Of a stretch of DNA of 64,000 bases, positions 1 to 64,000 are shown piece after piece. The position numbers and the translations under genes were made by a program. The stretch comes from Fluviicola sp. (GTDB lineage: Bacteria > Bacteroidota > Bacteroidia > Flavobacteriales_D > Crocinitomicaceae): positions 62,001 to 126,000 of the forward strand of contig JARWZO010000010.1 of assembly GCA_029866325.1 (NCBI GenBank). Reading direction: 5' to 3'. The stretch's first letter is position 1. The number at the start of each line of letters is the position of its first letter. The notes beneath the pieces were generated by a model. That model did not search any database. It was not told the origin of the DNA and saw only the letters and a list, made by a program, of their open reading frames with translations.

Positions 1-1204
1 TTTCAACGCGCGCGCCTATTCCGTTAAAATTGCTGGCGATTCCTTTCAGTTGAATTTTGATCCAGTTGTTGTTGTTTCCGTTGTTGTAATAAACGGTTTG
101 TCCGTCTCTTAGATCAAGGAAACCATCGTTGTTCAAATCACCGATAGAAGCATCTGAGATATTCACACCCGGATCAACAAAGGCTGTAAAAGTCATGTCA
201 CCATTGTTATACATAAACTTTCCACCACCACCGGCAAGGTAATCGGATCCACCAAACATATCTGCAAAACCGTTGTTGTCAAAATCGTAAGAAACGTGTT
301 CGATGCTCAGGGTGTTGTTGTTTTCCCAGCCGGTTCCGTTGGTAATATTGGTAAAAGTACCGTCGCCATTGTTGCGCATCAAAGAATGTACACCCGTTTC
401 TCCGTTTGGAGCAGAACTTGCACCTACCATGGCATCCATATCGCCGTCATTGTCGTAATCATTCCATGCACCCGACCATGATTGATCAGCATTTGCCATA
501 TTAGCGGCTACAGCTACATTGGTAAAGTTTCCGTTACCATCGTTTTGATGCAATTCATCAATACTTGCACTTGAGCCACCACCACGACATTTTGCTATGA
601 AGCAATCCTGATCGCCGTCGTTGTCGTAATCGACCCAAATAGAGCCGTAATTTCCACCCTCGGCATGATCACCGATACCACCTTGGTTAAAGGTCAGATT
701 ACCGGAACCGTCATTGATGTAGTAGACATTTGGAGCCACATCATGACACACAAAGGCATCCAAATGTCCGTCGTTGTTGATGTCTACGAAATTTGTGCGT
801 TGTGAAAAAACGTATTCGTTGAACGATGTTTCTGTATAAGCCGTTCCGGTAGCATTGGCTTTCATGAAGGTAACACCGCCACCGCTTCCGTAAAGCAAGT
901 CGTTGAACCCGTTTTTATCAATATCACCAACGGCCATACTCCAATCGGGCGTATAATCTGCATTGGTAGTAGTAATTGTAGTTGATGTAAAACCGCCTGC
1001 TGCCTGCTGGTACAAAATGGTAATCTCGGTGGCTGAAACAACAACAATGTCATCTAAATAATCGCCGTTCATGTCAACCGTAGCTAGATTATAGCTCGGC
1101 CATCCGCTTGGGATTTGATTGTAATTGGTAGCAGTAAATGTGACTTGTGCCATGGACATAATCGGAAAACCGAGTGCCAATAAAAGGAAATAGGGCTTTT
1201 TCAT
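1..1204 (-). CDS. FG-GAP/VCBS repeat secreted protein, partial (C-terminus lies beyond window start), probable ASPIC/UnbV-like C-terminal region
   Basis: Reverse-strand translation begins MKKPYFLLLALGFPIMSMAQ (signal peptide) and contains repeated D-x-[ND]-x-[DN]-G motifs (VDMNGDYLDD, DIDKNGFNDLL, DYDNDGDQDCF, DYDNDGDMDAM); the last visible stretch NNNWIKIQLKGIASNFNGIGARVE resembles ASPIC/UnbV. Open to the window edge, so absent from the ORF track. Confidence 0.85.
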   Translation of the reverse strand, partial: MKKPYFLLLALGFPIMSMAQVTFTATNYNQIPSGWPSYNLATVDMNGDYLDDIVVVSATEITILYQQAAGGFTSTTITTTNADYTPDWSMAVGDIDKNGFNDLLYGSGGGVTFMKANATGTAYTETSFNEYVFSQRTNFVDINNDGHLDAFVCHDVAPNVYYINDGSGNLTFNQGGIGDHAEGGNYGSIWVDYDNDGDQDCFIAKCRGGGSSASIDELHQNDGNGNFTNVAVAANMANADQSWSGAWNDYDNDGDMDAMVGASSAPNGETGVHSLMRNNGDGTFTNITNGTGWENNNTLSIEHVSYDFDNNGFADMFGGSDYLAGGGGKFMYNNGDMTFTAFVDPGVNISDASIGDLNNDGFLDLRDGQTVYYNNGNNNNWIKIQLKGIASNFNGIGARVE

Positions 1205-1255
1205 ACTTTTCGAAAATTAGTTAGTAAATCATTGAACGCAGTAGTATGTTCGCTG

Positions 1256-2344
1256 TTAATGACAGTCTTTTTTAGAATAAATCCATTCTTCTAATAGTTC
1301 AAGCCCTTCTTCATGCACAATTGTTCGTCCGATAAGCGGCATGCGTAAGTTGGGTTGATTGGTACTCAAACGCAGATGCATTACCGATCTGTCCGGTTGG
1401 CTTGGAGTAATGATTGAAGTATAGGCCGCCCCGACAAATTCGTCCGGTTCCACGCAAAGTCCGATGTTTACCGGATCTACGGTTTCAGAGAACGCCAAAC
1501 GCATTGGTCTGTAATCACAGTGACCGCCTTCTGCATGACAATGTGCGCAGTTGGCATCCAAGTATGAACGCAAGCGCAGGTCTACCGATTTGCTTTGATC
1601 TTTGTAATTGATTGTTGATGTGATGTTGGCCGGTAATCCCGGTTCCAAATAACCTGCCTGAATGAGTTTACTCAACTGATTTCTAGAGCCTTCCGTATAC
1701 TTAAAAAGATTATTCAAGTTTTGCGGTTTGATTCCGATTGGAACGGGTTGACCTTGGTGTTTATGACAAATCAGGCATTCGGTTTCTGAAGGAATGCGGT
1801 AATTGGTGCTTTTTTGCTCGCCATCTTGTAACCAGGAAATCGGAACAGTGCTTGCTGAGGTGGTAAGATAGGCTTCGGTTTGCTCATCGTTCCATTTGTA
1901 ATTAGCAAAAATCCAACCACTTGCTTTGCGAATAAGTAGGCGGGTTTCTATAATTTTAGTTGCTCCGTTGGGAAGTACATTTTTGTAGTAAAAGGTTTTG
2001 ATCAATACTGTTCCAACAGGCATTTCCAATACTTTGTTATCGGCCACATAACTTGCTTTTTCGCCGTCCGGCATCCAGATAAAACGTTTTTTAAGCGCGT
2101 AATCCGTAAACAAAGGTGTTGCAGGCGCATAAGCGATGACATCAGAAGAAGGAATCTGATACTTCATTTCACCGCGGAAAAACTTGTAATCCGACAAAAC
2201 CGGATAAGGAACCGTTGAGAGATCAACCGTTACTTCGCTTTGACCAATGGGAGAAATATCCGGATCGTCTTTCTGACATGAAGGAATTGTTACAACAATT
2301 TGAACAAGTAAAATAATACCGAGGAGATACAGTATGTTTTTCAT
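1256..2344 (-). CDS. Diheme cytochrome c-like lipoprotein
   Basis: ORF 1256..2449; likely start is the internal Met (MKNILYLLGIILLVQIVVTIPSCQ, lipoprotein signal). Two CxxCH motifs: CLICHKH and CAHCHAE. Confidence 0.75.
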   Translation of the reverse strand: MKNILYLLGIILLVQIVVTIPSCQKDDPDISPIGQSEVTVDLSTVPYPVLSDYKFFRGEMKYQIPSSDVIAYAPATPLFTDYALKKRFIWMPDGEKASYVADNKVLEMPVGTVLIKTFYYKNVLPNGATKIIETRLLIRKASGWIFANYKWNDEQTEAYLTTSASTVPISWLQDGEQKSTNYRIPSETECLICHKHQGQPVPIGIKPQNLNNLFKYTEGSRNQLSKLIQAGYLEPGLPANITSTINYKDQSKSVDLRLRSYLDANCAHCHAEGGHCDYRPMRLAFSETVDPVNIGLCVEPDEFVGAAYTSIITPSQPDRSVMHLRLSTNQPNLRMPLIGRTIVHEEGLELLEEWIYSKKDCH

Positions 2345-2547
2345 AAAAGCACTAGTTAATAGAATACACAGTAAACGATGTAACCGCAATTTGGTTGTTT
2401 TTTCATTAGGGTAACAAAAGATTCTATCCTCTTGTAAAAACTGAAACAAATCACGTTCTATCTGTTAGTAATATTACGAAAAAAACAAAACGTTGCCCAG
2501 CATAATGATGAATGATGAATTTTTAATGTTGAATGATGACGATCGTG

Positions 2548-2683
2548 GATGTTGCATGCTTGATTTTTGATGAGGCTTCCCTTACTAATTAAAGGCTCTT
2601 TCTAAATCTGAAACTTTATCTGTTTACTACAAACTTCGTTTCAACAGACCTCAATCCAACCTCAAAAATCAAGCATCCAACAT
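2548..2683. repeat. ATGTTGGATGCTTGATTTTTGATG-family inverted repeat element, copy A
   Basis: GATGTTGCATGCTTGATTTTTGATGAGG (2548..2575) faces CCTCAAAAATCAAGCATCCAACAT (2660..2683). Confidence 0.7.
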
Positions 2684-2686
2684 TTT

Positions 2687-4390
2687 TTAAACCAAGTCCA
2701 CTATAAGCGATTCATCTGTTTTTGTAACCTTCAACAAACCGTTTTTGGTCAACCCTTTGATACTTGTATCCCACGCTTTGTTGCTCAGGTTTACTTGTTC
2801 TTTCAGCGTGTTGAGTTCCATGCTTTTTTCGCGTTGCACGATGTCGAAAATTAGTTTTTCGTTATCATTTAGCACGATTTTCACTGATTTGGTTTCCGGG
2901 CGCATTTGCGGGAAGAATAAGACTTCCTGAATTGACGGATTGTTGGTCAAATACATGATCAATCGATCCATACCAATTCCCAAACCGCTTGTTGGCGGCA
3001 TTCCGTATTCCAAGGCACGCAAGAAATCCTGATCGATGAACATAGCTTCGTCGTCGCCTTTTTCGGATAAACGCACTTGTTCTTCGAAACGCTCGCGCTG
3101 ATCAATCGGGTCATTCAACTCCGAATACGCATTGGCGACTTCTTTTCCGCATACCATGAGCTCAAAACGCTCGGTCAATTCCGGATCGTTGCGGTGCACT
3201 TTGCACAGCGGTGACATTTCTTTCGGGTAATCGGTGATGAAAGTCGGTTGGATATAATTTCCTTCGCATTTTGCACCGAAAATCTCGTCGATCAATTTCC
3301 CCTTCCCCATGGTTTCATCCACAGCGATGTTCATTCCACGGGCAGCTGCACGCAATTCATCTTCGCTTTTTCCGGCAATGTCGAATCCGGTGAAATCGAT
3401 GATGGATTGACGCATGGTTACGCGTTTGTAGGGTGCTTTGAAATTGATGTTGTGCTCGCCGAATGTTGCTTCAGAAGTTCCGTTTACTGCAATGGCACAA
3501 TGCTCGAGCAGTTGTTCGGTGAAATCCATCATCCAGTTGTAATCTTTGTATGCCACATAGATTTCCATGGCGGTAAATTCCGGATTGTGCGTACGGTCCA
3601 TTCCTTCATTGCGGAAGTTTTTAGAGAACTCGTACACTCCGTCGAAACCACCTACAATCAGGCGTTTCAGATACAATTCATTGGCAATTCGCATGTAAAG
3701 CGGAATATCCAGCGCGTTGTGATGCGTAATAAACGGACGCGCTGCGGCACCACCGGGAATGGCTTGCAAAACCGGCGTTTCCACTTCCATATAACCTGCA
3801 TCGTTGAAAAACTGACGCATGGCATTGAAGAGTTTGGTACGTTTCACGAAAATTTCCTTTACGTGCGGATTCACAGCCAAGTCGGCATAACGCTGACGGT
3901 AACGCATTTCTGCATCGGTAAAACCATCGTGTATTTTTCCTTCCTTGTCTGTCTTAGGCAACGGAAGGGGTTTCAATGCTTTGCTCAATAAGGTCAGTTC
4001 TTTCACATGGATGGAAATTTCGCCCACCTGCGTTTTAAACACATACCCTTTTACCCCAATAAAATCGCCCAAGTCAAGTAATTTCTTGAATACGGTGTTG
4101 TACAGGGTTTTATCTTCTTCCGGACAGATTTCGTCGCGGTTTACATACAATTGAATACGGCCTGTGGAATCCTGCAATTCGGCAAAAGAAGCTTTCCCCA
4201 TATCGCGGTTACTCATCATACGACCGGCCAAACAAACAGTTTTACCTTCTTCGTACTTAGTTTTGATGTCGTCGGCTTTATCGCTTACCGGGTATAAATC
4301 GGCAGGATAAGGTTCAATGCCTAATTCTCTTAATTTTTGCAACGATTGACGTCGCTGTCTTTCCAATTCTGAGAGTTCGTTTACACTCAT
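2687..4390 (-). CDS. lysS: Lysyl-tRNA synthetase (class II)
   Basis: MSVNELSELERQRRQSLQKLRELGIEPYP..., class II motifs (FRNEGMDRTHNPEFTAMEIY; GLGIGMDRLIMYLTNNPSIQEVLFFPQMRPE). Start moved to the internal Met. Confidence 0.97.
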   Translation of the reverse strand: MSVNELSELERQRRQSLQKLRELGIEPYPADLYPVSDKADDIKTKYEEGKTVCLAGRMMSNRDMGKASFAELQDSTGRIQLYVNRDEICPEEDKTLYNTVFKKLLDLGDFIGVKGYVFKTQVGEISIHVKELTLLSKALKPLPLPKTDKEGKIHDGFTDAEMRYRQRYADLAVNPHVKEIFVKRTKLFNAMRQFFNDAGYMEVETPVLQAIPGGAAARPFITHHNALDIPLYMRIANELYLKRLIVGGFDGVYEFSKNFRNEGMDRTHNPEFTAMEIYVAYKDYNWMMDFTEQLLEHCAIAVNGTSEATFGEHNINFKAPYKRVTMRQSIIDFTGFDIAGKSEDELRAAARGMNIAVDETMGKGKLIDEIFGAKCEGNYIQPTFITDYPKEMSPLCKVHRNDPELTERFELMVCGKEVANAYSELNDPIDQRERFEEQVRLSEKGDDEAMFIDQDFLRALEYGMPPTSGLGIGMDRLIMYLTNNPSIQEVLFFPQMRPETKSVKIVLNDNEKLIFDIVQREKSMELNTLKEQVNLSNKAWDTSIKGLTKNGLLKVTKTDESLIVDLV

Positions 4391-4447
4391 TGTGTTGATA
4401 AATTTAAAATGACGCAAAGGTTGACTTTGCAAAGATTGTATGATTTA

Positions 4448-5320
4448 TTACCAATTCGGGCAGCTGTCGCAACCATTTTTCGGACGCAAGTAAAATATAG
4501 CACCGGCAGCAGCAAAATACGACGAAAAGCCGAATTTCTGTTTGGCAAACTGATCGCGGTCGTCTGGGCGCGTGCGCACATGTGTCAGATGTATAAAGCC
4601 TAGACCCGATTCCACCGACACAAAGAAATGACGGAAAAATTCCAAACGAATACTTCCGTTAATTCCTACACCATAACCGGAAATGGAACGTGTAGCAAAT
4701 GTATGGAATTGGGCAAAGTTCAAATCATTGTACGTAAGTATCGGACCCAATCCTGCACCGAGATTACCCGTTAAGGCAATCTGACGTTGAGAGCCAAATT
4801 CCAATAAGTCAAACGAACGCATGAGTTCCAGGCGGATAAAGTTGACGCCATTGGTGTTTTCGTAGTGAAACTTGTTGATGTCAGTCACCACAGGTTCATC
4901 GTCGTAATTTCCCGACCACGTTGTATCAACACCATCGGCTATGAAACCATCAAGTAATACCTCATTCTTGTCTGCCATTACGTATTTGTAATGATCTACA
5001 CCAAACGAAATAGCCCATTTATCGCGGAAATAATAACCACCACGTGCATTGTATTGCGGAACGGTAATCGTAGACGGATTCAAGTAAACGCTTGCACGGA
5101 ACTTGTCAGGACGATCATACGCCACCACATCTTTCAGTTTGAAGTCATAATCAGGACCTATAAACCGAATATTAGAATGTGTATAATACGAGCGATTGTA
5201 GCCCCAATAGAAAAACAAGGTCCCAGCAACGGTACTGTTTTTCTTTTTGTGTTTCCGCACCTGGGCGTTCATTCCCGGAGCAAAGCACATCAATAATAGG
5301 AAAAGCACCAATTTTTTCAT
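4448..5320 (-). CDS. Predicted outer-membrane beta-barrel protein
   Basis: Signal peptide MKKLVLFLLLMCFAPGMNAQ; alternating aromatic/polar strands, W at the C-terminus. Confidence 0.55.
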   Translation of the reverse strand: MKKLVLFLLLMCFAPGMNAQVRKHKKKNSTVAGTLFFYWGYNRSYYTHSNIRFIGPDYDFKLKDVVAYDRPDKFRASVYLNPSTITVPQYNARGGYYFRDKWAISFGVDHYKYVMADKNEVLLDGFIADGVDTTWSGNYDDEPVVTDINKFHYENTNGVNFIRLELMRSFDLLEFGSQRQIALTGNLGAGLGPILTYNDLNFAQFHTFATRSISGYGVGINGSIRLEFFRHFFVSVESGLGFIHLTHVRTRPDDRDQFAKQKFGFSSYFAAAGAIFYLRPKNGCDSCPNW

Positions 5321-5332
5321 GGGCAAGTTCTT

Positions 5333-6313
5333 TTATTTAGTCATTTTTAAAAACGCCACTTCTTTTTCTGTGAGGTGACGGTAAAAACCACGAGGTAAGT
5401 CTTTTTTGGTAAGGCTGGCAAACTGCACGCGATCCAATTTTACCACTTCGTAGCCTAATTTTTCAAACATACGACGCACGATGCGGTTTTTGCCTGAATG
5501 TATTTCTATTCCTACTTCACGCGCCGAAGCACCATCTTTTACATATTCGGCCTGATCACATTTGATCAAACCATCGTCGAGTTCGATTCCTTTCATTAAT
5601 TCCTCGAGGTGCTCTTTACTCACCGGACGATTGGTTTCGACCTGGTAAATCTTTTTGGCCTCATAACGTGGATGTGTCAATTTCTTTGCCATATCTCCGT
5701 CGTTGGTAAATAATAACAAACCAGTTGTATCACGATCCAGTCTTCCAACCGGATAAATGCGTTCTTTACAGGCTTTCATCACCAATCCCATTACGGTTTT
5801 ACGTCCCCACGGATCGTCCATGGTTGTAATGAAATCTTTCGGTTTATTTAGCAACACATACCGTTTGGTTTCGGCATTGATCGATTCACCATCGTATTGC
5901 ACGGAATCGCCCTTTTTCACTTTGTAACCCATTTCGGTTACCACTTTTCCGTTGATGCTTACCACACCACTTTGAATGAGCACATCAGCTTCGCGACGTG
6001 AGCACACTCCGGCATTGGAAAGGTATTTGTTTAAGCGGATCTCCTCTTCGTTGAATGAAGGAAGCGGATCGCCTTTTCGTACTTTGGGCGGGAAATGCGG
6101 CTTACGTACATCACCTTCTTCTTCGGGAGCACCTTTTTTATCCGTCGGTTTCTTGTCGGCAAACTTCTTATCAAAGGGTTTTCGATCGTCAAATTTTTTG
6201 GGTGCTGAAGAACCCGAAGTTCTTGATTTTGAAGTGGCAGGACTAGCTGTTCTACCTTTTGCAGCGGGCTTTTTAGCACCACCTGCGGGTTTTCTTGTGT
6301 TCATCACGAGCAT
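5333..6313 (-). CDS. RsuA/RluB-family pseudouridine synthase with Lys-rich N-terminal extension
   Basis: S4-like domain (RLNKYLSNAGVCSRREADVLIQSGVVSINGKVV) and catalytic region PVGRLDRDTTGLLLFTNDGDMAKKLTHPRY. Confidence 0.9.
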   Translation of the reverse strand: MLVMNTRKPAGGAKKPAAKGRTASPATSKSRTSGSSAPKKFDDRKPFDKKFADKKPTDKKGAPEEEGDVRKPHFPPKVRKGDPLPSFNEEEIRLNKYLSNAGVCSRREADVLIQSGVVSINGKVVTEMGYKVKKGDSVQYDGESINAETKRYVLLNKPKDFITTMDDPWGRKTVMGLVMKACKERIYPVGRLDRDTTGLLLFTNDGDMAKKLTHPRYEAKKIYQVETNRPVSKEHLEELMKGIELDDGLIKCDQAEYVKDGASAREVGIEIHSGKNRIVRRMFEKLGYEVVKLDRVQFASLTKKDLPRGFYRHLTEKEVAFLKMTK

Positions 6314-6424
6314 AAATTAATGTGTGCCACCTCGGCAGACAGCTGCAAAGATAACGCATTTTGGATTAATTAGGTTACAAACAGGCTATCGCGAGGGAAT
6401 TGAAGTGGTTGTTTTGACCACAAT

Positions 6425-6832
6425 TCAGGTAGAAAAAGCATCCACGATGTGTTGCAAATCTGTGCGAAAGTTGTTGTGTACGATGGAAATGATATCGAAC
6501 CGCACTTCGTTGGGAAGATCGCGTGATTGGATGTAGTGATCGGCACAAGTAATGATTTGTCGTTGTTTACGCCGCGTAACCGCCATCCACGGTTCTCCGA
6601 TTTCAGCTGTTTGGCGGGTTTTCACTTCCACCACAATGATTTTATCATCCTTTTCGGCCACGATATCAATCTCGTATTTCACGTAGCGGTAATTGGTTGT
6701 GCGAATTTTGTAGCCTTCTTTCAGTAGATGTTTTTGGGCAAGTTGTTCGCCGTAGATTCCTAATTCTTGTTGTGTCATTGTCATAAAGCCAAGTGATTGG
6801 TTACTTGAAGATAGGGGTTTTTGCTGAGACAA
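6425..6832 (-). CDS. YraN/UPF0102 family endonuclease-like protein (true start may be 6784 or 6778)
   Basis: GIYGEQLAQKHLLKEGYKIRTTNYRYVKYEIDIVAEKDDKIIVVEVKTR is the UPF0102 signature. Confidence 0.85.
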   Translation of the reverse strand: MSQQKPLSSSNQSLGFMTMTQQELGIYGEQLAQKHLLKEGYKIRTTNYRYVKYEIDIVAEKDDKIIVVEVKTRQTAEIGEPWMAVTRRKQRQIITCADHYIQSRDLPNEVRFDIISIVHNNFRTDLQHIVDAFST

Positions 6833-6917
6833 ACAAGATATTGGAAATTATTGTTTCCCACGAATTCACAAATTTTAGCTCGGCTAACGCACTCGCAGAT
6901 GTGTTGGATTTTGACAA

Positions 6918-7586
6918 TTAAATTGTTGAGATATTCATTAAAGTTTCTACCAACGCACTTTCCGAAGATTCTTTCAAAACTACTGAAGGTTCCAAACCGA
7001 ATTCGCGCATTTTGCTGGCGGTGGTTGTTCCCCAGGCAATGAGTTGAGACGATTCGGGAAAGGTGTTTGATTTTAGAAAAGAAATCACATTACTTGGGCT
7101 GGTAAACATGTAAATATCGTGCTGATCTATGGTTTTTTCAACTAAAATTGTCTCATAACATCTGACAACCATTTTTTGATTATCAGAAATGGTTTTTAAA
7201 ACGGTTTCATTGGAATGCTTGGCTAATGGAAATAAAACCGTTCTAGTGCCTAACCATTGGGAAAATTCCTTTCCTACTTCTTCCGGTTTTCCGGAATATT
7301 TACCTACAAAATTAGGTATTAAACTTTTAGCTTGAATTACAGCTGCAGTTCCACTTCCCAAACAAGCAATTTTATATGAACTATTTATTTCGTTTTCACT
7401 AAAGAAATAATCAACGCTTCTTGGACTTGAAAAAAAGACTACATCAAAATGTTCTGGAAGCGTAAACGCTAATTTTTCGAAGCGAATAAGTGGTTGTTGC
7501 GTCAATTCCCAACCGGCATTTTCACAAAAGGAAAGCAAAGCTCCATTCGGTTTTGCACTTCCCGAAAAAAAGAGTTTAGTCTTCAT
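6918..7586 (-). CDS. hemD: Uroporphyrinogen-III synthase
   Basis: HemD-like translation (VVFFSSPRSVDYFF..., YMFTSPSNVISFLK...AWGTTTASKMREFG); overlaps hemC by 11 bp. Confidence 0.8.
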   Translation of the reverse strand: MKTKLFFSGSAKPNGALLSFCENAGWELTQQPLIRFEKLAFTLPEHFDVVFFSSPRSVDYFFSENEINSSYKIACLGSGTAAVIQAKSLIPNFVGKYSGKPEEVGKEFSQWLGTRTVLFPLAKHSNETVLKTISDNQKMVVRCYETILVEKTIDQHDIYMFTSPSNVISFLKSNTFPESSQLIAWGTTTASKMREFGLEPSVVLKESSESALVETLMNISTI

Positions 7587-8478
7587 CTTCTTCTTCAGGT
7601 GTCAGCAATGCATCGAGCACTACATCAACCATTTCCAAATCGTGGGGACCTTCAAACTGGAACCATTCGGCGCCATCTTCCCAAGCAGCAGCATACGAAA
7701 CAAGTAAACGACCTTCTTCCGGGCAATAAACTCCCAACGGCAATTGACATCCGCCTTGTAAGCGATTCAAAACAGTGCGTTCCAAAACGATACAAGATTG
7801 AACATCAACATGATGAAGCGCCTGCATGAATTCAAACAAATCGGTATCTGCTTCGCGAATTTGCAACGCTAAAACTCCTTGAGCAGGAGCAGGAATGAAT
7901 TCTTCCGGATCCAATACTTCCACATGAACCGCAGACAAATCAAGGTTTAAGCGATCCAAACCGGCTTTTGCCAAAAGAATCGCGTCGTATTCGCCATCGA
8001 TGAGTTTTTGTAAACGTGTAGGCACATTTCCACGTAAATCTTGAATGGTGACATCATCTCTAAAAGCAACCACTTGCGATTTACGTCTAGGTGATGAAGT
8101 TCCAACAACCGCTCCTTGTTTGAGACTCCAATGTTGCGTAGTATCAACAGCTCGTGGGTGAATCAACAACACGTCAGCAGGATGCTCACGCTCTGAAACG
8201 GCAGCAATGATCAACCCTTCCGGCGAAGTTGTTTCCAAATCTTTGTGCGAATGAACCGCCAAGTCGATGGAATTAGAGATTAATGCTTCTTCGATTTCTT
8301 TGGTGAAAAATCCTTTTCCTTCCAGTTTATCAAAGCTCAAGTGTTGAATTTGATCGCCTTGGGTTTTGATAATGGTAATGGAAACTTCGGCACCAAGTGC
8401 TTCGAGTTGTTGTTTCACGTGGTTGGCTTGCCACAATGCAAGATCACTGCCGCGGGAGCCAATTCGGATAGAACGCAT
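7576..8478 (-). CDS. hemC: Hydroxymethylbilane synthase
   Basis: MRSIRIGSRGSDLALWQANHVKQ; DLAVHSHKDLET; VGTSSPRRKSQ; CQLPLGVY. Confidence 0.96.
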   Translation of the reverse strand: MRSIRIGSRGSDLALWQANHVKQQLEALGAEVSITIIKTQGDQIQHLSFDKLEGKGFFTKEIEEALISNSIDLAVHSHKDLETTSPEGLIIAAVSEREHPADVLLIHPRAVDTTQHWSLKQGAVVGTSSPRRKSQVVAFRDDVTIQDLRGNVPTRLQKLIDGEYDAILLAKAGLDRLNLDLSAVHVEVLDPEEFIPAPAQGVLALQIREADTDLFEFMQALHHVDVQSCIVLERTVLNRLQGGCQLPLGVYCPEEGRLLVSYAAAWEDGAEWFQFEGPHDLEMVDVVLDALLTPEEEDED

Positions 8479-8486
8479 AAGAAGAG

Positions 8487-9713
8487 TTAATGTTTAATAA
8501 GGATTTCTTTGGCCATTTTCATGGGCATACTCATGTATTTCTTTTCCATGTAGCCAACGATTTTTTCAAGCAATTCTTTCGAATCAGCATCCAAGTTTTC
8601 CAATTCGGTTTTAAACACGTCGTTGAATGCCGTTGCTTTAATGTCTTTCACCATTTGCGGAACCGGGCGCATCGCAATTTCGATACGGCGTAGCTTCAAC
8701 AAGTGATTAAACGACTCTATCGCTTCCGATAAAATAGCCTCCACGTGTTCAATTTCCTGAGAGCGCTCTTGTAAGTGGCTTTCGGAAATGGTTTGCAATA
8801 CGTTGATCGAAATCTGACGGGTAGGAAATTGTTCGTGAACGTAAGCATGAATATCATTCGGCAATGCGAGGTCAATTGTAACTTTCGGAGTTGTATCGCC
8901 TTGCAAAAGCAAGTTATATACTTCTGGAGTGATGATCGTTTCTTCGGCACCGGTACACGTTACCAAAATATCGAAACCTCCTTTATAATCAGACAATTGA
9001 TCCAACGGAAAAGCTTGTCCGCCCAATTCTTCTGCCAATGCTTCTGCCTTCGCCAATGTTCGGTTAAACACCACGAATGAAGACATTCCGTGTTTTTTTA
9101 AGAAACGACACATAGCGGTATTGGTAACACCAGCTCCAACAACCAACACTCGTGCGTCGGAAGGAACATCCATGCCTTGCAAACGTTGGTAAGCAATGGA
9201 AACAACCGAAACCGGTTTCATAGAAATCTTGGTCTCGGTATAAACGCGCTTTGCGGTTTCAATCACGTGTTTGATCAGCAATCGGATAAAGTCGCCCGAA
9301 AAACCGTTTTTGTGGGCAGCATCGTAAGCGTGACGAACTTGTGTGATAATCTCACGCTCGCCGATTACAAGCGAATCAATGGATGAAGCTACTCTCAAAA
9401 TATGATCGATTGCTTCGATATTGGAAACAACACTGGCATTGGCCACATAAAAATCAATGGTTTCCTGGGTAAAATCAGGATACAATTGTTTAAAGAATGT
9501 TGCAAGAAAGTCAATGGAAGCTGCCTGCGGACCAACCAGAAGAAACTCAACACGGTTGCAGGTAGATAAGAACAATAATTCGTCGATGTGTAGTTGTTCT
9601 TTTACGGGAATAAAACGAACTTGGTGATTTTCAGCTTCAATGTGAAGCTTTCCGATAGCCAAAACATCGAGGTTACGATGTGTAAAAGCAATGGTATGAA
9701 AATGAGTTAGCAC
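8487..9713 (-). CDS. hemA: Glutamyl-tRNA reductase
   Basis: FLSTCNRVEFLLV; VASSIDSLVIGEREIITQVRHAY; NRTLAKAEALAEELGG. Heads the hemA-hemC-hemD cluster. Confidence 0.96.
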   Translation of the reverse strand: MLTHFHTIAFTHRNLDVLAIGKLHIEAENHQVRFIPVKEQLHIDELLFLSTCNRVEFLLVGPQAASIDFLATFFKQLYPDFTQETIDFYVANASVVSNIEAIDHILRVASSIDSLVIGEREIITQVRHAYDAAHKNGFSGDFIRLLIKHVIETAKRVYTETKISMKPVSVVSIAYQRLQGMDVPSDARVLVVGAGVTNTAMCRFLKKHGMSSFVVFNRTLAKAEALAEELGGQAFPLDQLSDYKGGFDILVTCTGAEETIITPEVYNLLLQGDTTPKVTIDLALPNDIHAYVHEQFPTRQISINVLQTISESHLQERSQEIEHVEAILSEAIESFNHLLKLRRIEIAMRPVPQMVKDIKATAFNDVFKTELENLDADSKELLEKIVGYMEKKYMSMPMKMAKEILIKH

Positions 9714-9952
9714 GTTTGTTTACCTGTCTTTTAATAACTACTGAACAAAAGTCGTTATTGAAGTTCGAATATTTGTCAGAATACTGTCAGAGACCATAAT
9801 TTAGAACTGTTATAAACAAGTTTGTCTAAAAAATCAATCTCGATATACTGCGTTGCGAAGAGCAACTTGTTATCAGGACGAGTTATTGTACTGTAACTAC
9901 GTAGTTGATTATCAAAATATTGCGGCTGATAAATCACTCCGAAACATCCTTT

Positions 9953-10846
9953 CTAATCGTTCTCCGCCAACCCTCGCTGATGCAAATCATAGATCATTCC
10001 ATCAGACAATCCGACTTTGGGAACAAATAACTCCTTACAACCAAGTTCTTTCATACAAAACGTGAAAATTTCCAATGCAGGAACGATTACATCAGCCCTA
10101 TCCGGCTTTAGCTGGAAACGATCCATACGCTGATTCACGGAAAGCTCTGATAAATCGGTATACAGCGTTTGCATTTGACTCAGCTTGACCGGTGATTTTT
10201 CTTTTATGCCGAGCAGTTTGTGGATTTTGTTGATGTTTCCACCAGTGGCGTATACGGTATGCGGATCGTTTAATTCCACATTCTGCGCAATCCAATCGTG
10301 TACAGCATCCCAATCTACCTGATCGACTTTTCCTTTCAACATACGCACTGTTCCGATATCGAAAGATTTAGCAGCAACACGTTCCCCATGTTCAAATACA
10401 TTAATTTCGGTTGAACCGCCACCCACATCAATTACCAGATAGGGTTTGTCTTTCGAAATATCCAATAGGACGAAGGTTCCGAAAATCAATCGGGCTTCTT
10501 CATCACCGGAAATGATTTCTATTTCGACACCCGTCTCCTCCTTTATTAAACGAATTATTTCGTTGCCATTTTCCGCATCACGCATGGCCGAGGTGGCACA
10601 AGCACGAATTTTTTCCACATCAAAAATACTCGCGATTAACTCAAACGCTTTCATGGTTTTGAGGAAGTCATCCGCTTTTCTTGAACTAATTTTTCCGTTT
10701 TCAAAAACTTCTTCCCCCAAGCGCAATGGCAAACGTGTGTACGATATTTTCTTTACGAAAACATGTCCGTTTTCCTGCGCCATTTCTCCGATCAATAACC
10801 GGGCGGCATTGGAACCAATATCAATTGCTGCGTATTTTTTTGCCAT
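9953..10846 (-). CDS. Ppx/GppA phosphatase family protein
   Basis: AAIDIGSNAARLLIGE; VIDVGGGSTEINVFEHG; ATGGNINKIHKLLG. Confidence 0.9.
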   Translation of the reverse strand: MAKKYAAIDIGSNAARLLIGEMAQENGHVFVKKISYTRLPLRLGEEVFENGKISSRKADDFLKTMKAFELIASIFDVEKIRACATSAMRDAENGNEIIRLIKEETGVEIEIISGDEEARLIFGTFVLLDISKDKPYLVIDVGGGSTEINVFEHGERVAAKSFDIGTVRMLKGKVDQVDWDAVHDWIAQNVELNDPHTVYATGGNINKIHKLLGIKEKSPVKLSQMQTLYTDLSELSVNQRMDRFQLKPDRADVIVPALEIFTFCMKELGCKELFVPKVGLSDGMIYDLHQRGLAEND

Positions 10847-10898
10847 ACCAAATTTGCGAGTAGCAAAATTAAGAATATAAACAGGCTGCGGAAGGACG

Positions 10899-10937
10899 AA
10901 GAAAAAAAAATGCCGTCTACCAAAGCAGACGGCATTC
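10899..10937 (-). terminator. Rho-independent terminator downstream of ileS/T9SS remnant
   Basis: ATGCCGTCT-accaaagc-AGACGGCAT hairpin with A9 on the + strand (U tract on the - strand transcript). Confidence 0.8.
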
Positions 10938-10956
10938 TTGACAAAATTGTATTGAT

Positions 10957-11135
10957 TTATTGAACGATTATTTTCTTGGTAACCGTTCCTGTATTCATGT
11001 TCAATTTTACAAAATAAACACCGCCGGAAAGCGCACTAACGTCCATTTTTTCGTTGAAGCTAGCAGAAGCTTGAACTGTTCTGAACGCCACTATTTTTCC
11101 ATCAGCTGAAGTTAATGAAAGCTCAACCGCATTTA
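10957..11135 (-). pseudogene. Headless T9SS type A C-terminal sorting domain remnant overlapping the 3' end of ileS
   Basis: Reverse-strand frame reads ...DWIGESLNAVELSLTSADGKIVAFRTVQASASFNEKMDVSALSGGVYFVKLNMNTGTVTKKIIVQ*; no start codon, no upstream passenger; frame closed by TGA inside ileS. Confidence 0.75.
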
Positions 11136-14100
11136 AGCTTTCACCAATCCAATCTTCGCGTCACCTTCTTCCAGTAAATCAATCACTTGCGGGGAAATAG
11201 TTACCGTTCCGAATGTAATTTCAGTGGCCAATACTTCGTTGCACACATATTCCTGATTTTGGGCAATCGCCGACTGAATTTCAGCGGTACTTTCCAGTGT
11301 CAGTTGAATGCGGTCTGTTACTTCCAAACCTGAATCTTTGCGGAGGTTCTGAATACGGTTCACCAACTCACGGGCAATTCCTTCCTGACGCAATTCTTCT
11401 GTAATGGTGCTATCTAAAGCCACTGTTAAACCACCTTCTGAAGCAACTAGCCAACCCGGAATATCTTCGGCGCGAATTTCAAAATCAAGTAAATCCAATT
11501 CGATCACATCACCCATTACTTCGCCTTTCCAACCGGCATTGAGTTCTACTCCGGCAATATCACCTTGGTCAAACTCGGCAACCAAAGCAGCAATGGCTTT
11601 CATTTGTTTTCCATATTTCGGACCGATGGTCTTGAAATTCGGTTTGATAGATTTCACGAAAACAGTGTTTGATGCATCTAGCAATTCCAGTTCTTTCACG
11701 TTTACTTCCGACAAGATCAATTCCTGAACATGCAAGATATTCTTGGCAAACTGGTCGTTGAGAATTGGCACCATGATTTTCTGAAGCGGCTGACGCACGC
11801 GGATTTTCTCCTTTTTACGCAAGGCCAACACCAACGAAGAAACCCGTTGAGCAATGTCCATTTGTGCTTCTAATTCAGTATCAATAACGGTAGAATCACT
11901 TACTGGAAAATCAGCTAAATGCACTGAATTCGCAGCGTGTTTTCCGGTAATGTTATTCAAATCGGTAAACAACTGATCGGGATAGAACGGAGCAATAGGC
12001 GAAGCCAATAACGCAACCGTTTCTAGACAAGTATACAGGGTTTGATAAGCCGAAATTTTGTCAGTTGAGTAATCACCTTTCCAGAAACGGCGACGGCACA
12101 AACGCACGTACCAGTTGGAAAGTTGATCGGAAACAAATTCCTGAATCAATCGTCCGGCTCGTGTAGGTTCATAGCTTTCATAGGCTGCATCCACCTGAGC
12201 TATCAATGAATGCAATTTCGATAATATCCAACGGTCGATTTCAGGACGATCATTCAAGGCAACCTCATCTTCGGCATAAGAGAATCCATCGATATTGGCA
12301 TACAAAGTGAAGAAAGAATACGTATTGTAGAGCGTTCCGAACAACTTGCGTTGTACTTCGGTGATTCCTTCTTCGTCAAATTTGAGGTTGTCCCACGGTT
12401 GCGCATTGGTAATCATGTACCAACGCGTTGCATCAGGACCGTATTTGGCCAATGTTTCAAACGGATCAACGGCATTGCCCAATCGTTTTGACATTTTAAG
12501 TCCATTTTTGTCGAGTACCAAACCGTTGGAAACCACGTTTTTATAGGCAACGCTATCAAACACCATTGTTGCAATTGCGTGCAAAGTATAGAACCATCCA
12601 CGGGTTTGGTCAACACCTTCTGCAATGAAATCTGCAGGAAATGCGGCACCTGAATCAACTAAGTTTTTATTCTCGAACGGATAATGCCACTGCGCATAAG
12701 GCATTGCGCCCGAATCGAACCACACATCGATCAAATCACTTTCACGCTTCATCGGTTTACCCGAAGGTGAAACCAATACGATTAAATCGACGTAGTTTTT
12801 ATGTAGATCGAGTTGCGCGTAGTTCTCGTCTGAAAAGTCGTTCGGTACAAAACCCGCCAACGGATTTTCAGTCATCACACCTGCAGCAACGGCTTTATCG
12901 CATTCTGCTTTCAATTGTTCCACCGAGTTGATACAGATTTGCTCTGAACGATCTTCAGTAGACCAGATCGGAATCGGAATTCCCCAATAACGCGAACGCG
13001 ACAGGTTCCAGTCGTTGGCATTTTCGAGCCAGTTCCCAAAACGCCCCGTTCCTGTCGATTCCGGTTTCCATTGGATCGTATTGTTGAGCGCCGTCATGCG
13101 TTCCTTCACGTCGGTTACTTTGATAAACCATGAATCGAGCGGGTAATACAAGACAGGTTTGTCGGTTCGCCAGCAATGCGGGTAGCTGTGTTCGTATTTT
13201 TCGACCTTAAACGCACGATTTTGCTCTTTCAGGAAGATCGAAATCTGTACATCAACTGATTTATCCGGTTTTTCGTCATCGGCGTAATATTCATTTTTCA
13301 CAAACATGCCAGCCCATTGCGGAACTTCCTTACGGAAACGTCCACGCAAATCAACCAACGGAACCGGATTGTTGTTTTCGTCTAATACCAACATTGCCGG
13401 AACACCCGATTCTGCTGCAACACGCGCATCATCCGCACCGAAAGTTGGCGCAATATGTACAATTCCCGTACCGTCTGAAGTGGTTACAAAATCTCCTGAA
13501 ATCACACGGAAAGCCTCTTCGGATTTTTCATAAGGCAAGGCTCCGGGGAGTAATTGTTCGTAGTGGATGCCTACTAAGTCGGAGCCTAAACATGAACCTG
13601 AAACAAAATAAGGAATGGTTTTGTCACCCGCAGTATAATTAACCAATTCAGCTCGTGTTTCAACCGCTACATATCCTTTCGAAAACTGATAACCCACCAA
13701 TTCTTTCGCCAGAATCACATTGATTGGCTCATGCGTGTATTGATTAAAGGTTTCCACCAATACGTACTCGATTTTCGGACCAACACATAAGGCTGTATTT
13801 GAAGGAAGCGTCCACGGGGTTGTGGTCCAAGCTAGGAAGAAGGTGGTTGCCACCCTCCTCGATCCTTCCGCCTCAGGCGGAGAAAAAGGAAGAGATTCCC
13901 CTTCATTCACTTTAAACTGCGCTACGACAGTTGTATCTTTTACATCCTGGTAACAACCGGGTTGATTCAATTCGTGCGACGACAAACCTGTTCCGGCAGC
14001 CGGAGAATACGGTTGGATGGTATATCCTTTATAGAGTAAATTCTTGTTGTACAATTCGCCCAGCAACCACCAAACAGACTCCATGTATTTGGGTTCGTAC

Positions 14101-14555
14101 GTAATATACGGATCGTTCATATCCACCCAATAGCCCATTTTTTCGGTCAGGCGGTTCCAGATATCAGTGTAGCGCATGACTGCTTCACGGCAGGCTTTGT
14201 TGTAATCTTCCACCGAAATTTTAGTGCCGATGTCTTCCTTGGTGATTCCCAATTCCTTTTCCACACCCAATTCCACAGGCAAACCGTGCGTATCCCAGCC
14301 GGCTTTACGCTTTACTTGAAATCCTTTCAGGGTTTTGTAGCGACAAAAAATATCTTTAATCGATCGGGCCATTACGTGGTGAATCCCCGGTAATCCGTTA
14401 GCCGAAGGCGGACCTTCAAAGAAAACGAATGGTGTTTTTCCTTCACGCGAAGAAACGGATGCTTCGAAGACACCGTTTGCTTTCCATTTTTGCAACACTT
14501 CTTCTGCCACATTGGGCAAATCCAATCGATTGTATTCCTGATATTTTTGACTCAT
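11133..14555 (-). CDS. ileS: Isoleucyl-tRNA synthetase with an in-frame palindromic insertion
   Basis: FFEGPPSANGLPGIHHVMARSIKD, TTTPWTLPSNTALCV, GLKMSKRLGNAVDP; 1140 aa. Confidence 0.97.
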   Translation of the reverse strand: MSQKYQEYNRLDLPNVAEEVLQKWKANGVFEASVSSREGKTPFVFFEGPPSANGLPGIHHVMARSIKDIFCRYKTLKGFQVKRKAGWDTHGLPVELGVEKELGITKEDIGTKISVEDYNKACREAVMRYTDIWNRLTEKMGYWVDMNDPYITYEPKYMESVWWLLGELYNKNLLYKGYTIQPYSPAAGTGLSSHELNQPGCYQDVKDTTVVAQFKVNEGESLPFSPPEAEGSRRVATTFFLAWTTTPWTLPSNTALCVGPKIEYVLVETFNQYTHEPINVILAKELVGYQFSKGYVAVETRAELVNYTAGDKTIPYFVSGSCLGSDLVGIHYEQLLPGALPYEKSEEAFRVISGDFVTTSDGTGIVHIAPTFGADDARVAAESGVPAMLVLDENNNPVPLVDLRGRFRKEVPQWAGMFVKNEYYADDEKPDKSVDVQISIFLKEQNRAFKVEKYEHSYPHCWRTDKPVLYYPLDSWFIKVTDVKERMTALNNTIQWKPESTGTGRFGNWLENANDWNLSRSRYWGIPIPIWSTEDRSEQICINSVEQLKAECDKAVAAGVMTENPLAGFVPNDFSDENYAQLDLHKNYVDLIVLVSPSGKPMKRESDLIDVWFDSGAMPYAQWHYPFENKNLVDSGAAFPADFIAEGVDQTRGWFYTLHAIATMVFDSVAYKNVVSNGLVLDKNGLKMSKRLGNAVDPFETLAKYGPDATRWYMITNAQPWDNLKFDEEGITEVQRKLFGTLYNTYSFFTLYANIDGFSYAEDEVALNDRPEIDRWILSKLHSLIAQVDAAYESYEPTRAGRLIQEFVSDQLSNWYVRLCRRRFWKGDYSTDKISAYQTLYTCLETVALLASPIAPFYPDQLFTDLNNITGKHAANSVHLADFPVSDSTVIDTELEAQMDIAQRVSSLVLALRKKEKIRVRQPLQKIMVPILNDQFAKNILHVQELILSEVNVKELELLDASNTVFVKSIKPNFKTIGPKYGKQMKAIAALVAEFDQGDIAGVELNAGWKGEVMGDVIELDLLDFEIRAEDIPGWLVASEGGLTVALDSTITEELRQEGIARELVNRIQNLRKDSGLEVTDRIQLTLESTAEIQSAIAQNQEYVCNEVLATEITFGTVTISPQVIDLLEEGDAKIGLVKA
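13842..13903. repeat. Short palindromic repeat inserted in frame in ileS
   Basis: Contains GGTGG-TTG-CCACC and TCCGCCT-C-AGGCGGA (13867..13881); encodes the atypical ESLPFSPPEAEGSRRVAT just before TTFFLAWTTTPWTLP. The same 15-bp palindrome recurs at 51166..51180. Confidence 0.65.
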
Positions 14556-14616
14556 TGGTCTGTATTGTTTTTTGATAACGCACCGCTTAAAACGAGGGCG
14601 GGCGCGAATATACGCA

Positions 14617-14657
14617 AAAAAGGCCTAATCCGCTTGCGACGAATAGACCTCTTTTAG
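14617..14657. terminator. Hairpin between ileS and the HNH-like gene
   Basis: AAAAAAGGCCTA ... TAGACCTCTTTT imperfect inverted repeat with flanking A/T tracts. Confidence 0.5.
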
Positions 14658-14675
14658 TCTGAGATTGTAACACTA

Positions 14676-15257
14676 TTACTCTGCTCGCTTCAAGGTTTTG
14701 TGTATATGTGAAATACTACAATTAAAGCGTTTAGCGAGCACAGCAAGTGTTAATTTTTCGGTTGCGTGAAGCTTCCGAATTTCCTGTTTTTGGTCTTCCG
14801 AAAGCGGGTCGGGACGTCCCATGGCTTTGTTACCACCTTTAGGTCCGTATTTCGCCCGTCGTTTATCCCACAAAGTGGAATTATCACGCAATCCGAGTTC
14901 AAATCCTCGTTTGATGGATTCACTGAAACTACTCCAAACCAAATTTACCACTGAATTATTACGCGGGTCACCGTCTAGGTGGATCACCACCTTCCGTTTT
15001 CGCGGCTTGTCATTGGGAACGTAAACTAGAGCAACCATTTTGTGCGGATATACCGTTCGGCGCTTACCTCTATCATCAATGAGGTCAGTCATCAGGAATC
15101 CGTTTGAAGGATGAACTCTTAGCAATTTTTCTTTTCCTGAAAAAATCATTTTTCTTCCTGACTTGTATTGTTTTACTCGATCCAACGAACGTATCGTTCC
15201 GATGGTCGAAATCTCGTAATCCGTAAATCCCGGGATGGGTTTCCAAACTATGTCCAT
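14676..15257 (-). CDS. NUMOD4 / HNH-type endonuclease-like protein with C-terminal HTH
   Basis: N-term WKPIPGFTDYEISTIGTIRSLDR (NUMOD4), HNH-like VIHLDGDPRNNSVVNLVWSSFSES, C-term HTH LTLAVLAKRFNCSISHIHKTLKR. Confidence 0.85.
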   Translation of the reverse strand: MDIVWKPIPGFTDYEISTIGTIRSLDRVKQYKSGRKMIFSGKEKLLRVHPSNGFLMTDLIDDRGKRRTVYPHKMVALVYVPNDKPRKRKVVIHLDGDPRNNSVVNLVWSSFSESIKRGFELGLRDNSTLWDKRRAKYGPKGGNKAMGRPDPLSEDQKQEIRKLHATEKLTLAVLAKRFNCSISHIHKTLKRAE

Positions 15258-15532
15258 AACTATTACTATTTAAGTGAAGTGGTATTAAAAGATTCTTACT
15301 AAATATTATGCCAAACTCCGTTATATCTCTTAAAAATTTCAATTCACACCAGACGTTTCACCAGAGAAAAAAATAGGCATCAACGGCAATTACGAATTTT
15401 TTTTACGTTTGGATGTTACACAAGACGAATATTTATGAATTAATAACTTTTATGCCTCATTTTCAGCTACAAAGGGGTAGTTTTTGGAGAAAAAGTCTGC
15501 GGTTATTTCGGGAAAAAGTCAATTTTAATCGT

Positions 15533-15562
15533 TTTGCATGAAAAAAGGAAAGTGTATCTTTG
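15533..15562 (+). promoter_or_regulatory. Bacteroidetes-type sigma-A promoter upstream of the acyl-CoA carboxylase gene
   Basis: TTTG (15533..15536) - 18 bp - TATCTTTG (15555..15562); consensus is TTTG-N19-TAnnTTTG. Confidence 0.6.
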
Positions 15563-15581
15563 GCTTCCACAAACACATTTC

Positions 15582-17126
15582 ATGAACAATCGCAATACCG
15601 AGTTACAAAACAAACGAGAAAAAGCCCAGTTGGGGGGCGGACAAGCGCGCATTGACAAACAACATGCTCAGGGAAAACTGAGTGCCCGCGAACGCATCAC
15701 ATTGTTGTTGGATGAAGGATCTTTTCAAGAGATCGGTATGTTCGTTGAACACCGTGCTACTTCCTTCGGATTGGATAAATTGAAAAGTCCCGGAGATGGT
15801 GTAGTTACCGGTTTTGGTACCGTTCACGGTCGATTGATATACGTGTTTTCACAAGATTTCACGGTTTTGGGCGGTTCACTTTCCGAAACACATGCCGAAA
15901 AAATCTGCAAAATATTGGAATTGGCTATGAAAAACGGTGCGCCTGTGATCGGATTGAACGATTCGGGTGGTGCTCGTATTCAGGAAGGTGTGGTTTCATT
16001 GGCAGGTTATGCTGATATTTTTTACCTCAATACGCGTGCTTCTGGCGTGGTGCCACAAATCAGCGTGATCATGGGGCCGTGTGCCGGTGGAGCGGTTTAT
16101 AGTCCGGCTTTGACCGATTTTGTCTTCATGGTAGAAGATACTTCTTACATGTTTGTTACTGGGCCGAATGTGGTAAAAACCGTTACTCACGAAGAAGTTT
16201 CGAGCGAAGATTTGGGTGGCGCAAAAGCACATGCAGAAAAATCGGGCGTTACACACTTTACCGCTGCAAATGATGTGGAATGTTTGCGCAAGGTGCGCGA
16301 ATTAGTAACCTACATGCCGCAAAACACGCTAGAACTTCCTCCGATTGCAAGCAGCAAACCGTTTAGCAAAGACAAACTGAATCGCATTCAGCAAATTATG
16401 CCCGATAATTCAAACTCACCTTACGATATTCGCGAGGTGATTGATTGTTTGATCGATGACGATACCTTCCGCGAAGTGCAACAAGATTTCGCCACCAATA
16501 TTGTGGTTGGTTTTGCACGTTTAGATGGCCGTTCCATCGGAATTATTGCCAATCAACCGGCTTCTATGGCGGGAGTTTTAGATATCGATTCTTCGCGCAA
16601 AGGTGCTCGCTTCGTACGTTTTTGCGATGCGTTTAATATTCCGTTGCTTGTTTTGGAAGATGTTCCGGGCTTTTTACCTGGAACCGATCAGGAATGGCGT
16701 GGAATCATCACACACGGGGCAAAATTGTTGTATGCATTCTCTGAAGCAACAGTACCAAGAGTGACAGTGATTACCCGCAAAGCTTACGGTGGCGCGTTCG
16801 ACGTAATGAACAGTAAAAACATTGGTGCCGACCTTAATTATGCTTGGCCAACAGCTGAAATTGCCGTAATGGGTGCAAAAGGTGCCGCTGAAATTATTTT
16901 TAAATCGGAAATTGCGGCGGCGGAAGACAAAGAGGCGAAATGGAAAGAAAAAGAAGCTGAATACGCCGAAATGTTTGCCAATCCATATCGTGCAGCCGAA
17001 CGTGGTTTTGTAGATGATGTGATCTTGCCGGAAGAAACGCGTTCAAAACTGATTGCTGCCTTCAAAATGCTGGAGAATAAATCGGAAACCTTGCCGAAGA
17101 AGAAACATGGGAATATCCCTTTATGA
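15582..17126 (+). CDS. Acyl-CoA carboxylase, carboxyltransferase (beta) subunit (propionyl/methylmalonyl-CoA type)
   Basis: [94 protein letters not shown]-like C-terminus. The track start 15534 overlaps the promoter. Confidence 0.95.
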
Positions 17127-17160
17127 TGCTTGATTTTTTATGTTGGATTTTTGATTAGAT
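17125..17160. repeat. ATGTTGGATTTTTGAT-family repeat, single arm, copy B
   Basis: GATGCTTGATTTTTTATGTTGGATTTTTGATTAGAT overlapping the carboxylase stop codon. Confidence 0.65.
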
Positions 17161-17193
17161 CTAACTTCAAAAACAACATTTCTATTAATCAGA

Positions 17194-17988
17194 GTGACAA
17201 TGATTTTTAAGTACAAAAGCGTATTTAATGCTCTTTTTCTGTCCTATTCAATATTAGGATTTATCGTATTTTCGTTATACGCATTAGCGGCAAGAGAAAT
17301 TCCGAATCCGTCATTACTTGAAGAAATCAATCACGAGTTCCTAATTTTGATTTATTTGGGTTCCTCTATAAGTGTTCCAATCTTGGCTTATAATGAATCC
17401 AACTACCTAGTACCAATTCTCCTTATTCATTTTGTGTTAGCCTTTTGGATTCTAATTGCTCCTTTTTTTTTCGAAGTCTTTCTATATCAGCTTTCTGATC
17501 ATCCATGGGTACTTAGTCCTTTGATTATTTTCTTCTTTTTCCCACTGTCGGCTCTCGGTACGTTGTTTTCTATTTATAGTTTAACAGTTCGCTTACTCAA
17601 AATAAAACTCTTTAATCGGCCCTCGCTCAATGAGGTTTTTTCACGCATGCTCGGTTTAGGACTACTCTTGTTATTCGTACAAATTCTATATGTAAAAACG
17701 CGGGTAACAACTAACGATATTTCTGATTTTCAGCAATTAAAGGCGCGTTCTTTTCAGTATAAAATGGTCAATTATGGTGGCTCAACCGAAAGTAACTACT
17801 TGAATTATGTTCGTATAAAGGTTCGTAACACAACAAAGTCTGAAGTGCTAAAAATCCCTATTGCCAATTTTACCGATAATCTTTATGCTGAGCCAAATGA
17901 CTCTCTGATAAAAGCGGCAAATACATCAATCATATTTGTCAAACGAAACGATTCAATTGTTGGGACGATTAAAATCAGCACTTACTAA
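17194..17988 (+). CDS. Hypothetical multi-pass membrane protein
   Basis: Complete ORF with several hydrophobic segments (LFLSYSILGFIVFSLYALA; LLIHFVLAFWILIAPFFFEVFLY); no family recognised. Confidence 0.55.
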   Translation: MTMIFKYKSVFNALFLSYSILGFIVFSLYALAAREIPNPSLLEEINHEFLILIYLGSSISVPILAYNESNYLVPILLIHFVLAFWILIAPFFFEVFLYQLSDHPWVLSPLIIFFFFPLSALGTLFSIYSLTVRLLKIKLFNRPSLNEVFSRMLGLGLLLLFVQILYVKTRVTTNDISDFQQLKARSFQYKMVNYGGSTESNYLNYVRIKVRNTTKSEVLKIPIANFTDNLYAEPNDSLIKAANTSIIFVKRNDSIVGTIKISTY

Positions 17989-17997
17989 AATTGTTTA

Positions 17998-18120
17998 TGT
18001 TGGATTTTTGATTAGATCTTGGAGATAGCCTTGGTCTGTCCTAAAAACCCTTATGGTTCGGACTAAATCTCTGTCTACTTAGGAAAACCTCATCCATCAT
18101 CAAAAATCCAACATCAAGCC
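17998..18120. repeat. ATGTTGGATTTTTGAT-family inverted repeat element, copy C
   Basis: ATGTTGGATTTTTGATTAGATCT faces ATCAAAAATCCAACAT (18099..18114). Confidence 0.7.
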
Positions 18121-18215
18121 TCACTTTTAGGTTGTTCATTCGTTGCAAACGGTATCTCGCATCTTCGGAGAAAATATTATTGTAAATTGGTCCGCGCGAT
18201 ACTAGTTGTGTTTTC

Positions 18216-19274
18216 ATGCAAAAACGGATTCTTTACCATATTTCCTTTTGGGTTGCTTACGTACTTTTTAAAAGCTACCTCAACTTTTCAACGTCACCTG
18301 ATGCTGAAAAGGGAATCGCTTCGTTCCAATTATTCATCGAATCACTTGTGCCGCAGTTAATGTATTTGGTGGTGAAAATCCCTATGGTTTACGCACTATT
18401 CGGCATCATCAACAAATACTTCCAACATCAATGGTCGCTGCCGAAATCCGTTTTGATTGCACTGCTGATTTTCGCTGTTTCTATTATTAATTACATTCTG
18501 ATCAATCATTTTGTGATCTTGAATTGGTATTACGGATACCACGAACCCTTTCAAACGAGCCTTCTTTTGGGAAGCATCATCTATACTTCATTCATCATTA
18601 GTTTTACCTGCGGAATAGCAATTGCTATTAAACTCATTCGCATGAATCTCCGTCAAAAAGAGGCTTCTCAGGAAGTGATGAAAAAAAAGCTGGAAACGGA
18701 ATTGAACCTGTTAAAATCACAAATCAACCCGCATTTTCTATTCAACACGCTGAATAATATCTATTCATTAGCGATGAAAAAGTCAGACGATACGGGACCT
18801 GTGGTGATGAAATTGTCGAAACTGCTTCGCTTTATGTTATACGAATCAGAGAAAGACCTCATTTTGATCAGCGAAGAAGTAAAATTGCTCGAAGATTACA
18901 TTGAACTGGAGCGCATTCGCTACAACGATCGTTTATCACTAACCATTTCTATTGAAATTTCCAATCCGAACGCTACAATAACTCCGCTGCTCCTACTTCC
19001 GTTGATTGAAAACGCGTTCAAACATGGAGCTAGCGAAAGCATGAAAACGGTTTTTATTGAAGTCGTTATTTCTGAGCAAAATAATCACCTAAAAGCTTCG
19101 GTAAAAAATAGCAAAGAGCGAAATGCACTGCCTGTTGATTGCGGAGGAATCGGGCTAAAAAACGTACGAAGACAACTCGAACTCACTTACAGCGATTTTT
19201 CCTTGGATGTGAAAAACGAAGAACACTTGTTTAATGTAGATCTGGAAATTGATTTGGGATCATATATGTTATGA
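18216..19274 (+). CDS. LytS/YehU-type sensor histidine kinase
   Basis: QINPHFLFNTLNNIYSLA (His_kinase motif) and LLLLPLIENAFKHG; N-terminal TM segments. Confidence 0.9.
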   Translation: MQKRILYHISFWVAYVLFKSYLNFSTSPDAEKGIASFQLFIESLVPQLMYLVVKIPMVYALFGIINKYFQHQWSLPKSVLIALLIFAVSIINYILINHFVILNWYYGYHEPFQTSLLLGSIIYTSFIISFTCGIAIAIKLIRMNLRQKEASQEVMKKKLETELNLLKSQINPHFLFNTLNNIYSLAMKKSDDTGPVVMKLSKLLRFMLYESEKDLILISEEVKLLEDYIELERIRYNDRLSLTISIEISNPNATITPLLLLPLIENAFKHGASESMKTVFIEVVISEQNNHLKASVKNSKERNALPVDCGGIGLKNVRRQLELTYSDFSLDVKNEEHLFNVDLEIDLGSYML

Positions 19275-20999
19275 CATCACCGTTTCCCGAATATCCCTGA
19301 TTTGCAACTGCAAGGTCGTTTTATCGTTCCAGGTGTTTGATTCCAACGTAAAAGCACAATCAAATGCGCAACCTGCAGCTACCAAGTCCAGATTTTCGGG
19401 CATACTAAAACCAATGGCTGGCAATACAATTCCTGTCTCCGGATCCATGATTTCTACTTTCAGGTGGGCTCCTTTGAGCAAACGACTCGATCGCGCGTAA
19501 ACCGACCGCACGCAAAACACCGGTTTATCATTCCCGGGGCCAAACGGTTCCATCTGCTCCAGCATTTTAAAAACACGCGGTATTTGACCAACAGATTCAC
19601 CCGCCAAAAACAACTGGTGTAGTTTGATTTCTAGGTCGATTACCAACTCTTGTGTTTCAGATTGCAATTCAATGGTTTGCTGCACTACTTCGTCGAACGC
19701 TTCTCGGAATGCAGTCACATTCTCAACAGGCAATGTGAGTCCGGCAGCGTGAAAATGCCCACCGAATTGCGTCAATAAATGATCGCATGACGAAATGGCT
19801 TCGTACACATTAAACCTATCTACAGAGCGCGCCGAACCGGTAGCAACACCTTTGCTTTCGGTCAATACAATGGTAGGTCTGTAATGGGTTTCGATCAGGC
19901 GCGAGGCCACAATTCCAACAACTCCTTTGTGCCAGTCGTTTTGAAATACCACTGTTGATTTGCGTTGTTCAAATTGGGGATCGGCGGCAATTTGTTCCAG
20001 CGCTTCTTCCGTCATTTGCGCATCGAGCAAGCGCCGGTTTTTATTATATTCATCGATTTCAGCGGCAATGGAATCAGCCACCGAAGCGGATTTTGCCAAT
20101 AACAATTCCACGGAACGCATTCCTGATTCCAATCGACCGGCTGCATTGATGCGCGGAGCAATAGTAAATACCACATCCGACAACGAAAGCGGTAATGCAC
20201 GACCCGCTTGTTTCAGCAAAGCCAAAATTCCGGCACGTGGTTGTGTATTGAGTACCTTCAACCCGGTTTTACACAAATAACGGTTTTCACCTGTCACCGA
20301 AACGATATCCGCTCCGATAGCAATAGCAACCAGATCAAGGTAATCGTTTAAAACAGCAGGATCGATCTCATTTTTGAGGTGAAATGCTTCCATTAATTTA
20401 TAACCCACACCGCAACCGCACAATTCTTTGAACGGATAATTACAGCCCGCTTGTTTCGGATCTAGAATAATGGCATCGGGCAATTCATCGCCGGGCGTGT
20501 GGTGGTCGCAAATAATCACATCGATGCCCAAATTGCGTGCATAACGTACTTTTTCGACTTCTTTGATACCACAATCGAGCGCGATTATTAGTGTGGCTCC
20601 CTGTTTTTTAGCTTCATCTATTCCCTGAAACGACAATCCGTAACCTTCTTCGTAACGATCGGGAATGTAAAAATGCACCGTCCCGTAATTTTGCAGAACC
20701 GAATACACCAGTGCAACTGCGGTTGTTCCATCCACATCGTAATCACCGAAAACCAGAATATTTTCTTTTTCGGCAATGGCGGTACTCAATCGTTCTACTG
20801 CCACATCCATGTTTTTCATCAGAAACGGATTGTGGGTAGTGGCTGCAGGAGGATCAAAAAATGAACGAACTTCCTCGTGAGTTGTAAGATGATGTTGGGC
20901 AAGCAATACTGCCATTAGCGACGACACCTTCAGATTGGTTTCCAGTTCTTGAATTTGTTGGGCGTTGGGGCGTTGTTTGATAAACCAGCGTTTTTGCAT
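19269..20999 (-). CDS. recJ: Single-stranded-DNA-specific exonuclease RecJ
   Basis: LVFGDYDVDGTTAVALVY; VIICDHHTPGDELPDA; APRINAAGRLES; FGGHFHAAGLTL. Confidence 0.96.
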   Translation of the reverse strand: MQKRWFIKQRPNAQQIQELETNLKVSSLMAVLLAQHHLTTHEEVRSFFDPPAATTHNPFLMKNMDVAVERLSTAIAEKENILVFGDYDVDGTTAVALVYSVLQNYGTVHFYIPDRYEEGYGLSFQGIDEAKKQGATLIIALDCGIKEVEKVRYARNLGIDVIICDHHTPGDELPDAIILDPKQAGCNYPFKELCGCGVGYKLMEAFHLKNEIDPAVLNDYLDLVAIAIGADIVSVTGENRYLCKTGLKVLNTQPRAGILALLKQAGRALPLSLSDVVFTIAPRINAAGRLESGMRSVELLLAKSASVADSIAAEIDEYNKNRRLLDAQMTEEALEQIAADPQFEQRKSTVVFQNDWHKGVVGIVASRLIETHYRPTIVLTESKGVATGSARSVDRFNVYEAISSCDHLLTQFGGHFHAAGLTLPVENVTAFREAFDEVVQQTIELQSETQELVIDLEIKLHQLFLAGESVGQIPRVFKMLEQMEPFGPGNDKPVFCVRSVYARSSRLLKGAHLKVEIMDPETGIVLPAIGFSMPENLDLVAAGCAFDCAFTLESNTWNDKTTLQLQIRDIRETVMS

Positions 21000-21024
21000 A
21001 CATTTCCGTTTTCTAAATTAAGAT

Positions 21025-21675
21025 ATGAAAAAAGTTCTTTTTGTCGGCATCTTTTTCTGCGCTTTTAACCTTTTTGGTCAAAAAACCATTCAATTTGCAG
21101 ATCCTTTACCGCCCAATTACACCTTGGTAGATGCCGTGAACAAATCACAGTTCGGATCGTACAAAAGTACCAACTCCGAAACCGTTTACCTATTCGATGA
21201 ATCGGGAGTTTACATTGTTTCTACATTGGTGGCATATATCACCCGTGAACAATTGCGCGAATCGGCAACGATACAGGTACGCAACGGACATTTATTCGGC
21301 ATCAATAAAAATGATTCTATTCCGTGTGTATTAGAAGGTGAGCGCTATTATTACGGCATTCAGCACAAACAAGTCATCATTGGTTCGGGCAGTTTGCACC
21401 AATTGAGTAAGATCGACAACAACAATTACCTGATCAATTTCCATGTAGATAATTACTTCGAACCGAGTATGTTGACCTTTGAAAAAGGAGGAATGAAGAT
21501 CGTGCATGCCGAATTGAGCTACCAGCCGACCTTTTCGAACTTACTGAAAATAACCAGCGTGGAACAATACGGCTCTATGGTAGATATTGTGACTCCAACT
21601 GCCGAACAATGGCCTTCATTGCGTGAGCAATTGTTTACCGGAGAAGCGTTAAACTACCTTAAAGAAACCGAATAA
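21025..21675 (+). CDS. Hypothetical secreted protein
   Basis: Signal peptide MKKVLFVGIFFCAFNLFGQ; complete ORF. Confidence 0.55.
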   Translation: MKKVLFVGIFFCAFNLFGQKTIQFADPLPPNYTLVDAVNKSQFGSYKSTNSETVYLFDESGVYIVSTLVAYITREQLRESATIQVRNGHLFGINKNDSIPCVLEGERYYYGIQHKQVIIGSGSLHQLSKIDNNNYLINFHVDNYFEPSMLTFEKGGMKIVHAELSYQPTFSNLLKITSVEQYGSMVDIVTPTAEQWPSLREQLFTGEALNYLKETE

Positions 21676-21683
21676 CCTGCATT

Positions 21684-21949
21684 AACCTGAGTTCGATTTT
21701 AAATTTTGTTCAGAACGCCTCTAAATGCTCAGATTTTAGCGAAAGTGACGCAGTAATAACGGGTTATTTCAAGGAGCTTTTGCGCAAAAGCTGAGCATTT
21801 AGAGGTGAATTTCTAAAATGGCTATTCATTTTAAAAGCACCATCCTGCGTTAATTTTATTCATGATAGCCCGCTATCACTCACAAAATCGCCTTGTTTGG
21901 CACTTCTAAAATCGAATTCTGAATCTAAATTTAAAATCGAACTCAGGTT
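21684..21949. mobile_element. MITE-like element, 266 bp, perfect 23-bp terminal inverted repeats
   Basis: AACCTGAGTTCGATTTTAAATTT (21684..21706) and its exact reverse complement (21927..21949); possible 3-bp TSD ATT; internal 15-bp inverted repeat CCTCTAAATGCTCAG/CTGAGCATTTAGAGG and 18-bp palindrome AGCTTTTGCGCAAAAGCT. Confidence 0.8.
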
Positions 21950-22001
21950 ATTAATGCACGAATCTTTGCAAGAATTGCGTAATTTTGTAAAAAATTGAAT
22001 T

Positions 22002-22184
22002 ATGGGAAAGTTTGGTGCTTTTGAAATCATCTTGATACTTGCGGTTGTTTTGTTGTTGTTTGGTGGTAAGAAAATTCCTGAATTGATGAAGGGATTGGGT
22101 AAAGGAATCCGCGAATTCAAAGACGCGAGTAAAGGTGAAGAGGCCTCTTCTGCAACTCCAACTGCAACGGAAGAAAAAAAATAG
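22002..22184 (+). CDS. tatA: Sec-independent protein translocase subunit TatA/E
   Basis: [45 protein letters not shown]. Confidence 0.94.
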
Positions 22185-22198
22185 TCTAATTTTTTCGA

Positions 22199-23611
22199 AT
22201 GTATAAAACGTTTTCGGAGGTTAAACAAGCACTCTCCGCAGGGAGAACTGTTGTTGAGATCGTCAGTGATTACTTGTCGGCTATTGAAGCCAATAAGGAA
22301 TTGAATGCCTTTTTAGAAGTCTTCGAAACAACGGTCCTGCATCAAGCTGAAGCGGTTGATGCTAAGCTGAAAGCAGGTACGGCAGGAAAATTGGCCGGTG
22401 TAGTAATTGGGTTGAAAGACAACATTTGCTACAAAGGTCATCGTGTTTCCGCCTCATCAAAAATTCTTGAAAATTTCGAATCCATTTATTCGGCGACTAT
22501 TGTAGAACGATTGCTGGCGGAAGACGCTGTGATTATCGGTCGCTTGAATTGTGATGAATTTGCCATGGGTAGTTCGAATGAAAATTCGGCTTACGGACCG
22601 GTGAAAAACAATTTACGCCTTTCGCACGTTCCGGGTGGCTCATCAGGTGGTTCGGCAGTAGCTGTTTCAGCAGGATTGTGCTCCGTAGCTTTGGGTTCAG
22701 ACACAGGAGGTTCCATTCGTCAACCGGCATCATTTACCGGAACTGTCGGATTAAAACCTACTTACGGTCGTATCAGTCGTTACGGTTTGATTGCGTATGC
22801 TTCATCGTTCGACCAAATCGGTCCGTTGACGAATAACATCGAAGACAGCGCGTTGTTGTTGGAAATCATGGCGGGTAAAGACCCGATGGATAGCACGTCA
22901 ACTTCTCGACCGGTAGAAAACTACACTGCTTTTTCAACACCTTCGAAACAACGCATAGCGTATTTAAAGGAAGCGTTGGAAAACGAAAACGTAGATGCCG
23001 AGGTGCGCGAGCTTTTGGAAACGATTATTGCACAATTGCGCGCTGAAGGTCATACGGTAGAACCGGTGAGTTTTCCGTATTTGGATTATTTGGTTCCAAC
23101 CTACTACGTATTGACAACGGCAGAAGCATCATCAAATCTTTCGCGTTTCGACGGTGTTCATTACGGTCATCGAAGTTCACAGGCGCAAGGTGTAGAAGAA
23201 ACATACGTGCTTTCACGCACCGAAGGTTTCGGGCCGGAAGTAAAGCGCCGTATTATGGCCGGCACATTTGTGCTTTCACACGGATATTACGATGCATATT
23301 ACACGAAAGGCATGAAAGTGCGCCGTGTATTGCAAGACAAAACCAAGGCTATTTTTGCCGAATACGATTTGTTATTATTGCCAACTACGCCTACAACGGC
23401 ATTTGAAAGCGGAGCGGTAAACGACCCGATTCAGATGTACTTACAAGATATTTTTACGGTTCATGCCAATCTTACAGGCAATCCGGCTATTTCTATTCCA
23501 CTGGGTCACCACAGCAACGGTTTACCTTTTGGTATTCAGCTTATGGCCGACGCGTTTAAGGAACACGAACTTTTAAACTTCGCGCAGCACTTGGTTGCCA
23601 CAACCCCATAA
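22199..23611 (+). CDS. gatA: Asp-tRNA(Asn)/Glu-tRNA(Gln) amidotransferase subunit A
   Basis: Amidase signature: VIGLKDNICYKGH, HVPGGSSGGSAVAVSAGLCSVALGSDTGGSIRQPASFTGTVGLKPTYGRISRYG. Confidence 0.96.
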   Translation: MYKTFSEVKQALSAGRTVVEIVSDYLSAIEANKELNAFLEVFETTVLHQAEAVDAKLKAGTAGKLAGVVIGLKDNICYKGHRVSASSKILENFESIYSATIVERLLAEDAVIIGRLNCDEFAMGSSNENSAYGPVKNNLRLSHVPGGSSGGSAVAVSAGLCSVALGSDTGGSIRQPASFTGTVGLKPTYGRISRYGLIAYASSFDQIGPLTNNIEDSALLLEIMAGKDPMDSTSTSRPVENYTAFSTPSKQRIAYLKEALENENVDAEVRELLETIIAQLRAEGHTVEPVSFPYLDYLVPTYYVLTTAEASSNLSRFDGVHYGHRSSQAQGVEETYVLSRTEGFGPEVKRRIMAGTFVLSHGYYDAYYTKGMKVRRVLQDKTKAIFAEYDLLLLPTTPTTAFESGAVNDPIQMYLQDIFTVHANLTGNPAISIPLGHHSNGLPFGIQLMADAFKEHELLNFAQHLVATTP

Positions 23612-23616
23612 AGCTT

Positions 23617-25242
23617 ATGCAGGTAAACAAACAGCTCCACCTCATCATCGCCTTCCTATCGACATTCCTTTCAACGGCCGCAGTGGCACAAGGATATCCT
23701 CCGGTAAAAGACACGTTGAGCGGAGCTGCTTTTAGCCGCATGGTCGAACAAAGTCTTTCCTCTTATTACGCAGAATTGGCATCAAACGGATCAACCGATT
23801 CGATTGTAGACGCTTTGGCATATGAAGCCGGAGCAATTCCTGTGTTTACGGATGATGAATACTGCAAGCGTTTGGCAAAAATGAACGAAGTTTCCAATTT
23901 CGGGTTCGATTGCAACAACGTTTCGCTCACAACCATCAAGTTTTTTGCTGAAAACCGCCGCAATTTTGCCAAAGTGGTGCTGGGTCGTTCAAAGTTGTAC
24001 TTTGATTTGTACGAAGAAAAACTGGCTGAATACGATCTTCCATTGGAATTGAAATACCTATCGGTAATTGAAAGTGGTTTACGTCCGCAAGTAAAATCGC
24101 GTGCCGGAGCCTTGGGCTTGTGGCAATTCATGTACGCTACCGGAAAACAGTACGGATTATCGGAAAATTCATACATCGATGAGCGCATGGATCCCTTGAA
24201 AGCGACTGATGCAGCTTGCCGTTACCTGAAAAAACTCTACAGTATTTACGATGACTGGAACTTGGCGCTTGCGGCTTACAATGCCGGTCCGGGGAATGTC
24301 AATAAAGCAATTAAACGTTCGGGCGGAAAACGCACTTATTGGGAAATCAGACCGTTTTTACCTTCCGAAACGCAGGGTTATGTGCCGAATTTCATCGCTG
24401 CGACTTACTTATTGACGTATCATGCCGAGCACAATATTGTTCCGGCAGAGTCGAAAATTCACTATTACCAGCTCGACACCATGTGTTTGAACAGCGGAAT
24501 CCACATGCAAACCATCGATAAATTGGTGGGCTGGACGCCGGAAGACATTCAATCATTGAATCCCGTTTACAAAACAACTTACATTCCACCGACCTATCCG
24601 CAGCAATGCATTACCGGTCCGTTGGAAAAAATCGGTTTGCTGGTAAGTTTGGAAGATTCATTGTATTTCACCGAGCGTCGTTTGTATGGTGCCGGAAATA
24701 CGGTTCCGAAAGTTACCCCTCCGGTTAACAACGGAAACAATTCCGACCAACTTGTGATTTCGAACCCCAATCCTGTAAAGGAAATTCCGAAAACACAGGT
24801 CGTTACTACCATCAATTATACCTATCACCGTGTAAAAACAGGCGAAAGTTTGGGGAAAATTGCTTCGCAATACAATGCTTCCATTCAGGAAATCATGGAT
24901 TGGAATCAGTTAACGAGTACGCGCATCAATGTGGGACAAATGCTGAAAATTCAGACCAAAGTTACCACTACAATTGAAAATCCGGAGTATCTGCAACAGC
25001 AACAAGACGCCTTGAAAGTGAACGAATCGGATACCATTCCAAAGGTTCAAACACCGGTAAATACGCCTCCAAAACCGCAACCAAAGCCGGAAGTTCGTAA
25101 AAAGTTCTATTCTGTGCGTTCAGGCGATACGTTTTCTGCGATTGCGAGCCGCCATGGTTTAACGGTAACGCAGTTGAAAAAGCTGAACCCGGGCGTGAAT
25201 GCCAGCAGGATTTCGGTTGGTCAGAAGATTCGGATTAAGTAA
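23617..25242 (+). CDS. Lytic transglycosylase with two LysM domains (MltD-like)
   Basis: SVIESGLRPQVKSRAGALGLWQFMYATGKQYGL; LALAAYNAGPGNVNKAI; two LysM repeats (YHRVKTGESLGKIASQYNAS; YSVRSGDTFSAIASRHGLT). Confidence 0.93.
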   Translation: MQVNKQLHLIIAFLSTFLSTAAVAQGYPPVKDTLSGAAFSRMVEQSLSSYYAELASNGSTDSIVDALAYEAGAIPVFTDDEYCKRLAKMNEVSNFGFDCNNVSLTTIKFFAENRRNFAKVVLGRSKLYFDLYEEKLAEYDLPLELKYLSVIESGLRPQVKSRAGALGLWQFMYATGKQYGLSENSYIDERMDPLKATDAACRYLKKLYSIYDDWNLALAAYNAGPGNVNKAIKRSGGKRTYWEIRPFLPSETQGYVPNFIAATYLLTYHAEHNIVPAESKIHYYQLDTMCLNSGIHMQTIDKLVGWTPEDIQSLNPVYKTTYIPPTYPQQCITGPLEKIGLLVSLEDSLYFTERRLYGAGNTVPKVTPPVNNGNNSDQLVISNPNPVKEIPKTQVVTTINYTYHRVKTGESLGKIASQYNASIQEIMDWNQLTSTRINVGQMLKIQTKVTTTIENPEYLQQQQDALKVNESDTIPKVQTPVNTPPKPQPKPEVRKKFYSVRSGDTFSAIASRHGLTVTQLKKLNPGVNASRISVGQKIRIK

Positions 25243-25244
25243 AT

Positions 25245-25313
25245 GAGTTTGACAGTTTTGTGAGTTAGACAGTTTAATACGTTCATTAACAAACTCAAAG
25301 AACTTATTAACTG
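25245..25313. repeat. GAGTTTGTGAGTT-family stem-forming intergenic repeat (copy 1)
   Basis: GAGTTTGACAGTTTTGTGAGTTAGACAGTTTAA... with partial inverse AACAAACTCAAAGAACTTATTAACTG. Confidence 0.5.
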
Positions 25314-25445
25314 AAAAACGTAATAAAATCAGTGATTCTTTGTATTTCAACGTAAAATGTTATCACTTTCTGACATTCTATCAAACGCTGTTAATCATCT
25401 TGAAAGTCAAATTAATGAATAGGATTTACTATTCTTGTATTTAGC

Positions 25446-26327
25446 ATGAATCTCACAATAGCAGGATATTCCACAGCATTATTTTCTACATGGTACTTTC
25501 TCGAGGAGCTTGGTTTACTGTTCGATTGTGGAGATGGCCTGACCTCAACTATTCTACAAAAAAGTCGTAAAATCGAACATGTATTTATTTCACATGCCGA
25601 CAGGGATCATTTAACAGGATTATTTCAGTTTTTACAACTCAATGCACGACCGGGATTTCCGATCATTCATTACCCGAAAGATTGCGGTTCTTTTCCGGCA
25701 ATAAACGATTTTACGTCAAAATTCGATAAACACACAGGGCATGCTCAATGGATTCCAATAATTGACAGAACCATTACATGGATCAGAAAAGACGTTTATG
25801 TTGAAGCCATCAGAAACAATCATGTACCTTGTGATATAGGTATTAACAAAAGTCTTGGTTTCAAAGTTATTCAGGTAAAATGGAAACTAAAACCAGAGTT
25901 TGTAACATTAAGTGGACTAGAAATCAAAACCGCAATCGAGCAACTGGGAAAAGAAGCCACGCACTCGGAGATGAAAACAACCTTATTCGCCTATAGCGGA
26001 GATACACCTTGCGAAAATTTCGAGAATTGGGACAATTCCAACATCCTGATTCATGAAGCAACGTTTTTAGGAACACCGGAAGATGAAAAAATTCAAACAC
26101 ACGGAAACAAGCACAGCTACCTGGAAGAAGTCATCAAATCCGCGTCGGAAATTAAGCTTGGGAGTTTGATTTTAGGACATTTTTCTTCTCGTTATTCTGA
26201 TGAGCAAATTGATAGCAGCATTATTGCTTGCTGCGAGAAATACGGGCTAAACATTCCTGTATACAGAATCTTCCCTGGACAGGTTCTGAAGAATATCTTG
26301 AATACACATCCTGTATACTTGAAGTGA
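25446..26327 (+). CDS. MBL-fold metallo-hydrolase (RNase Z-like)
   Basis: HVFISHADRDHLTGLFQF (HxHxDH-like), LFDCGDG, LIHEATFLG, LILGHFSSRY. Confidence 0.85.
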   Translation: MNLTIAGYSTALFSTWYFLEELGLLFDCGDGLTSTILQKSRKIEHVFISHADRDHLTGLFQFLQLNARPGFPIIHYPKDCGSFPAINDFTSKFDKHTGHAQWIPIIDRTITWIRKDVYVEAIRNNHVPCDIGINKSLGFKVIQVKWKLKPEFVTLSGLEIKTAIEQLGKEATHSEMKTTLFAYSGDTPCENFENWDNSNILIHEATFLGTPEDEKIQTHGNKHSYLEEVIKSASEIKLGSLILGHFSSRYSDEQIDSSIIACCEKYGLNIPVYRIFPGQVLKNILNTHPVYLK

Positions 26328-26422
26328 TTAATGGTTTTTAGTCCTAAGTACAACGTTTATTACTGTATTTACAACCATCTTTAGCCCTTTCATTGTATTT
26401 TAGCGGCTTTCGTTGTTTTCAG

Positions 26423-26510
26423 TTTGATGAGTTTGTGAGTTGGGTAGTTTTATAAGTTATCCAAAACTCAAAAAACTTAGAAACTGAATAACTCAAAAAC
26501 TCACACAATC
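26423..26510. repeat. GAGTTTGTGAGTT-family stem-forming intergenic repeat (copy 2)
   Basis: GATGAGTTTGTGAGTTGGGTAGTTTTATAAGTT facing AACTTAGAAACTGAATAACTCAAAAACTCACACAATC. Confidence 0.55.
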
Positions 26511-26511
26511 C

Positions 26512-27270
26512 ATGAACAAACTGGCAGTAGTCGTCATAACTCTCAACGAAGAACGCAACATCGGTCGGTGTTTGGCTTCGGTGCAGTCTATTGCCGATGA
26601 AATCATTGTATTGGATGCTTTTTCGACCGACAAAACCGCAGAAATTTGCGCTAGCTACAACGCCCAATTCGTGCAACGCGCTTGGGAAGGTTACGCCGCT
26701 ACAAAGAATTACCTCAATTCATTGGTTACCTGCGATTACATTCTTTCGCTGGATGCTGATGAAGCTTTAAGTCCGGAATTGATTACTGAAATACAACAAG
26801 CAAAGGCGGTGGGTTTTAAAGGAAGTTACAACGTGAACCGATTGACCAATTATTGCGGGAAGTGGATTTACCACAGCGGTTGGTTTCCGGATATCAAACC
26901 GCGCTTGTTTCCCAAAGAAGGATCTTATTGGTCGGGAGAATATGTACACGAAGTATTGATTACGCCCGAACCGGCGCACCATACTTTCAAAGCGGTAGTG
27001 GAACATTATTCCTACTACTCGTATATAGATCATCGCGCGCGCGCCGACAAATATTCGTTGCTGACTGCCAAAAAATTCTTCATGGCCGGCAAAAAAGTGG
27101 GTTTCTTAAAACCTTATATTAGCGCTATCGGCCGATTCATAGCCATGTATCTGCTCAAAAAAGGCTTTTTAGACGGGTGGATGGGGTTCAAAATTGCGCA
27201 AATCAGCGCTCAATCCAACGTTGTGAAATACAAAGAACTGATTCGATTACACCGTGAAAACACCCATTGA
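26512..27270 (+). CDS. Glycosyltransferase family 2 (LPS core WaaE/KdtX-like)
   Basis: LAVVVITLNEERNIGRCLASVQSIADEIIVLDAFSTDKTAEIC; LSLDADEALSPEL. Confidence 0.92.
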   Translation: MNKLAVVVITLNEERNIGRCLASVQSIADEIIVLDAFSTDKTAEICASYNAQFVQRAWEGYAATKNYLNSLVTCDYILSLDADEALSPELITEIQQAKAVGFKGSYNVNRLTNYCGKWIYHSGWFPDIKPRLFPKEGSYWSGEYVHEVLITPEPAHHTFKAVVEHYSYYSYIDHRARADKYSLLTAKKFFMAGKKVGFLKPYISAIGRFIAMYLLKKGFLDGWMGFKIAQISAQSNVVKYKELIRLHRENTH

Positions 27271-28270
27271 TTGCACCGAAAAACGCATTGTTATCAGCAG
27301 AACCGATAGCATAGGCGATGTGATGCTGACCTTACCAACTGTGGCGTGGCTCAAGGAAACCTATCCAAGCTGCCACATTACCTTTTTATGCCGCAATTAT
27401 ACCAAAGCGATTGTTGCGCGTTACCAAGGCGTAGATGAAGTCCTCACGCTGGAAGCTTTGGAAGCATTACCGTCGCAATCGCGTGTTCAGTTTATTCAAG
27501 ACCAACAGTTTGATATCATTGTTCACGTTTTTCCACGCAAAGAATTGGCACAATTGTTCAAAAAGGCAGCAGTTCAGGTGCGAATTGGTACTTCACACCG
27601 TGGATTTCACTTATTGACCTGCAACATTCGCCCAAGTTTTTCGCGCAAACGTTCTTCTGAACACGAAGCGCAACTCAACTTTGAATTGTTGCGTCCGCTT
27701 GGAATAGAAAAACTGCCGACTTTTGACCAATTAAACACCTGGACGAAGCTTTTCCATGTTCAGAATGTGGAACTGCCCGAAACGATAGAACAAGCACTAC
27801 AACAATCGACCAAAACAGCCGTGTTGCACCCAAAATCGCAGGGAAGCGCCCGTGAATGGCCGATGGAAAAGTACATTGATCTCGCCAATAGATTAGTTGC
27901 CGACGACACAACTGTCTTTTTTACGGGAACCGAACAAGAAGGCGCTAAGTTCCGCGAAACATTGCCTGAAAACACACGAATCATTGATACAACCGGTAAA
28001 CTTACGATTGAGCAATTGTTGGTATTATTGAGTCGAATAGATCTGTTGGTTGCCTGCAGCACAGGTCCTTTGCACATTGCAGGATTTTTGGGGAAACGCG
28101 CTATCGGATTGTTTTCGCCCCGCATTCCGATTCATCCCGGCAGGTGGCGTGCATTGGGTGAACGAGCCATTGCTTTGGTATTTGATCCGGAGTGCCCGAC
28201 TTGCAAAGCCAAAAAGCCTTGTACTTGCATCGAACAAATTACCGTTGAAAACGTCATAGAGAACCGGTGA
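27254..28270 (+). CDS. Glycosyltransferase family 9 (ADP-heptose:LPS heptosyltransferase-like)
   Basis: RIVISRTDSIGDVMLTLPTVAWLKETYP; VACSTGPLHIAGFLGKRAIGLFSP. Overlaps the upstream gene by 17 bp. Confidence 0.9.
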   Translation: MKTPIDCTEKRIVISRTDSIGDVMLTLPTVAWLKETYPSCHITFLCRNYTKAIVARYQGVDEVLTLEALEALPSQSRVQFIQDQQFDIIVHVFPRKELAQLFKKAAVQVRIGTSHRGFHLLTCNIRPSFSRKRSSEHEAQLNFELLRPLGIEKLPTFDQLNTWTKLFHVQNVELPETIEQALQQSTKTAVLHPKSQGSAREWPMEKYIDLANRLVADDTTVFFTGTEQEGAKFRETLPENTRIIDTTGKLTIEQLLVLLSRIDLLVACSTGPLHIAGFLGKRAIGLFSPRIPIHPGRWRALGERAIALVFDPECPTCKAKKPCTCIEQITVENVIENR

Positions 28271-29130
28271 AACAAGCCATTGACCATACCATCCGCTTTC
28301 TGCTTTTTTCCAATTGTTGGGTTGCGTTGAGTGTGGGAATGTTGGTAACTGGCGTAACACATTATCACGATATTCATTCTTCCTTTTACTGGGGACTTTT
28401 TGCATTCTCAGGAACATTTGTCACCTACAATTTTCACCGTTTGGTGCGCAATAAAACATTTGAAAATGCGCAGATTTCAACTGAACGTACTCGTTGGTTA
28501 GATGAACATCGCACCTTCATTGTCATTGCTGTTGGTGTTCTCGGCATTTTAGCTACATCGCTCTTTTTTCTGTTTCCCATAAAGTATTCAACACTTTGGG
28601 TACTACTTATTGCAGGATTCATTGTACTGGGATACGCATTACGAATTCCGCTAATAGGAAAATCATTGCGTGAAATAAGTGCGTTAAAAAATAGTTGGAT
28701 TACTAGTGTTTGGATATTGATGCTGTATTTTCCGTTACTTCAATATAACATCGACATTCGTTATGCAGATTTGGTCATCATCGGACTATTCACCTTTATT
28801 CAGATCATTCCATTTGATATTCGGGATTTAAGCTACGATTCACCCGGTATGAAAACGGTTCCACAACTTTTTGGAACTCGGGGTTCGCGGATTATCGCAA
28901 CAGTCGTGATAATCTTACTCTTTGCTGCACTGGTGTATTTACATTCGGTACATTACATGCAATTCGTCATTCTACTATTTGCATTATGGGGCTTGTGGTG
29001 GAAACAAACACCGGAACGTTTGCTTTTGTTAGAATTGATATGGGATGGAACACTGATACTAATTGGGCTCTACTATTATTTTCTTGGAACCCAACTCATC
29101 ATCGCTTTCCATTCCAACTTCCGTATTTAA
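28267..29130 (+). CDS. Predicted UbiA-like polytopic membrane protein
   Basis: Multiple TM segments, start overlaps the stop of the GT9 gene; IIPFDIRDLSYDSPGMKTVPQLFG resembles the second Asp-rich UbiA region. Confidence 0.6.
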   Translation: MKQAIDHTIRFLLFSNCWVALSVGMLVTGVTHYHDIHSSFYWGLFAFSGTFVTYNFHRLVRNKTFENAQISTERTRWLDEHRTFIVIAVGVLGILATSLFFLFPIKYSTLWVLLIAGFIVLGYALRIPLIGKSLREISALKNSWITSVWILMLYFPLLQYNIDIRYADLVIIGLFTFIQIIPFDIRDLSYDSPGMKTVPQLFGTRGSRIIATVVIILLFAALVYLHSVHYMQFVILLFALWGLWWKQTPERLLLLELIWDGTLILIGLYYYFLGTQLIIAFHSNFRI

Positions 29131-29165
29131 TCTCTAACTTTGCAGTCCAAAAAACAGGCTTTCTT

Positions 29166-30359
29166 ATGGAATCAATTGCTTCTTACGACTTTACCGGAAA
29201 ACGTGCGTTGGTGCGCGTGGATTTTAACGTTCCACTGAACAAAGAAACATTCGAAGTAACGGATGATACGCGCATTCGTGCGGCGTTACCAACCATTAAT
29301 CACATTTTGGAAAATGGCGGAAGCGTGGTGTTGTGTTCACATTTAGGTCGACCGAAAGAAGGTCCTGAAGATCGTTTTTCATTGCGTCATATTCTTCCTG
29401 CAGTTGAGCGATTATTGGGTAAACCGGTGAAATTTGCTGCAGATTGCATCGGATCGGCTGCTTTGCACATGAGCGCTAACTTAAAACCCGGTGAAGTGTT
29501 GTTGTTGGAAAATGTACGCTTTTACAAACAAGAAACTGCCGGAACCGAATCGTTTGCCGAACAGCTTTCAAAACACGGAGATGTGTATGTGAATGATGCC
29601 TTCGGTACAGCTCATCGTGCACACGCCAGTACAACAGTTGTAGCCAATTACTTTCCAAACGATAAAATGTTCGGTTTCTTGCTAGAAGCCGAAATAAAAA
29701 GTGTTGACCGTGTATTGAACAGCACCGAAAAACCGTTGACCGCTATTGTTGGTGGAGCGAAAGTGTCCTCAAAAATCACGATCATCGAGCGTTTATTGGA
29801 CAAAGTAGACCACCTGATTGTTGGTGGTGGAATGGCCTACACGTTTGTGAAAGCAATGGGCGGGGAAGTTGGAAATTCATTGGTTGAAGATGAATTTTTA
29901 AGCATCGCCAAAGACATTATCGCCAAAGCGAAAGCAAAGGGTGTTGATTTATACATACCAACAGATACCATTGTTGCAGATAAATTTGATAACAACGCCA
30001 GCACACAGTTGGTTGCAATCGGTTCCATTCCGAGCGGCTGGATGGGCTTGGATGTTGGTCCGGAAACCATTAAAGCATGTGCTGAAATCATTGAATCATC
30101 GAAGTTGATCTTGTGGAATGGTCCGATGGGTGTGTTTGAAATGAGCAATTTCCAAACAGGAACAGTAGAAATCGCGAATGCAATTGTTCGCGCAACGGCA
30201 AAAGGCGCTTTCTCGCTGATCGGTGGTGGTGATTCGGTAGCTGCGATCAATCAATTCGGATTGGCAGATCAAGTAAGTTATGTTTCTACCGGTGGTGGTG
30301 CCATGCTGGAATATTTGGAAGGAATTGAATTGCCGGGGATTAAGGCGATCAGGTCTTAA
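29166..30359 (+). CDS. pgk: Phosphoglycerate kinase
   Basis: KRALVRVDFNVPLNKETFEVTDDTRIRAALPTI; VVLCSHLGRPKEGP; ILWNGPMGVFEMSNF; LIGGGDSVAAINQFG. Start set to the internal Met. Confidence 0.97.
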   Translation: MESIASYDFTGKRALVRVDFNVPLNKETFEVTDDTRIRAALPTINHILENGGSVVLCSHLGRPKEGPEDRFSLRHILPAVERLLGKPVKFAADCIGSAALHMSANLKPGEVLLLENVRFYKQETAGTESFAEQLSKHGDVYVNDAFGTAHRAHASTTVVANYFPNDKMFGFLLEAEIKSVDRVLNSTEKPLTAIVGGAKVSSKITIIERLLDKVDHLIVGGGMAYTFVKAMGGEVGNSLVEDEFLSIAKDIIAKAKAKGVDLYIPTDTIVADKFDNNASTQLVAIGSIPSGWMGLDVGPETIKACAEIIESSKLILWNGPMGVFEMSNFQTGTVEIANAIVRATAKGAFSLIGGGDSVAAINQFGLADQVSYVSTGGGAMLEYLEGIELPGIKAIRS

Positions 30360-30593
30360 CTTTAAGCGAAAACACACATAAACTGTTGTTTTTCAATTGT
30401 TTAAATTCAGTAATCCCTCAATATTACTGAAATTTTCAAACTTGTTTATCAGTTATAAAATTGCGCTTTTGAATCCCGTCAATCCAAGGGTTAACTCAAC
30501 GGCCCAATCTTTGTAATGACGAAATAGAATACCCCAAATGTAGTAGTGCTACAAAGCAGCATTCCACTATATTTGATAACATAACATACAACT

Positions 30594-31136
30594 ATGAAAA
30601 CACTTGCCATTTCTCTTATTTTGTCACTCTTTTCGGGGTTTTCCATTGCACAAGATGATGATTTTACAGCTCCACGTTTTGTAAAACAACCCATTGAAAA
30701 TAGCGGTTGCTATGCGTATTTTCCTGATGATGTGGAAATGGAGTTTGACGTGAGTTATTCACCTGACAGCTCGAAAGTATATACAGGCGATTTTCTGTCG
30801 GGCGATTTTCATTACTCCATCATTTTGGTAAAGTTGAAGGATCTTGTAATGGCAGATGCGGTAGAGAAAGAAGAAATGCTGGTTTCTTATTTAGATTACC
30901 TGCAAGAGTCTTTTAGCATTGTGGGTGCTGCAGGTTACGGAAAGGGCCACACCATGGAAAGTAATCCGGCAGCTGTTGGAATGATCGATTATTGGGAAGA
31001 CGATGAAGGTGATCAATGGTCGGTAAAAGCCTGGGCCGATGGTTCTACATTGGCAGTTATGTTTATTTATGGAGCAACGGAATACCCAAGTTACAGTGCA
31101 GGACAGCTTTTTCTAAATGGATTTCGATTCAATTAA
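30594..31136 (+). CDS. Hypothetical secreted protein
   Basis: Signal peptide MKTLAISLILSLFSGFSIAQ; complete ORF. Confidence 0.55.
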   Translation: MKTLAISLILSLFSGFSIAQDDDFTAPRFVKQPIENSGCYAYFPDDVEMEFDVSYSPDSSKVYTGDFLSGDFHYSIILVKLKDLVMADAVEKEEMLVSYLDYLQESFSIVGAAGYGKGHTMESNPAAVGMIDYWEDDEGDQWSVKAWADGSTLAVMFIYGATEYPSYSAGQLFLNGFRFN

Positions 31137-31195
31137 CTGACAATCAATTAGATTGCAATATTACTCAGCTGTTTTTTGAAAATTCAAGAATAAAA

Positions 31196-31486
31196 TTACT
31201 TATCCAACACCTTCGGAATGCGGAAATAATCCGAATCTTTTTTCGGAGCATTTTTCAACGCTTCAGCCTGAGTCACCGTTTCTTCAGCAACATCTTCGCG
31301 CAGCACATTTACCTCATCGCTCATAAATACAAGCGGCTCCACGTTATCGGTAGGCAATTCGGAGAGTTTTCCCATAAAGCCGATGATATTCTCCAAATCT
31401 TGTTGAATAGCCGCTTTAGCAGGTCCTTCAAAACGCAAACGCGCCAAATGAGCAATATGATCTATGGTTTCCTCCGTAATTTTCAT
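31196..31486 (-). CDS. gatC: Asp-tRNA(Asn)/Glu-tRNA(Gln) amidotransferase subunit C
   Basis: MKITEETIDHIAHLARLRF...QDLENIIGFMGKLSELPTDNVEPL...LREDVAEE is typical GatC. Confidence 0.93.
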   Translation of the reverse strand: MKITEETIDHIAHLARLRFEGPAKAAIQQDLENIIGFMGKLSELPTDNVEPLVFMSDEVNVLREDVAEETVTQAEALKNAPKKDSDYFRIPKVLDK

Positions 31487-31772
31487 GCAACAAATTTAAG
31501 CATTTGTTTGGAGTTTAATCACAGACTCTATGAATAGAATAACCTGTTTTGATTCAAGCAATTAACAACCTGTAGGAATATTCCTTTCTAAATAAGGACT
31601 CTACTACGTATGAAACAATCTGCAATATTTCCATTGTTTGCAATGAACGGTAAACGATAATTTGTATCTTAACTCAGAATTTTAACCAAAACTATTCATT
31701 GAACGAGAGACGTCTTGTCTTGAATCGTGCCGGTTTTTAATTTGAATAAATAACTCACTAAAACACACGATT

Positions 31773-32108
31773 ATGTCATTACCACTAACACTTCCGGCGT
31801 ACATGCTCAACGCCACTTCTTCTGTACAAGTTACCATTTCACCTGATTATTACACTGCGAGGGTGGACTTTTACGATGGTCCAACAAAGGTTTATTCGCT
31901 TACCTTGATTCAAGCAGCGCCCCTGCAATCACTTCCTGACAATCTGATGGTTGGAAGTTTTGAAATACATTCAGGCACACTTCAACTTCAACTTCCCAGT
32001 CCGATTCAAACCGGAACTGTTACACTCAACTGCACGTACACCGATCTGAATGTAACAACTCCACAGGTACTCAATGCCGTTATTGCTTCTTGGAATTTGA
32101 ATCAGTAA
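31773..32108 (+). CDS. Hypothetical protein, no signal peptide
   Basis: Complete 111-aa ORF immediately upstream of the sulfatase. Confidence 0.45.
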   Translation: MSLPLTLPAYMLNATSSVQVTISPDYYTARVDFYDGPTKVYSLTLIQAAPLQSLPDNLMVGSFEIHSGTLQLQLPSPIQTGTVTLNCTYTDLNVTTPQVLNAVIASWNLNQ

Positions 32109-32151
32109 CCCTTCTTTTTAATACCACAATTCACTTTAAAACCCGATAACA

Positions 32152-33666
32152 ATGAAACTCAAACAAAAACTCGAGCAATTGGGCAAACAACCCGATCTTA
32201 TTCTCATCATCACAGATGAACAGCGCGCCACTCAGCATTTTCCGCCCGGATGGGAAGAAGAAAACCTTCCAACGCTCACCTTTTTAAAACAGAATGGCTT
32301 TAGTTTTGACAGAGCTTTTTGCAACACCTGCATGTGTTCGCCCAGCCGAACCACTTTATTTACAGGAGTTTATCCAGCCAAACATGGAGTAACACAAACC
32401 CTTACCGAGGGCGGACCGCTTTCACCCGGAGAACCGACTTTGAGCACCTCGCTTCCAAACATCATGAATGTACTTTGGGGTGAAGGATACGATGTTCAAT
32501 ATCGCGGTAAATGGCACATGAGCAAAGGTGTGGCACCCAATGGAGCAACAACAAATTACGATGATCTCACTGCGGCTGATATTTCTCTATTCGGAGCAAT
32601 GGGATGGATGGCACCGGATGCGGGAGAAGATGTCAATCCGCTTAATTTCGGAGGAGGATTTGCCAATCACGATGCCAAGTATACCGCCCAGGCAATTGCC
32701 TACCTGAAAGAAGTAAAAGCCAAACGAGCTACCGGAAATCATCAACCCTATTGCCTCATTTTATCATTGGTAAATCCGCATGATGTGTTGGCTTATCCTA
32801 AAACCGCAGGGACTTCGGGCTATCAGTCATCTTCTTGGTCCGGAAGAGAAATCAAACTTCCTGACACGTTCGGTGAAGAATTGCTTCGCAATAAAAAACC
32901 AATGGCGCAGGAACAAATTCTGATTGGAATGGCGGCTTCTCTAGGTCCGTTAACAACATTGGACCAAAACTTGGATTACATCAATTTCTATGGTTATTTG
33001 TTAAGTCATGTCGACAAAGAAATCGGTTACTTCATAGACGAACTGTACCGCGAAGGTGAGGATGGAAAAAAACTGGCCGATTCGGCAATAGTTGCTATGA
33101 CTTCAGACCACGGAGAAATGGGTCTGGCGCATGGCGGGTTGCGTCAAAAAACATTCGTTGCCTATGAAGAAGCACTGCGTGTTCCGTTGGTAATTTCCAA
33201 CCCTTTGGTTTTTAAGGATCATACTCAAAAACAGTCGATGGCTTTAGCAACATTGGTTGATATCATGCCCACATTCATTGAATTGGCGAATGTTTCCAAT
33301 CCTCCAACAGGACTGGCGGGTACGAGCTTGTTACCGATCATTGAAGACGGAACTCCGATTCAGGATAGCATTTTGTTTACATTCGACGACACAAAAGCCG
33401 GATCGAACAGCCAGTTATCTGCCGTGAAAGCCGCCAATCGCATCCGCTGCATCAGAACCGAAAAATGGAAATTCAACATCTATTTTGATGCTCTCGGTAC
33501 TTATTACAATCAATACGAATTATACAATTTGGAAGATGATCCTTCCGAATACACGAATCTGGCTTATAATCCGGAACACAAGGAGATCAGAGATGAATTG
33601 GAAAGACAGCTCCACAAGCTTGAGATTGCTAAGCTGCGGGTAAATACGCCTTCTGATATCTCGTGA
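32152..33666 (+). CDS. Type I sulfatase (no N-terminal signal peptide apparent)
   Basis: LILIITDEQRATQHFPPGW; formylglycine motif CSPSRTTLFTGVYPAKHGV; AMTSDHGEMG. Confidence 0.92.
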   Translation: MKLKQKLEQLGKQPDLILIITDEQRATQHFPPGWEEENLPTLTFLKQNGFSFDRAFCNTCMCSPSRTTLFTGVYPAKHGVTQTLTEGGPLSPGEPTLSTSLPNIMNVLWGEGYDVQYRGKWHMSKGVAPNGATTNYDDLTAADISLFGAMGWMAPDAGEDVNPLNFGGGFANHDAKYTAQAIAYLKEVKAKRATGNHQPYCLILSLVNPHDVLAYPKTAGTSGYQSSSWSGREIKLPDTFGEELLRNKKPMAQEQILIGMAASLGPLTTLDQNLDYINFYGYLLSHVDKEIGYFIDELYREGEDGKKLADSAIVAMTSDHGEMGLAHGGLRQKTFVAYEEALRVPLVISNPLVFKDHTQKQSMALATLVDIMPTFIELANVSNPPTGLAGTSLLPIIEDGTPIQDSILFTFDDTKAGSNSQLSAVKAANRIRCIRTEKWKFNIYFDALGTYYNQYELYNLEDDPSEYTNLAYNPEHKEIRDELERQLHKLEIAKLRVNTPSDIS

Positions 33667-33692
33667 TTAAATTGGCCAACTTAAGAGAAAAG

Positions 33693-33719
33693 GAGCTGCT
33701 TTCGGGCAGCTCTTTTTTT
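33693..33719 (+). terminator. Rho-independent terminator after the sulfatase
   Basis: GAGCTGC-tttcgg-GCAGCTC followed by a T tract. Confidence 0.85.
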
Positions 33720-33740
33720 GGCAGAAAAATTGGGCTATAA

Positions 33741-34502
33741 CTATTTTCTTTTCATCAACCCTCTTTCAACAAGTGGTTCAGAAACAATACGAAACGTTTT
33801 TTCCAGCAACTCTCGTTCAGACAAGCGCATTACTTCCTCCTGATCAATAATCGGATGAATAATCACTCGCGAGATTCCCGGATGAGCCGGTCCCAATAAA
33901 TCGCCCGGATCGGAAAACAGATGGTAATTATCAATAAATGTGATTGGAACAATAGGAATACCGGCACTTTTAGCCAATTTGAAAGCCCCTTCTTTAAACG
34001 GAATCATGGTCGGATGATCTTCATCCGGAATACCGCCTTCGGGGAAAACAACCAACGACCAACCTTCCTGAATGGCTTGCCTGGCCTGCATAAACGATTG
34101 AGCCGCTTTTCGGCGGTCACTGCGATGCACCGGAATATTCAAGCGCTTAAAATAGGTTTTCACCAAGGGATACGACAAGATCTCGCTCTTCCCTAAAAAC
34201 AAAAACCGGTGATTGGGAAGCAAGGAATACATAATGAAAATATCGAAATACGACGCATGGTTGGCAATGATCATATACGGCCCGTCAGGAATTTTGGGGC
34301 TTGACAATTTTCGCACGAAAACCAACATCAGGATCCGCACCAAATGACTCCAAAACACATTCAACGGAAAACTGTATTTACGCCACGATTTGCGCGAAAG
34401 AATAATCAGAAAAAAAGGATATAGTAGCAATAACGTGGATACGAAGACCACTCCAACATACAGTTTATACAACAAACTTGGAATTCCCAACAATGCCTTC
34501 AT
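33741..34502 (-). CDS. 1-acyl-sn-glycerol-3-phosphate acyltransferase (PlsC family)
   Basis: MIIANHASYFDIFIMY (NHxxxxD) and VVFPEGGIPDED motifs. Confidence 0.92.
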   Translation of the reverse strand: MKALLGIPSLLYKLYVGVVFVSTLLLLYPFFLIILSRKSWRKYSFPLNVFWSHLVRILMLVFVRKLSSPKIPDGPYMIIANHASYFDIFIMYSLLPNHRFLFLGKSEILSYPLVKTYFKRLNIPVHRSDRRKAAQSFMQARQAIQEGWSLVVFPEGGIPDEDHPTMIPFKEGAFKLAKSAGIPIVPITFIDNYHLFSDPGDLLGPAHPGISRVIIHPIIDQEEVMRLSERELLEKTFRIVSEPLVERGLMKRK

Positions 34503-34671
34503 ACTCCAAAAATAAGATTTTCATTGACTTTTGTGCAAAATGATTTTTTCGACAAGTCCTCCTATCCCAAAAAAATGTAGTTTTTCAAATTGGTACGATT
34601 TAAAACTCATACTATAAACTAATTAAATCGTTCAAACAACTAAAATGACACGCTCTTTAAAAAATCAAGTT

Positions 34672-35991
34672 ATGAAAAACAGCTGTTTGCTCCTCACCTT
34701 TCTCGTTGTCGCATTCTGCTCAATTGCTCAATTGCCACAGCGAAAAGCCGGTATGGGCATGCGTAGTGAAATCGGTAACGGAGGAATCATCATTGATTCA
34801 ATTGTGCCGGGAACAACCTTTGCGATAGCCAAACTCAAAAAAGGAGACGTGGTAATGATGATCAACGATCAACCGACTGCTACATTAGATGATTATAGTG
34901 TTATCGTTTCGTCTTTGAGGGCTGGAAGTTCCGTGAAAATCAATTACCTGCGAAAAGGCAAAGAAAAAAACACTGTCGTAAAAGCCATTGCCAAGCCTTT
35001 TGAAACTTCAACCATTGCCGATATTACATACGATTGGGTGAAATTCCGAAACGGTTATTTGCGAACCATAACCCGAAAACCAAAAGGAAAAGACCATGTT
35101 CCTTGCATTTTGCTCATTCCCGGTTACGGTTGCGGAAGCATAGAAAACTACAGTAATAGTTACAACGGAAAGCTCATGAACGAATGGCTGAAAAACGGAT
35201 ATGCCGTAGTTACCATCGAGAAAAGCGGCATGGGTGATAGCGAAGGTTGCGAACCATGCGGAGAAGTTGACCTTAAAACCGATATCGAAAGTTTTGACGC
35301 CGGTTATCGTTTTATGGAAGAACTTTCGTTTGTGGACACATCGCAGCTGTATATCTGGGGACACAGTTTGGGCGGAAGTATCGCTCCGGAAGTTGCCAAA
35401 AATCATCACCCAAAAGGAATCATGGTGTTTGGCTGTGTGTTTCGACCGTGGAGTGAATTTTTGCTCGAAATGCACCGCGTTCAAAAACCTTTGTTGGAAA
35501 ACTTGACGCTAAAGCAAACAGAAGACTTTGTTCGGCAAATTCAAAAAATCTATTACGAACTGTTTGTCTTGAAAAAAACACCGGAACAACTCAACGAAAT
35601 TCCTGAATACAAAGCCTTGGTAGAAAGCGAATTGGGCTACAAACCCGGTAGCAATGATATGTGGGGTCGTCACTGGCGTTTTTGGCAGCAACTTGATTCC
35701 ATCAATTTGGCAGATAGCTGGGGCAAAGTCAATTGTCAGGTCTTGATTTTACATGGCGGTGCCGATTACGAACAATGCAGCTTGGTTGAACCAATGTTAA
35801 TTGAAAAAACGGTGAATGAAGCCCATCCCAATTCTGCTACATGGATTACCATTCCCGATCTGGATCATTTCATGATGAAAAGCCCCGATTGGAAACAAGC
35901 CGTTATCAATTTCAAAGAACAGCAATATACCAAGGGAAATTTCCATTCAGGTATTGCTGATGAAACAGTTAAATGGCTGAAAACCAATTAA
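34672..35991 (+). CDS. PDZ domain plus alpha/beta hydrolase secreted protein
   Basis: PDZ-like GGIIIDSIVPGTTFAIAKLKKGDVVMMINDQPTATLDD; hydrolase ILLIPGYGCGS, IWGHSLGGSIAPEVA, VLILHGGADYE, DLDHFM. Confidence 0.85.
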   Translation: MKNSCLLLTFLVVAFCSIAQLPQRKAGMGMRSEIGNGGIIIDSIVPGTTFAIAKLKKGDVVMMINDQPTATLDDYSVIVSSLRAGSSVKINYLRKGKEKNTVVKAIAKPFETSTIADITYDWVKFRNGYLRTITRKPKGKDHVPCILLIPGYGCGSIENYSNSYNGKLMNEWLKNGYAVVTIEKSGMGDSEGCEPCGEVDLKTDIESFDAGYRFMEELSFVDTSQLYIWGHSLGGSIAPEVAKNHHPKGIMVFGCVFRPWSEFLLEMHRVQKPLLENLTLKQTEDFVRQIQKIYYELFVLKKTPEQLNEIPEYKALVESELGYKPGSNDMWGRHWRFWQQLDSINLADSWGKVNCQVLILHGGADYEQCSLVEPMLIEKTVNEAHPNSATWITIPDLDHFMMKSPDWKQAVINFKEQQYTKGNFHSGIADETVKWLKTN

Positions 35992-36006
35992 TAAAACAAA
36001 AACACC

Positions 36007-36441
36007 ATGAAAAAAATCAGTTTATTCATCGCACTTTTTTGGGGAAGTAACCTCATGGCACAAACGGCAGCCGATTCAAGCGGAATCAGAACCGCAGCAA
36101 CAGATTATGTAGAAGGCTTTTTTACGGCAGATACCTCACGGATGAAAAACGGTTTATCCGATGAGTTGGTGAAACGCATCATCGACAACCGCAGCGGCAA
36201 AAGCGTTATCGCTACCATCGGCAGAAAAGAATTGATCGGTTACGTAAATCCGAAGTACAAAATGCCCGACCCCAATCCGGCTGAGCCATTCAAGGCAACC
36301 GTAACCATTTACGACATCAAAAACGGGATTGCACTGGCAAAAGTGACTTCCAACAAAATGCCCGAGTTTTTCGATTATGTTCAGGTCGGAAAACTAAACG
36401 GTGAATGGAAAATCATCAACGTGCTTTGGGCCTTTAGTTAA
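36007..36441 (+). CDS. Secreted NTF2-like/putative lumazine-binding family protein
   Basis: Signal peptide MKKISLFIALFWGSNLMAQ; DYVEGFFTADTSRMKNGLSDELVKR...VGKLNGEWKIINVLW. Confidence 0.75.
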   Translation: MKKISLFIALFWGSNLMAQTAADSSGIRTAATDYVEGFFTADTSRMKNGLSDELVKRIIDNRSGKSVIATIGRKELIGYVNPKYKMPDPNPAEPFKATVTIYDIKNGIALAKVTSNKMPEFFDYVQVGKLNGEWKIINVLWAFS

Positions 36442-36445
36442 ACTT

Positions 36446-36577
36446 TTCACCACAATAGGCACAAAGAAAAAGGATGAATTTGATGTGTTAGTAGAACACA
36501 AAGGAGATTTAGACAGAACGCCTTTGTGGACTTAACATATATAGTTCTTCAAAAATACTTTGTGCCTTTGTGGTGAA
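36446..36577. repeat. CTTTGTGCCTTTGTGGTGAA-type inverted repeat element
   Basis: TTCACCACAATAGGCACAAAG (36446..36466) faces CTTTGTGCCTTTGTGGTGAA (36558..36577), starting 5 bp after a stop codon. Confidence 0.7.
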
Positions 36578-36613
36578 TGTATTGAAAATTGTACTTTCGC
36601 CAAAAAAGAATTC

Positions 36614-37582
36614 ATGGCACGCATACTCACAGGTATTCAAAGTACGGGAACTCCGCATTTGGGAAATTTACTCGGGGCGATTTTACCTGCTATCGAATTG
36701 GCTAAAAACAGCAACAACGATTCGTTTCTGTTTATAGCCGATATGCATTCGTTGACACAAATCAAAGATGGCAACGTTTTACGTCAAAACACCTATTCAA
36801 CTGCTGCGGTGTGGCTTGCTTGCGGACTTGACACAAAAAAAACGGTGTTTTACCGTCAAAGCGACATTCCGGAAGTAACCGAATTGATGTGGTACCTGTT
36901 ATGCTTTTTTCCCGTGCCGCGATTGGAGCTGGCTCACGGATACAAAGACAAAAAAGATCGTTTGAGCGACGTGAATGGTGGGTTGTTTACTTACCCGATC
37001 TTGATGGCTGCGGATATTTTGATGTATGATGCCAATTACGTTCCGGTTGGAAAAGACCAATTGCAGCACATTGAAATGACTCGCGATGTAGCTGAACGTT
37101 TTCATCATTTAAACGGTGAAACCTTTGTTCTTCCTGAAGCGACGATTAATGAAGACACAATGCTTGTTCCCGGAGTTGACGGCGAAAAAATGAGCAAATC
37201 GCGCAACAACTTCATCAATATCTTTCTACCTGAAAAAGAATTAAAAAAACAGGTAATGGCCATTGTCACCGATAGCAAAGGTCTAGAAGATGTGAAAAAT
37301 CCGGATGAATGCAACATTTTTGCCATCTATAAACTGTTGGCAGATAACGACGCCATTCAAATCATGCGCAACAACTATACAGCAGGTGGTTACGGTTACG
37401 GTCATGCAAAATTGGCGTTGTTCGAACTCATTTTAACCAAATTCGAACACGAGCGTTCACACTACAATCATTTGATGAATAACCCGGGTGAAATAGATGC
37501 AGCCTTGCAAATCGGGGCAGAAAAAGCGCGATTGGTTGCAAAAGATGTTTTAAAACGTGTTCGAGAAAAAGTTGGATACTAA
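36614..37582 (+). CDS. trpS: Tryptophanyl-tRNA synthetase
   Basis: MARILTGIQSTGTPHLGNLLGAI; GEKMSKSRNNFINIF. Start at the internal Met. Confidence 0.95.
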   Translation: MARILTGIQSTGTPHLGNLLGAILPAIELAKNSNNDSFLFIADMHSLTQIKDGNVLRQNTYSTAAVWLACGLDTKKTVFYRQSDIPEVTELMWYLLCFFPVPRLELAHGYKDKKDRLSDVNGGLFTYPILMAADILMYDANYVPVGKDQLQHIEMTRDVAERFHHLNGETFVLPEATINEDTMLVPGVDGEKMSKSRNNFINIFLPEKELKKQVMAIVTDSKGLEDVKNPDECNIFAIYKLLADNDAIQIMRNNYTAGGYGYGHAKLALFELILTKFEHERSHYNHLMNNPGEIDAALQIGAEKARLVAKDVLKRVREKVGY

Positions 37583-37682
37583 AAAATTTTCAACAACTAT
37601 TTACCGTTAAATAGAAAATATGTATATTTGAATCAACTTATGTTACACCAACATAAACTACTCTTATTAAACCAACAATGTT

Positions 37683-37709
37683 AAAGCTCCTCCTCCAAGG
37701 AGCTTTTTC
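37683..37709 (+). terminator. Rho-independent terminator after trpS
   Basis: AAAGCTCCT-cctcca-AGGAGCTTTTT. Confidence 0.8.
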
Positions 37710-37788
37710 ACTTCTTATAAAACGTTATAGGTGTTATCGTACCAATGATTTATTATATTTGTTCCGCGACAAGAAAACTCTTCTCCTT

Positions 37789-39498
37789 ATGTTAAAACAC
37801 ATCATTATCTGTGCTACTGCTTTGGTCACGATCGCCTCGTGCTCCGATTCGGGTACTGATCTCTCCGATTTAAAGGCGGTTGGCGGCAAGCGCTATGGTG
37901 GTGAATTTCGATTCATGTCACCGGAAAAGGTGTCGGGATTGTTGCCGATTCAAGCCGTAGATATTTATACCCAACGCATTACTTCTCAGTTGTTTGATCA
38001 GTTATTGCGACTCGATCCTACCGGTAAAAACGTTGTTCCATCATTGGCGGAAAGTTATACCGTTTCAAACGATGCAACCACATTTACGTTCAAAATCAGA
38101 AAAGGCGTTTTCTTTCACGATGATGATTGTTTTGGCGGCGAAGGACGTGAATTAACGGCAGAAGACATTAAATTCACGCTGGATATGGCTTGCAGCGGTC
38201 TTTCTGAAAATGAAGTAAGCTGGTTGCTGGTTGATCGTATCAAAGGCGGACGTGATTTTTACAATGCCACCAAAAAATCGTTCAAAGAAGGTGGTGTTTC
38301 CGGAATTAAAGTAACCAATAAAAATACATTGGTAATTACATTATCCGAACCATTTGCAAGTTTCGATAAAGTATTGACTTATGGCGGTTTCGGTGTTTTT
38401 CCGAAAGAAGCTTATGATGAATACGGAAAAGACCTGAAAAATCATCCCGTTGGTTCAGGTCCGTTTAAACTCAAAGAAATGACGGCTTCCAAAATTGAAT
38501 TGGAACGCAACCCTCGCTATTGGAGAAAAGACGAATTTGGCAATCAACTACCGTTTTTGGCAGCAATTACCATGACTTACGCTACCGACAAACGCAGTGA
38601 ATTAATGGCTTTCCGTAATCAGAAAATTGATTTGGTACTTGAAATTCCCGCAGATGACGTAGAAAACGTTTTGGGTTCCTTACAAGAAGCTCAGGCAGGT
38701 AAAACGGTAAAACACAAGGTAGATTCCAAACAATCGCTTTCGGTATCGTTCTTCGGGCTTTCACATACCAATCCTACTTTTCAGGACAAACGCGTGCGTC
38801 AGGCGCTAAACATGGCCGTAGATCGTGAGATGATCGTAAATATGACTTTGAAAGGCGAAGGTTATCCGCTGCTCAATGGTATTATTCCAAGTAGCGATTT
38901 CTACCCGTCTAATCAAGTAAAAGGCTTTCAATTTAACGTAGCGAAAGCGCAAAGTTTGCTAGCCGAAGCAGGATATCCACGAGGTGCTAATTTTCCGGAA
39001 TTGACCATTTATGTAAACGGTAAAAAGGATTCTGACAGACACCGCCTTGCGAAAGGTTTTGCCGATCAAATGAAAACAAACCTCAATATTAATCTGAAGA
39101 TAAAATTGTGCAACATCGACGAACGCAACAAAGCCGTAAGTAGTGGAAAAGCTGCTATTTGGGTAAGCGGTTGGATTGCAGATTATCCGGATGCGGAAAG
39201 CTTCTTGAGCTTGTTTTACGGCGGAAACATCAAAGCAAATTCAAAGTTTGTGAATCCGTTTAAATACAAAAGCGAAGCCTTTGACAAATTGTACAGTCAG
39301 GCCGCCAGTGAATCAAACGAACAAAAACGCCAGAAACTACTTGTAGCTTGCGACCAAATGGTGATTGACGACGCAGTAGTAATTCCGATGATTACAGATG
39401 ATTTTATTACGATGATCAACTCTCGTATTCGCGATTTTGAAACCAATTCGTTGGAAGTCTTAGATTTTTCTTCTATTTTTATAAAGGAACCAAAGTAG
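37789..39498 (+). CDS. ABC transporter substrate-binding lipoprotein (SBP_bac_5, peptide/oligopeptide type)
   Basis: MLKHIIICATALVTIASCSDSG lipoprotein signal; LAESYTVSNDATTFTFKIRKGVFFHDD; GSGPFKLKEMTASKIELERNPRYW. The track start (37678) lies in the upstream terminator. Confidence 0.92.
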   Translation: MLKHIIICATALVTIASCSDSGTDLSDLKAVGGKRYGGEFRFMSPEKVSGLLPIQAVDIYTQRITSQLFDQLLRLDPTGKNVVPSLAESYTVSNDATTFTFKIRKGVFFHDDDCFGGEGRELTAEDIKFTLDMACSGLSENEVSWLLVDRIKGGRDFYNATKKSFKEGGVSGIKVTNKNTLVITLSEPFASFDKVLTYGGFGVFPKEAYDEYGKDLKNHPVGSGPFKLKEMTASKIELERNPRYWRKDEFGNQLPFLAAITMTYATDKRSELMAFRNQKIDLVLEIPADDVENVLGSLQEAQAGKTVKHKVDSKQSLSVSFFGLSHTNPTFQDKRVRQALNMAVDREMIVNMTLKGEGYPLLNGIIPSSDFYPSNQVKGFQFNVAKAQSLLAEAGYPRGANFPELTIYVNGKKDSDRHRLAKGFADQMKTNLNINLKIKLCNIDERNKAVSSGKAAIWVSGWIADYPDAESFLSLFYGGNIKANSKFVNPFKYKSEAFDKLYSQAASESNEQKRQKLLVACDQMVIDDAVVIPMITDDFITMINSRIRDFETNSLEVLDFSSIFIKEPK

Positions 39499-39681
39499 GT
39501 TCAAAAACAGATGTTAAACTTTTAATTGGCTCTCAGCTTGCTGCTGTGTTTTGTGGGGTCGCTATTAATCGCTACCCCACTTGTATTAAATCCAGCCAGA
39601 AATCATCACAAAACCACAACATTCCCATAACACCATCCGGCAAACCAACGCTTATTTTTGAACACAGCAATTGAGTTTTCT

Positions 39682-39727
39682 TTACCCGATGGCACAATGG
39701 TTCAGCCCATTGTGCCCGTGCGGGTAA
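39682..39727. repeat. Strong two-stem hairpin/cruciform upstream of ppk1
   Basis: TTACCCG-AT-GGCACAATGG-TTCAGC-CCATTGTGCC-CGTG-CGGGTAA: 7-bp outer and 10-bp inner perfect arms. Confidence 0.75.
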
Positions 39728-39790
39728 TTTGTTGCGTCTCGGATAGATAAAATGCTTAAAACTGAACAGAATAAAGTGCATTTTTGTAGA

Positions 39791-41833
39791 ATGGACTACA
39801 TTAATAATCGCGAATTAAGTTGGTTGTCGTTTAACGAACGTGTGCTACAGGAGGCATTGGATGAAAATGTTCCATTGGTAGAACGCATGCGTTTCTTGGG
39901 CATCTACTCCAACAACATGGATGAGTTTTACCGAGTCCGTGTAGCCAACATCAAGCGTTTGATTTCATTGCAAAACAAAAAAGTTGATGGATTCAAGGGA
40001 ACCCCACAAGATCTCTACGATGAAATTAGAACCGTTGTTATCAAACAGCAACGCTTGTTCGAAAATGCTTACGAGCAAATCATCAAACTGTTTGAAAAAG
40101 ACTCGATCCATCACCTCGATGAAAATTCAGTCGACGAAGAACAGCGCAAAGAACTCACCGAATACTTTCGCAAAGAGATTCTACATGATGTAGTGCCGAT
40201 CATTTTAGATCGAAAAAACGCTTTTCCACGGTTGCGCGACAAAGCCATTTACCTTGCCATTCGCATGCAATGGGATCAAAAACGAAAAGTGCGTTACGCT
40301 TTGTTGGAGATTCCGTCTTCAATTCCCCGCTTTTACTCGTTAAAAAAAGGAGCCAAAAAAGGAATCATCTTATTGGATGATATCGTTCGACTTAATCTGG
40401 ATGAATTGTTTCCGATTTTCACCTTTGATACCATTGAAGCATTTACATTTAAGTTCACACGCGATGCCGAACTGAACCTCGATGACGATGTATCGATGTC
40501 ATTCATTGAAAAGATGGAAAAGAGCATCAAACAGCGTAAAAAGGGCGAACCGGTGCGTATGGTGTACGATCACCGCATGCCGGAAGATTTACTAGAACTT
40601 CTTTTGCGCAATCTCAACCTGAAAAGTGGTATAAATTCCATCGCAGGAGGAAAATACCACAACTTCAAGGACTTTATGCGATTCCCGGATTTTGGGAAGT
40701 CCGAATTCCTTTTTCCGAAACAAACAGCCTGCACGCATCCTGATCTTGAGGGACATCGAAGCATCATCAAGCAAATCATTCGCAAAGATATTTTACTTCA
40801 TTTCCCTTATCAAAAGTTTGATTATGTGGTGGATTTGCTGCGCGAAGCTGCCATCGACCCGAAAGTAGAATCCATTAAAATCAATGTTTATCGCGTGGCC
40901 AGCCGTTCGCAGGTCATGAACGCATTGATCAATGCAGTAAGTAACGGCAAGGAAGTAACGGTTGTATTGGAATTACAAGCCCGCTTTGATGAAGAAAACA
41001 ACCTGTATTGGGCCGACCGCTTGAAAGATTATGGTGCCAAAGTTTTGTATGGATACGAAGGATTAAAAATCCATTCCAAATTGCTGCAAATTCGTCGTGT
41101 TTCCGAGAAAAAGGAACAATTGATTACGTATGTAGGCACAGGAAATTTCAACGAACGATCTGCTGAAATCTACACCGACTTGGGTCTTTTGACCGTTGAC
41201 AGACGCATTGCCCTAGAAGTACAACATGTATTTCAAATGATGGAACAATCGTTGCACCACCATACGTTTCGTTATTTATCGGTTTCTCCGGTTAACTCAC
41301 GTCGCAAACTGCTCGGACTGATTCAAAACGAAATCAAATTCGCCCAGAAAGGATTGCCTGCTAAAATTCAGCTGAAAAACAATAATCTGGTCGATAATAA
41401 ACTGATTGAGAAATTGTACGAGGCTTCCAACGCTGGTGTAAAAATAGAATTGATTATTAGAGGTGTCTGCTGCCTGGTTCCGAAAGTGAAAGGAAAAAGC
41501 ATGAACATCGAAGCTATCAGTATTGTGGATCGTTATCTGGAACATGCGCGGATGATGATTTTTGCCAATGGTGGTGAGCCGTTGTATTACATCAGTTCAG
41601 CCGATTGGATGGAACGAAACCTGGATAAACGAATCGAAGTGGGAACACCGATTTTTGATACCGATTTACAGCAGGAACTGGCTGCCATTTTCCAAATGCA
41701 ATGGAATGATTCTGTGAAGGCGCGCATTCTTGATAAAACGCAGCGAAACAACTACAAACAGGTCTCAGGGCCTCCGTTTCAGTCGCAGCAAGAGCTGTGG
41801 AAGTATTACACGGCAAAAAGCAAGGAAGATTAG
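39791..41833 (+). CDS. ppk1: Polyphosphate kinase 1
   Basis: YINNRELSWLSFNERVLQEALDENVPLVERMRFLGIYSNNMDEFYRVRVA; KINVYRVASRSQVMNALI; IHSKLLQIRR; YVGTGNFNERSAEIYTDLGLL. Confidence 0.96.
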   Translation: MDYINNRELSWLSFNERVLQEALDENVPLVERMRFLGIYSNNMDEFYRVRVANIKRLISLQNKKVDGFKGTPQDLYDEIRTVVIKQQRLFENAYEQIIKLFEKDSIHHLDENSVDEEQRKELTEYFRKEILHDVVPIILDRKNAFPRLRDKAIYLAIRMQWDQKRKVRYALLEIPSSIPRFYSLKKGAKKGIILLDDIVRLNLDELFPIFTFDTIEAFTFKFTRDAELNLDDDVSMSFIEKMEKSIKQRKKGEPVRMVYDHRMPEDLLELLLRNLNLKSGINSIAGGKYHNFKDFMRFPDFGKSEFLFPKQTACTHPDLEGHRSIIKQIIRKDILLHFPYQKFDYVVDLLREAAIDPKVESIKINVYRVASRSQVMNALINAVSNGKEVTVVLELQARFDEENNLYWADRLKDYGAKVLYGYEGLKIHSKLLQIRRVSEKKEQLITYVGTGNFNERSAEIYTDLGLLTVDRRIALEVQHVFQMMEQSLHHHTFRYLSVSPVNSRRKLLGLIQNEIKFAQKGLPAKIQLKNNNLVDNKLIEKLYEASNAGVKIELIIRGVCCLVPKVKGKSMNIEAISIVDRYLEHARMMIFANGGEPLYYISSADWMERNLDKRIEVGTPIFDTDLQQELAAIFQMQWNDSVKARILDKTQRNNYKQVSGPPFQSQQELWKYYTAKSKED

Positions 41834-41868
41834 CGGCAATCGTTTTCTTTATACAAAAAGTAAGATAG

Positions 41869-43779
41869 CTAGTCGTCTCTTCGGCGAGATTCAGCCATTT
41901 CACGGGTAATCAGCGGTAAAAAGATTTCCACTTGCACTCCACCCGAGTTACGCTCGCGAATAAGGTAGCTGGCGCTTGTTTTGTTCATCTTATTGAGCAA
42001 GTAGAATCGATCTTTGATAATTTCAGAAGCACGCGCTGAGGAAACCGATTTTAGACCTTTTCCATTGTCATCAATGCGAATGTGAAGTTCGTTTTGTTGC
42101 TGTTTGAACGCAATGGTAATTTGCCCATCATGATCGAGGTTTTTAAATCCTTGTTCGATGGTACTTTCAATAAACGGTTGCAAAATCATAGTTGGCAAAC
42201 ACACATCCGATTGATTGATGTGATCGTCGATCTCAAAATTGAACGTAAATCGCTGTTTTAAACGATCGCGTTGCAATTCCATGTAATAGGTCAGGAAATC
42301 GATCTCTTTATCTAAGGTTAGAAAATCGTCGTGCGAGCTATCGAGCGTTTGTTTCATCAACTTGGTAAACGAAGCCAGTTTTTTCGCAATTGCCGCATTA
42401 GTAGGATCATCAACCGCCATTTTCTGGAGATTATTCAAAGCTTTGTAGATAAAATCAGGATTGATTCGCGCACGTTGCAGGCGTTGTTCTACTTCCAAAC
42501 GTTTTTGCTTTTGTCGAATGTTTTTCTGACGGAAAATGATAAAAATATAGCACAGCAATAGGGCCGAAATCACAATTCCTACCGTGATGAGTTTTGAGCG
42601 CAGGTTTCCAATTTCGCGTTGTTTGGTCAACAATTTACGGTCTTGTTCGTATTCCGAATCGCTTTTCGCTTTTCGCACCCGATGGTACTTATCTTCCAGA
42701 TCGCTGTTGTAGCTGGAAAGTTGATCGTTTTTAATTTTGAGAATACTGTCACGCATCAACGCCAAATCTTCATATACAGTGAGCGCACGCTCGTATTCTC
42801 CGTTTAGTTTCGAGCAATTGTAAAGCAGTTCCAACGCATTTTTCAGCTTGTAAGGATTGCCAACTTGCTTGGCGTAAGTCAGACTCGAATCGGCGCAGGA
42901 GTATGCTTTCTCGTACTTTTTGAGTTCCAGGTAAATATCAGCCATATCCGAATAAATACCTAAACGTTCGCTGGCATGTATTTCGGGCAAGGTAAAATAA
43001 AGGGCGCTATCGAGGTAAATGAGTGCTTTTCGGTAATTTTTTTCGTGGTATTGTTTGTCTTCCAACAAGTTATACCCACGAATAAATCCTTCAGGATACT
43101 TGATAAGACGTGCCAGTTCAATTCCGAAAGTGGCCATGTGTTCGGCAGAATCCAGTAATGCGACATCATTGGTTACCTGAAACTGGTAATAATAGCGGGC
43201 CGATAAATTGTAAAGCGATTCTACTTTGTTTTGACCGTTGGGCAATACCATTACCAGCGGATGCGCCTGTTTTAAAGCTGTTCGGGCACGGTCCTCCTGG
43301 TTGAGTTTGGATTGAGCGTTTGAAAGTGAAAGCAACACATGTGCCTCTAGGGTTTTGTTATCCTGACGTGCCAGTAATTTCGATGCTTTGTTGTAATGTT
43401 CGATTGCGCTTTCATACAAACCGTTACGCAAGAAATAATCTCCGTAACTGATCGTGTTTTCGAGGTAATTAATGCTTTTGCAATGGATGCTGTCGAGCAT
43501 AAATTTTTCACGATCCAAGAGAATCTTTGCCCATTCGTAATTTCCTGAGCGGAGTGCATGGACGGCTTTCAGGTGAACGGCATACGATTTACAAACGGTG
43601 TTTTTGCTCTTTTCAAAGACTTTACTTTCCTTGAGCAGTTGTATTTCCTTGTACTCGGTAACCGCATCAAAATCGCGTCGTTTCACAAAATCCTCTACCA
43701 ACTGGCAATCGCATTTCTTCTGACCGAAAGAAACAGGTGCAGTTGCAAGAAAGAACAAACCGATTAACGCAATCTTCAT
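41869..43779 (-). CDS. Membrane sensor histidine kinase with TPR repeats (LytS-type catalytic domain)
   Basis: Signal peptide MKIALIGLFFLATAPVSFGQ; TPR-like region; TM; RINPDFIYKALNNLQKMA and MILQPFIESTIEQGFKN (degenerate His_kinase motifs). Confidence 0.88.
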   Translation of the reverse strand: MKIALIGLFFLATAPVSFGQKKCDCQLVEDFVKRRDFDAVTEYKEIQLLKESKVFEKSKNTVCKSYAVHLKAVHALRSGNYEWAKILLDREKFMLDSIHCKSINYLENTISYGDYFLRNGLYESAIEHYNKASKLLARQDNKTLEAHVLLSLSNAQSKLNQEDRARTALKQAHPLVMVLPNGQNKVESLYNLSARYYYQFQVTNDVALLDSAEHMATFGIELARLIKYPEGFIRGYNLLEDKQYHEKNYRKALIYLDSALYFTLPEIHASERLGIYSDMADIYLELKKYEKAYSCADSSLTYAKQVGNPYKLKNALELLYNCSKLNGEYERALTVYEDLALMRDSILKIKNDQLSSYNSDLEDKYHRVRKAKSDSEYEQDRKLLTKQREIGNLRSKLITVGIVISALLLCYIFIIFRQKNIRQKQKRLEVEQRLQRARINPDFIYKALNNLQKMAVDDPTNAAIAKKLASFTKLMKQTLDSSHDDFLTLDKEIDFLTYYMELQRDRLKQRFTFNFEIDDHINQSDVCLPTMILQPFIESTIEQGFKNLDHDGQITIAFKQQQNELHIRIDDNGKGLKSVSSARASEIIKDRFYLLNKMNKTSASYLIRERNSGGVQVEIFLPLITREMAESRRRDD

Positions 43780-43973
43780 GGGTGTCAAAAATCCACTCAA
43801 AGTTAGGTAAAATCTACAGTAAAATGCTATTCAACTCAAAGCCACAACGTTTTTTTGAAGGATAGACGTATTAAGGTCACAAAGGTCTTCTGCCTTAATC
43901 TACTTTGTGTTCTTCTAACCCGTCTAATTGTCCATTTTCTTTGTGGCTTTGTGGTGAAAAATCTCCAAACCAA

Positions 43974-44004
43974 AAAGAGACACTACTTGTGGTAGTATCT
44001 CTTT
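43974..44004. terminator. Hairpin terminator
   Basis: AAAGAGAcACTACttgtGGTAGTaTCTCTTT. Confidence 0.65.
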
Positions 44005-44048
44005 CCTGACTGTTTTTACTTATGCTACGAAATCAGCCAACCTAAGCG

Positions 44049-44858
44049 TTAAAAATTGTATGTTAAACCAAACGTTAACGGATACACCGCTGCTGTTTTA
44101 TCGGTGTCGAACAATGGAAGCACATTGTAGTTTGCAAATACTCCCCAATCGTTGTAACCCATCTTTACTGCGGCATCCAAACGGAAGGCGTTTAAGGCGT
44201 AAGATCCCTTAATTTTTTCTTTGCTTTCACGTTTATCTTCCTCAATAGTGCGTTTTACACTAGATCCGATGCGCACTCCTCCGATCACTCCGGCTGCAAA
44301 GTAAAACCCTTCATCGCCTTCACCTTGTGTACAAAACTCTATCATCAATGGTGCTGTAAGGTAAATTGCACGCAATTTGTTTTTCTTGAAGTCATTGATC
44401 GTATCGGTTGTTGCCCAGAGTGAATCGGCATCTACGTTGAGTTGGTATTGTCTTAACCCGATTTGCGTCCAGTTAAATCCAAGACCGGTAGTGATCCCAA
44501 CATAGTTTTTATAGATTTTAAACTTGTGTTCCAACAGGTTGAGGTTCCAGCTGAAAGAACGTCCCGGATCGTTTTCCCACTGTGGATCACTCGGAAAACT
44601 GCTTTTCATGGCATCGTTCAACAAAATGGTTGGTCCGAATTCCAAACCTGCCCAGTGAGCTTCAATTTCAGCTTGTTCTTCTTCGTCCGGTGCGGCATCA
44701 ATCGTATCGCCTTCAATGATTTCAATATCTCCACGAGAAACGATGATGAATTCTTTCTCTCCTAAATTGATACGGGTAGTATCGGGTGTTTCTTTTTCCT
44801 GTGCGATGATTGTTCCGATGAACAATAAACTGAATACGCTTGTGTAAATTGCTTTCAT
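44049..44858 (-). CDS. Outer-membrane beta-barrel protein (PorT-like)
   Basis: Signal peptide MKAIYTSVFSLLFIGTIIAQ; barrel-like strands ending in FGLTYNF. Confidence 0.65.
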   Translation of the reverse strand: MKAIYTSVFSLLFIGTIIAQEKETPDTTRINLGEKEFIIVSRGDIEIIEGDTIDAAPDEEEQAEIEAHWAGLEFGPTILLNDAMKSSFPSDPQWENDPGRSFSWNLNLLEHKFKIYKNYVGITTGLGFNWTQIGLRQYQLNVDADSLWATTDTINDFKKNKLRAIYLTAPLMIEFCTQGEGDEGFYFAAGVIGGVRIGSSVKRTIEEDKRESKEKIKGSYALNAFRLDAAVKMGYNDWGVFANYNVLPLFDTDKTAAVYPLTFGLTYNF

Positions 44859-45304
44859 GTGTTCTATGTTTTTAATGTGTTTTTCTTGTTTTTCGACTGT
44901 CAATCCGTTGGTCGACTATCGTGCTGTTTGATTGTATGACCAAGTAGGTGGCATTTTGTTACAGCGACTTTGAAAAAAAGTAGAAAAAAACTTAAAATAA
45001 TTTTTAAACAACTGTTTTTCAAATACATAGTAATATTGCAATATCACGCGAAAATTGCATTTCAGGACTTCGAATGTTGCCGGGCTCAAGTCAATTTGCT
45101 GTTTTATTCCCACAGATAACACGATTTTATGAGCCATTCCATTATACACCGTCAATCATTTAATCAGTCAGCGATTCCTTAACCCATTGATAACTTAGGC
45201 ATCAACCAAAATTTGTAATCTTACTAAATCCATTAATCGTTTATGGAAATTGAACGTTTACAGCATCTTAGGTGTAGTAGTATACACGCTAAAACAACAC
45301 TGCC

Positions 45305-46210
45305 ATGAAAAACATCGGAATCCATGAGCCTTGCTCTGAAAACTGGAACGAAATGTCACCGAATGAAAAAGGGGCTTTTTGTCAGAAATGCGCTACGCAG
45401 GTATACGATTTCACCAATAAAACCAGCCTGGAAATCAAGCAGACATTGCGTGAACTGATCGGTCAGCCGGTTTGTGGCAGAATCACCGGTCCACAGGAAG
45501 CAGCGCTAAACGCAGAGTTTGAGTTATGGAACCAAAAATCAAAACGCCGTTTGCAAAGCACTTTAGTTTTCTCATTGATCGTTGTTTTCGGGTTGACCTT
45601 ATTTAGCTGTTCACACGAACAGGATAAACAACAAATAGAACAATTGCAGGCAACGGCAATGAAAGCCATTGAAAAACAACAAGCCGGACAAACCGATTTT
45701 TCCGAAACCAACACCTCTGGTAAATCAATTACTCAGGAAATTGAAATCATTGAACCCGTAATGACTAAAATGCTTATTGAGGAAAAGCTGCTTTTACACA
45801 ATGAAACTATTGAAGAAGTGGAAATAATCCGCTACACAGATTATGGCGGGAGTTATGGTGGTGCAATGGAGTACAGCGTCACGTATCGCGAATTTTTAAT
45901 GGCTGAGGCTGAATTGGCTCCCGAATACGATCAAGAAGGCCGATTGATCCCAATTGAATTTTCTTCAATCGTTTTCCCTAATCCGGCGACAACCGAAACA
46001 ACTTTTGAACTGGCCGTTCCGGTTACCAATCAGTTTGAAATCAGCCTCTACGATATGAACGGAAAATTCATCCAATCAATTCACAGCGGCGAAATTCAAC
46101 GTGGAACATTTCAGCAGCAGATCAATTTAGCTGATCTGAATCCGGGAATTTACTTGGTTACTATTTTCTCGAAAGACTACAAAGAAACCGTTCGCATCAG
46201 CAAAATCTAA
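45305..46210 (+). CDS. Four-Cys N-terminal domain / TM / T9SS sorting domain protein, paralog 1
   Basis: N-term IHEPCSENWNEMSPNEKGAFCQKCATQVYDFTNKT...CGRITGPQE; TM LVFSLIVVFGLTLFSCS; C-term FPNPATTETTFELAVPVTNQFEISLYDMNGKFI...GIYLVTIFSKDYKETVRISKI. Confidence 0.85.
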   Translation: MKNIGIHEPCSENWNEMSPNEKGAFCQKCATQVYDFTNKTSLEIKQTLRELIGQPVCGRITGPQEAALNAEFELWNQKSKRRLQSTLVFSLIVVFGLTLFSCSHEQDKQQIEQLQATAMKAIEKQQAGQTDFSETNTSGKSITQEIEIIEPVMTKMLIEEKLLLHNETIEEVEIIRYTDYGGSYGGAMEYSVTYREFLMAEAELAPEYDQEGRLIPIEFSSIVFPNPATTETTFELAVPVTNQFEISLYDMNGKFIQSIHSGEIQRGTFQQQINLADLNPGIYLVTIFSKDYKETVRISKI

Positions 46211-46222
46211 AAACCCCGAATC

Positions 46223-47131
46223 ATGAAACACATTGGAATCCAAACACCTTGCTCTGAAAACTGGAACGAAATGACTCCATCAGAAAAAGGAGCTTTCTGT
46301 CAGAAATGCGCATCGCATGTGCATGATTTTACCCAAAAATCTACGCGTGAGGTTAAAGAAACGCTGAGATCTCTCATCGGGCAACCCGTTTGCGGACGTA
46401 TGACCGCTGATCAGGAAATGGCACTGAATGTCGAGTTTGAAACGTGGCAATTTCAATCAAAACATCAATTTCAACGCGCTCTTGTGTTTTCATTGGTGGT
46501 CGTTTTTGGGTTGACGCTTTTTAGCTGCTCGAATGAGCAGGATAAGAAAAATGTGCGTGAAATTCAAGAGACTGCTCTACAAGCCATGAATAATCTGTCG
46601 GTTGGAGAATTGAACAATGTTCCGGTTGATATTGTAGCTTCTAATTTTTCGGAAGTGCAATTACCGGTATTTTATGAAGAAAATCAACTAGAGCAGTATA
46701 TGATAGAAGCTTCTAGACCGATTTTATTAGTAGAAGAAAATCCTGATATAACAATGGTAATTGACAGAAACTATTATTTGGGCGGTGTCGGCTATTCCAC
46801 AGATTACATTGAATACTTAGTTTCCGAAAAACCAATTGTTGAAGAAAGGGATGAAACGGGTCGTTTGATTCCAACAAAATTTGCATCACTCGTATTTCCA
46901 AACCCTGCAACTACCGAAACAATGTTCGAGTTGGCCGTTCCTGTTACCAATCAGTTTGAAATCAGCCTCTACGATATGAACGGAAAGTTTATTCAATCTA
47001 TTTATAAAGGTGAAATTCAACGTGGAACATTTCAGCAGCAGATCAATTTAGCTGATTTGAATCCCGGAATTTATTTGGTGACCATTTTCTCGAAAGACTA
47101 CAAAGAAACCGTTCGCATCAGCAAAATCTAA
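46223..47131 (+). CDS. Four-Cys N-terminal domain / TM / T9SS sorting domain protein, paralog 2
   Basis: IQTPCSENWNEMTPSEKGAFCQKCASHVHDFTQKS...CGRMTADQE; LVFSLVVVFGLTLFSCS; C-term nearly identical to paralog 1. Confidence 0.85.
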   Translation: MKHIGIQTPCSENWNEMTPSEKGAFCQKCASHVHDFTQKSTREVKETLRSLIGQPVCGRMTADQEMALNVEFETWQFQSKHQFQRALVFSLVVVFGLTLFSCSNEQDKKNVREIQETALQAMNNLSVGELNNVPVDIVASNFSEVQLPVFYEENQLEQYMIEASRPILLVEENPDITMVIDRNYYLGGVGYSTDYIEYLVSEKPIVEERDETGRLIPTKFASLVFPNPATTETMFELAVPVTNQFEISLYDMNGKFIQSIYKGEIQRGTFQQQINLADLNPGIYLVTIFSKDYKETVRISKI

Positions 47132-47135
47132 CGCC

Positions 47136-48047
47136 ATGAAACACATTGGAATTCAAACTCCTTGTTCGGAAGACAGAGGCAATATGACACCCAACGAAAA
47201 GGGTTCTTTTTGTCACAAATGCGCCAAACAAGTCCACGATTTTACCAACAAATCGACAGGTGAAATCAAACAAATCTTCCGTGATATGATGGGTCAGGAA
47301 ATTTGTGGCAGAATGACTTCAGATCAGGAAATCGCACTCAATGCCGAATTCGAAGCGTGGAAATTTCAATCGAAACAAGGGTTTCAGCGTGCCATGGTGT
47401 TTTCGTTGGTCGTTGTTTTTGGATTAACACTTTTCAGTTGTTCAAATGAGCAGGACAGGCAACAAATTAAACAAATACAAGCCGTTGCGTTGAATGCAAT
47501 GAACGTTTCAGCTGGGGAAACACCTGATTCCAAATCTATTGAACAACAAACACTTCATGAAAATGAGGTGCTGCAGTTGAAAAAAATCAGAGGTAAATAT
47601 GAAGCCTATTTAGAGCCAGATTGCATCTATGATATTGAATACGCCATTCCGGAAGAACAGCAGATTATCTACCAAACACAAATCGACGGTGGAATCGGAA
47701 GTAGCATGGAATACCGGGATTACCTGAGAGCAACCGATATTAAGGTAATTGATGAGCAAGAATTGGATGAACTCAGACAAATCATTCCAACCGAATTTGC
47801 AGCAACCGCTTACCCAAATCCAACAGCAAACGTTACCACTTTCGAACTAAATGTTCCGAATAAAACCAGATTTGATGTTGGTTTGTACGACATGAACGGA
47901 AAGCTGATTCAGAAAGTTTGTGACGGAAAAATCAACCGTGGCACGTATACGCAGGATTTGGATCTTACGAATCTGAATCCGGGAATTTACCTGTTGATCA
48001 TTTCCTCTGAAGATTACAAAGAAACCATTCGCATTAGCAAGATTTAA
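47136..48047 (+). CDS. Four-Cys N-terminal domain / TM / T9SS sorting domain protein, paralog 3
   Basis: IQTPCSEDRGNMTPNEKGSFCHKCAKQVHDFTNKS...CGRMTSDQE; MVFSLVVVFGLTLFSCS; YPNPTANVTTFELNVPNKTRFDVGLYDMNGKLI...GIYLLIISSEDYKETIRISKI. Confidence 0.85.
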   Translation: MKHIGIQTPCSEDRGNMTPNEKGSFCHKCAKQVHDFTNKSTGEIKQIFRDMMGQEICGRMTSDQEIALNAEFEAWKFQSKQGFQRAMVFSLVVVFGLTLFSCSNEQDRQQIKQIQAVALNAMNVSAGETPDSKSIEQQTLHENEVLQLKKIRGKYEAYLEPDCIYDIEYAIPEEQQIIYQTQIDGGIGSSMEYRDYLRATDIKVIDEQELDELRQIIPTEFAATAYPNPTANVTTFELNVPNKTRFDVGLYDMNGKLIQKVCDGKINRGTYTQDLDLTNLNPGIYLLIISSEDYKETIRISKI

Positions 48048-48065
48048 TACAAACCCTGCCAAATA

Positions 48066-48100
48066 AAAAAGCCGATATCAGTTGAAGTGCTATCGGCTTT
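48066..48100. terminator. Bidirectional hairpin terminator
   Basis: AAAGCCGATA ... TATCGGCTTT with an A tract on one side. Confidence 0.75.
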
Positions 48101-48142
48101 GAACTTTATAAACTTATTAAACTCTTTAACTGGTTAACTTGG

Positions 48143-49042
48143 TTATTTCGGTGCTTTCTCCGGATCCAACAAGTCGTAAAACTGATCCAGTTTCGGCATA
48201 ATGATAATGCGGGTTCTGCGGTTGATGGCTTTGTTTTCAGCTGTATCATTCGGCACGAGGGCATTGTATTCACCACGACCGGCAGCAATCAAACGATTCG
48301 GATTGATATTGAAATCTTTCTGCAAAGCCCGCGCAACCGAAGTAGCTCGTTTCACACTCAAATCCCAATTGTCTTTCATGCACGAATTCTTGATCGGATC
48401 GCTGTCGGTATACCCCTCAATCATTACCTCCAAATCGGGACGTGATTCGATGATTTGCGCAATTTTCGCCAACACTTCTGTTGATTTACCGGTCAAATCG
48501 GCACTTCCGCTCTTGAACAACATTTTATCCGATAGGTTTACCATTACCACCGTTTTGTCCACTTTCACCTCTATATCCTGATCATCCAATCCTTCTTTCA
48601 ACACCCCTTTCAGGTTTACCGCCAGAGCCAGGTTGATGGAATCGGCTTTTGACTTGGCCGCTTGCAACAAACGGATGTATTGATCCTTTTGCTCTAACTG
48701 AGCCAGTGTTTCTTTGATATTGTCATTGGCAGCTTGTGTAATAACTGTCAAATCACCAACTTGCGTCAACTGTTTATCACGAACGGCTTTGCAATCTTCC
48801 AACTGTTCTTTCAGATCTGCAATTTGATCGGTTTTGGTAATGATAGAAGCTCCAGCAACAGTCAGTTCACGATCCAAACGAATACGGTCGTTTTCGCAAT
48901 TGGTTAATTTTGCCAAACTTTCGTCGTGCTGTTTTTTCGAGTTTTCCAATTCGGTTTGTAAAGTGGTGTATTTTTTCTTGCTAACCACACACGATGAAAA
49001 CGTTAGAGCAACTAAAGCTGCCACAGATAAATACTTGATCAT
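48143..49042 (-). CDS. OmpA-family lipoprotein with coiled coil
   Basis: Lipoprotein signal MIKYLSVAALVALTFSSCVVSKKKY; OmpA-like LEVMIEGYTDSDPI...WDLSVKRATSVARALQ...GRGEYNALVPNDTAENKAINRRTRIIIMPK. Confidence 0.92.
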   Translation of the reverse strand: MIKYLSVAALVALTFSSCVVSKKKYTTLQTELENSKKQHDESLAKLTNCENDRIRLDRELTVAGASIITKTDQIADLKEQLEDCKAVRDKQLTQVGDLTVITQAANDNIKETLAQLEQKDQYIRLLQAAKSKADSINLALAVNLKGVLKEGLDDQDIEVKVDKTVVMVNLSDKMLFKSGSADLTGKSTEVLAKIAQIIESRPDLEVMIEGYTDSDPIKNSCMKDNWDLSVKRATSVARALQKDFNINPNRLIAAGRGEYNALVPNDTAENKAINRRTRIIIMPKLDQFYDLLDPEKAPK

Positions 49043-49221
49043 AGTCGATTTATTTTGGATAAAAATACGAACAAGCACTTTACGCTTTCCATTAAACAAC
49101 CGCGGTTTTTTAGAATAAATGCTAAAATCAGACGAAAAAACAGTTCAACAATCAGAATTAACGCGTGTTCATTTAGAATTCTTAATTAAACACCTATTTT
49201 TGCGCATCATTTGATTTCACT

Positions 49222-50961
49222 ATGTATAGAACGCACAATTGCGGTGAATTACGCACGGCACACATCGGACAGGAAGTAACCCTTGCGGGTTGGGTACAAC
49301 GCTCCAAAGATTTGGGGGGAATTACATTTCTTGATTTACGAGATCGCTACGGCATTACCCAATTGGCTTTCAATATGGACGAACAGCCCGAATTGTGTCA
49401 ACAAGCGCGCAAATTGGGACGTGAATTTGTGATTCAAGCTACAGGAAAAGTAATCGAACGTTCCAGCAAGAATACCAAAATTCCGACGGGTGAAATTGAA
49501 ATCATTGTCACAACATTGACTGTTTTGAATGCCGCAAAATTGCCGCCGTTTACCATTGAAGACGATACAGATGGTGGCGATGAATTGCGTATGCAATACC
49601 GTTACCTCGATATGCGCCGTAATCCGGTGCAGCAAAAATTGCGTTTGCGTAATCAAGTAGCTTTGGAAACCCGTAAATACATGGATAGCCAAGGATTCTG
49701 GGATGTAGAAACGCCTTACCTGATTAAATCCACTCCGGAAGGAGCGCGCGATTTTGTAGTGCCAAGTCGCATGAATCAAGGTGAGTTTTATGCATTACCA
49801 CAATCACCGCAGACCTTCAAACAATTACTCATGGTTTCGGGTTTCGACCGTTACTACCAGATTGTGAAGTGTTTCCGCGACGAAGATCTACGTGCCGACC
49901 GTCAACCGGAGTTTACACAGATTGACTGCGAAATGGCTTTTGTAGAGCAAGAAGACATCCTTAACATGTTTGAGGGATTGATCAAACACTTGTTCTCGAC
50001 CGTTCGTGGGGTAATCTTTGAAGGTGATTTTCCGCGCATGACCTACGCCGAAGCAATGGAGAAATATGGTTCCGACAAACCCGATATTCGTTTCGGGATG
50101 GAATTCGCGAGCCTCAATGCATTGACGCAAAACAAAGGTTTTCAGGTATTTGACGATGCCGAAGCCGTAATCGGAATTGCCGTTCCAGGCGCTGCCGAAT
50201 ATACCCGCAAACAATTGGATGAACTCACCGAATGGGTAAAACGTCCGCAAATCGGGGCAAAAGGTCTGGTTTATGTGAAATGCAATGCTGATGGAACCTT
50301 CAAAAGTTCGGTCGATAAATTCTACAGTGAAGCCGATTTAAAAACGTGGGCTGAAGCTACAGGTGCACAAGCAGGCGATTTGATTTTTGTATTGAGCGGC
50401 GGTCTCGACAAGGCCCGCAAACAGATGAATGAATTGCGTTTGCACATGGGTACGCAACTCGGATTGCGCAATCCGGATGTTTTCAAACCACTGTGGGTAC
50501 TCGATTTCCCGTTGTTGGAATGGGACGAAGAACACAACCGTTTCCACGCCATGCACCATCCTTTTACATCACCGAAACCTGAAGATATGCACCTCATCGA
50601 CAGCAATCCGGGGATCGTTCGTGCCAATGCGTATGACTTAGCCGTGAATGGTGTAGAATTGGGCGGTGGTTCCATTCGTATTCACGATCGTGACCTGCAA
50701 GCGCGCATGTTTGAATTGCTGGGCTTTACGCCCGAACAAGCACAAGCACAATTCGGCTTCCTGATGAATGCATTTGAATTCGGAGCTCCTCCTCATGGTG
50801 GATTGGCCTTTGGATTGGATCGTTTGGTAGCTACAATGGGTGGTTCCGATTCTATTCGTGATTACATTGCCTTCCCGAAAAACAATAGCGGTCGCGATAC
50901 GATGATTGATGCGCCTTCGGCGATTGATGATGCTCAGTTGAAAGAATTGGGGTTGAAGTAA
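49222..50961 (+). CDS. aspS: Aspartyl-tRNA synthetase
   Basis: [92 protein letters not shown]. Confidence 0.97.
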
Positions 50962-50976
50962 GGGTTTTTTGGGGGC

Positions 50977-51214
50977 GATTTCCTATTTAACGGCAAAACC
51001 TTTGTAGAATTTGACGTGCTGCGTATTTTCCACCACGAATTAATCCGCCACTGGCGGAACGTATTGTGTTCAATTCGTTACGAATGGTCAGCCACGGCTG
51101 ATCTCACTAATCAAAATGGAAACAAGTTTCCATTATTCGCTTTAAATTCAGGTATTATTTTCATTTCCGCCTCAGGCGGATGGGAGACTATTATGTGCTA
51201 ATAAATAGGAAATC
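50977..51214. repeat. Cluster of five short palindromes bounded by 12-bp inverted repeats
   Basis: GATTTCCTATTT (50977..50988) / AAATAGGAAATC (51203..51214); within: TCCGCCACTGGCGGA (51044..51058), ATTCGTTACGAAT (51073..51085), TCAGCCACGGCTGA (51088..51101), AATGGAAACAAGTTTCCATT (51115..51134), TCCGCCTCAGGCGGA (51166..51180). Confidence 0.75.
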
Positions 51215-51374
51215 ACTTTTTGGGGAAGGAAATCGCTGCGGGTTAGTAAAAAAAGACTTCTACGTGTTTAAACTATTAGAATTTTCTCACGAGAAATGTT
51301 CCAAATTTGCCATATGTCCAATTTGGAAATTGACCATTTTCCTCACAAAAAATTTCAGGAAATTCCGACAGATC

Positions 51375-51869
51375 TTACTTCGATTTCTCGATCAGTTTCA
51401 ACACATATCGCCCGTTGGAATCGGCAACCATGGTTTTCCCATTCAAATCCAGTTGAATGATGCGACCGTTTTGCACTTCGTACCGTTGTATACGTGTTGA
51501 ATCTTTCAACGATCCTTCCGAGAGGTAAAATATAGTGCGTGGTTCGGATGATTTTTTCGAATAATAACGTTTCCAGGAACCGGTGGTCACAATCGTTTCA
51601 TCGCCGTCTTCAGTGGCATCGCGGTAAATTTCCGTTAAACGAAAAGCTCCGATTGAATCACCTCTTAAAGCTAAGCGCTGATATATTCCTGAACAATCAG
51701 GGCATGGAATGACACCTTCATACACACGAAGACCTTTCCACTTGGGTTTTACCTCCTGCTTGACATCTTCTATGGGTGGAGTATAAACAGTATCGGTTGG
51801 ACGATGCTCAATGCAACCAACAACCAACAGAAACAATCCCAGAAAAACGGTTAGCATTCGTTTATTCAT
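51375..51869 (-). CDS. NlpE-like copper resistance/envelope-stress lipoprotein
   Basis: MNKRMLTVFLGLFLLVVGC lipobox; YEGVIPCPDCSGIYQRLALRGDSIGAFRLTEIY (CPDC motif of the NlpE N-terminal domain). Confidence 0.8.
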   Translation of the reverse strand: MNKRMLTVFLGLFLLVVGCIEHRPTDTVYTPPIEDVKQEVKPKWKGLRVYEGVIPCPDCSGIYQRLALRGDSIGAFRLTEIYRDATEDGDETIVTTGSWKRYYSKKSSEPRTIFYLSEGSLKDSTRIQRYEVQNGRIIQLDLNGKTMVADSNGRYVLKLIEKSK

Positions 51870-51884
51870 AGTGCAAAAATACAA

Positions 51885-52916
51885 TTATTGATTCCAAAAC
51901 ACGGCTAGTTTTCCAATTGTTGTGCCACTTTCCAACCGATTATGTGCCAAAGCAAAATCATCTTGCCGAAAACGCTCACCTACAATTGGTTTTATCTCGC
52001 CCGCTTTTGCCAATGAAACCACTTCTTGTAGACATTGCGTCAACACTTCCGGCTTAAAATCAGCTACTTTGAGCATGTTCACACCCATTACCGCTTTCGA
52101 ACGCATCATTAACCCGATTGGAATCACGAAGCCCATTTTGCGCACAAAATTTAAGGTCGAAAAAATGCCCCAGCGTTTACCCGAAAGTTCAGAACCACCA
52201 AACAACACCATTCGGCCTCCGGTTCCCAATAAGGAAAAATCGCGTTTGAAGGTTGAGCCCGCTACAGGATTAAAACTCACATCTAACCGTTCTGTTCCCA
52301 ACCAGTTTTGCACGCTTTCAGAATAGGATTGTTCCGAATACACAACTACCTCATCAGCACCCAAATCACGAACAACTTTTTCTTTAGTACGCGATCCGAT
52401 CTTGGCGCAAACCAGTGCATTTTTACGTTTACACAACTGAATCAGTGCCGTGCCAACTCCGCCCGCAGCCGCATGAATCAACACACGTTCTCCGGCTTGT
52501 ACATTTGCTGTACGTTCTACCATGTAATGTGCCGTTACAAACTGAGTAGCCAAAGCCAGCGCTTCTGCCGCTTCCATTTCACCAACTGGAACTATCGCGT
52601 GTTCTTCGGTAATAACGTGTTGCGCATAACCACCAAAGCGGCAAAAACCGACTACGCGCGTTCCGATTAATTCTTGATTGGCGTTTATTCCAACAGATTC
52701 AACTATTCCAACCACCTCATAACCGATCACACAAGGCATTGGTGGAGCTTCGCGGTACAACCCACGGCGCGCCATCACATCGGCATAGTTTAGGCCAAAC
52801 GCTTCAACTTTGATGCGAACCTGTTGTTCTTTTAAATCGGGAAGTTGAATGGTCTGCAACGAAAAAGCAGTTGTTGCATCCCCTTTTTTTGTCAGTACAA
52901 ATGCTGTTGTTTCCAT
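51885..52916 (-). CDS. Zinc-type alcohol dehydrogenase-like / quinone oxidoreductase
   Basis: VEAFGLNYADVMARRGLYREAPPMPCVIGYEVVG; GERVLIHAAAGGVGTALIQLCK. Confidence 0.92.
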   Translation of the reverse strand: METTAFVLTKKGDATTAFSLQTIQLPDLKEQQVRIKVEAFGLNYADVMARRGLYREAPPMPCVIGYEVVGIVESVGINANQELIGTRVVGFCRFGGYAQHVITEEHAIVPVGEMEAAEALALATQFVTAHYMVERTANVQAGERVLIHAAAGGVGTALIQLCKRKNALVCAKIGSRTKEKVVRDLGADEVVVYSEQSYSESVQNWLGTERLDVSFNPVAGSTFKRDFSLLGTGGRMVLFGGSELSGKRWGIFSTLNFVRKMGFVIPIGLMMRSKAVMGVNMLKVADFKPEVLTQCLQEVVSLAKAGEIKPIVGERFRQDDFALAHNRLESGTTIGKLAVFWNQ

Positions 52917-52923
52917 CTTCTTT

Positions 52924-53071
52924 GATGCTTGATGTTGGATTATTGATGTTTGATTGAATTATGCTCCATAACTCTAAGCTTTCTACTTGACCCGAAGCTT
53001 CATAGTTGTCAGACACATCGATTTTACTTTCTGAAGTTCAATCAAAAATCCAACATCAAAAATCAAGCATC
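52924..53071. repeat. ATGTTGGATTTTTGAT-family inverted repeat element, copy D
   Basis: GATGCTTGATGTTGGATTATTGATGTTTGATTGAATT faces AAGTTCAATCAAAAATCCAACATCAAAAATCAAGCATC. Confidence 0.75.
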
Positions 53072-53740
53072 TTAAGTTCCCTTTATCAAGAGTACGATCT
53101 CACCTTTCGGGGGTGTTTTCTTGAAATGTTCCAATACTTCAGTCGCTGTACCACGTTTAAACTCTTCAAAAAACTTACTGATTTCTCGGGCTACACACAC
53201 AATACGATCAGGACCTAAAAATGTCGCGATTTCTTCCAATGCTTTTACCAAACGATGCGGAGATTCGTATAGTATGATTGTGCGATCTTCATCCACAAAC
53301 GATTTCCACTTGGTTTGGCGACCTTTTTTATGCGGCAAAAATCCTTCAAACACAAATCGGTCGCACGGAAAACCACTAGCCACCAACGCAGGAACAAAAG
53401 CTGTGGCGCCGGGTAAGCAGGTCACGTCCAAGTTGTTTTCAATACAAGCGCGCACGACTAAAAATCCGGGGTCTGAAATTCCGGGAGTACCCGCATCAGA
53501 AACCAATACCGTGATTTCATTTTCGCGAATGGTTTGCAAGGTGCGTTCCAACTGCTTGTGTTCATTGTGCGCATGAAACGGAATCAGCTGTTTCTGGATT
53601 TCGTAATGATTGAGCAATTTTCGAGTTACCCGCGTATCTTCAGCATAAATAGTTGTTGCCTCACGCAAGGTTTCCAATGCACGCAAAGTGACATCCTGCA
53701 AATTTCCTACGGGTGTAGGAACCAAAACCAATTTTCCCAT
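53072..53740 (-). CDS. rsmI: 16S rRNA (cytidine(1402)-2'-O)-methyltransferase
   Basis: KLVLVPTPVGNLQDVTLRALETLREATTIYAEDTRVTRKLLNHY; VSDAGTPGISDPGFLVVRA. Confidence 0.95.
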   Translation of the reverse strand: MGKLVLVPTPVGNLQDVTLRALETLREATTIYAEDTRVTRKLLNHYEIQKQLIPFHAHNEHKQLERTLQTIRENEITVLVSDAGTPGISDPGFLVVRACIENNLDVTCLPGATAFVPALVASGFPCDRFVFEGFLPHKKGRQTKWKSFVDEDRTIILYESPHRLVKALEEIATFLGPDRIVCVAREISKFFEEFKRGTATEVLEHFKKTPPKGEIVLLIKGT

Positions 53741-53743
53741 GAA

Positions 53744-54487
53744 TCAGCGAGTGAGCACTACGTAATCTTGCAGTACGGTTTTTAGAAATTCCATTCGTTT
53801 GGCAGGCGTTTCAGGCAATCCGATCAGCTGAGCCGTTTCATTGGCCAATTGGATAGCAAATGCTTTGTTGGCATCGTTTGGATAACGCTGAACGCGAATA
53901 ATGGTGTTTTTGATCAATAACATGTCTTCGTCAGAAAAACGAATAACTGTCGGATAGGTCGGTTCGTGATTTTGCTGACTCTTGATGCTCAACAAATCGC
54001 GCAGGGAATAAATCTGAGTGTCTTTGGTGCGAATCACCACTGTGTTGGCCATAATATCCCCCAAACGCTGACGTTTCTCGGTTGTTCCTGCCAGCAAAAT
54101 TGCTAAAAACCCAAAACCACCGATCCAGATATCCACCACACGGAAAATCCAGCGGGTGAAATACTCTCGCAAACCGGCTGTTTCACCATTAGCTTTGACG
54201 ACACGGATTCCCATGATGTATTTACCAAGTGAGCGACCGTTAGTCAAATATTCGATAACAGGACTGTAAAAAAACCAAGGTAAACGAATGAGTAAAACCG
54301 TGATGAATTCATTCGTTCCAGGCGCATCAAATCGAAAGACGGCTGCTTCCACAAACAAACTCGCGATCAGCATATAGATCAGCAACAACACAAAATCGAG
54401 AAACGACGCCACCACACGATAAACCGCAGGCGCGAGCTCGTAATCAATTTTTACATATTGGGCCGTTGTAAACGAGATGGTTTTCAT
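53744..54487 (-). CDS. RDD-family membrane protein
   Basis: YRVVASFLDFVLLLIYMLIAS; YLTNGRSLGKYIMGIRVVKANGE; RLGDIMANTVVI. Confidence 0.88.
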   Translation of the reverse strand: MKTISFTTAQYVKIDYELAPAVYRVVASFLDFVLLLIYMLIASLFVEAAVFRFDAPGTNEFITVLLIRLPWFFYSPVIEYLTNGRSLGKYIMGIRVVKANGETAGLREYFTRWIFRVVDIWIGGFGFLAILLAGTTEKRQRLGDIMANTVVIRTKDTQIYSLRDLLSIKSQQNHEPTYPTVIRFSDEDMLLIKNTIIRVQRYPNDANKAFAIQLANETAQLIGLPETPAKRMEFLKTVLQDYVVLTR

Positions 54488-54664
54488 TGAGACGAATATA
54501 CATAAAATATCTATTTTGATGAATTCTTAGTGGACACGCAATTAATCGCAAGCCTACCATAAAAATCCATATCAAAACAGACTACTTCATTTCGAGGTTA
54601 TCAGCAAGCATGCGCTATTAATGGCACATTTACTTACGACTTCCAAAAAAGATCAAATCTATTT

Positions 54665-55714
54665 CTACTTCAATTTCAGCGTTATCGGCAAATGGTCTGA
54701 GTAACCACCATAATAAGTAGAGCCGCCGTAGGTTGTACTCGGCTTCTTACTTCCCGCTTTATCCGTGTATAATAAGATTTCTTCGTACACGATTTTAGCA
54801 TCCTGTCCGTCAATCATCACTCCCTTTTTCGCATTGAAGAATGCAGAAGAAACAATGAATTGATCCAAAACTCCCCATTCGCCCTTAAAGTTGTGGGTTC
54901 CTTTTCCTGCCAGCTGATCGTCATACATCAGGTTGATCAAATCTGCTTTCAAATCGGTTGTAGGTTTTGCTTTAAGCGTTTGTTCGATGCTAATATCATT
55001 CGGGTGATCATTCAAATCGCCCATTAGAATAATGTTGGCTTTCGGATCGGCTTTCAGAATTTCGTCAATTTTCTTGCGCGCCACTTCTGCCGCACGAATG
55101 CGCTTGTGTTCAGATTCTTTTTGTCCTTCTCGACGCGACGGCCAGTGATTCACAAAAATGTGCAACTTCTTTTTATCCGCCAATTCGCCCTGAACATAAA
55201 GGATATCGCGGGTTTTAAAATCGGGAACCGAATCAAGTTTAACGGCTAGATTGGTAATCACCAGAGGTTTGAATCGCTCGCTGTCATACAACAATCCGCA
55301 ATCAATACCACGTGCATCCGGTGATTCCTTGTGAGCAATCTGATACTTTGTATCAGCAAAACGTCCTGTTTTGATCAAATCCGACAACACTTTGTAATTC
55401 TCAATTTCCACCAACCCGATGATCATAGGGTTTTCTGTCTGATTCAAAGTCAATGCCTCAACGATGTGATTGAGTTTTTTGTTGTAGCGTTCGGTATTCC
55501 AAACCAATTTTCCGTCCGGCAAAAACTCTTCGTCGATGATGTTTGGATCGTTGATCGTATCAAAAAGATTTTCTACGTTGTAAAACGAGATGGAGCGACC
55601 ACTGTAAGGTTTTAACTTGATTTTTTTGGCAGGTTTTTCATACGAAACAGCACACGAAATGCCGATTAGTAACAAGAAAAACAATGCTCCGTAGAGCTTT
55701 ACGGTCTTTTTCAT
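54665..55714 (-). CDS. Endonuclease/exonuclease/phosphatase family lipoprotein
   Basis: SISFYNVENLFDTIND; IIGLVEIEN; NHWPSRREG; IILMGDLNDHPND; GGYSDHLPI. Confidence 0.9.
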   Translation of the reverse strand: MKKTVKLYGALFFLLLIGISCAVSYEKPAKKIKLKPYSGRSISFYNVENLFDTINDPNIIDEEFLPDGKLVWNTERYNKKLNHIVEALTLNQTENPMIIGLVEIENYKVLSDLIKTGRFADTKYQIAHKESPDARGIDCGLLYDSERFKPLVITNLAVKLDSVPDFKTRDILYVQGELADKKKLHIFVNHWPSRREGQKESEHKRIRAAEVARKKIDEILKADPKANIILMGDLNDHPNDISIEQTLKAKPTTDLKADLINLMYDDQLAGKGTHNFKGEWGVLDQFIVSSAFFNAKKGVMIDGQDAKIVYEEILLYTDKAGSKKPSTTYGGSTYYGGYSDHLPITLKLK

Positions 55715-55717
55715 AGC

Positions 55718-56761
55718 TTAAAATTGTTCGTCAAATTGATTCAGTTCCTTCACACAAGCCGTCAGCAAATCTATGCTTCCCTGAATATCGTCTTTGTGTG
55801 CCATTTCTATGACTTGGTGCAAGTGTCTGGTCGGAATGGAAACCGCTCCGGCGATAGATCCACCTGCCGACATGCGTTGAATTCCGGCAGTATCCGTGCC
55901 TCCGGCTGTCAATATTTCGGGTTGCCACTTGATAGAATTGCGATCTGCCACTTGTTTCATATAACGAACCATGCGCGCATCGCAAATCGTTGAAGCATCC
56001 ATAATTTTAATCGCGGTACCTTCGCCGAGTTTGGTAATCATTTCATGCGCTGCAGCGCCCGGTAAATCGAAGGCAATGGTTGTATCTAATCCAAAACCGA
56101 AGTGTGGTTGTATTTTCAAGGAAGCAACATTAGCTCCACGAATGCCCACTTCTTCCTGAACAGTAAAAACTGCATATAAATCGTATGGAAGTGTTTGACC
56201 TTTCAGGTTTTTCAGCAATTCGATCAGGATGAAAACAGCCAAACGGTTGTCAAGCGATTTACAGTTCACACAATCGCCCATTTCGATGAATGAACGCTCG
56301 CGGGTTACCGGATCACCAATCGTAATCAGTTCTTTTACCTTTTCAGCCGAAAGCCCCGTGTCGATGAAATAATCTGAGAGTTTGGCCACTTTGTTGCGCT
56401 CATCCTGCGTCATAACGTGAATGGGTTTTGAAGCCATTACCCCGATAATATCTTCTTTTCCGTGGATGATCACGCGCTGAGCCGTCAATGTTTTCGGGTC
56501 AAAACCACCAAGCGTTGTAAAACGAATAAATCCTTTGTCGTCGATGTGTGTTACCATGAAGCCGATTTCATCCATGTGGGCCCCAATCATTACACGTTTG
56601 TCTGACGTTCCTTTGCGGATGGCGTAAACATTCCCCATGTTGTCGATGGTAATTTCATCACACAAACCGGTCAATTCACGCAAAACAACTTTGCGAACCG
56701 CTTCTTCAAAACCGGGAGCGCCCGGCGTTTTGCACAATTCTGCTAAAAGGGCTGTATTCAT
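55718..56761 (-). CDS. M42 family metallopeptidase
   Basis: VMIGAHMDEIGFMVTHID; LDNRLAVFILIELL; FTVQEEVGIRGANVAS; GGTDTAGIQRMSAGG. Confidence 0.93.
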   Translation of the reverse strand: MNTALLAELCKTPGAPGFEEAVRKVVLRELTGLCDEITIDNMGNVYAIRKGTSDKRVMIGAHMDEIGFMVTHIDDKGFIRFTTLGGFDPKTLTAQRVIIHGKEDIIGVMASKPIHVMTQDERNKVAKLSDYFIDTGLSAEKVKELITIGDPVTRERSFIEMGDCVNCKSLDNRLAVFILIELLKNLKGQTLPYDLYAVFTVQEEVGIRGANVASLKIQPHFGFGLDTTIAFDLPGAAAHEMITKLGEGTAIKIMDASTICDARMVRYMKQVADRNSIKWQPEILTAGGTDTAGIQRMSAGGSIAGAVSIPTRHLHQVIEMAHKDDIQGSIDLLTACVKELNQFDEQF

Positions 56762-56814
56762 TCCAATTATTTGATGCTAAAAGTAGTGGAAATAGCCATG
56801 TATAAACGGCAAAG

Positions 56815-56932
56815 TAGAATAAATCGGTGTTAATTCTTACTTAAATACAGCTTCGTAACCGGGTTGTATATTGACTAAATCGGTTTTCTGAACCGTGTTT
56901 TTACCATCAAACAAAAGTAGCGACCAATCAAT
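56815..56932. repeat. 118-bp direct repeat, left copy (duplicated 3' end of the 58643..59126 gene)
   Basis: Differs from 58621..58738 at 4 positions by hand alignment; flanking sequences diverge abruptly. Confidence 0.9.
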
Positions 56933-57168
56933 GATTGTCTTGTTTCAGCGAAATGTTAAAATGAACTTGGCTATATAATAGTAAAAAAGCACTTTTTTGA
57001 GGGATAATGACAATTTTCATTAGAGCCTTCCCTCATGATTTTAAAAAACAGAATATCACAATTATTTCTGTTCGACTAATTTTAGTCAAAGTAAAAACTA
57101 TACTAATACAATTATATTGAAAGAAAATAATATCTTAGCAAAACTTTAAAACCAAACATTATTCATTC

Positions 57169-58077
57169 ATGAACTTATCATCTTATAATGTCACTGGAAG
57201 GAATTACTATTTTGTAAGAACAGAAAGGGGGGCATTCTTCGACACATTTGTACAAAAAGGATACATTGGACTTCTATGGAATGAAATATCTAAATCAATG
57301 TTAAGTTCTCTTGATATAAATAATCAAGACTTAAGAAGATTACTTGAAAGAACCCATGCTGTTCAACTTTCAAGACAAAATGAAGTTTCCCAAGCTCGTA
57401 CAATATCAACAATCATAAATAAACTCATCACTTTCAGAGATTTAAAAAAAGGTGATATTGTTTTGATACCTTCTGCTGGAACTTTTAATATCGCATTTGG
57501 GGTAATTGATGATGATGAAGTCTATAGTCAACTTGATGAAAATCCTTGTCAAAAAAGACGAAAAGTAAAATGGATTAATCAAGTAACATATCGAAGACTC
57601 GATGCCAAATTCGCATACATTGCAAAATCCTACCATGCTATTTCCGAAATTGATCAGCAGTATGCCGATGTAATAAATGCTTATATGTTTAAATCATATA
57701 TAGATGATACACACGGAGCGATTAATCTTAAAATTGACAAAGAAGGTCCGATTCATTACAGAGATGTAAATACCGTTATTCAAGGAATAATCAGTATTGC
57801 AAATAAGTATAACGAGAAAAACGGAATAGAAGGTAATTATGATGATTTAGAGATTCTTGTAAATCTTCAATCACCTGGTTTTTTAACATTAAAAAGCTTG
57901 GAAATCGCGGGAAAAGGATTGATTTTTGCTCTCGCTTTGATTACCTTAGGGTGTACACAGCAACGAAGTCGCGAAGAAGATAGTCAGCTTGAACAAATCA
58001 AGAGTGATTACTCTATTGATACTGATGAATATAACGAAACAATAGAAACACTGGATTCATTAAGATACCAGCCATAA
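57169..58077 (+). CDS. Putative PUA/EVE-like domain protein with hydrophobic C-terminal segment (candidate defence component)
   Basis: N-term YYFVRTERGAFFDTFVQKGYIGLLWNEIS and KKGDIVLIPSAGTFNIAFGVIDDDEVYSQ...CQKRRKVKWINQV resemble the sensor domain at the N-terminus of some restriction-like proteins; C-term SPGFLTLKSLEIAGKGLIFALALITLGC. Confidence 0.7.
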   Translation: MNLSSYNVTGRNYYFVRTERGAFFDTFVQKGYIGLLWNEISKSMLSSLDINNQDLRRLLERTHAVQLSRQNEVSQARTISTIINKLITFRDLKKGDIVLIPSAGTFNIAFGVIDDDEVYSQLDENPCQKRRKVKWINQVTYRRLDAKFAYIAKSYHAISEIDQQYADVINAYMFKSYIDDTHGAINLKIDKEGPIHYRDVNTVIQGIISIANKYNEKNGIEGNYDDLEILVNLQSPGFLTLKSLEIAGKGLIFALALITLGCTQQRSREEDSQLEQIKSDYSIDTDEYNETIETLDSLRYQP

Positions 58078-58080
58078 GAC

Positions 58081-58530
58081 ATGAACTTCTTTAGTATATT
58101 CACTAATAAAAATGATCTTGCCAAATCTCTTGCAATCGGAGGTTTGATGACGTTGTTGTTTAGTTTGATATACCCAATCGAAAAACAAAAAGAGCTTGAC
58201 CTTATGATTGTTGATTGTCAGTACAAAAAGATTGAACTGAACGGATCAATAGATGAGGCAAATACCTTTATAGCCTCTTTAAGCAATAAAGATTCTAAGA
58301 TGAGTGTAGCCGACCAAAAGAAAATCGCTATGGAAATGTCAGCAAAACTGCGACTACTTAAACTCGAAATCTCTCATTTAGATTCAAAGATTTCTGTTAC
58401 AAGAAAATATGTTAATGAATATGGTTTCTATGTATGGTTATTATTTTGGGGTGGTTTATTGGGATCTCTCATAGGAGTCCTCTTTTGGTCTATTTCAGGA
58501 ATCAAGGAGCATAATAAAAATCATCCGTAA
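58081..58530 (+). CDS. Small two-TM protein with central coiled coil, partner of the upstream gene
   Basis: TM1 LAIGGLMTLLFSLIYPI, coiled-coil middle, TM2 VWLLFWGGLLGSLIGVLFWSISG; starts 3 bp after the upstream stop. Confidence 0.65.
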   Translation: MNFFSIFTNKNDLAKSLAIGGLMTLLFSLIYPIEKQKELDLMIVDCQYKKIELNGSIDEANTFIASLSNKDSKMSVADQKKIAMEMSAKLRLLKLEISHLDSKISVTRKYVNEYGFYVWLLFWGGLLGSLIGVLFWSISGIKEHNKNHP

Positions 58531-58620
58531 TCATACTTACTTAAAATCTCGACTCACAGTTCTTTATTCTAAAAGAGACACATCCTTTGAAAGTAGGCTT
58601 CTGTATCTGTATTGTCAAAT

Positions 58621-58738
58621 TAGAATAAATCGGTGTTCATTCTTACTTAAATACAGCTTCGTAACCGGGTTGTATATTGACTAAATCGGTTTTCTGAATC
58701 GTGTTTTTACCGTCAAACAAAAGTGGCGACCAATCAAT
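58621..58738. repeat. 118-bp direct repeat, right copy
   Basis: See 56815..56932; this copy is the 3' end of the intact lipoprotein gene. Confidence 0.9.
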
Positions 58739-59134
58739 TGCGGTATCGCCCGCATGGAAGGTTTTAACACTTCCGTTCAACAAGTGAAATCGCACACTTT
58801 TTTCGGAAGTAGTAATCGTTTTGACGCCTTTATCTTCTAAAAAGCTGGTCGATTCGGAAAAATACCATCCATAATCGTCCATAACGGTGAAAAAGTCTTC
58901 TTCACCGATTTCTTTTTTCAACCGTTCCAATTCAGCATCCGAAGGAGTGAAAAACACGCCACAAGCTTTCCCGATTTCAAACGTGCTATCGGTTTCTATG
59001 ATGGTGTCGCGGTAGCTCAATGCCGGTTCTTTCGGAACCTCAATTTTAGTTTCAACAACCGTATTGCTTTCTTTAGTAGTCGTACAGGCTACTGTGAGCA
59101 GTAACAAGAGTAAAATGGGAAGAATAAATCGCAT
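58643..59134 (-). CDS. Hypothetical lipoprotein
   Basis: MRFILPILLLLLLTVACTTTKE lipobox; complete ORF. Confidence 0.65.
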   Translation of the reverse strand: MRFILPILLLLLLTVACTTTKESNTVVETKIEVPKEPALSYRDTIIETDSTFEIGKACGVFFTPSDAELERLKKEIGEEDFFTVMDDYGWYFSESTSFLEDKGVKTITTSEKSVRFHLLNGSVKTFHAGDTAIDWSPLLFDGKNTIQKTDLVNIQPGYEAVFK

Positions 59135-59171
59135 AATCATTTCAATTGTAGCTTTCTTGGAATTGGATGTT

Positions 59172-59378
59172 TTATTTCAAACGTCCCATTACCTCATTAG
59201 TTGAACTCGTACCATCTTTCTTGATCGAAATCCGCGCTTCTTCTATAGCATCTAATTGTTGTTGCGAAAGTGTTGGTTCCAGTTCATCCAACCGAATAAA
59301 ATCAAGCGTTTTGATATATTCCAAAAAAGCTTTTGCTTTAGGCCCCGAAGCATCATCAATATGAAATGTATATATCAT
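59172..59378 (-). CDS. Small hypothetical protein (68 aa)
   Basis: MIYTFHIDDASGPKAKAFLEYIKTLDFIRLDELEPTLSQQQLDAIEEARISIKKDG...; coding status supported by a diverged second copy at 60218..60299. Confidence 0.6.
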   Translation of the reverse strand: MIYTFHIDDASGPKAKAFLEYIKTLDFIRLDELEPTLSQQQLDAIEEARISIKKDGTSSTNEVMGRLK

Positions 59379-59677
59379 GCTATTTGCTTTTAAGCATCAA
59401 ATATTAGGATGATTATCTTTTCAGAAAAATCACCTTTCAACAAAGATAAGCTAATATTTAGAGCCTGTTTAAATTTGTTCTGATTTCATTCTTATAAGCT
59501 ATTTTGATGCGGTTTGAAACAAATAATCAACATTGGAAAGCCTTAAATTAATTAGCAACGGCGGTCATTCTACTTTAGGAGACCTTTGATAACTTCAATG
59601 TTAAGATGCAATCTTTTTTCTTTGTGGTTTAAGAACTAGTTAATATATTGTCATCCTAAACCAATTAATTTATCACT

Positions 59678-60070
59678 ATGAAAACAAAAAAAATCTTTTT
59701 GTCTGTACTAGCAATCTGCTTTATTTCTTTAAGCTCATTCGCAAACAATGAAGACAATGGGAAGAAAAACCCAAGTGAAACAAATCAAGTAACAATGTCA
59801 ATTGCTGAGTTGAAAGCGAGGTATGCAACAATTGTGTTTGATGGTGATTTGAGTACATTGTCACAAGTAACAATGCTTGAATCTGCAAGTCCATGTAATG
59901 GTCTTCAATCGTGTGGCGCTGCTTCAGCTCAAGCAAGACATGAAGCTCAGCAATTAGCAAACGATTGTTGTTGTGTTGTAACTTATGGTTATGAGTGTTG
60001 TGATCCTGATACGGGATCTCAAATAGCGGTTTTGTTTATTACAATGCCAAAAGGTAATTGTGTTAATTAA
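59678..60070 (+). CDS. Small secreted cysteine-rich protein
   Basis: Signal peptide MKTKKIFLSVLAICFISLSSFA; eight Cys in the mature part (SPC, QSC, DCCC, ECC, NC); followed by a terminator. Confidence 0.65.
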   Translation: MKTKKIFLSVLAICFISLSSFANNEDNGKKNPSETNQVTMSIAELKARYATIVFDGDLSTLSQVTMLESASPCNGLQSCGAASAQARHEAQQLANDCCCVVTYGYECCDPDTGSQIAVLFITMPKGNCVN

Positions 60071-60096
60071 AAAAAACAATACTCAATTTAAAGTGA

Positions 60097-60126
60097 GCGT
60101 CTGAAATTGTTTTCAGACGCTTTTTT
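60097..60126 (+). terminator. Rho-independent terminator after the Cys-rich gene
   Basis: GCGTCTGAAA-ttgt-TTTCAGACGC followed by T6. Confidence 0.9.
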
Positions 60127-60189
60127 ACTTTTTATGCCTAACACTAGAAAACACAATAGTTTGTGTTTTTTGTTGAGAAGTTGTTTACC

Positions 60190-60208
60190 AACCTGAGTTC
60201 GATTTTAA
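60190..60208. repeat. Solo MITE end (AACCTGAGTTCGATTTTAA)
   Basis: 19 bp identical to the terminal inverted repeat at 21684..21702. Confidence 0.75.
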
Positions 60209-60217
60209 CCTGATTTT

Positions 60218-60299
60218 GAATAAAATCAAGCGTTTTGATGTATTCTAAAGAAGCTTTTGCATTCGGACCAAAAACATCATCAATATGAAATGTATATCA
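60218..60299 (-). pseudogene. Truncated, frameshifted copy of the 59172..59378 gene
   Basis: Reads DDVFGPNAKASLEYIKTLDFI, matching DDASGPKAKAFLEYIKTLDFI; 2-nt deletion after ATGATATA; truncated next to the solo MITE end. Confidence 0.75.
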
Positions 60300-60377
60300 T
60301 GTGTTTGGTTATAAACATCAATTGCAGAGGTGATCATCCAGAAAGACAATCACCTCTTCTAAAAACATAAGCTATTA

Positions 60378-63300
60378 TTAATGAGTAACTGATAGTTTTT
60401 GAGCCGTTCTGGCTTGACTTGTAGTGAAAACCAATTGGTACATACCACTATCCAAGAAACTTACATCGGTTTGCATTGTTCCCGGCGAAACGGAAATTGT
60501 TTTGAGTAAACGTCCGCTTGCATCATACAAGTTTGCCATTACTGTTTGACTTGTACTATTTTCCAATGTAAGCTCACCGTTTGTTGGATTTGGATAGACT
60601 TGCATATTCGCTGCCAACAATTCATCCAGCGACGCATTTGCGGTTTGTAAACGATTGTCTTTGTTGGAACGCGCACTGTTAAAGTCTTGGTTCATGCTTC
60701 TTGTAGAAGTACACGTTGCAGGCGGATCAACCGTTACCAAATACACCAAACCATCAGTTGTAGGCGGCGTATCGGTGTAAGTAAACAAGTTGGTTGGCAT
60801 AGTGGTCAATGTTGTCCAACTATCTACATCCGTGTGGCGTTTGATCACAAATTCAGGGAATGCGAATCCTTCGTAACTATCCCACGACAAGTTGATGTCT
60901 GCCCCTAAACCAAGGTTGATTACCAAGTGAATGGTTTTATGATTTTCGCTTATTTCCGATTCTACACCACAAGCATCAACCGAAGCAATTTTGTACCTCC
61001 AAGAACGCACTGAAGGCGAAGCTACCAAATCGTTGTAAATCGATTCATCCGAATACGGAACGTTTCCGATCAATTGGTACAATCCTGCTTGCGATGTTTC
61101 GCGATAGATATTGAACGATTCAATGCCCAATGTGATCGGTTTTTCCCATACTACAAGGTTGGTATTCGTATTCGTATCAACGGTTACCAAACAAATATCA
61201 ACAGCAATTGGCAAAGCAGCATCTACTTGGGCGCTCAAAACGGTTGTACAACCGTTGGCTCCTGTTGCTTCTACTACATAAATTCCCGGGGCCAATCCGG
61301 AAATGTTTTGTGTAGTGGCTCCATTGCTCCACACAAAGGTTTGTGCGTTGTTGGAAATATTCACCAAATCGATGGATCCGTCATTCGCGCAAGAAGAAGC
61401 GATCACTGTATCTATGGCAATTACAGGTCCATTGGTATTCGAAATCAAGACATTGGTTGTTAAAGTACAACCATGAGCGTCAGTAACATTCGACGTGTAC
61501 ATTCCGGCTGCTACATTTGAAAGTGTTCCTGTTGTGACATTCAGGTTAGTACCTTGATCGTTGAACCAGCTGTAAGTATATGGCAATGTTCCACCAACAA
61601 ATTGAATGGTTGCTCCACCGTTACTTGAACTACAAGAAGCCAAAGTTGTGGTTAAGTTGTTTACAATAATCGCTTGTGGCTCGGTAACCACATAACTGGA
61701 TGTAGAAACACAACCGTCCTGATCAGTAACCGATACTTCATAAGGTCCGGCGGTGATATTGGTCAAATCTTGGGTAGTTGCACCATTTGACCATGCATAG
61801 GTAAGTGCACCAATTGCTCCGGTTACTGTCAAGTTAATACCACCATCAGCTTCACCGGCGCAACTTACATCAGTAACATTCGCTGTTTGTGTAATTCCAT
61901 CGGTTCCGATTAAGACCGATTGGGTTGAAAGACAACCGTTGTCATCCGTTACAGACAAAAAGTATTGGCCCGAAGCCAAGTTCGTAACACTTGATTGCGT
62001 TGAACCACTACTCCAATAAATATCGTACGGACTTAAACCCTCTGTAATTGCTACCGCTGCACCACCATTGGCCGAATTACAATCTGCATCGGTCGTAGTA
62101 ACGTTTAAAATAGGAGCCGGTGCAACAGTAACATCTACTGTGCTCGCAGCTGTACAACCATAAGCGTTGGTCTTGGTATACGAAAGTGTAATATTCGTTG
62201 GTGAAGAGACAGGACTATATCCCGGATAGAGTATATTGTTCTGAACTCCCGGCCCAGACCAAGTTCCACCTTGCGGCACCACTTTATTGACCAGACTGAC
62301 CGGTACTGCATTCTCACATACGGTTGCGTTAGGAAATACAAACTGAATATTCGGTTTTGGGTTAATGGTAATCGGAACAAAAAGAGAACCGACCTGAACA
62401 CCGTTTTCAAAAAGAATCCATTCCAAATCGACAATTGTAGGCGCAGCCACCGCGTTGGTGGTAGAAACAGTAAGGTACCAGTATAAATTATCGGCTGAAG
62501 GATAAATGGCGATTGCAGATTGTGGCAAAACAGCTGTATTTTGAGACGTACACGTCATGGTCATGTTCGTATGGCTGTAATTCGGGTCAAGGCAATAGAT
62601 TGCATTGTCACCACCGTTGTTAAACGATGTTCCTTCACACATGGAAAGGTTATCGTAATCTTCAATATTGGCATTTTGGTTGTACTCTTTCACCAAACAT
62701 TTTCCACTACTTACGTAAGCAATTACATGTACTCCGTAATACGTCTCGGCAGCCAATGATGTCGCATTTGTTGGTGCCAAGGTTGTTCCTGAAGTAATCG
62801 TAGTTGAAGTTGGTGCCATGGTACCCGTAAGTTGTTTGAAATAGCAGGTAGTGCTGCTTCGGTAGAACACAAATGCGTTGTCATTCTGCGTATCGAAATC
62901 AAAATCGGCCAGCAAAGTAGATGATTGAATGGTAAGTTCCGTTCCGAAGGTAGAACCATTGAAAGCTTTAAAATTCAATTGTGGAGTAGCGTCGGTGTTT
63001 TTCCATATCATACAGATATTATTGGTGCTTAGCCCTTTTTCTGCTTTCATTTTGGTAGCCCCGTCTGTTCCGGAAAGTGAATAACCATTCCAAACTGACC
63101 CGTTGAATTGATCGAAAGGCAAATAATCACCAATATCATTTTCCTCGTGTGCTACAGTCACATTGTTACCTGTTCCGGCCCAACTTGTAACGGCATTCCC
63201 GAAATTGCCCTGATCCAAATCAGCGGCAGAACCTGCGCCCAATTGGGTGAGCGTAGAAAGGTTAATGGTAATCAAACCTAAGGTATAGGTATTCGTGCGG

Positions 63301-63755
63301 TTGTAGTAAGTAATCATCAACTGACCGGATGCATTCGCACGAATGCTGTAATCATCTGCATGATAAGTCCACATAGGGTCACCGATTCCCTGAAACTGCC
63401 AGGCAGCACCCGACCATTTGTAAATATCAATTACCTCGTAAGTCGAGTACATACATTTGGCGCTTACCACTGGGAAATCTTCGTTGACAACCACCAATTG
63501 CAGATCGAATGAGTTAGCCGTTCCCTGCCCCGCAGTTCCAACCAATTGCCAAGCATTATTGACCCATTTGCGAACGGTAATTTTACTGCTATTGTCCGTA
63601 TCGATGTACGCCATGTAAAGCTGTCCGTTGGGTGTGATTTCAATATCTACCTCAGAGGCATTATAACCGACATTTGATCCCACAAAATTCCATGACTGAG
63701 CATTACCAATGGTAACGAGTGACAAAAATGTAATCAGAAAGACGAATTGTTTCAT
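60378..63755 (-). CDS. Large SprB-repeat secreted protein with T9SS type A sorting domain
   Basis: Signal peptide MKQFVFLITFLSLVTIGNAQ; repeats such as ADCNSANGGAAVAITEGLSPYDIYWSSGSTQSSVTNLASGQYFLSVTDDNGC; C-term MQVYPNPTNGELTLENS...LYDASGRLLKTI...YQLVFTTSQARTAQKLSV. Confidence 0.92.
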   Translation of the reverse strand: MKQFVFLITFLSLVTIGNAQSWNFVGSNVGYNASEVDIEITPNGQLYMAYIDTDNSSKITVRKWVNNAWQLVGTAGQGTANSFDLQLVVVNEDFPVVSAKCMYSTYEVIDIYKWSGAAWQFQGIGDPMWTYHADDYSIRANASGQLMITYYNRTNTYTLGLITINLSTLTQLGAGSAADLDQGNFGNAVTSWAGTGNNVTVAHEENDIGDYLPFDQFNGSVWNGYSLSGTDGATKMKAEKGLSTNNICMIWKNTDATPQLNFKAFNGSTFGTELTIQSSTLLADFDFDTQNDNAFVFYRSSTTCYFKQLTGTMAPTSTTITSGTTLAPTNATSLAAETYYGVHVIAYVSSGKCLVKEYNQNANIEDYDNLSMCEGTSFNNGGDNAIYCLDPNYSHTNMTMTCTSQNTAVLPQSAIAIYPSADNLYWYLTVSTTNAVAAPTIVDLEWILFENGVQVGSLFVPITINPKPNIQFVFPNATVCENAVPVSLVNKVVPQGGTWSGPGVQNNILYPGYSPVSSPTNITLSYTKTNAYGCTAASTVDVTVAPAPILNVTTTDADCNSANGGAAVAITEGLSPYDIYWSSGSTQSSVTNLASGQYFLSVTDDNGCLSTQSVLIGTDGITQTANVTDVSCAGEADGGINLTVTGAIGALTYAWSNGATTQDLTNITAGPYEVSVTDQDGCVSTSSYVVTEPQAIIVNNLTTTLASCSSSNGGATIQFVGGTLPYTYSWFNDQGTNLNVTTGTLSNVAAGMYTSNVTDAHGCTLTTNVLISNTNGPVIAIDTVIASSCANDGSIDLVNISNNAQTFVWSNGATTQNISGLAPGIYVVEATGANGCTTVLSAQVDAALPIAVDICLVTVDTNTNTNLVVWEKPITLGIESFNIYRETSQAGLYQLIGNVPYSDESIYNDLVASPSVRSWRYKIASVDACGVESEISENHKTIHLVINLGLGADINLSWDSYEGFAFPEFVIKRHTDVDSWTTLTTMPTNLFTYTDTPPTTDGLVYLVTVDPPATCTSTRSMNQDFNSARSNKDNRLQTANASLDELLAANMQVYPNPTNGELTLENSTSQTVMANLYDASGRLLKTISVSPGTMQTDVSFLDSGMYQLVFTTSQARTAQKLSVTH

Positions 63756-63900
63756 AAGTTCTTTTATTAAGACTACTTATTACTTTTAGAAAGCAATGCA
63801 AGTAGCGAACGCAAAGTAAAGAAAAACAAAGCAATACGTCAACTACTTCCGATTCGTTGGTGGCTTCTTATGAGTGAAATTCGGTGTTGACTTCTTAATT

Positions 63901-63925
63901 GATGTTGGATGCTTGATTTTTGATG
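63901..63925. repeat. ATGTTGGATGCTTGATTTTTGATG-family repeat, single arm, copy E
   Basis: GATGTTGGATGCTTGATTTTTGATG. Confidence 0.65.
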
Positions 63926-64000
63926 CTATGATGGGCTTATACTCCTAAACTAAAATTAGCCCTCTAATTAGTTAATTGTTTCCCAAAAAACTGTTTCTAA

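What the first reader, a model, noticed from the sequence alone, without database searches (positions are those of the whole stretch)
56815..58738. Two-gene candidate defence cassette bracketed by 118-bp direct repeats that duplicate a host gene's 3' end
Seen: 56815..56932 and 58621..58738 differ at only 4 of 118 positions by hand alignment and diverge sharply outside. Between them lie just two co-oriented, AT-rich genes (57169..58077 and 58081..58530, 3 bp apart) that stand out in a housekeeping region. The repeat is the 3' end (about 32 codons plus 22 bp) of the neighbouring lipoprotein gene on the opposite strand. Inference: a small cargo was inserted at, or exchanged through, that gene's 3' end and carried a replacement end, leaving the old 3' end as a scar. 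This resembles integrative elements that use gene 3' ends, but no integrase or transposase was found.
Basis: partly seen in the sequence, partly recalled or inferred. Interest (0 to 1): 0.8.

Follow-up and report, generated by a model that had tools for sequence, protein, structure and literature searches.

The report
Defence gene pair with duplicated insertion site
A freshwater bacterium has acquired a two-gene cassette, probably an anti-phage alarm (a base-reading sensor plus a membrane partner), that landed in the tail end of a host gene and left a 123-base copy of that tail behind, an integrase-free style of insertion that recurs at about eight places in this genome.

Summary
Confirmed. 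Two direct copies of 123 nt (96% identical) bracket a two-gene, AT-rich cassette. The closest relative held (Fluviicola, about 84% nt identity) has the same neighbours with no cassette and one copy of the repeat. The copy next to the M42 gene keeps the native downstream flank, and both of its derived changes are non-synonymous: it is a decaying scar. No integrase is present. A census of 51% of this genome found eight such gene-3'-end/cargo/scar arrangements and none in three control arrangements, so this is best read as 'insertion with long target duplication', known from Helicobacter restriction-modification genes, rather than site-specific integration with a replacement end. Gene A is a PHROG 10226 protein. 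Its predicted N-terminal fold is that of YTH/EVE modified-base readers, the same domain is fused to Mrr nucleases in PDC-S02-type proteins, and A ends in a membrane helix. Gene B is a two-helix membrane protein. Of 18 A relatives, 15 have a two-helix membrane gene at their 3' end, against 8 of 80 background genes; annotated phage copies sit by the integrase. Most likely it is a Rex-like abortive-infection pair with a YTH/EVE-type sensor. Defence activity is inferred, not shown.

The parts
56810..56932 (-). Repeat copy 1: orphan 3' end of the lipoprotein gene (scar), in its native place next to M42
   Evidence: 96% identical to copy 2; continues into G011's native M42-lipoprotein spacer; two derived non-synonymous changes
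57169..58077 (+). Gene A, 302 aa: predicted YTH/EVE-like N-terminal domain, second alpha/beta domain, one membrane helix (residues about 244-262)
   Evidence: phrog_10226 E 1.5e-39; PDC-S02 N-domain E 5e-16; model pLDDT 81; fold search; membrane helix by hydropathy
58081..58530 (+). Gene B, 149 aa: membrane protein with two predicted helices (13-31, 120-138) and a charged, probably coiled-coil middle
   Evidence: hydropathy; homologues beside A in six Fluviicola and in G438
58616..58738 (-). Repeat copy 2: 3' end of the intact lipoprotein gene
   Evidence: derived changes are one synonymous and one downstream of the stop
58643..59140 (-). Lipoprotein ORF, 165 aa, whose 3' end was the insertion target
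   Evidence: orthologue in G011 at 79% aa identity
55718..56761 (-). M42 peptidase gene, conserved left neighbour of the site
   Evidence: Pfam PF05343 E 7.5e-88; found in the genus genomes

Best explanation
A two-gene cassette entered the Fluviicola chromosome by insertion with long target duplication. 123 bp spanning the last 32 codons and about 27 bp downstream of a lipoprotein gene were duplicated around it, so the gene stayed intact and an orphan 3' end remained on the M42 side. The likeliest molecular route is single-crossover integration of a circularised or tandem DNA fragment carrying a short piece of host homology, or a template switch that re-copies the target; the cassette encodes no recombinase. 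The cargo probably works as a membrane-tethered phage alarm: A's YTH/EVE-like domain recognises a modified base or another phage nucleic-acid feature, and A then activates B, a two-helix membrane protein, which damages the membrane and aborts infection. Shown: the duplication, the empty site, recurrence of the signature, the domain architecture (by prediction), the conserved A plus two-helix gene arrangement and its prophage location. Inferred: the recombination route, the ligand, A-B interaction, the membrane effect, and defence itself.
For: Empty site in the closest relative held. The scar keeps the native downstream flank and has two non-synonymous derived changes. Eight gene-3'-end/cargo/scar cases in 2.40 Mb against 0 with the scar on the 5' side, 0 inverted and 0 at 8-30 kb; at C19:162421 the scar also keeps the relative's flank. 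Published precedents: insertion with long target duplication (PMC1643837, PMC3031569) and single-crossover lacZ duplications of 109-950 bp in E. coli (PMC3240628). Cargo: phrog_10226, N-domain shared with PDC-S02 and with Mrr nucleases, YTH/EVE fold matches, two-helix partner at 15 of 18 relatives against 8 of 80, phage copies beside the integrase and mostly a CI-type repressor.
Against: The recombination route is not determined by sequence. Only one relative has the target gene, so the empty site rests on one genome, at about 84% nt identity. The census covers one genome, half of it, and only two of its sites were compared with a relative. YTH/EVE matches have E-values of about 0.002 and the target-normalised TM-scores are near 0.5. 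The short B-like ORFs in phages share topology, not detected sequence similarity, with B. No functional data. Six other Fluviicola carry A-B stably at a fixed site without mobile genes, which could suggest a host role.
Confidence: 0.6

Rival explanations
1. Remnant of a site-specific integrative element (CIME-like): the 123-bp repeats are attL/attR, the element carried a replacement gene end as e14 does at icd, and its integrase was lost or acts in trans.
For: Gene 3' end as target; A relatives do ride on integrase-bearing elements: phages and an apparently tRNA-integrated 8.6-kb element in G522.
Against: No integrase; the target is rare even in the genus; the copies are far closer to each other than to the relative; many unrelated targets with repeat lengths from 58 to 310 bp share the signature, which one recombinase would not explain.
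Confidence: 0.2
2. Tandem duplication of the lipoprotein gene followed by replacement or loss of most of one copy, with the cassette arriving later between them.
For: Would also leave a 3' fragment on the M42 side; the left flank beyond the repeat shows borderline similarity (32 of 1000 shuffles).
Against: The homology ends sharply on the right (250 of 1000 shuffles). Decayed tandem copies should leave 5', middle and 3' fragments, but eight of eight 3'-end cases here have the 3' fragment on the 3' side with cargo between. It needs two events.
Confidence: 0.1
3. A-B is not a defence but a housekeeping or stress-response membrane pair that happens to have moved.
For: In six other Fluviicola the pair sits at one fixed chromosomal site with no mobile genes or similar flanking repeats nearby.
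Against: Patchy distribution (13 of 395 phylum genomes, several of them by the N-domain alone), carriage by phages and a satellite next to the integrase, and a sensor domain shared with Mrr nucleases.
Confidence: 0.25

Closest known systems
Insertion with long target duplication of restriction-modification genes in Helicobacter pylori (Nobusato et al. 2000, as described in PMC1643837 and PMC3031569)
   Same: Foreign defence-type gene(s) flanked by long, variable-length direct repeats of the target; no transposase; the empty allele exists in a relative.
   Different: Host group (Bacteroidota), cargo (not restriction-modification), gene 3' ends as the visible targets, and several cargo types in one genome.
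RexAB-type abortive-infection systems (lambda; Pseudomonas putida, PMC12894663)
   Same: Two genes, a nucleic-acid-type sensor and a membrane partner, placed beside the repressor in prophages.
   Different: A has no detected RexA similarity, carries its own membrane helix and a YTH/EVE-like domain; B has two helices; no activity shown.
PDC-S02 (PADLOC candidate single-gene defence)
   Same: N-terminal domain matches the PDC-S02 models.
   Different: PDC-S02-type relatives end in an Mrr nuclease; A ends in an alpha/beta segment and a membrane helix and has a partner gene.
EVE/YTH/DCD modified-base readers of type IV restriction systems (PMC7641849)
   Same: Predicted fold class, and use as a modification sensor linked to nucleases.
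   Different: A is membrane-tethered; a text search of that survey finds no 'transmembrane', so this arrangement seems not to be described there.
PHROG 10226
   Same: A matches the family over residues 11-260 (E 1.5e-39).
   Different: PHROG lists it as unknown function; here it is chromosomal, without a phage around it.

Membership tests
Insertion with long target duplication | Insert flanked by long direct repeats of target sequence | tested here: met
   123 nt, 96%
Insertion with long target duplication | Related genome with an empty site and one copy of the repeat | tested here: met
   G011, L038 7158-7280
Insertion with long target duplication | Variable repeat length at unrelated targets, no recombinase in the insert | tested here: met
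   58-310 bp at eight sites; no recombinase among the insert ORFs seen
Site-specific integrative element (attL/attR) | Integrase gene in the element | tested here: not met
   only A and B lie between the repeats
Integron gene cassette | attC sites bracketing the cargo | tested here: not met
   the repeat is coding sequence without attC-like ends (read directly); attC-like repeats elsewhere in the genome look different
PDC-S02 | N-terminal domain of the model | tested here: met
   residues 12-173, E 5e-16
PDC-S02 | C-terminal Mrr nuclease as in its relatives | tested here: not met
   no Pfam match in A; Mrr_cat in five relatives
RexAB | RexA homology of the sensor | tested here: not met
   no RexA among PDB sequence or top fold matches
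RexAB | Partner causes membrane damage on phage infection | not testable with these tools
   needs experiment
YTH/EVE (PUA-like) domain | Fold | tested here: inconclusive
   nearly all of the top 50 PDB matches are YTH, plus the EVE protein 2gbs; probability about 1 but E about 0.002 and target TM about 0.5
YTH/EVE (PUA-like) domain | Binding of a modified base | not testable with these tools
   needs experiment

The most novel reading that the evidence does not exclude
A widespread, undescribed two-gene abortive-infection system in which a membrane-tethered YTH/EVE-type modified-base reader triggers a small two-helix membrane effector; it is normally carried by prophages and, in Fluviicola, is also moved without any recombinase by a recurrent long-target-duplication insertion process that preferentially captures defence-type genes.
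Probability: 0.35. Interest if true: 0.8.

Novelty: new variant of a known kind. Interest (0 to 1): 0.6.

Why it matters
How small defence cassettes without mobility genes enter chromosomes is poorly understood. Here the footprint is explicit (empty site, scar, polarised mutations) and recurs about eight times in half a genome, so the process could be counted and tested. The cargo adds a conserved sensor-plus-membrane gene pair, with a predicted base-reader fold, to the pool of untested phage defences.

Tried and rejected
(1) Single-protein and alignment scans of genome contigs for A: the first found nothing, the second five records from Fluviicola-type genomes. (2) First structure model from seven close sequences was poor (pLDDT 44); a 21-sequence alignment gave pLDDT 81. 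(3) Pfam and NCBIfam for A and B: nothing useful. (4) Extension of the homology beyond 123 bp: right side no, left side borderline. (5) Flanking repeats like this one around A-B in other genomes: not found in the five loci scanned; G522 has a tRNA-like 43-bp repeat pair instead. (6) Integron: an attC-like array exists elsewhere in the genome but is unrelated to this repeat. (7) The empty-site test for the RNA-ligase site failed because the target gene is missing in G011; for leuS the relatives' loci could not be retrieved. (8) RexA homology: not found. (10) PDC-S02 in the literature: only listed as a candidate system in the one paper read.

Full report
OBSERVATION. The repeat is real: 56810-56932 and 58616-58738, 123 nt, 96% identical, five differences. 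Between them lie two + strand ORFs, A (57169-58077, 302 aa) and B (58081-58530, 149 aa), at GC 0.32 against 0.41 in the flanks. The repeat holds the last 32 codons of the lipoprotein ORF 58643-59140 (-) and about 27 bp beyond its stop. A whole-genome search with the region found no other match.

EMPTY SITE. The genus is Fluviicola (record titles). The nearest genome held, G011, has M42 (98% aa identity), lipoprotein (79% aa identity) and the large repeat-rich secreted protein in direct succession, with one copy of the repeat and no A or B. Other genus genomes have M42 but no detectable full lipoprotein orthologue. The M42-side copy continues into the relative's M42-lipoprotein spacer; the lipoprotein-side copy does not, apart from a borderline similarity. 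So the M42-side copy is the native end in its native place, and the cassette plus one copy was inserted.

AGE AND POLARITY. The two copies resemble each other (96%) much more than either resembles G011. Polarised by G011, the scar has two derived changes, both amino-acid changing (P->L, I->V, visible in the translations), while the functional copy has one synonymous change and one downstream of the stop. The sample is small, but this is the direction expected for a dead copy and a constrained copy after a duplication, and it gives no sign of an imported replacement end.

RECURRENCE. I scanned 2.40 Mb (51%) of the genome for direct repeats in which one copy lies in an ORF of 90 aa or more and the other does not. 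With repeats of 50-450 bp, at least 80% identical and at most 8 kb apart, eight cases have the gene's 3' end duplicated with the orphan on the gene's 3' side and cargo between. There are none with a 3'-end orphan on the 5' side, none in inverted orientation, and none of this kind at 8-30 kb. Sites in addition to the finding: C17:168163 (80 bp, RNA ligase plus HD/AAA_33 kinase-like protein), C19:162421 (107 bp), C21:156809 (149 bp, DUF5694), C21:241973 (86 bp), C5:61436 (104 bp, end of a 1031-aa gene that I read as leuS, Fic protein), C5:211935 (58 bp, AAA_14/DUF4143), C7:5627 (310 bp). Two of these cargoes match PADLOC models (SoFic/PDC-S04 and PDC-S01). For C19 the scar again keeps the relative's downstream flank. 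The 3' bias can be explained by selection: only insertions that leave the gene intact and its promoter in place survive. That is inference. Some cases could be paralogue remnants; only two sites were compared with a relative.

MECHANISM OF INSERTION. The pattern matches 'insertion with long target duplication', described by Nobusato et al. for H. pylori restriction-modification genes (quoted in PMC1643837; 'long and variable target duplications' in PMC3031569). An experimental route exists: in E. coli, single crossover between a circular molecule lacking part of the homology and the chromosome gave lacZ duplications of 109-950 bp (PMC3240628). Homology-facilitated illegitimate recombination, proposed for Vibrio immunity-gene arrays (PMC5361080), is a related possibility; a ComEC-type competence gene is present, which is weak support because the family is common. 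I cannot separate these routes with sequence alone. A site-specific integrase element is less likely because there is no integrase, the target is a rare gene, and many unrelated targets share the signature.

THE CARGO. A has no Pfam or NCBIfam match. It matches phrog_10226 over residues 11-260 and PADLOC PDC-S02 models only over its N-terminal part. Five Bacteroidota relatives of the N-terminal domain join it to an Mrr nuclease. The 21-sequence model of A is good (pLDDT 81, pTM 0.76), and nearly all its top PDB matches are YTH domains plus an EVE protein; E-values are modest. A full-length structural match exists in a myovirus. A has one predicted membrane helix near its C-terminus. B is a two-helix membrane protein. 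A-B pairs occur side by side in six other Fluviicola at one fixed site (about 31% and 24% identity to the window's proteins) and in G438. Over 18 loci, mostly viral contigs, the gene next to A's 3' end is a two-helix membrane protein of 50-220 aa in 15 cases against 8 of 80 background genes (Fisher p 1.6e-9), often convergent; the loci are not all independent and the short ORFs are mechanical calls. Annotated copies in Streptococcus and Fusobacterium phages and a satellite lie close to the integrase, three of four after a repressor-type gene.

HOW IT PROBABLY WORKS. By analogy with RexAB, where a sensor encoded by the CI gene activates a membrane partner that damages the membrane (PMC12894663), A would sense phage nucleic acid through its YTH/EVE-like domain and switch on B. 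A membrane-anchored prophage protein causing abortive infection with membrane changes is also known in Staphylococcus aureus (PdpSau, PMC10127798). Sensing, interaction, membrane damage and protection are all inferred here. A is not filed as PDC-S02 (no nuclease domain) nor as RexAB (no RexA homology).

VERDICT. Observation confirmed; interpretation partly supported. The insertion is a new member of a known process in a new host group. The cargo is a new, untested variant of the sensor-plus-membrane type of prophage-borne defence.

Noticed in passing
G000 contig C12, about 114.3-130.3 kb (L143, L144): Integron-like array: three 127-141 bp repeats (95-97% identical) with attC-like ends, more diverged ones further on, beside a tyrosine recombinase of 359 aa.
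   Followed up: partly
window 59294-59458 and 60218-60379: A second, older bracket next door: about 165 bp, 79% identical, holding the 5' end of a 68-aa ORF and its upstream region, around a 130-aa secreted protein gene (59678-60070); the whole block is absent from G011.
   Followed up: partly
G000 C4:19877-20448 and C5:128649-129231: Two copies of a short unit: near-palindromic 67-77 bp direct repeats around a 115-aa ArsR-like gene; looks like a small mobile unit.
   Followed up: no
L118 6651-15293 (G522): An A relative lies in an 8.6-kb element with a tyrosine-recombinase-like gene, bounded by 43-bp direct repeats that look like a tRNA 3' end.
   Followed up: partly
Gene A residues 244-262 onward; same place in six Fluviicola relatives: The membrane helix ends in an invariant Gly-Cys that resembles a lipobox in the Fluviicola proteins; not conserved in the phage relatives.
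   Followed up: no
L069-L074: In six Fluviicola the A-B pair follows a conserved operon of related proteins with 'RELLNAPFPELVRTLG'-type motifs of unknown function.
   Followed up: no
CP034120.1 (L079, apparently G003): A record titled Glaciecola amylolytica (a gammaproteobacterial name) matches a genome placed in the window's Fluviicola genus; the label looks wrong.
   Followed up: no
window 45304-48047: Diverged direct repeats with a period of about 918 bp.
   Followed up: no
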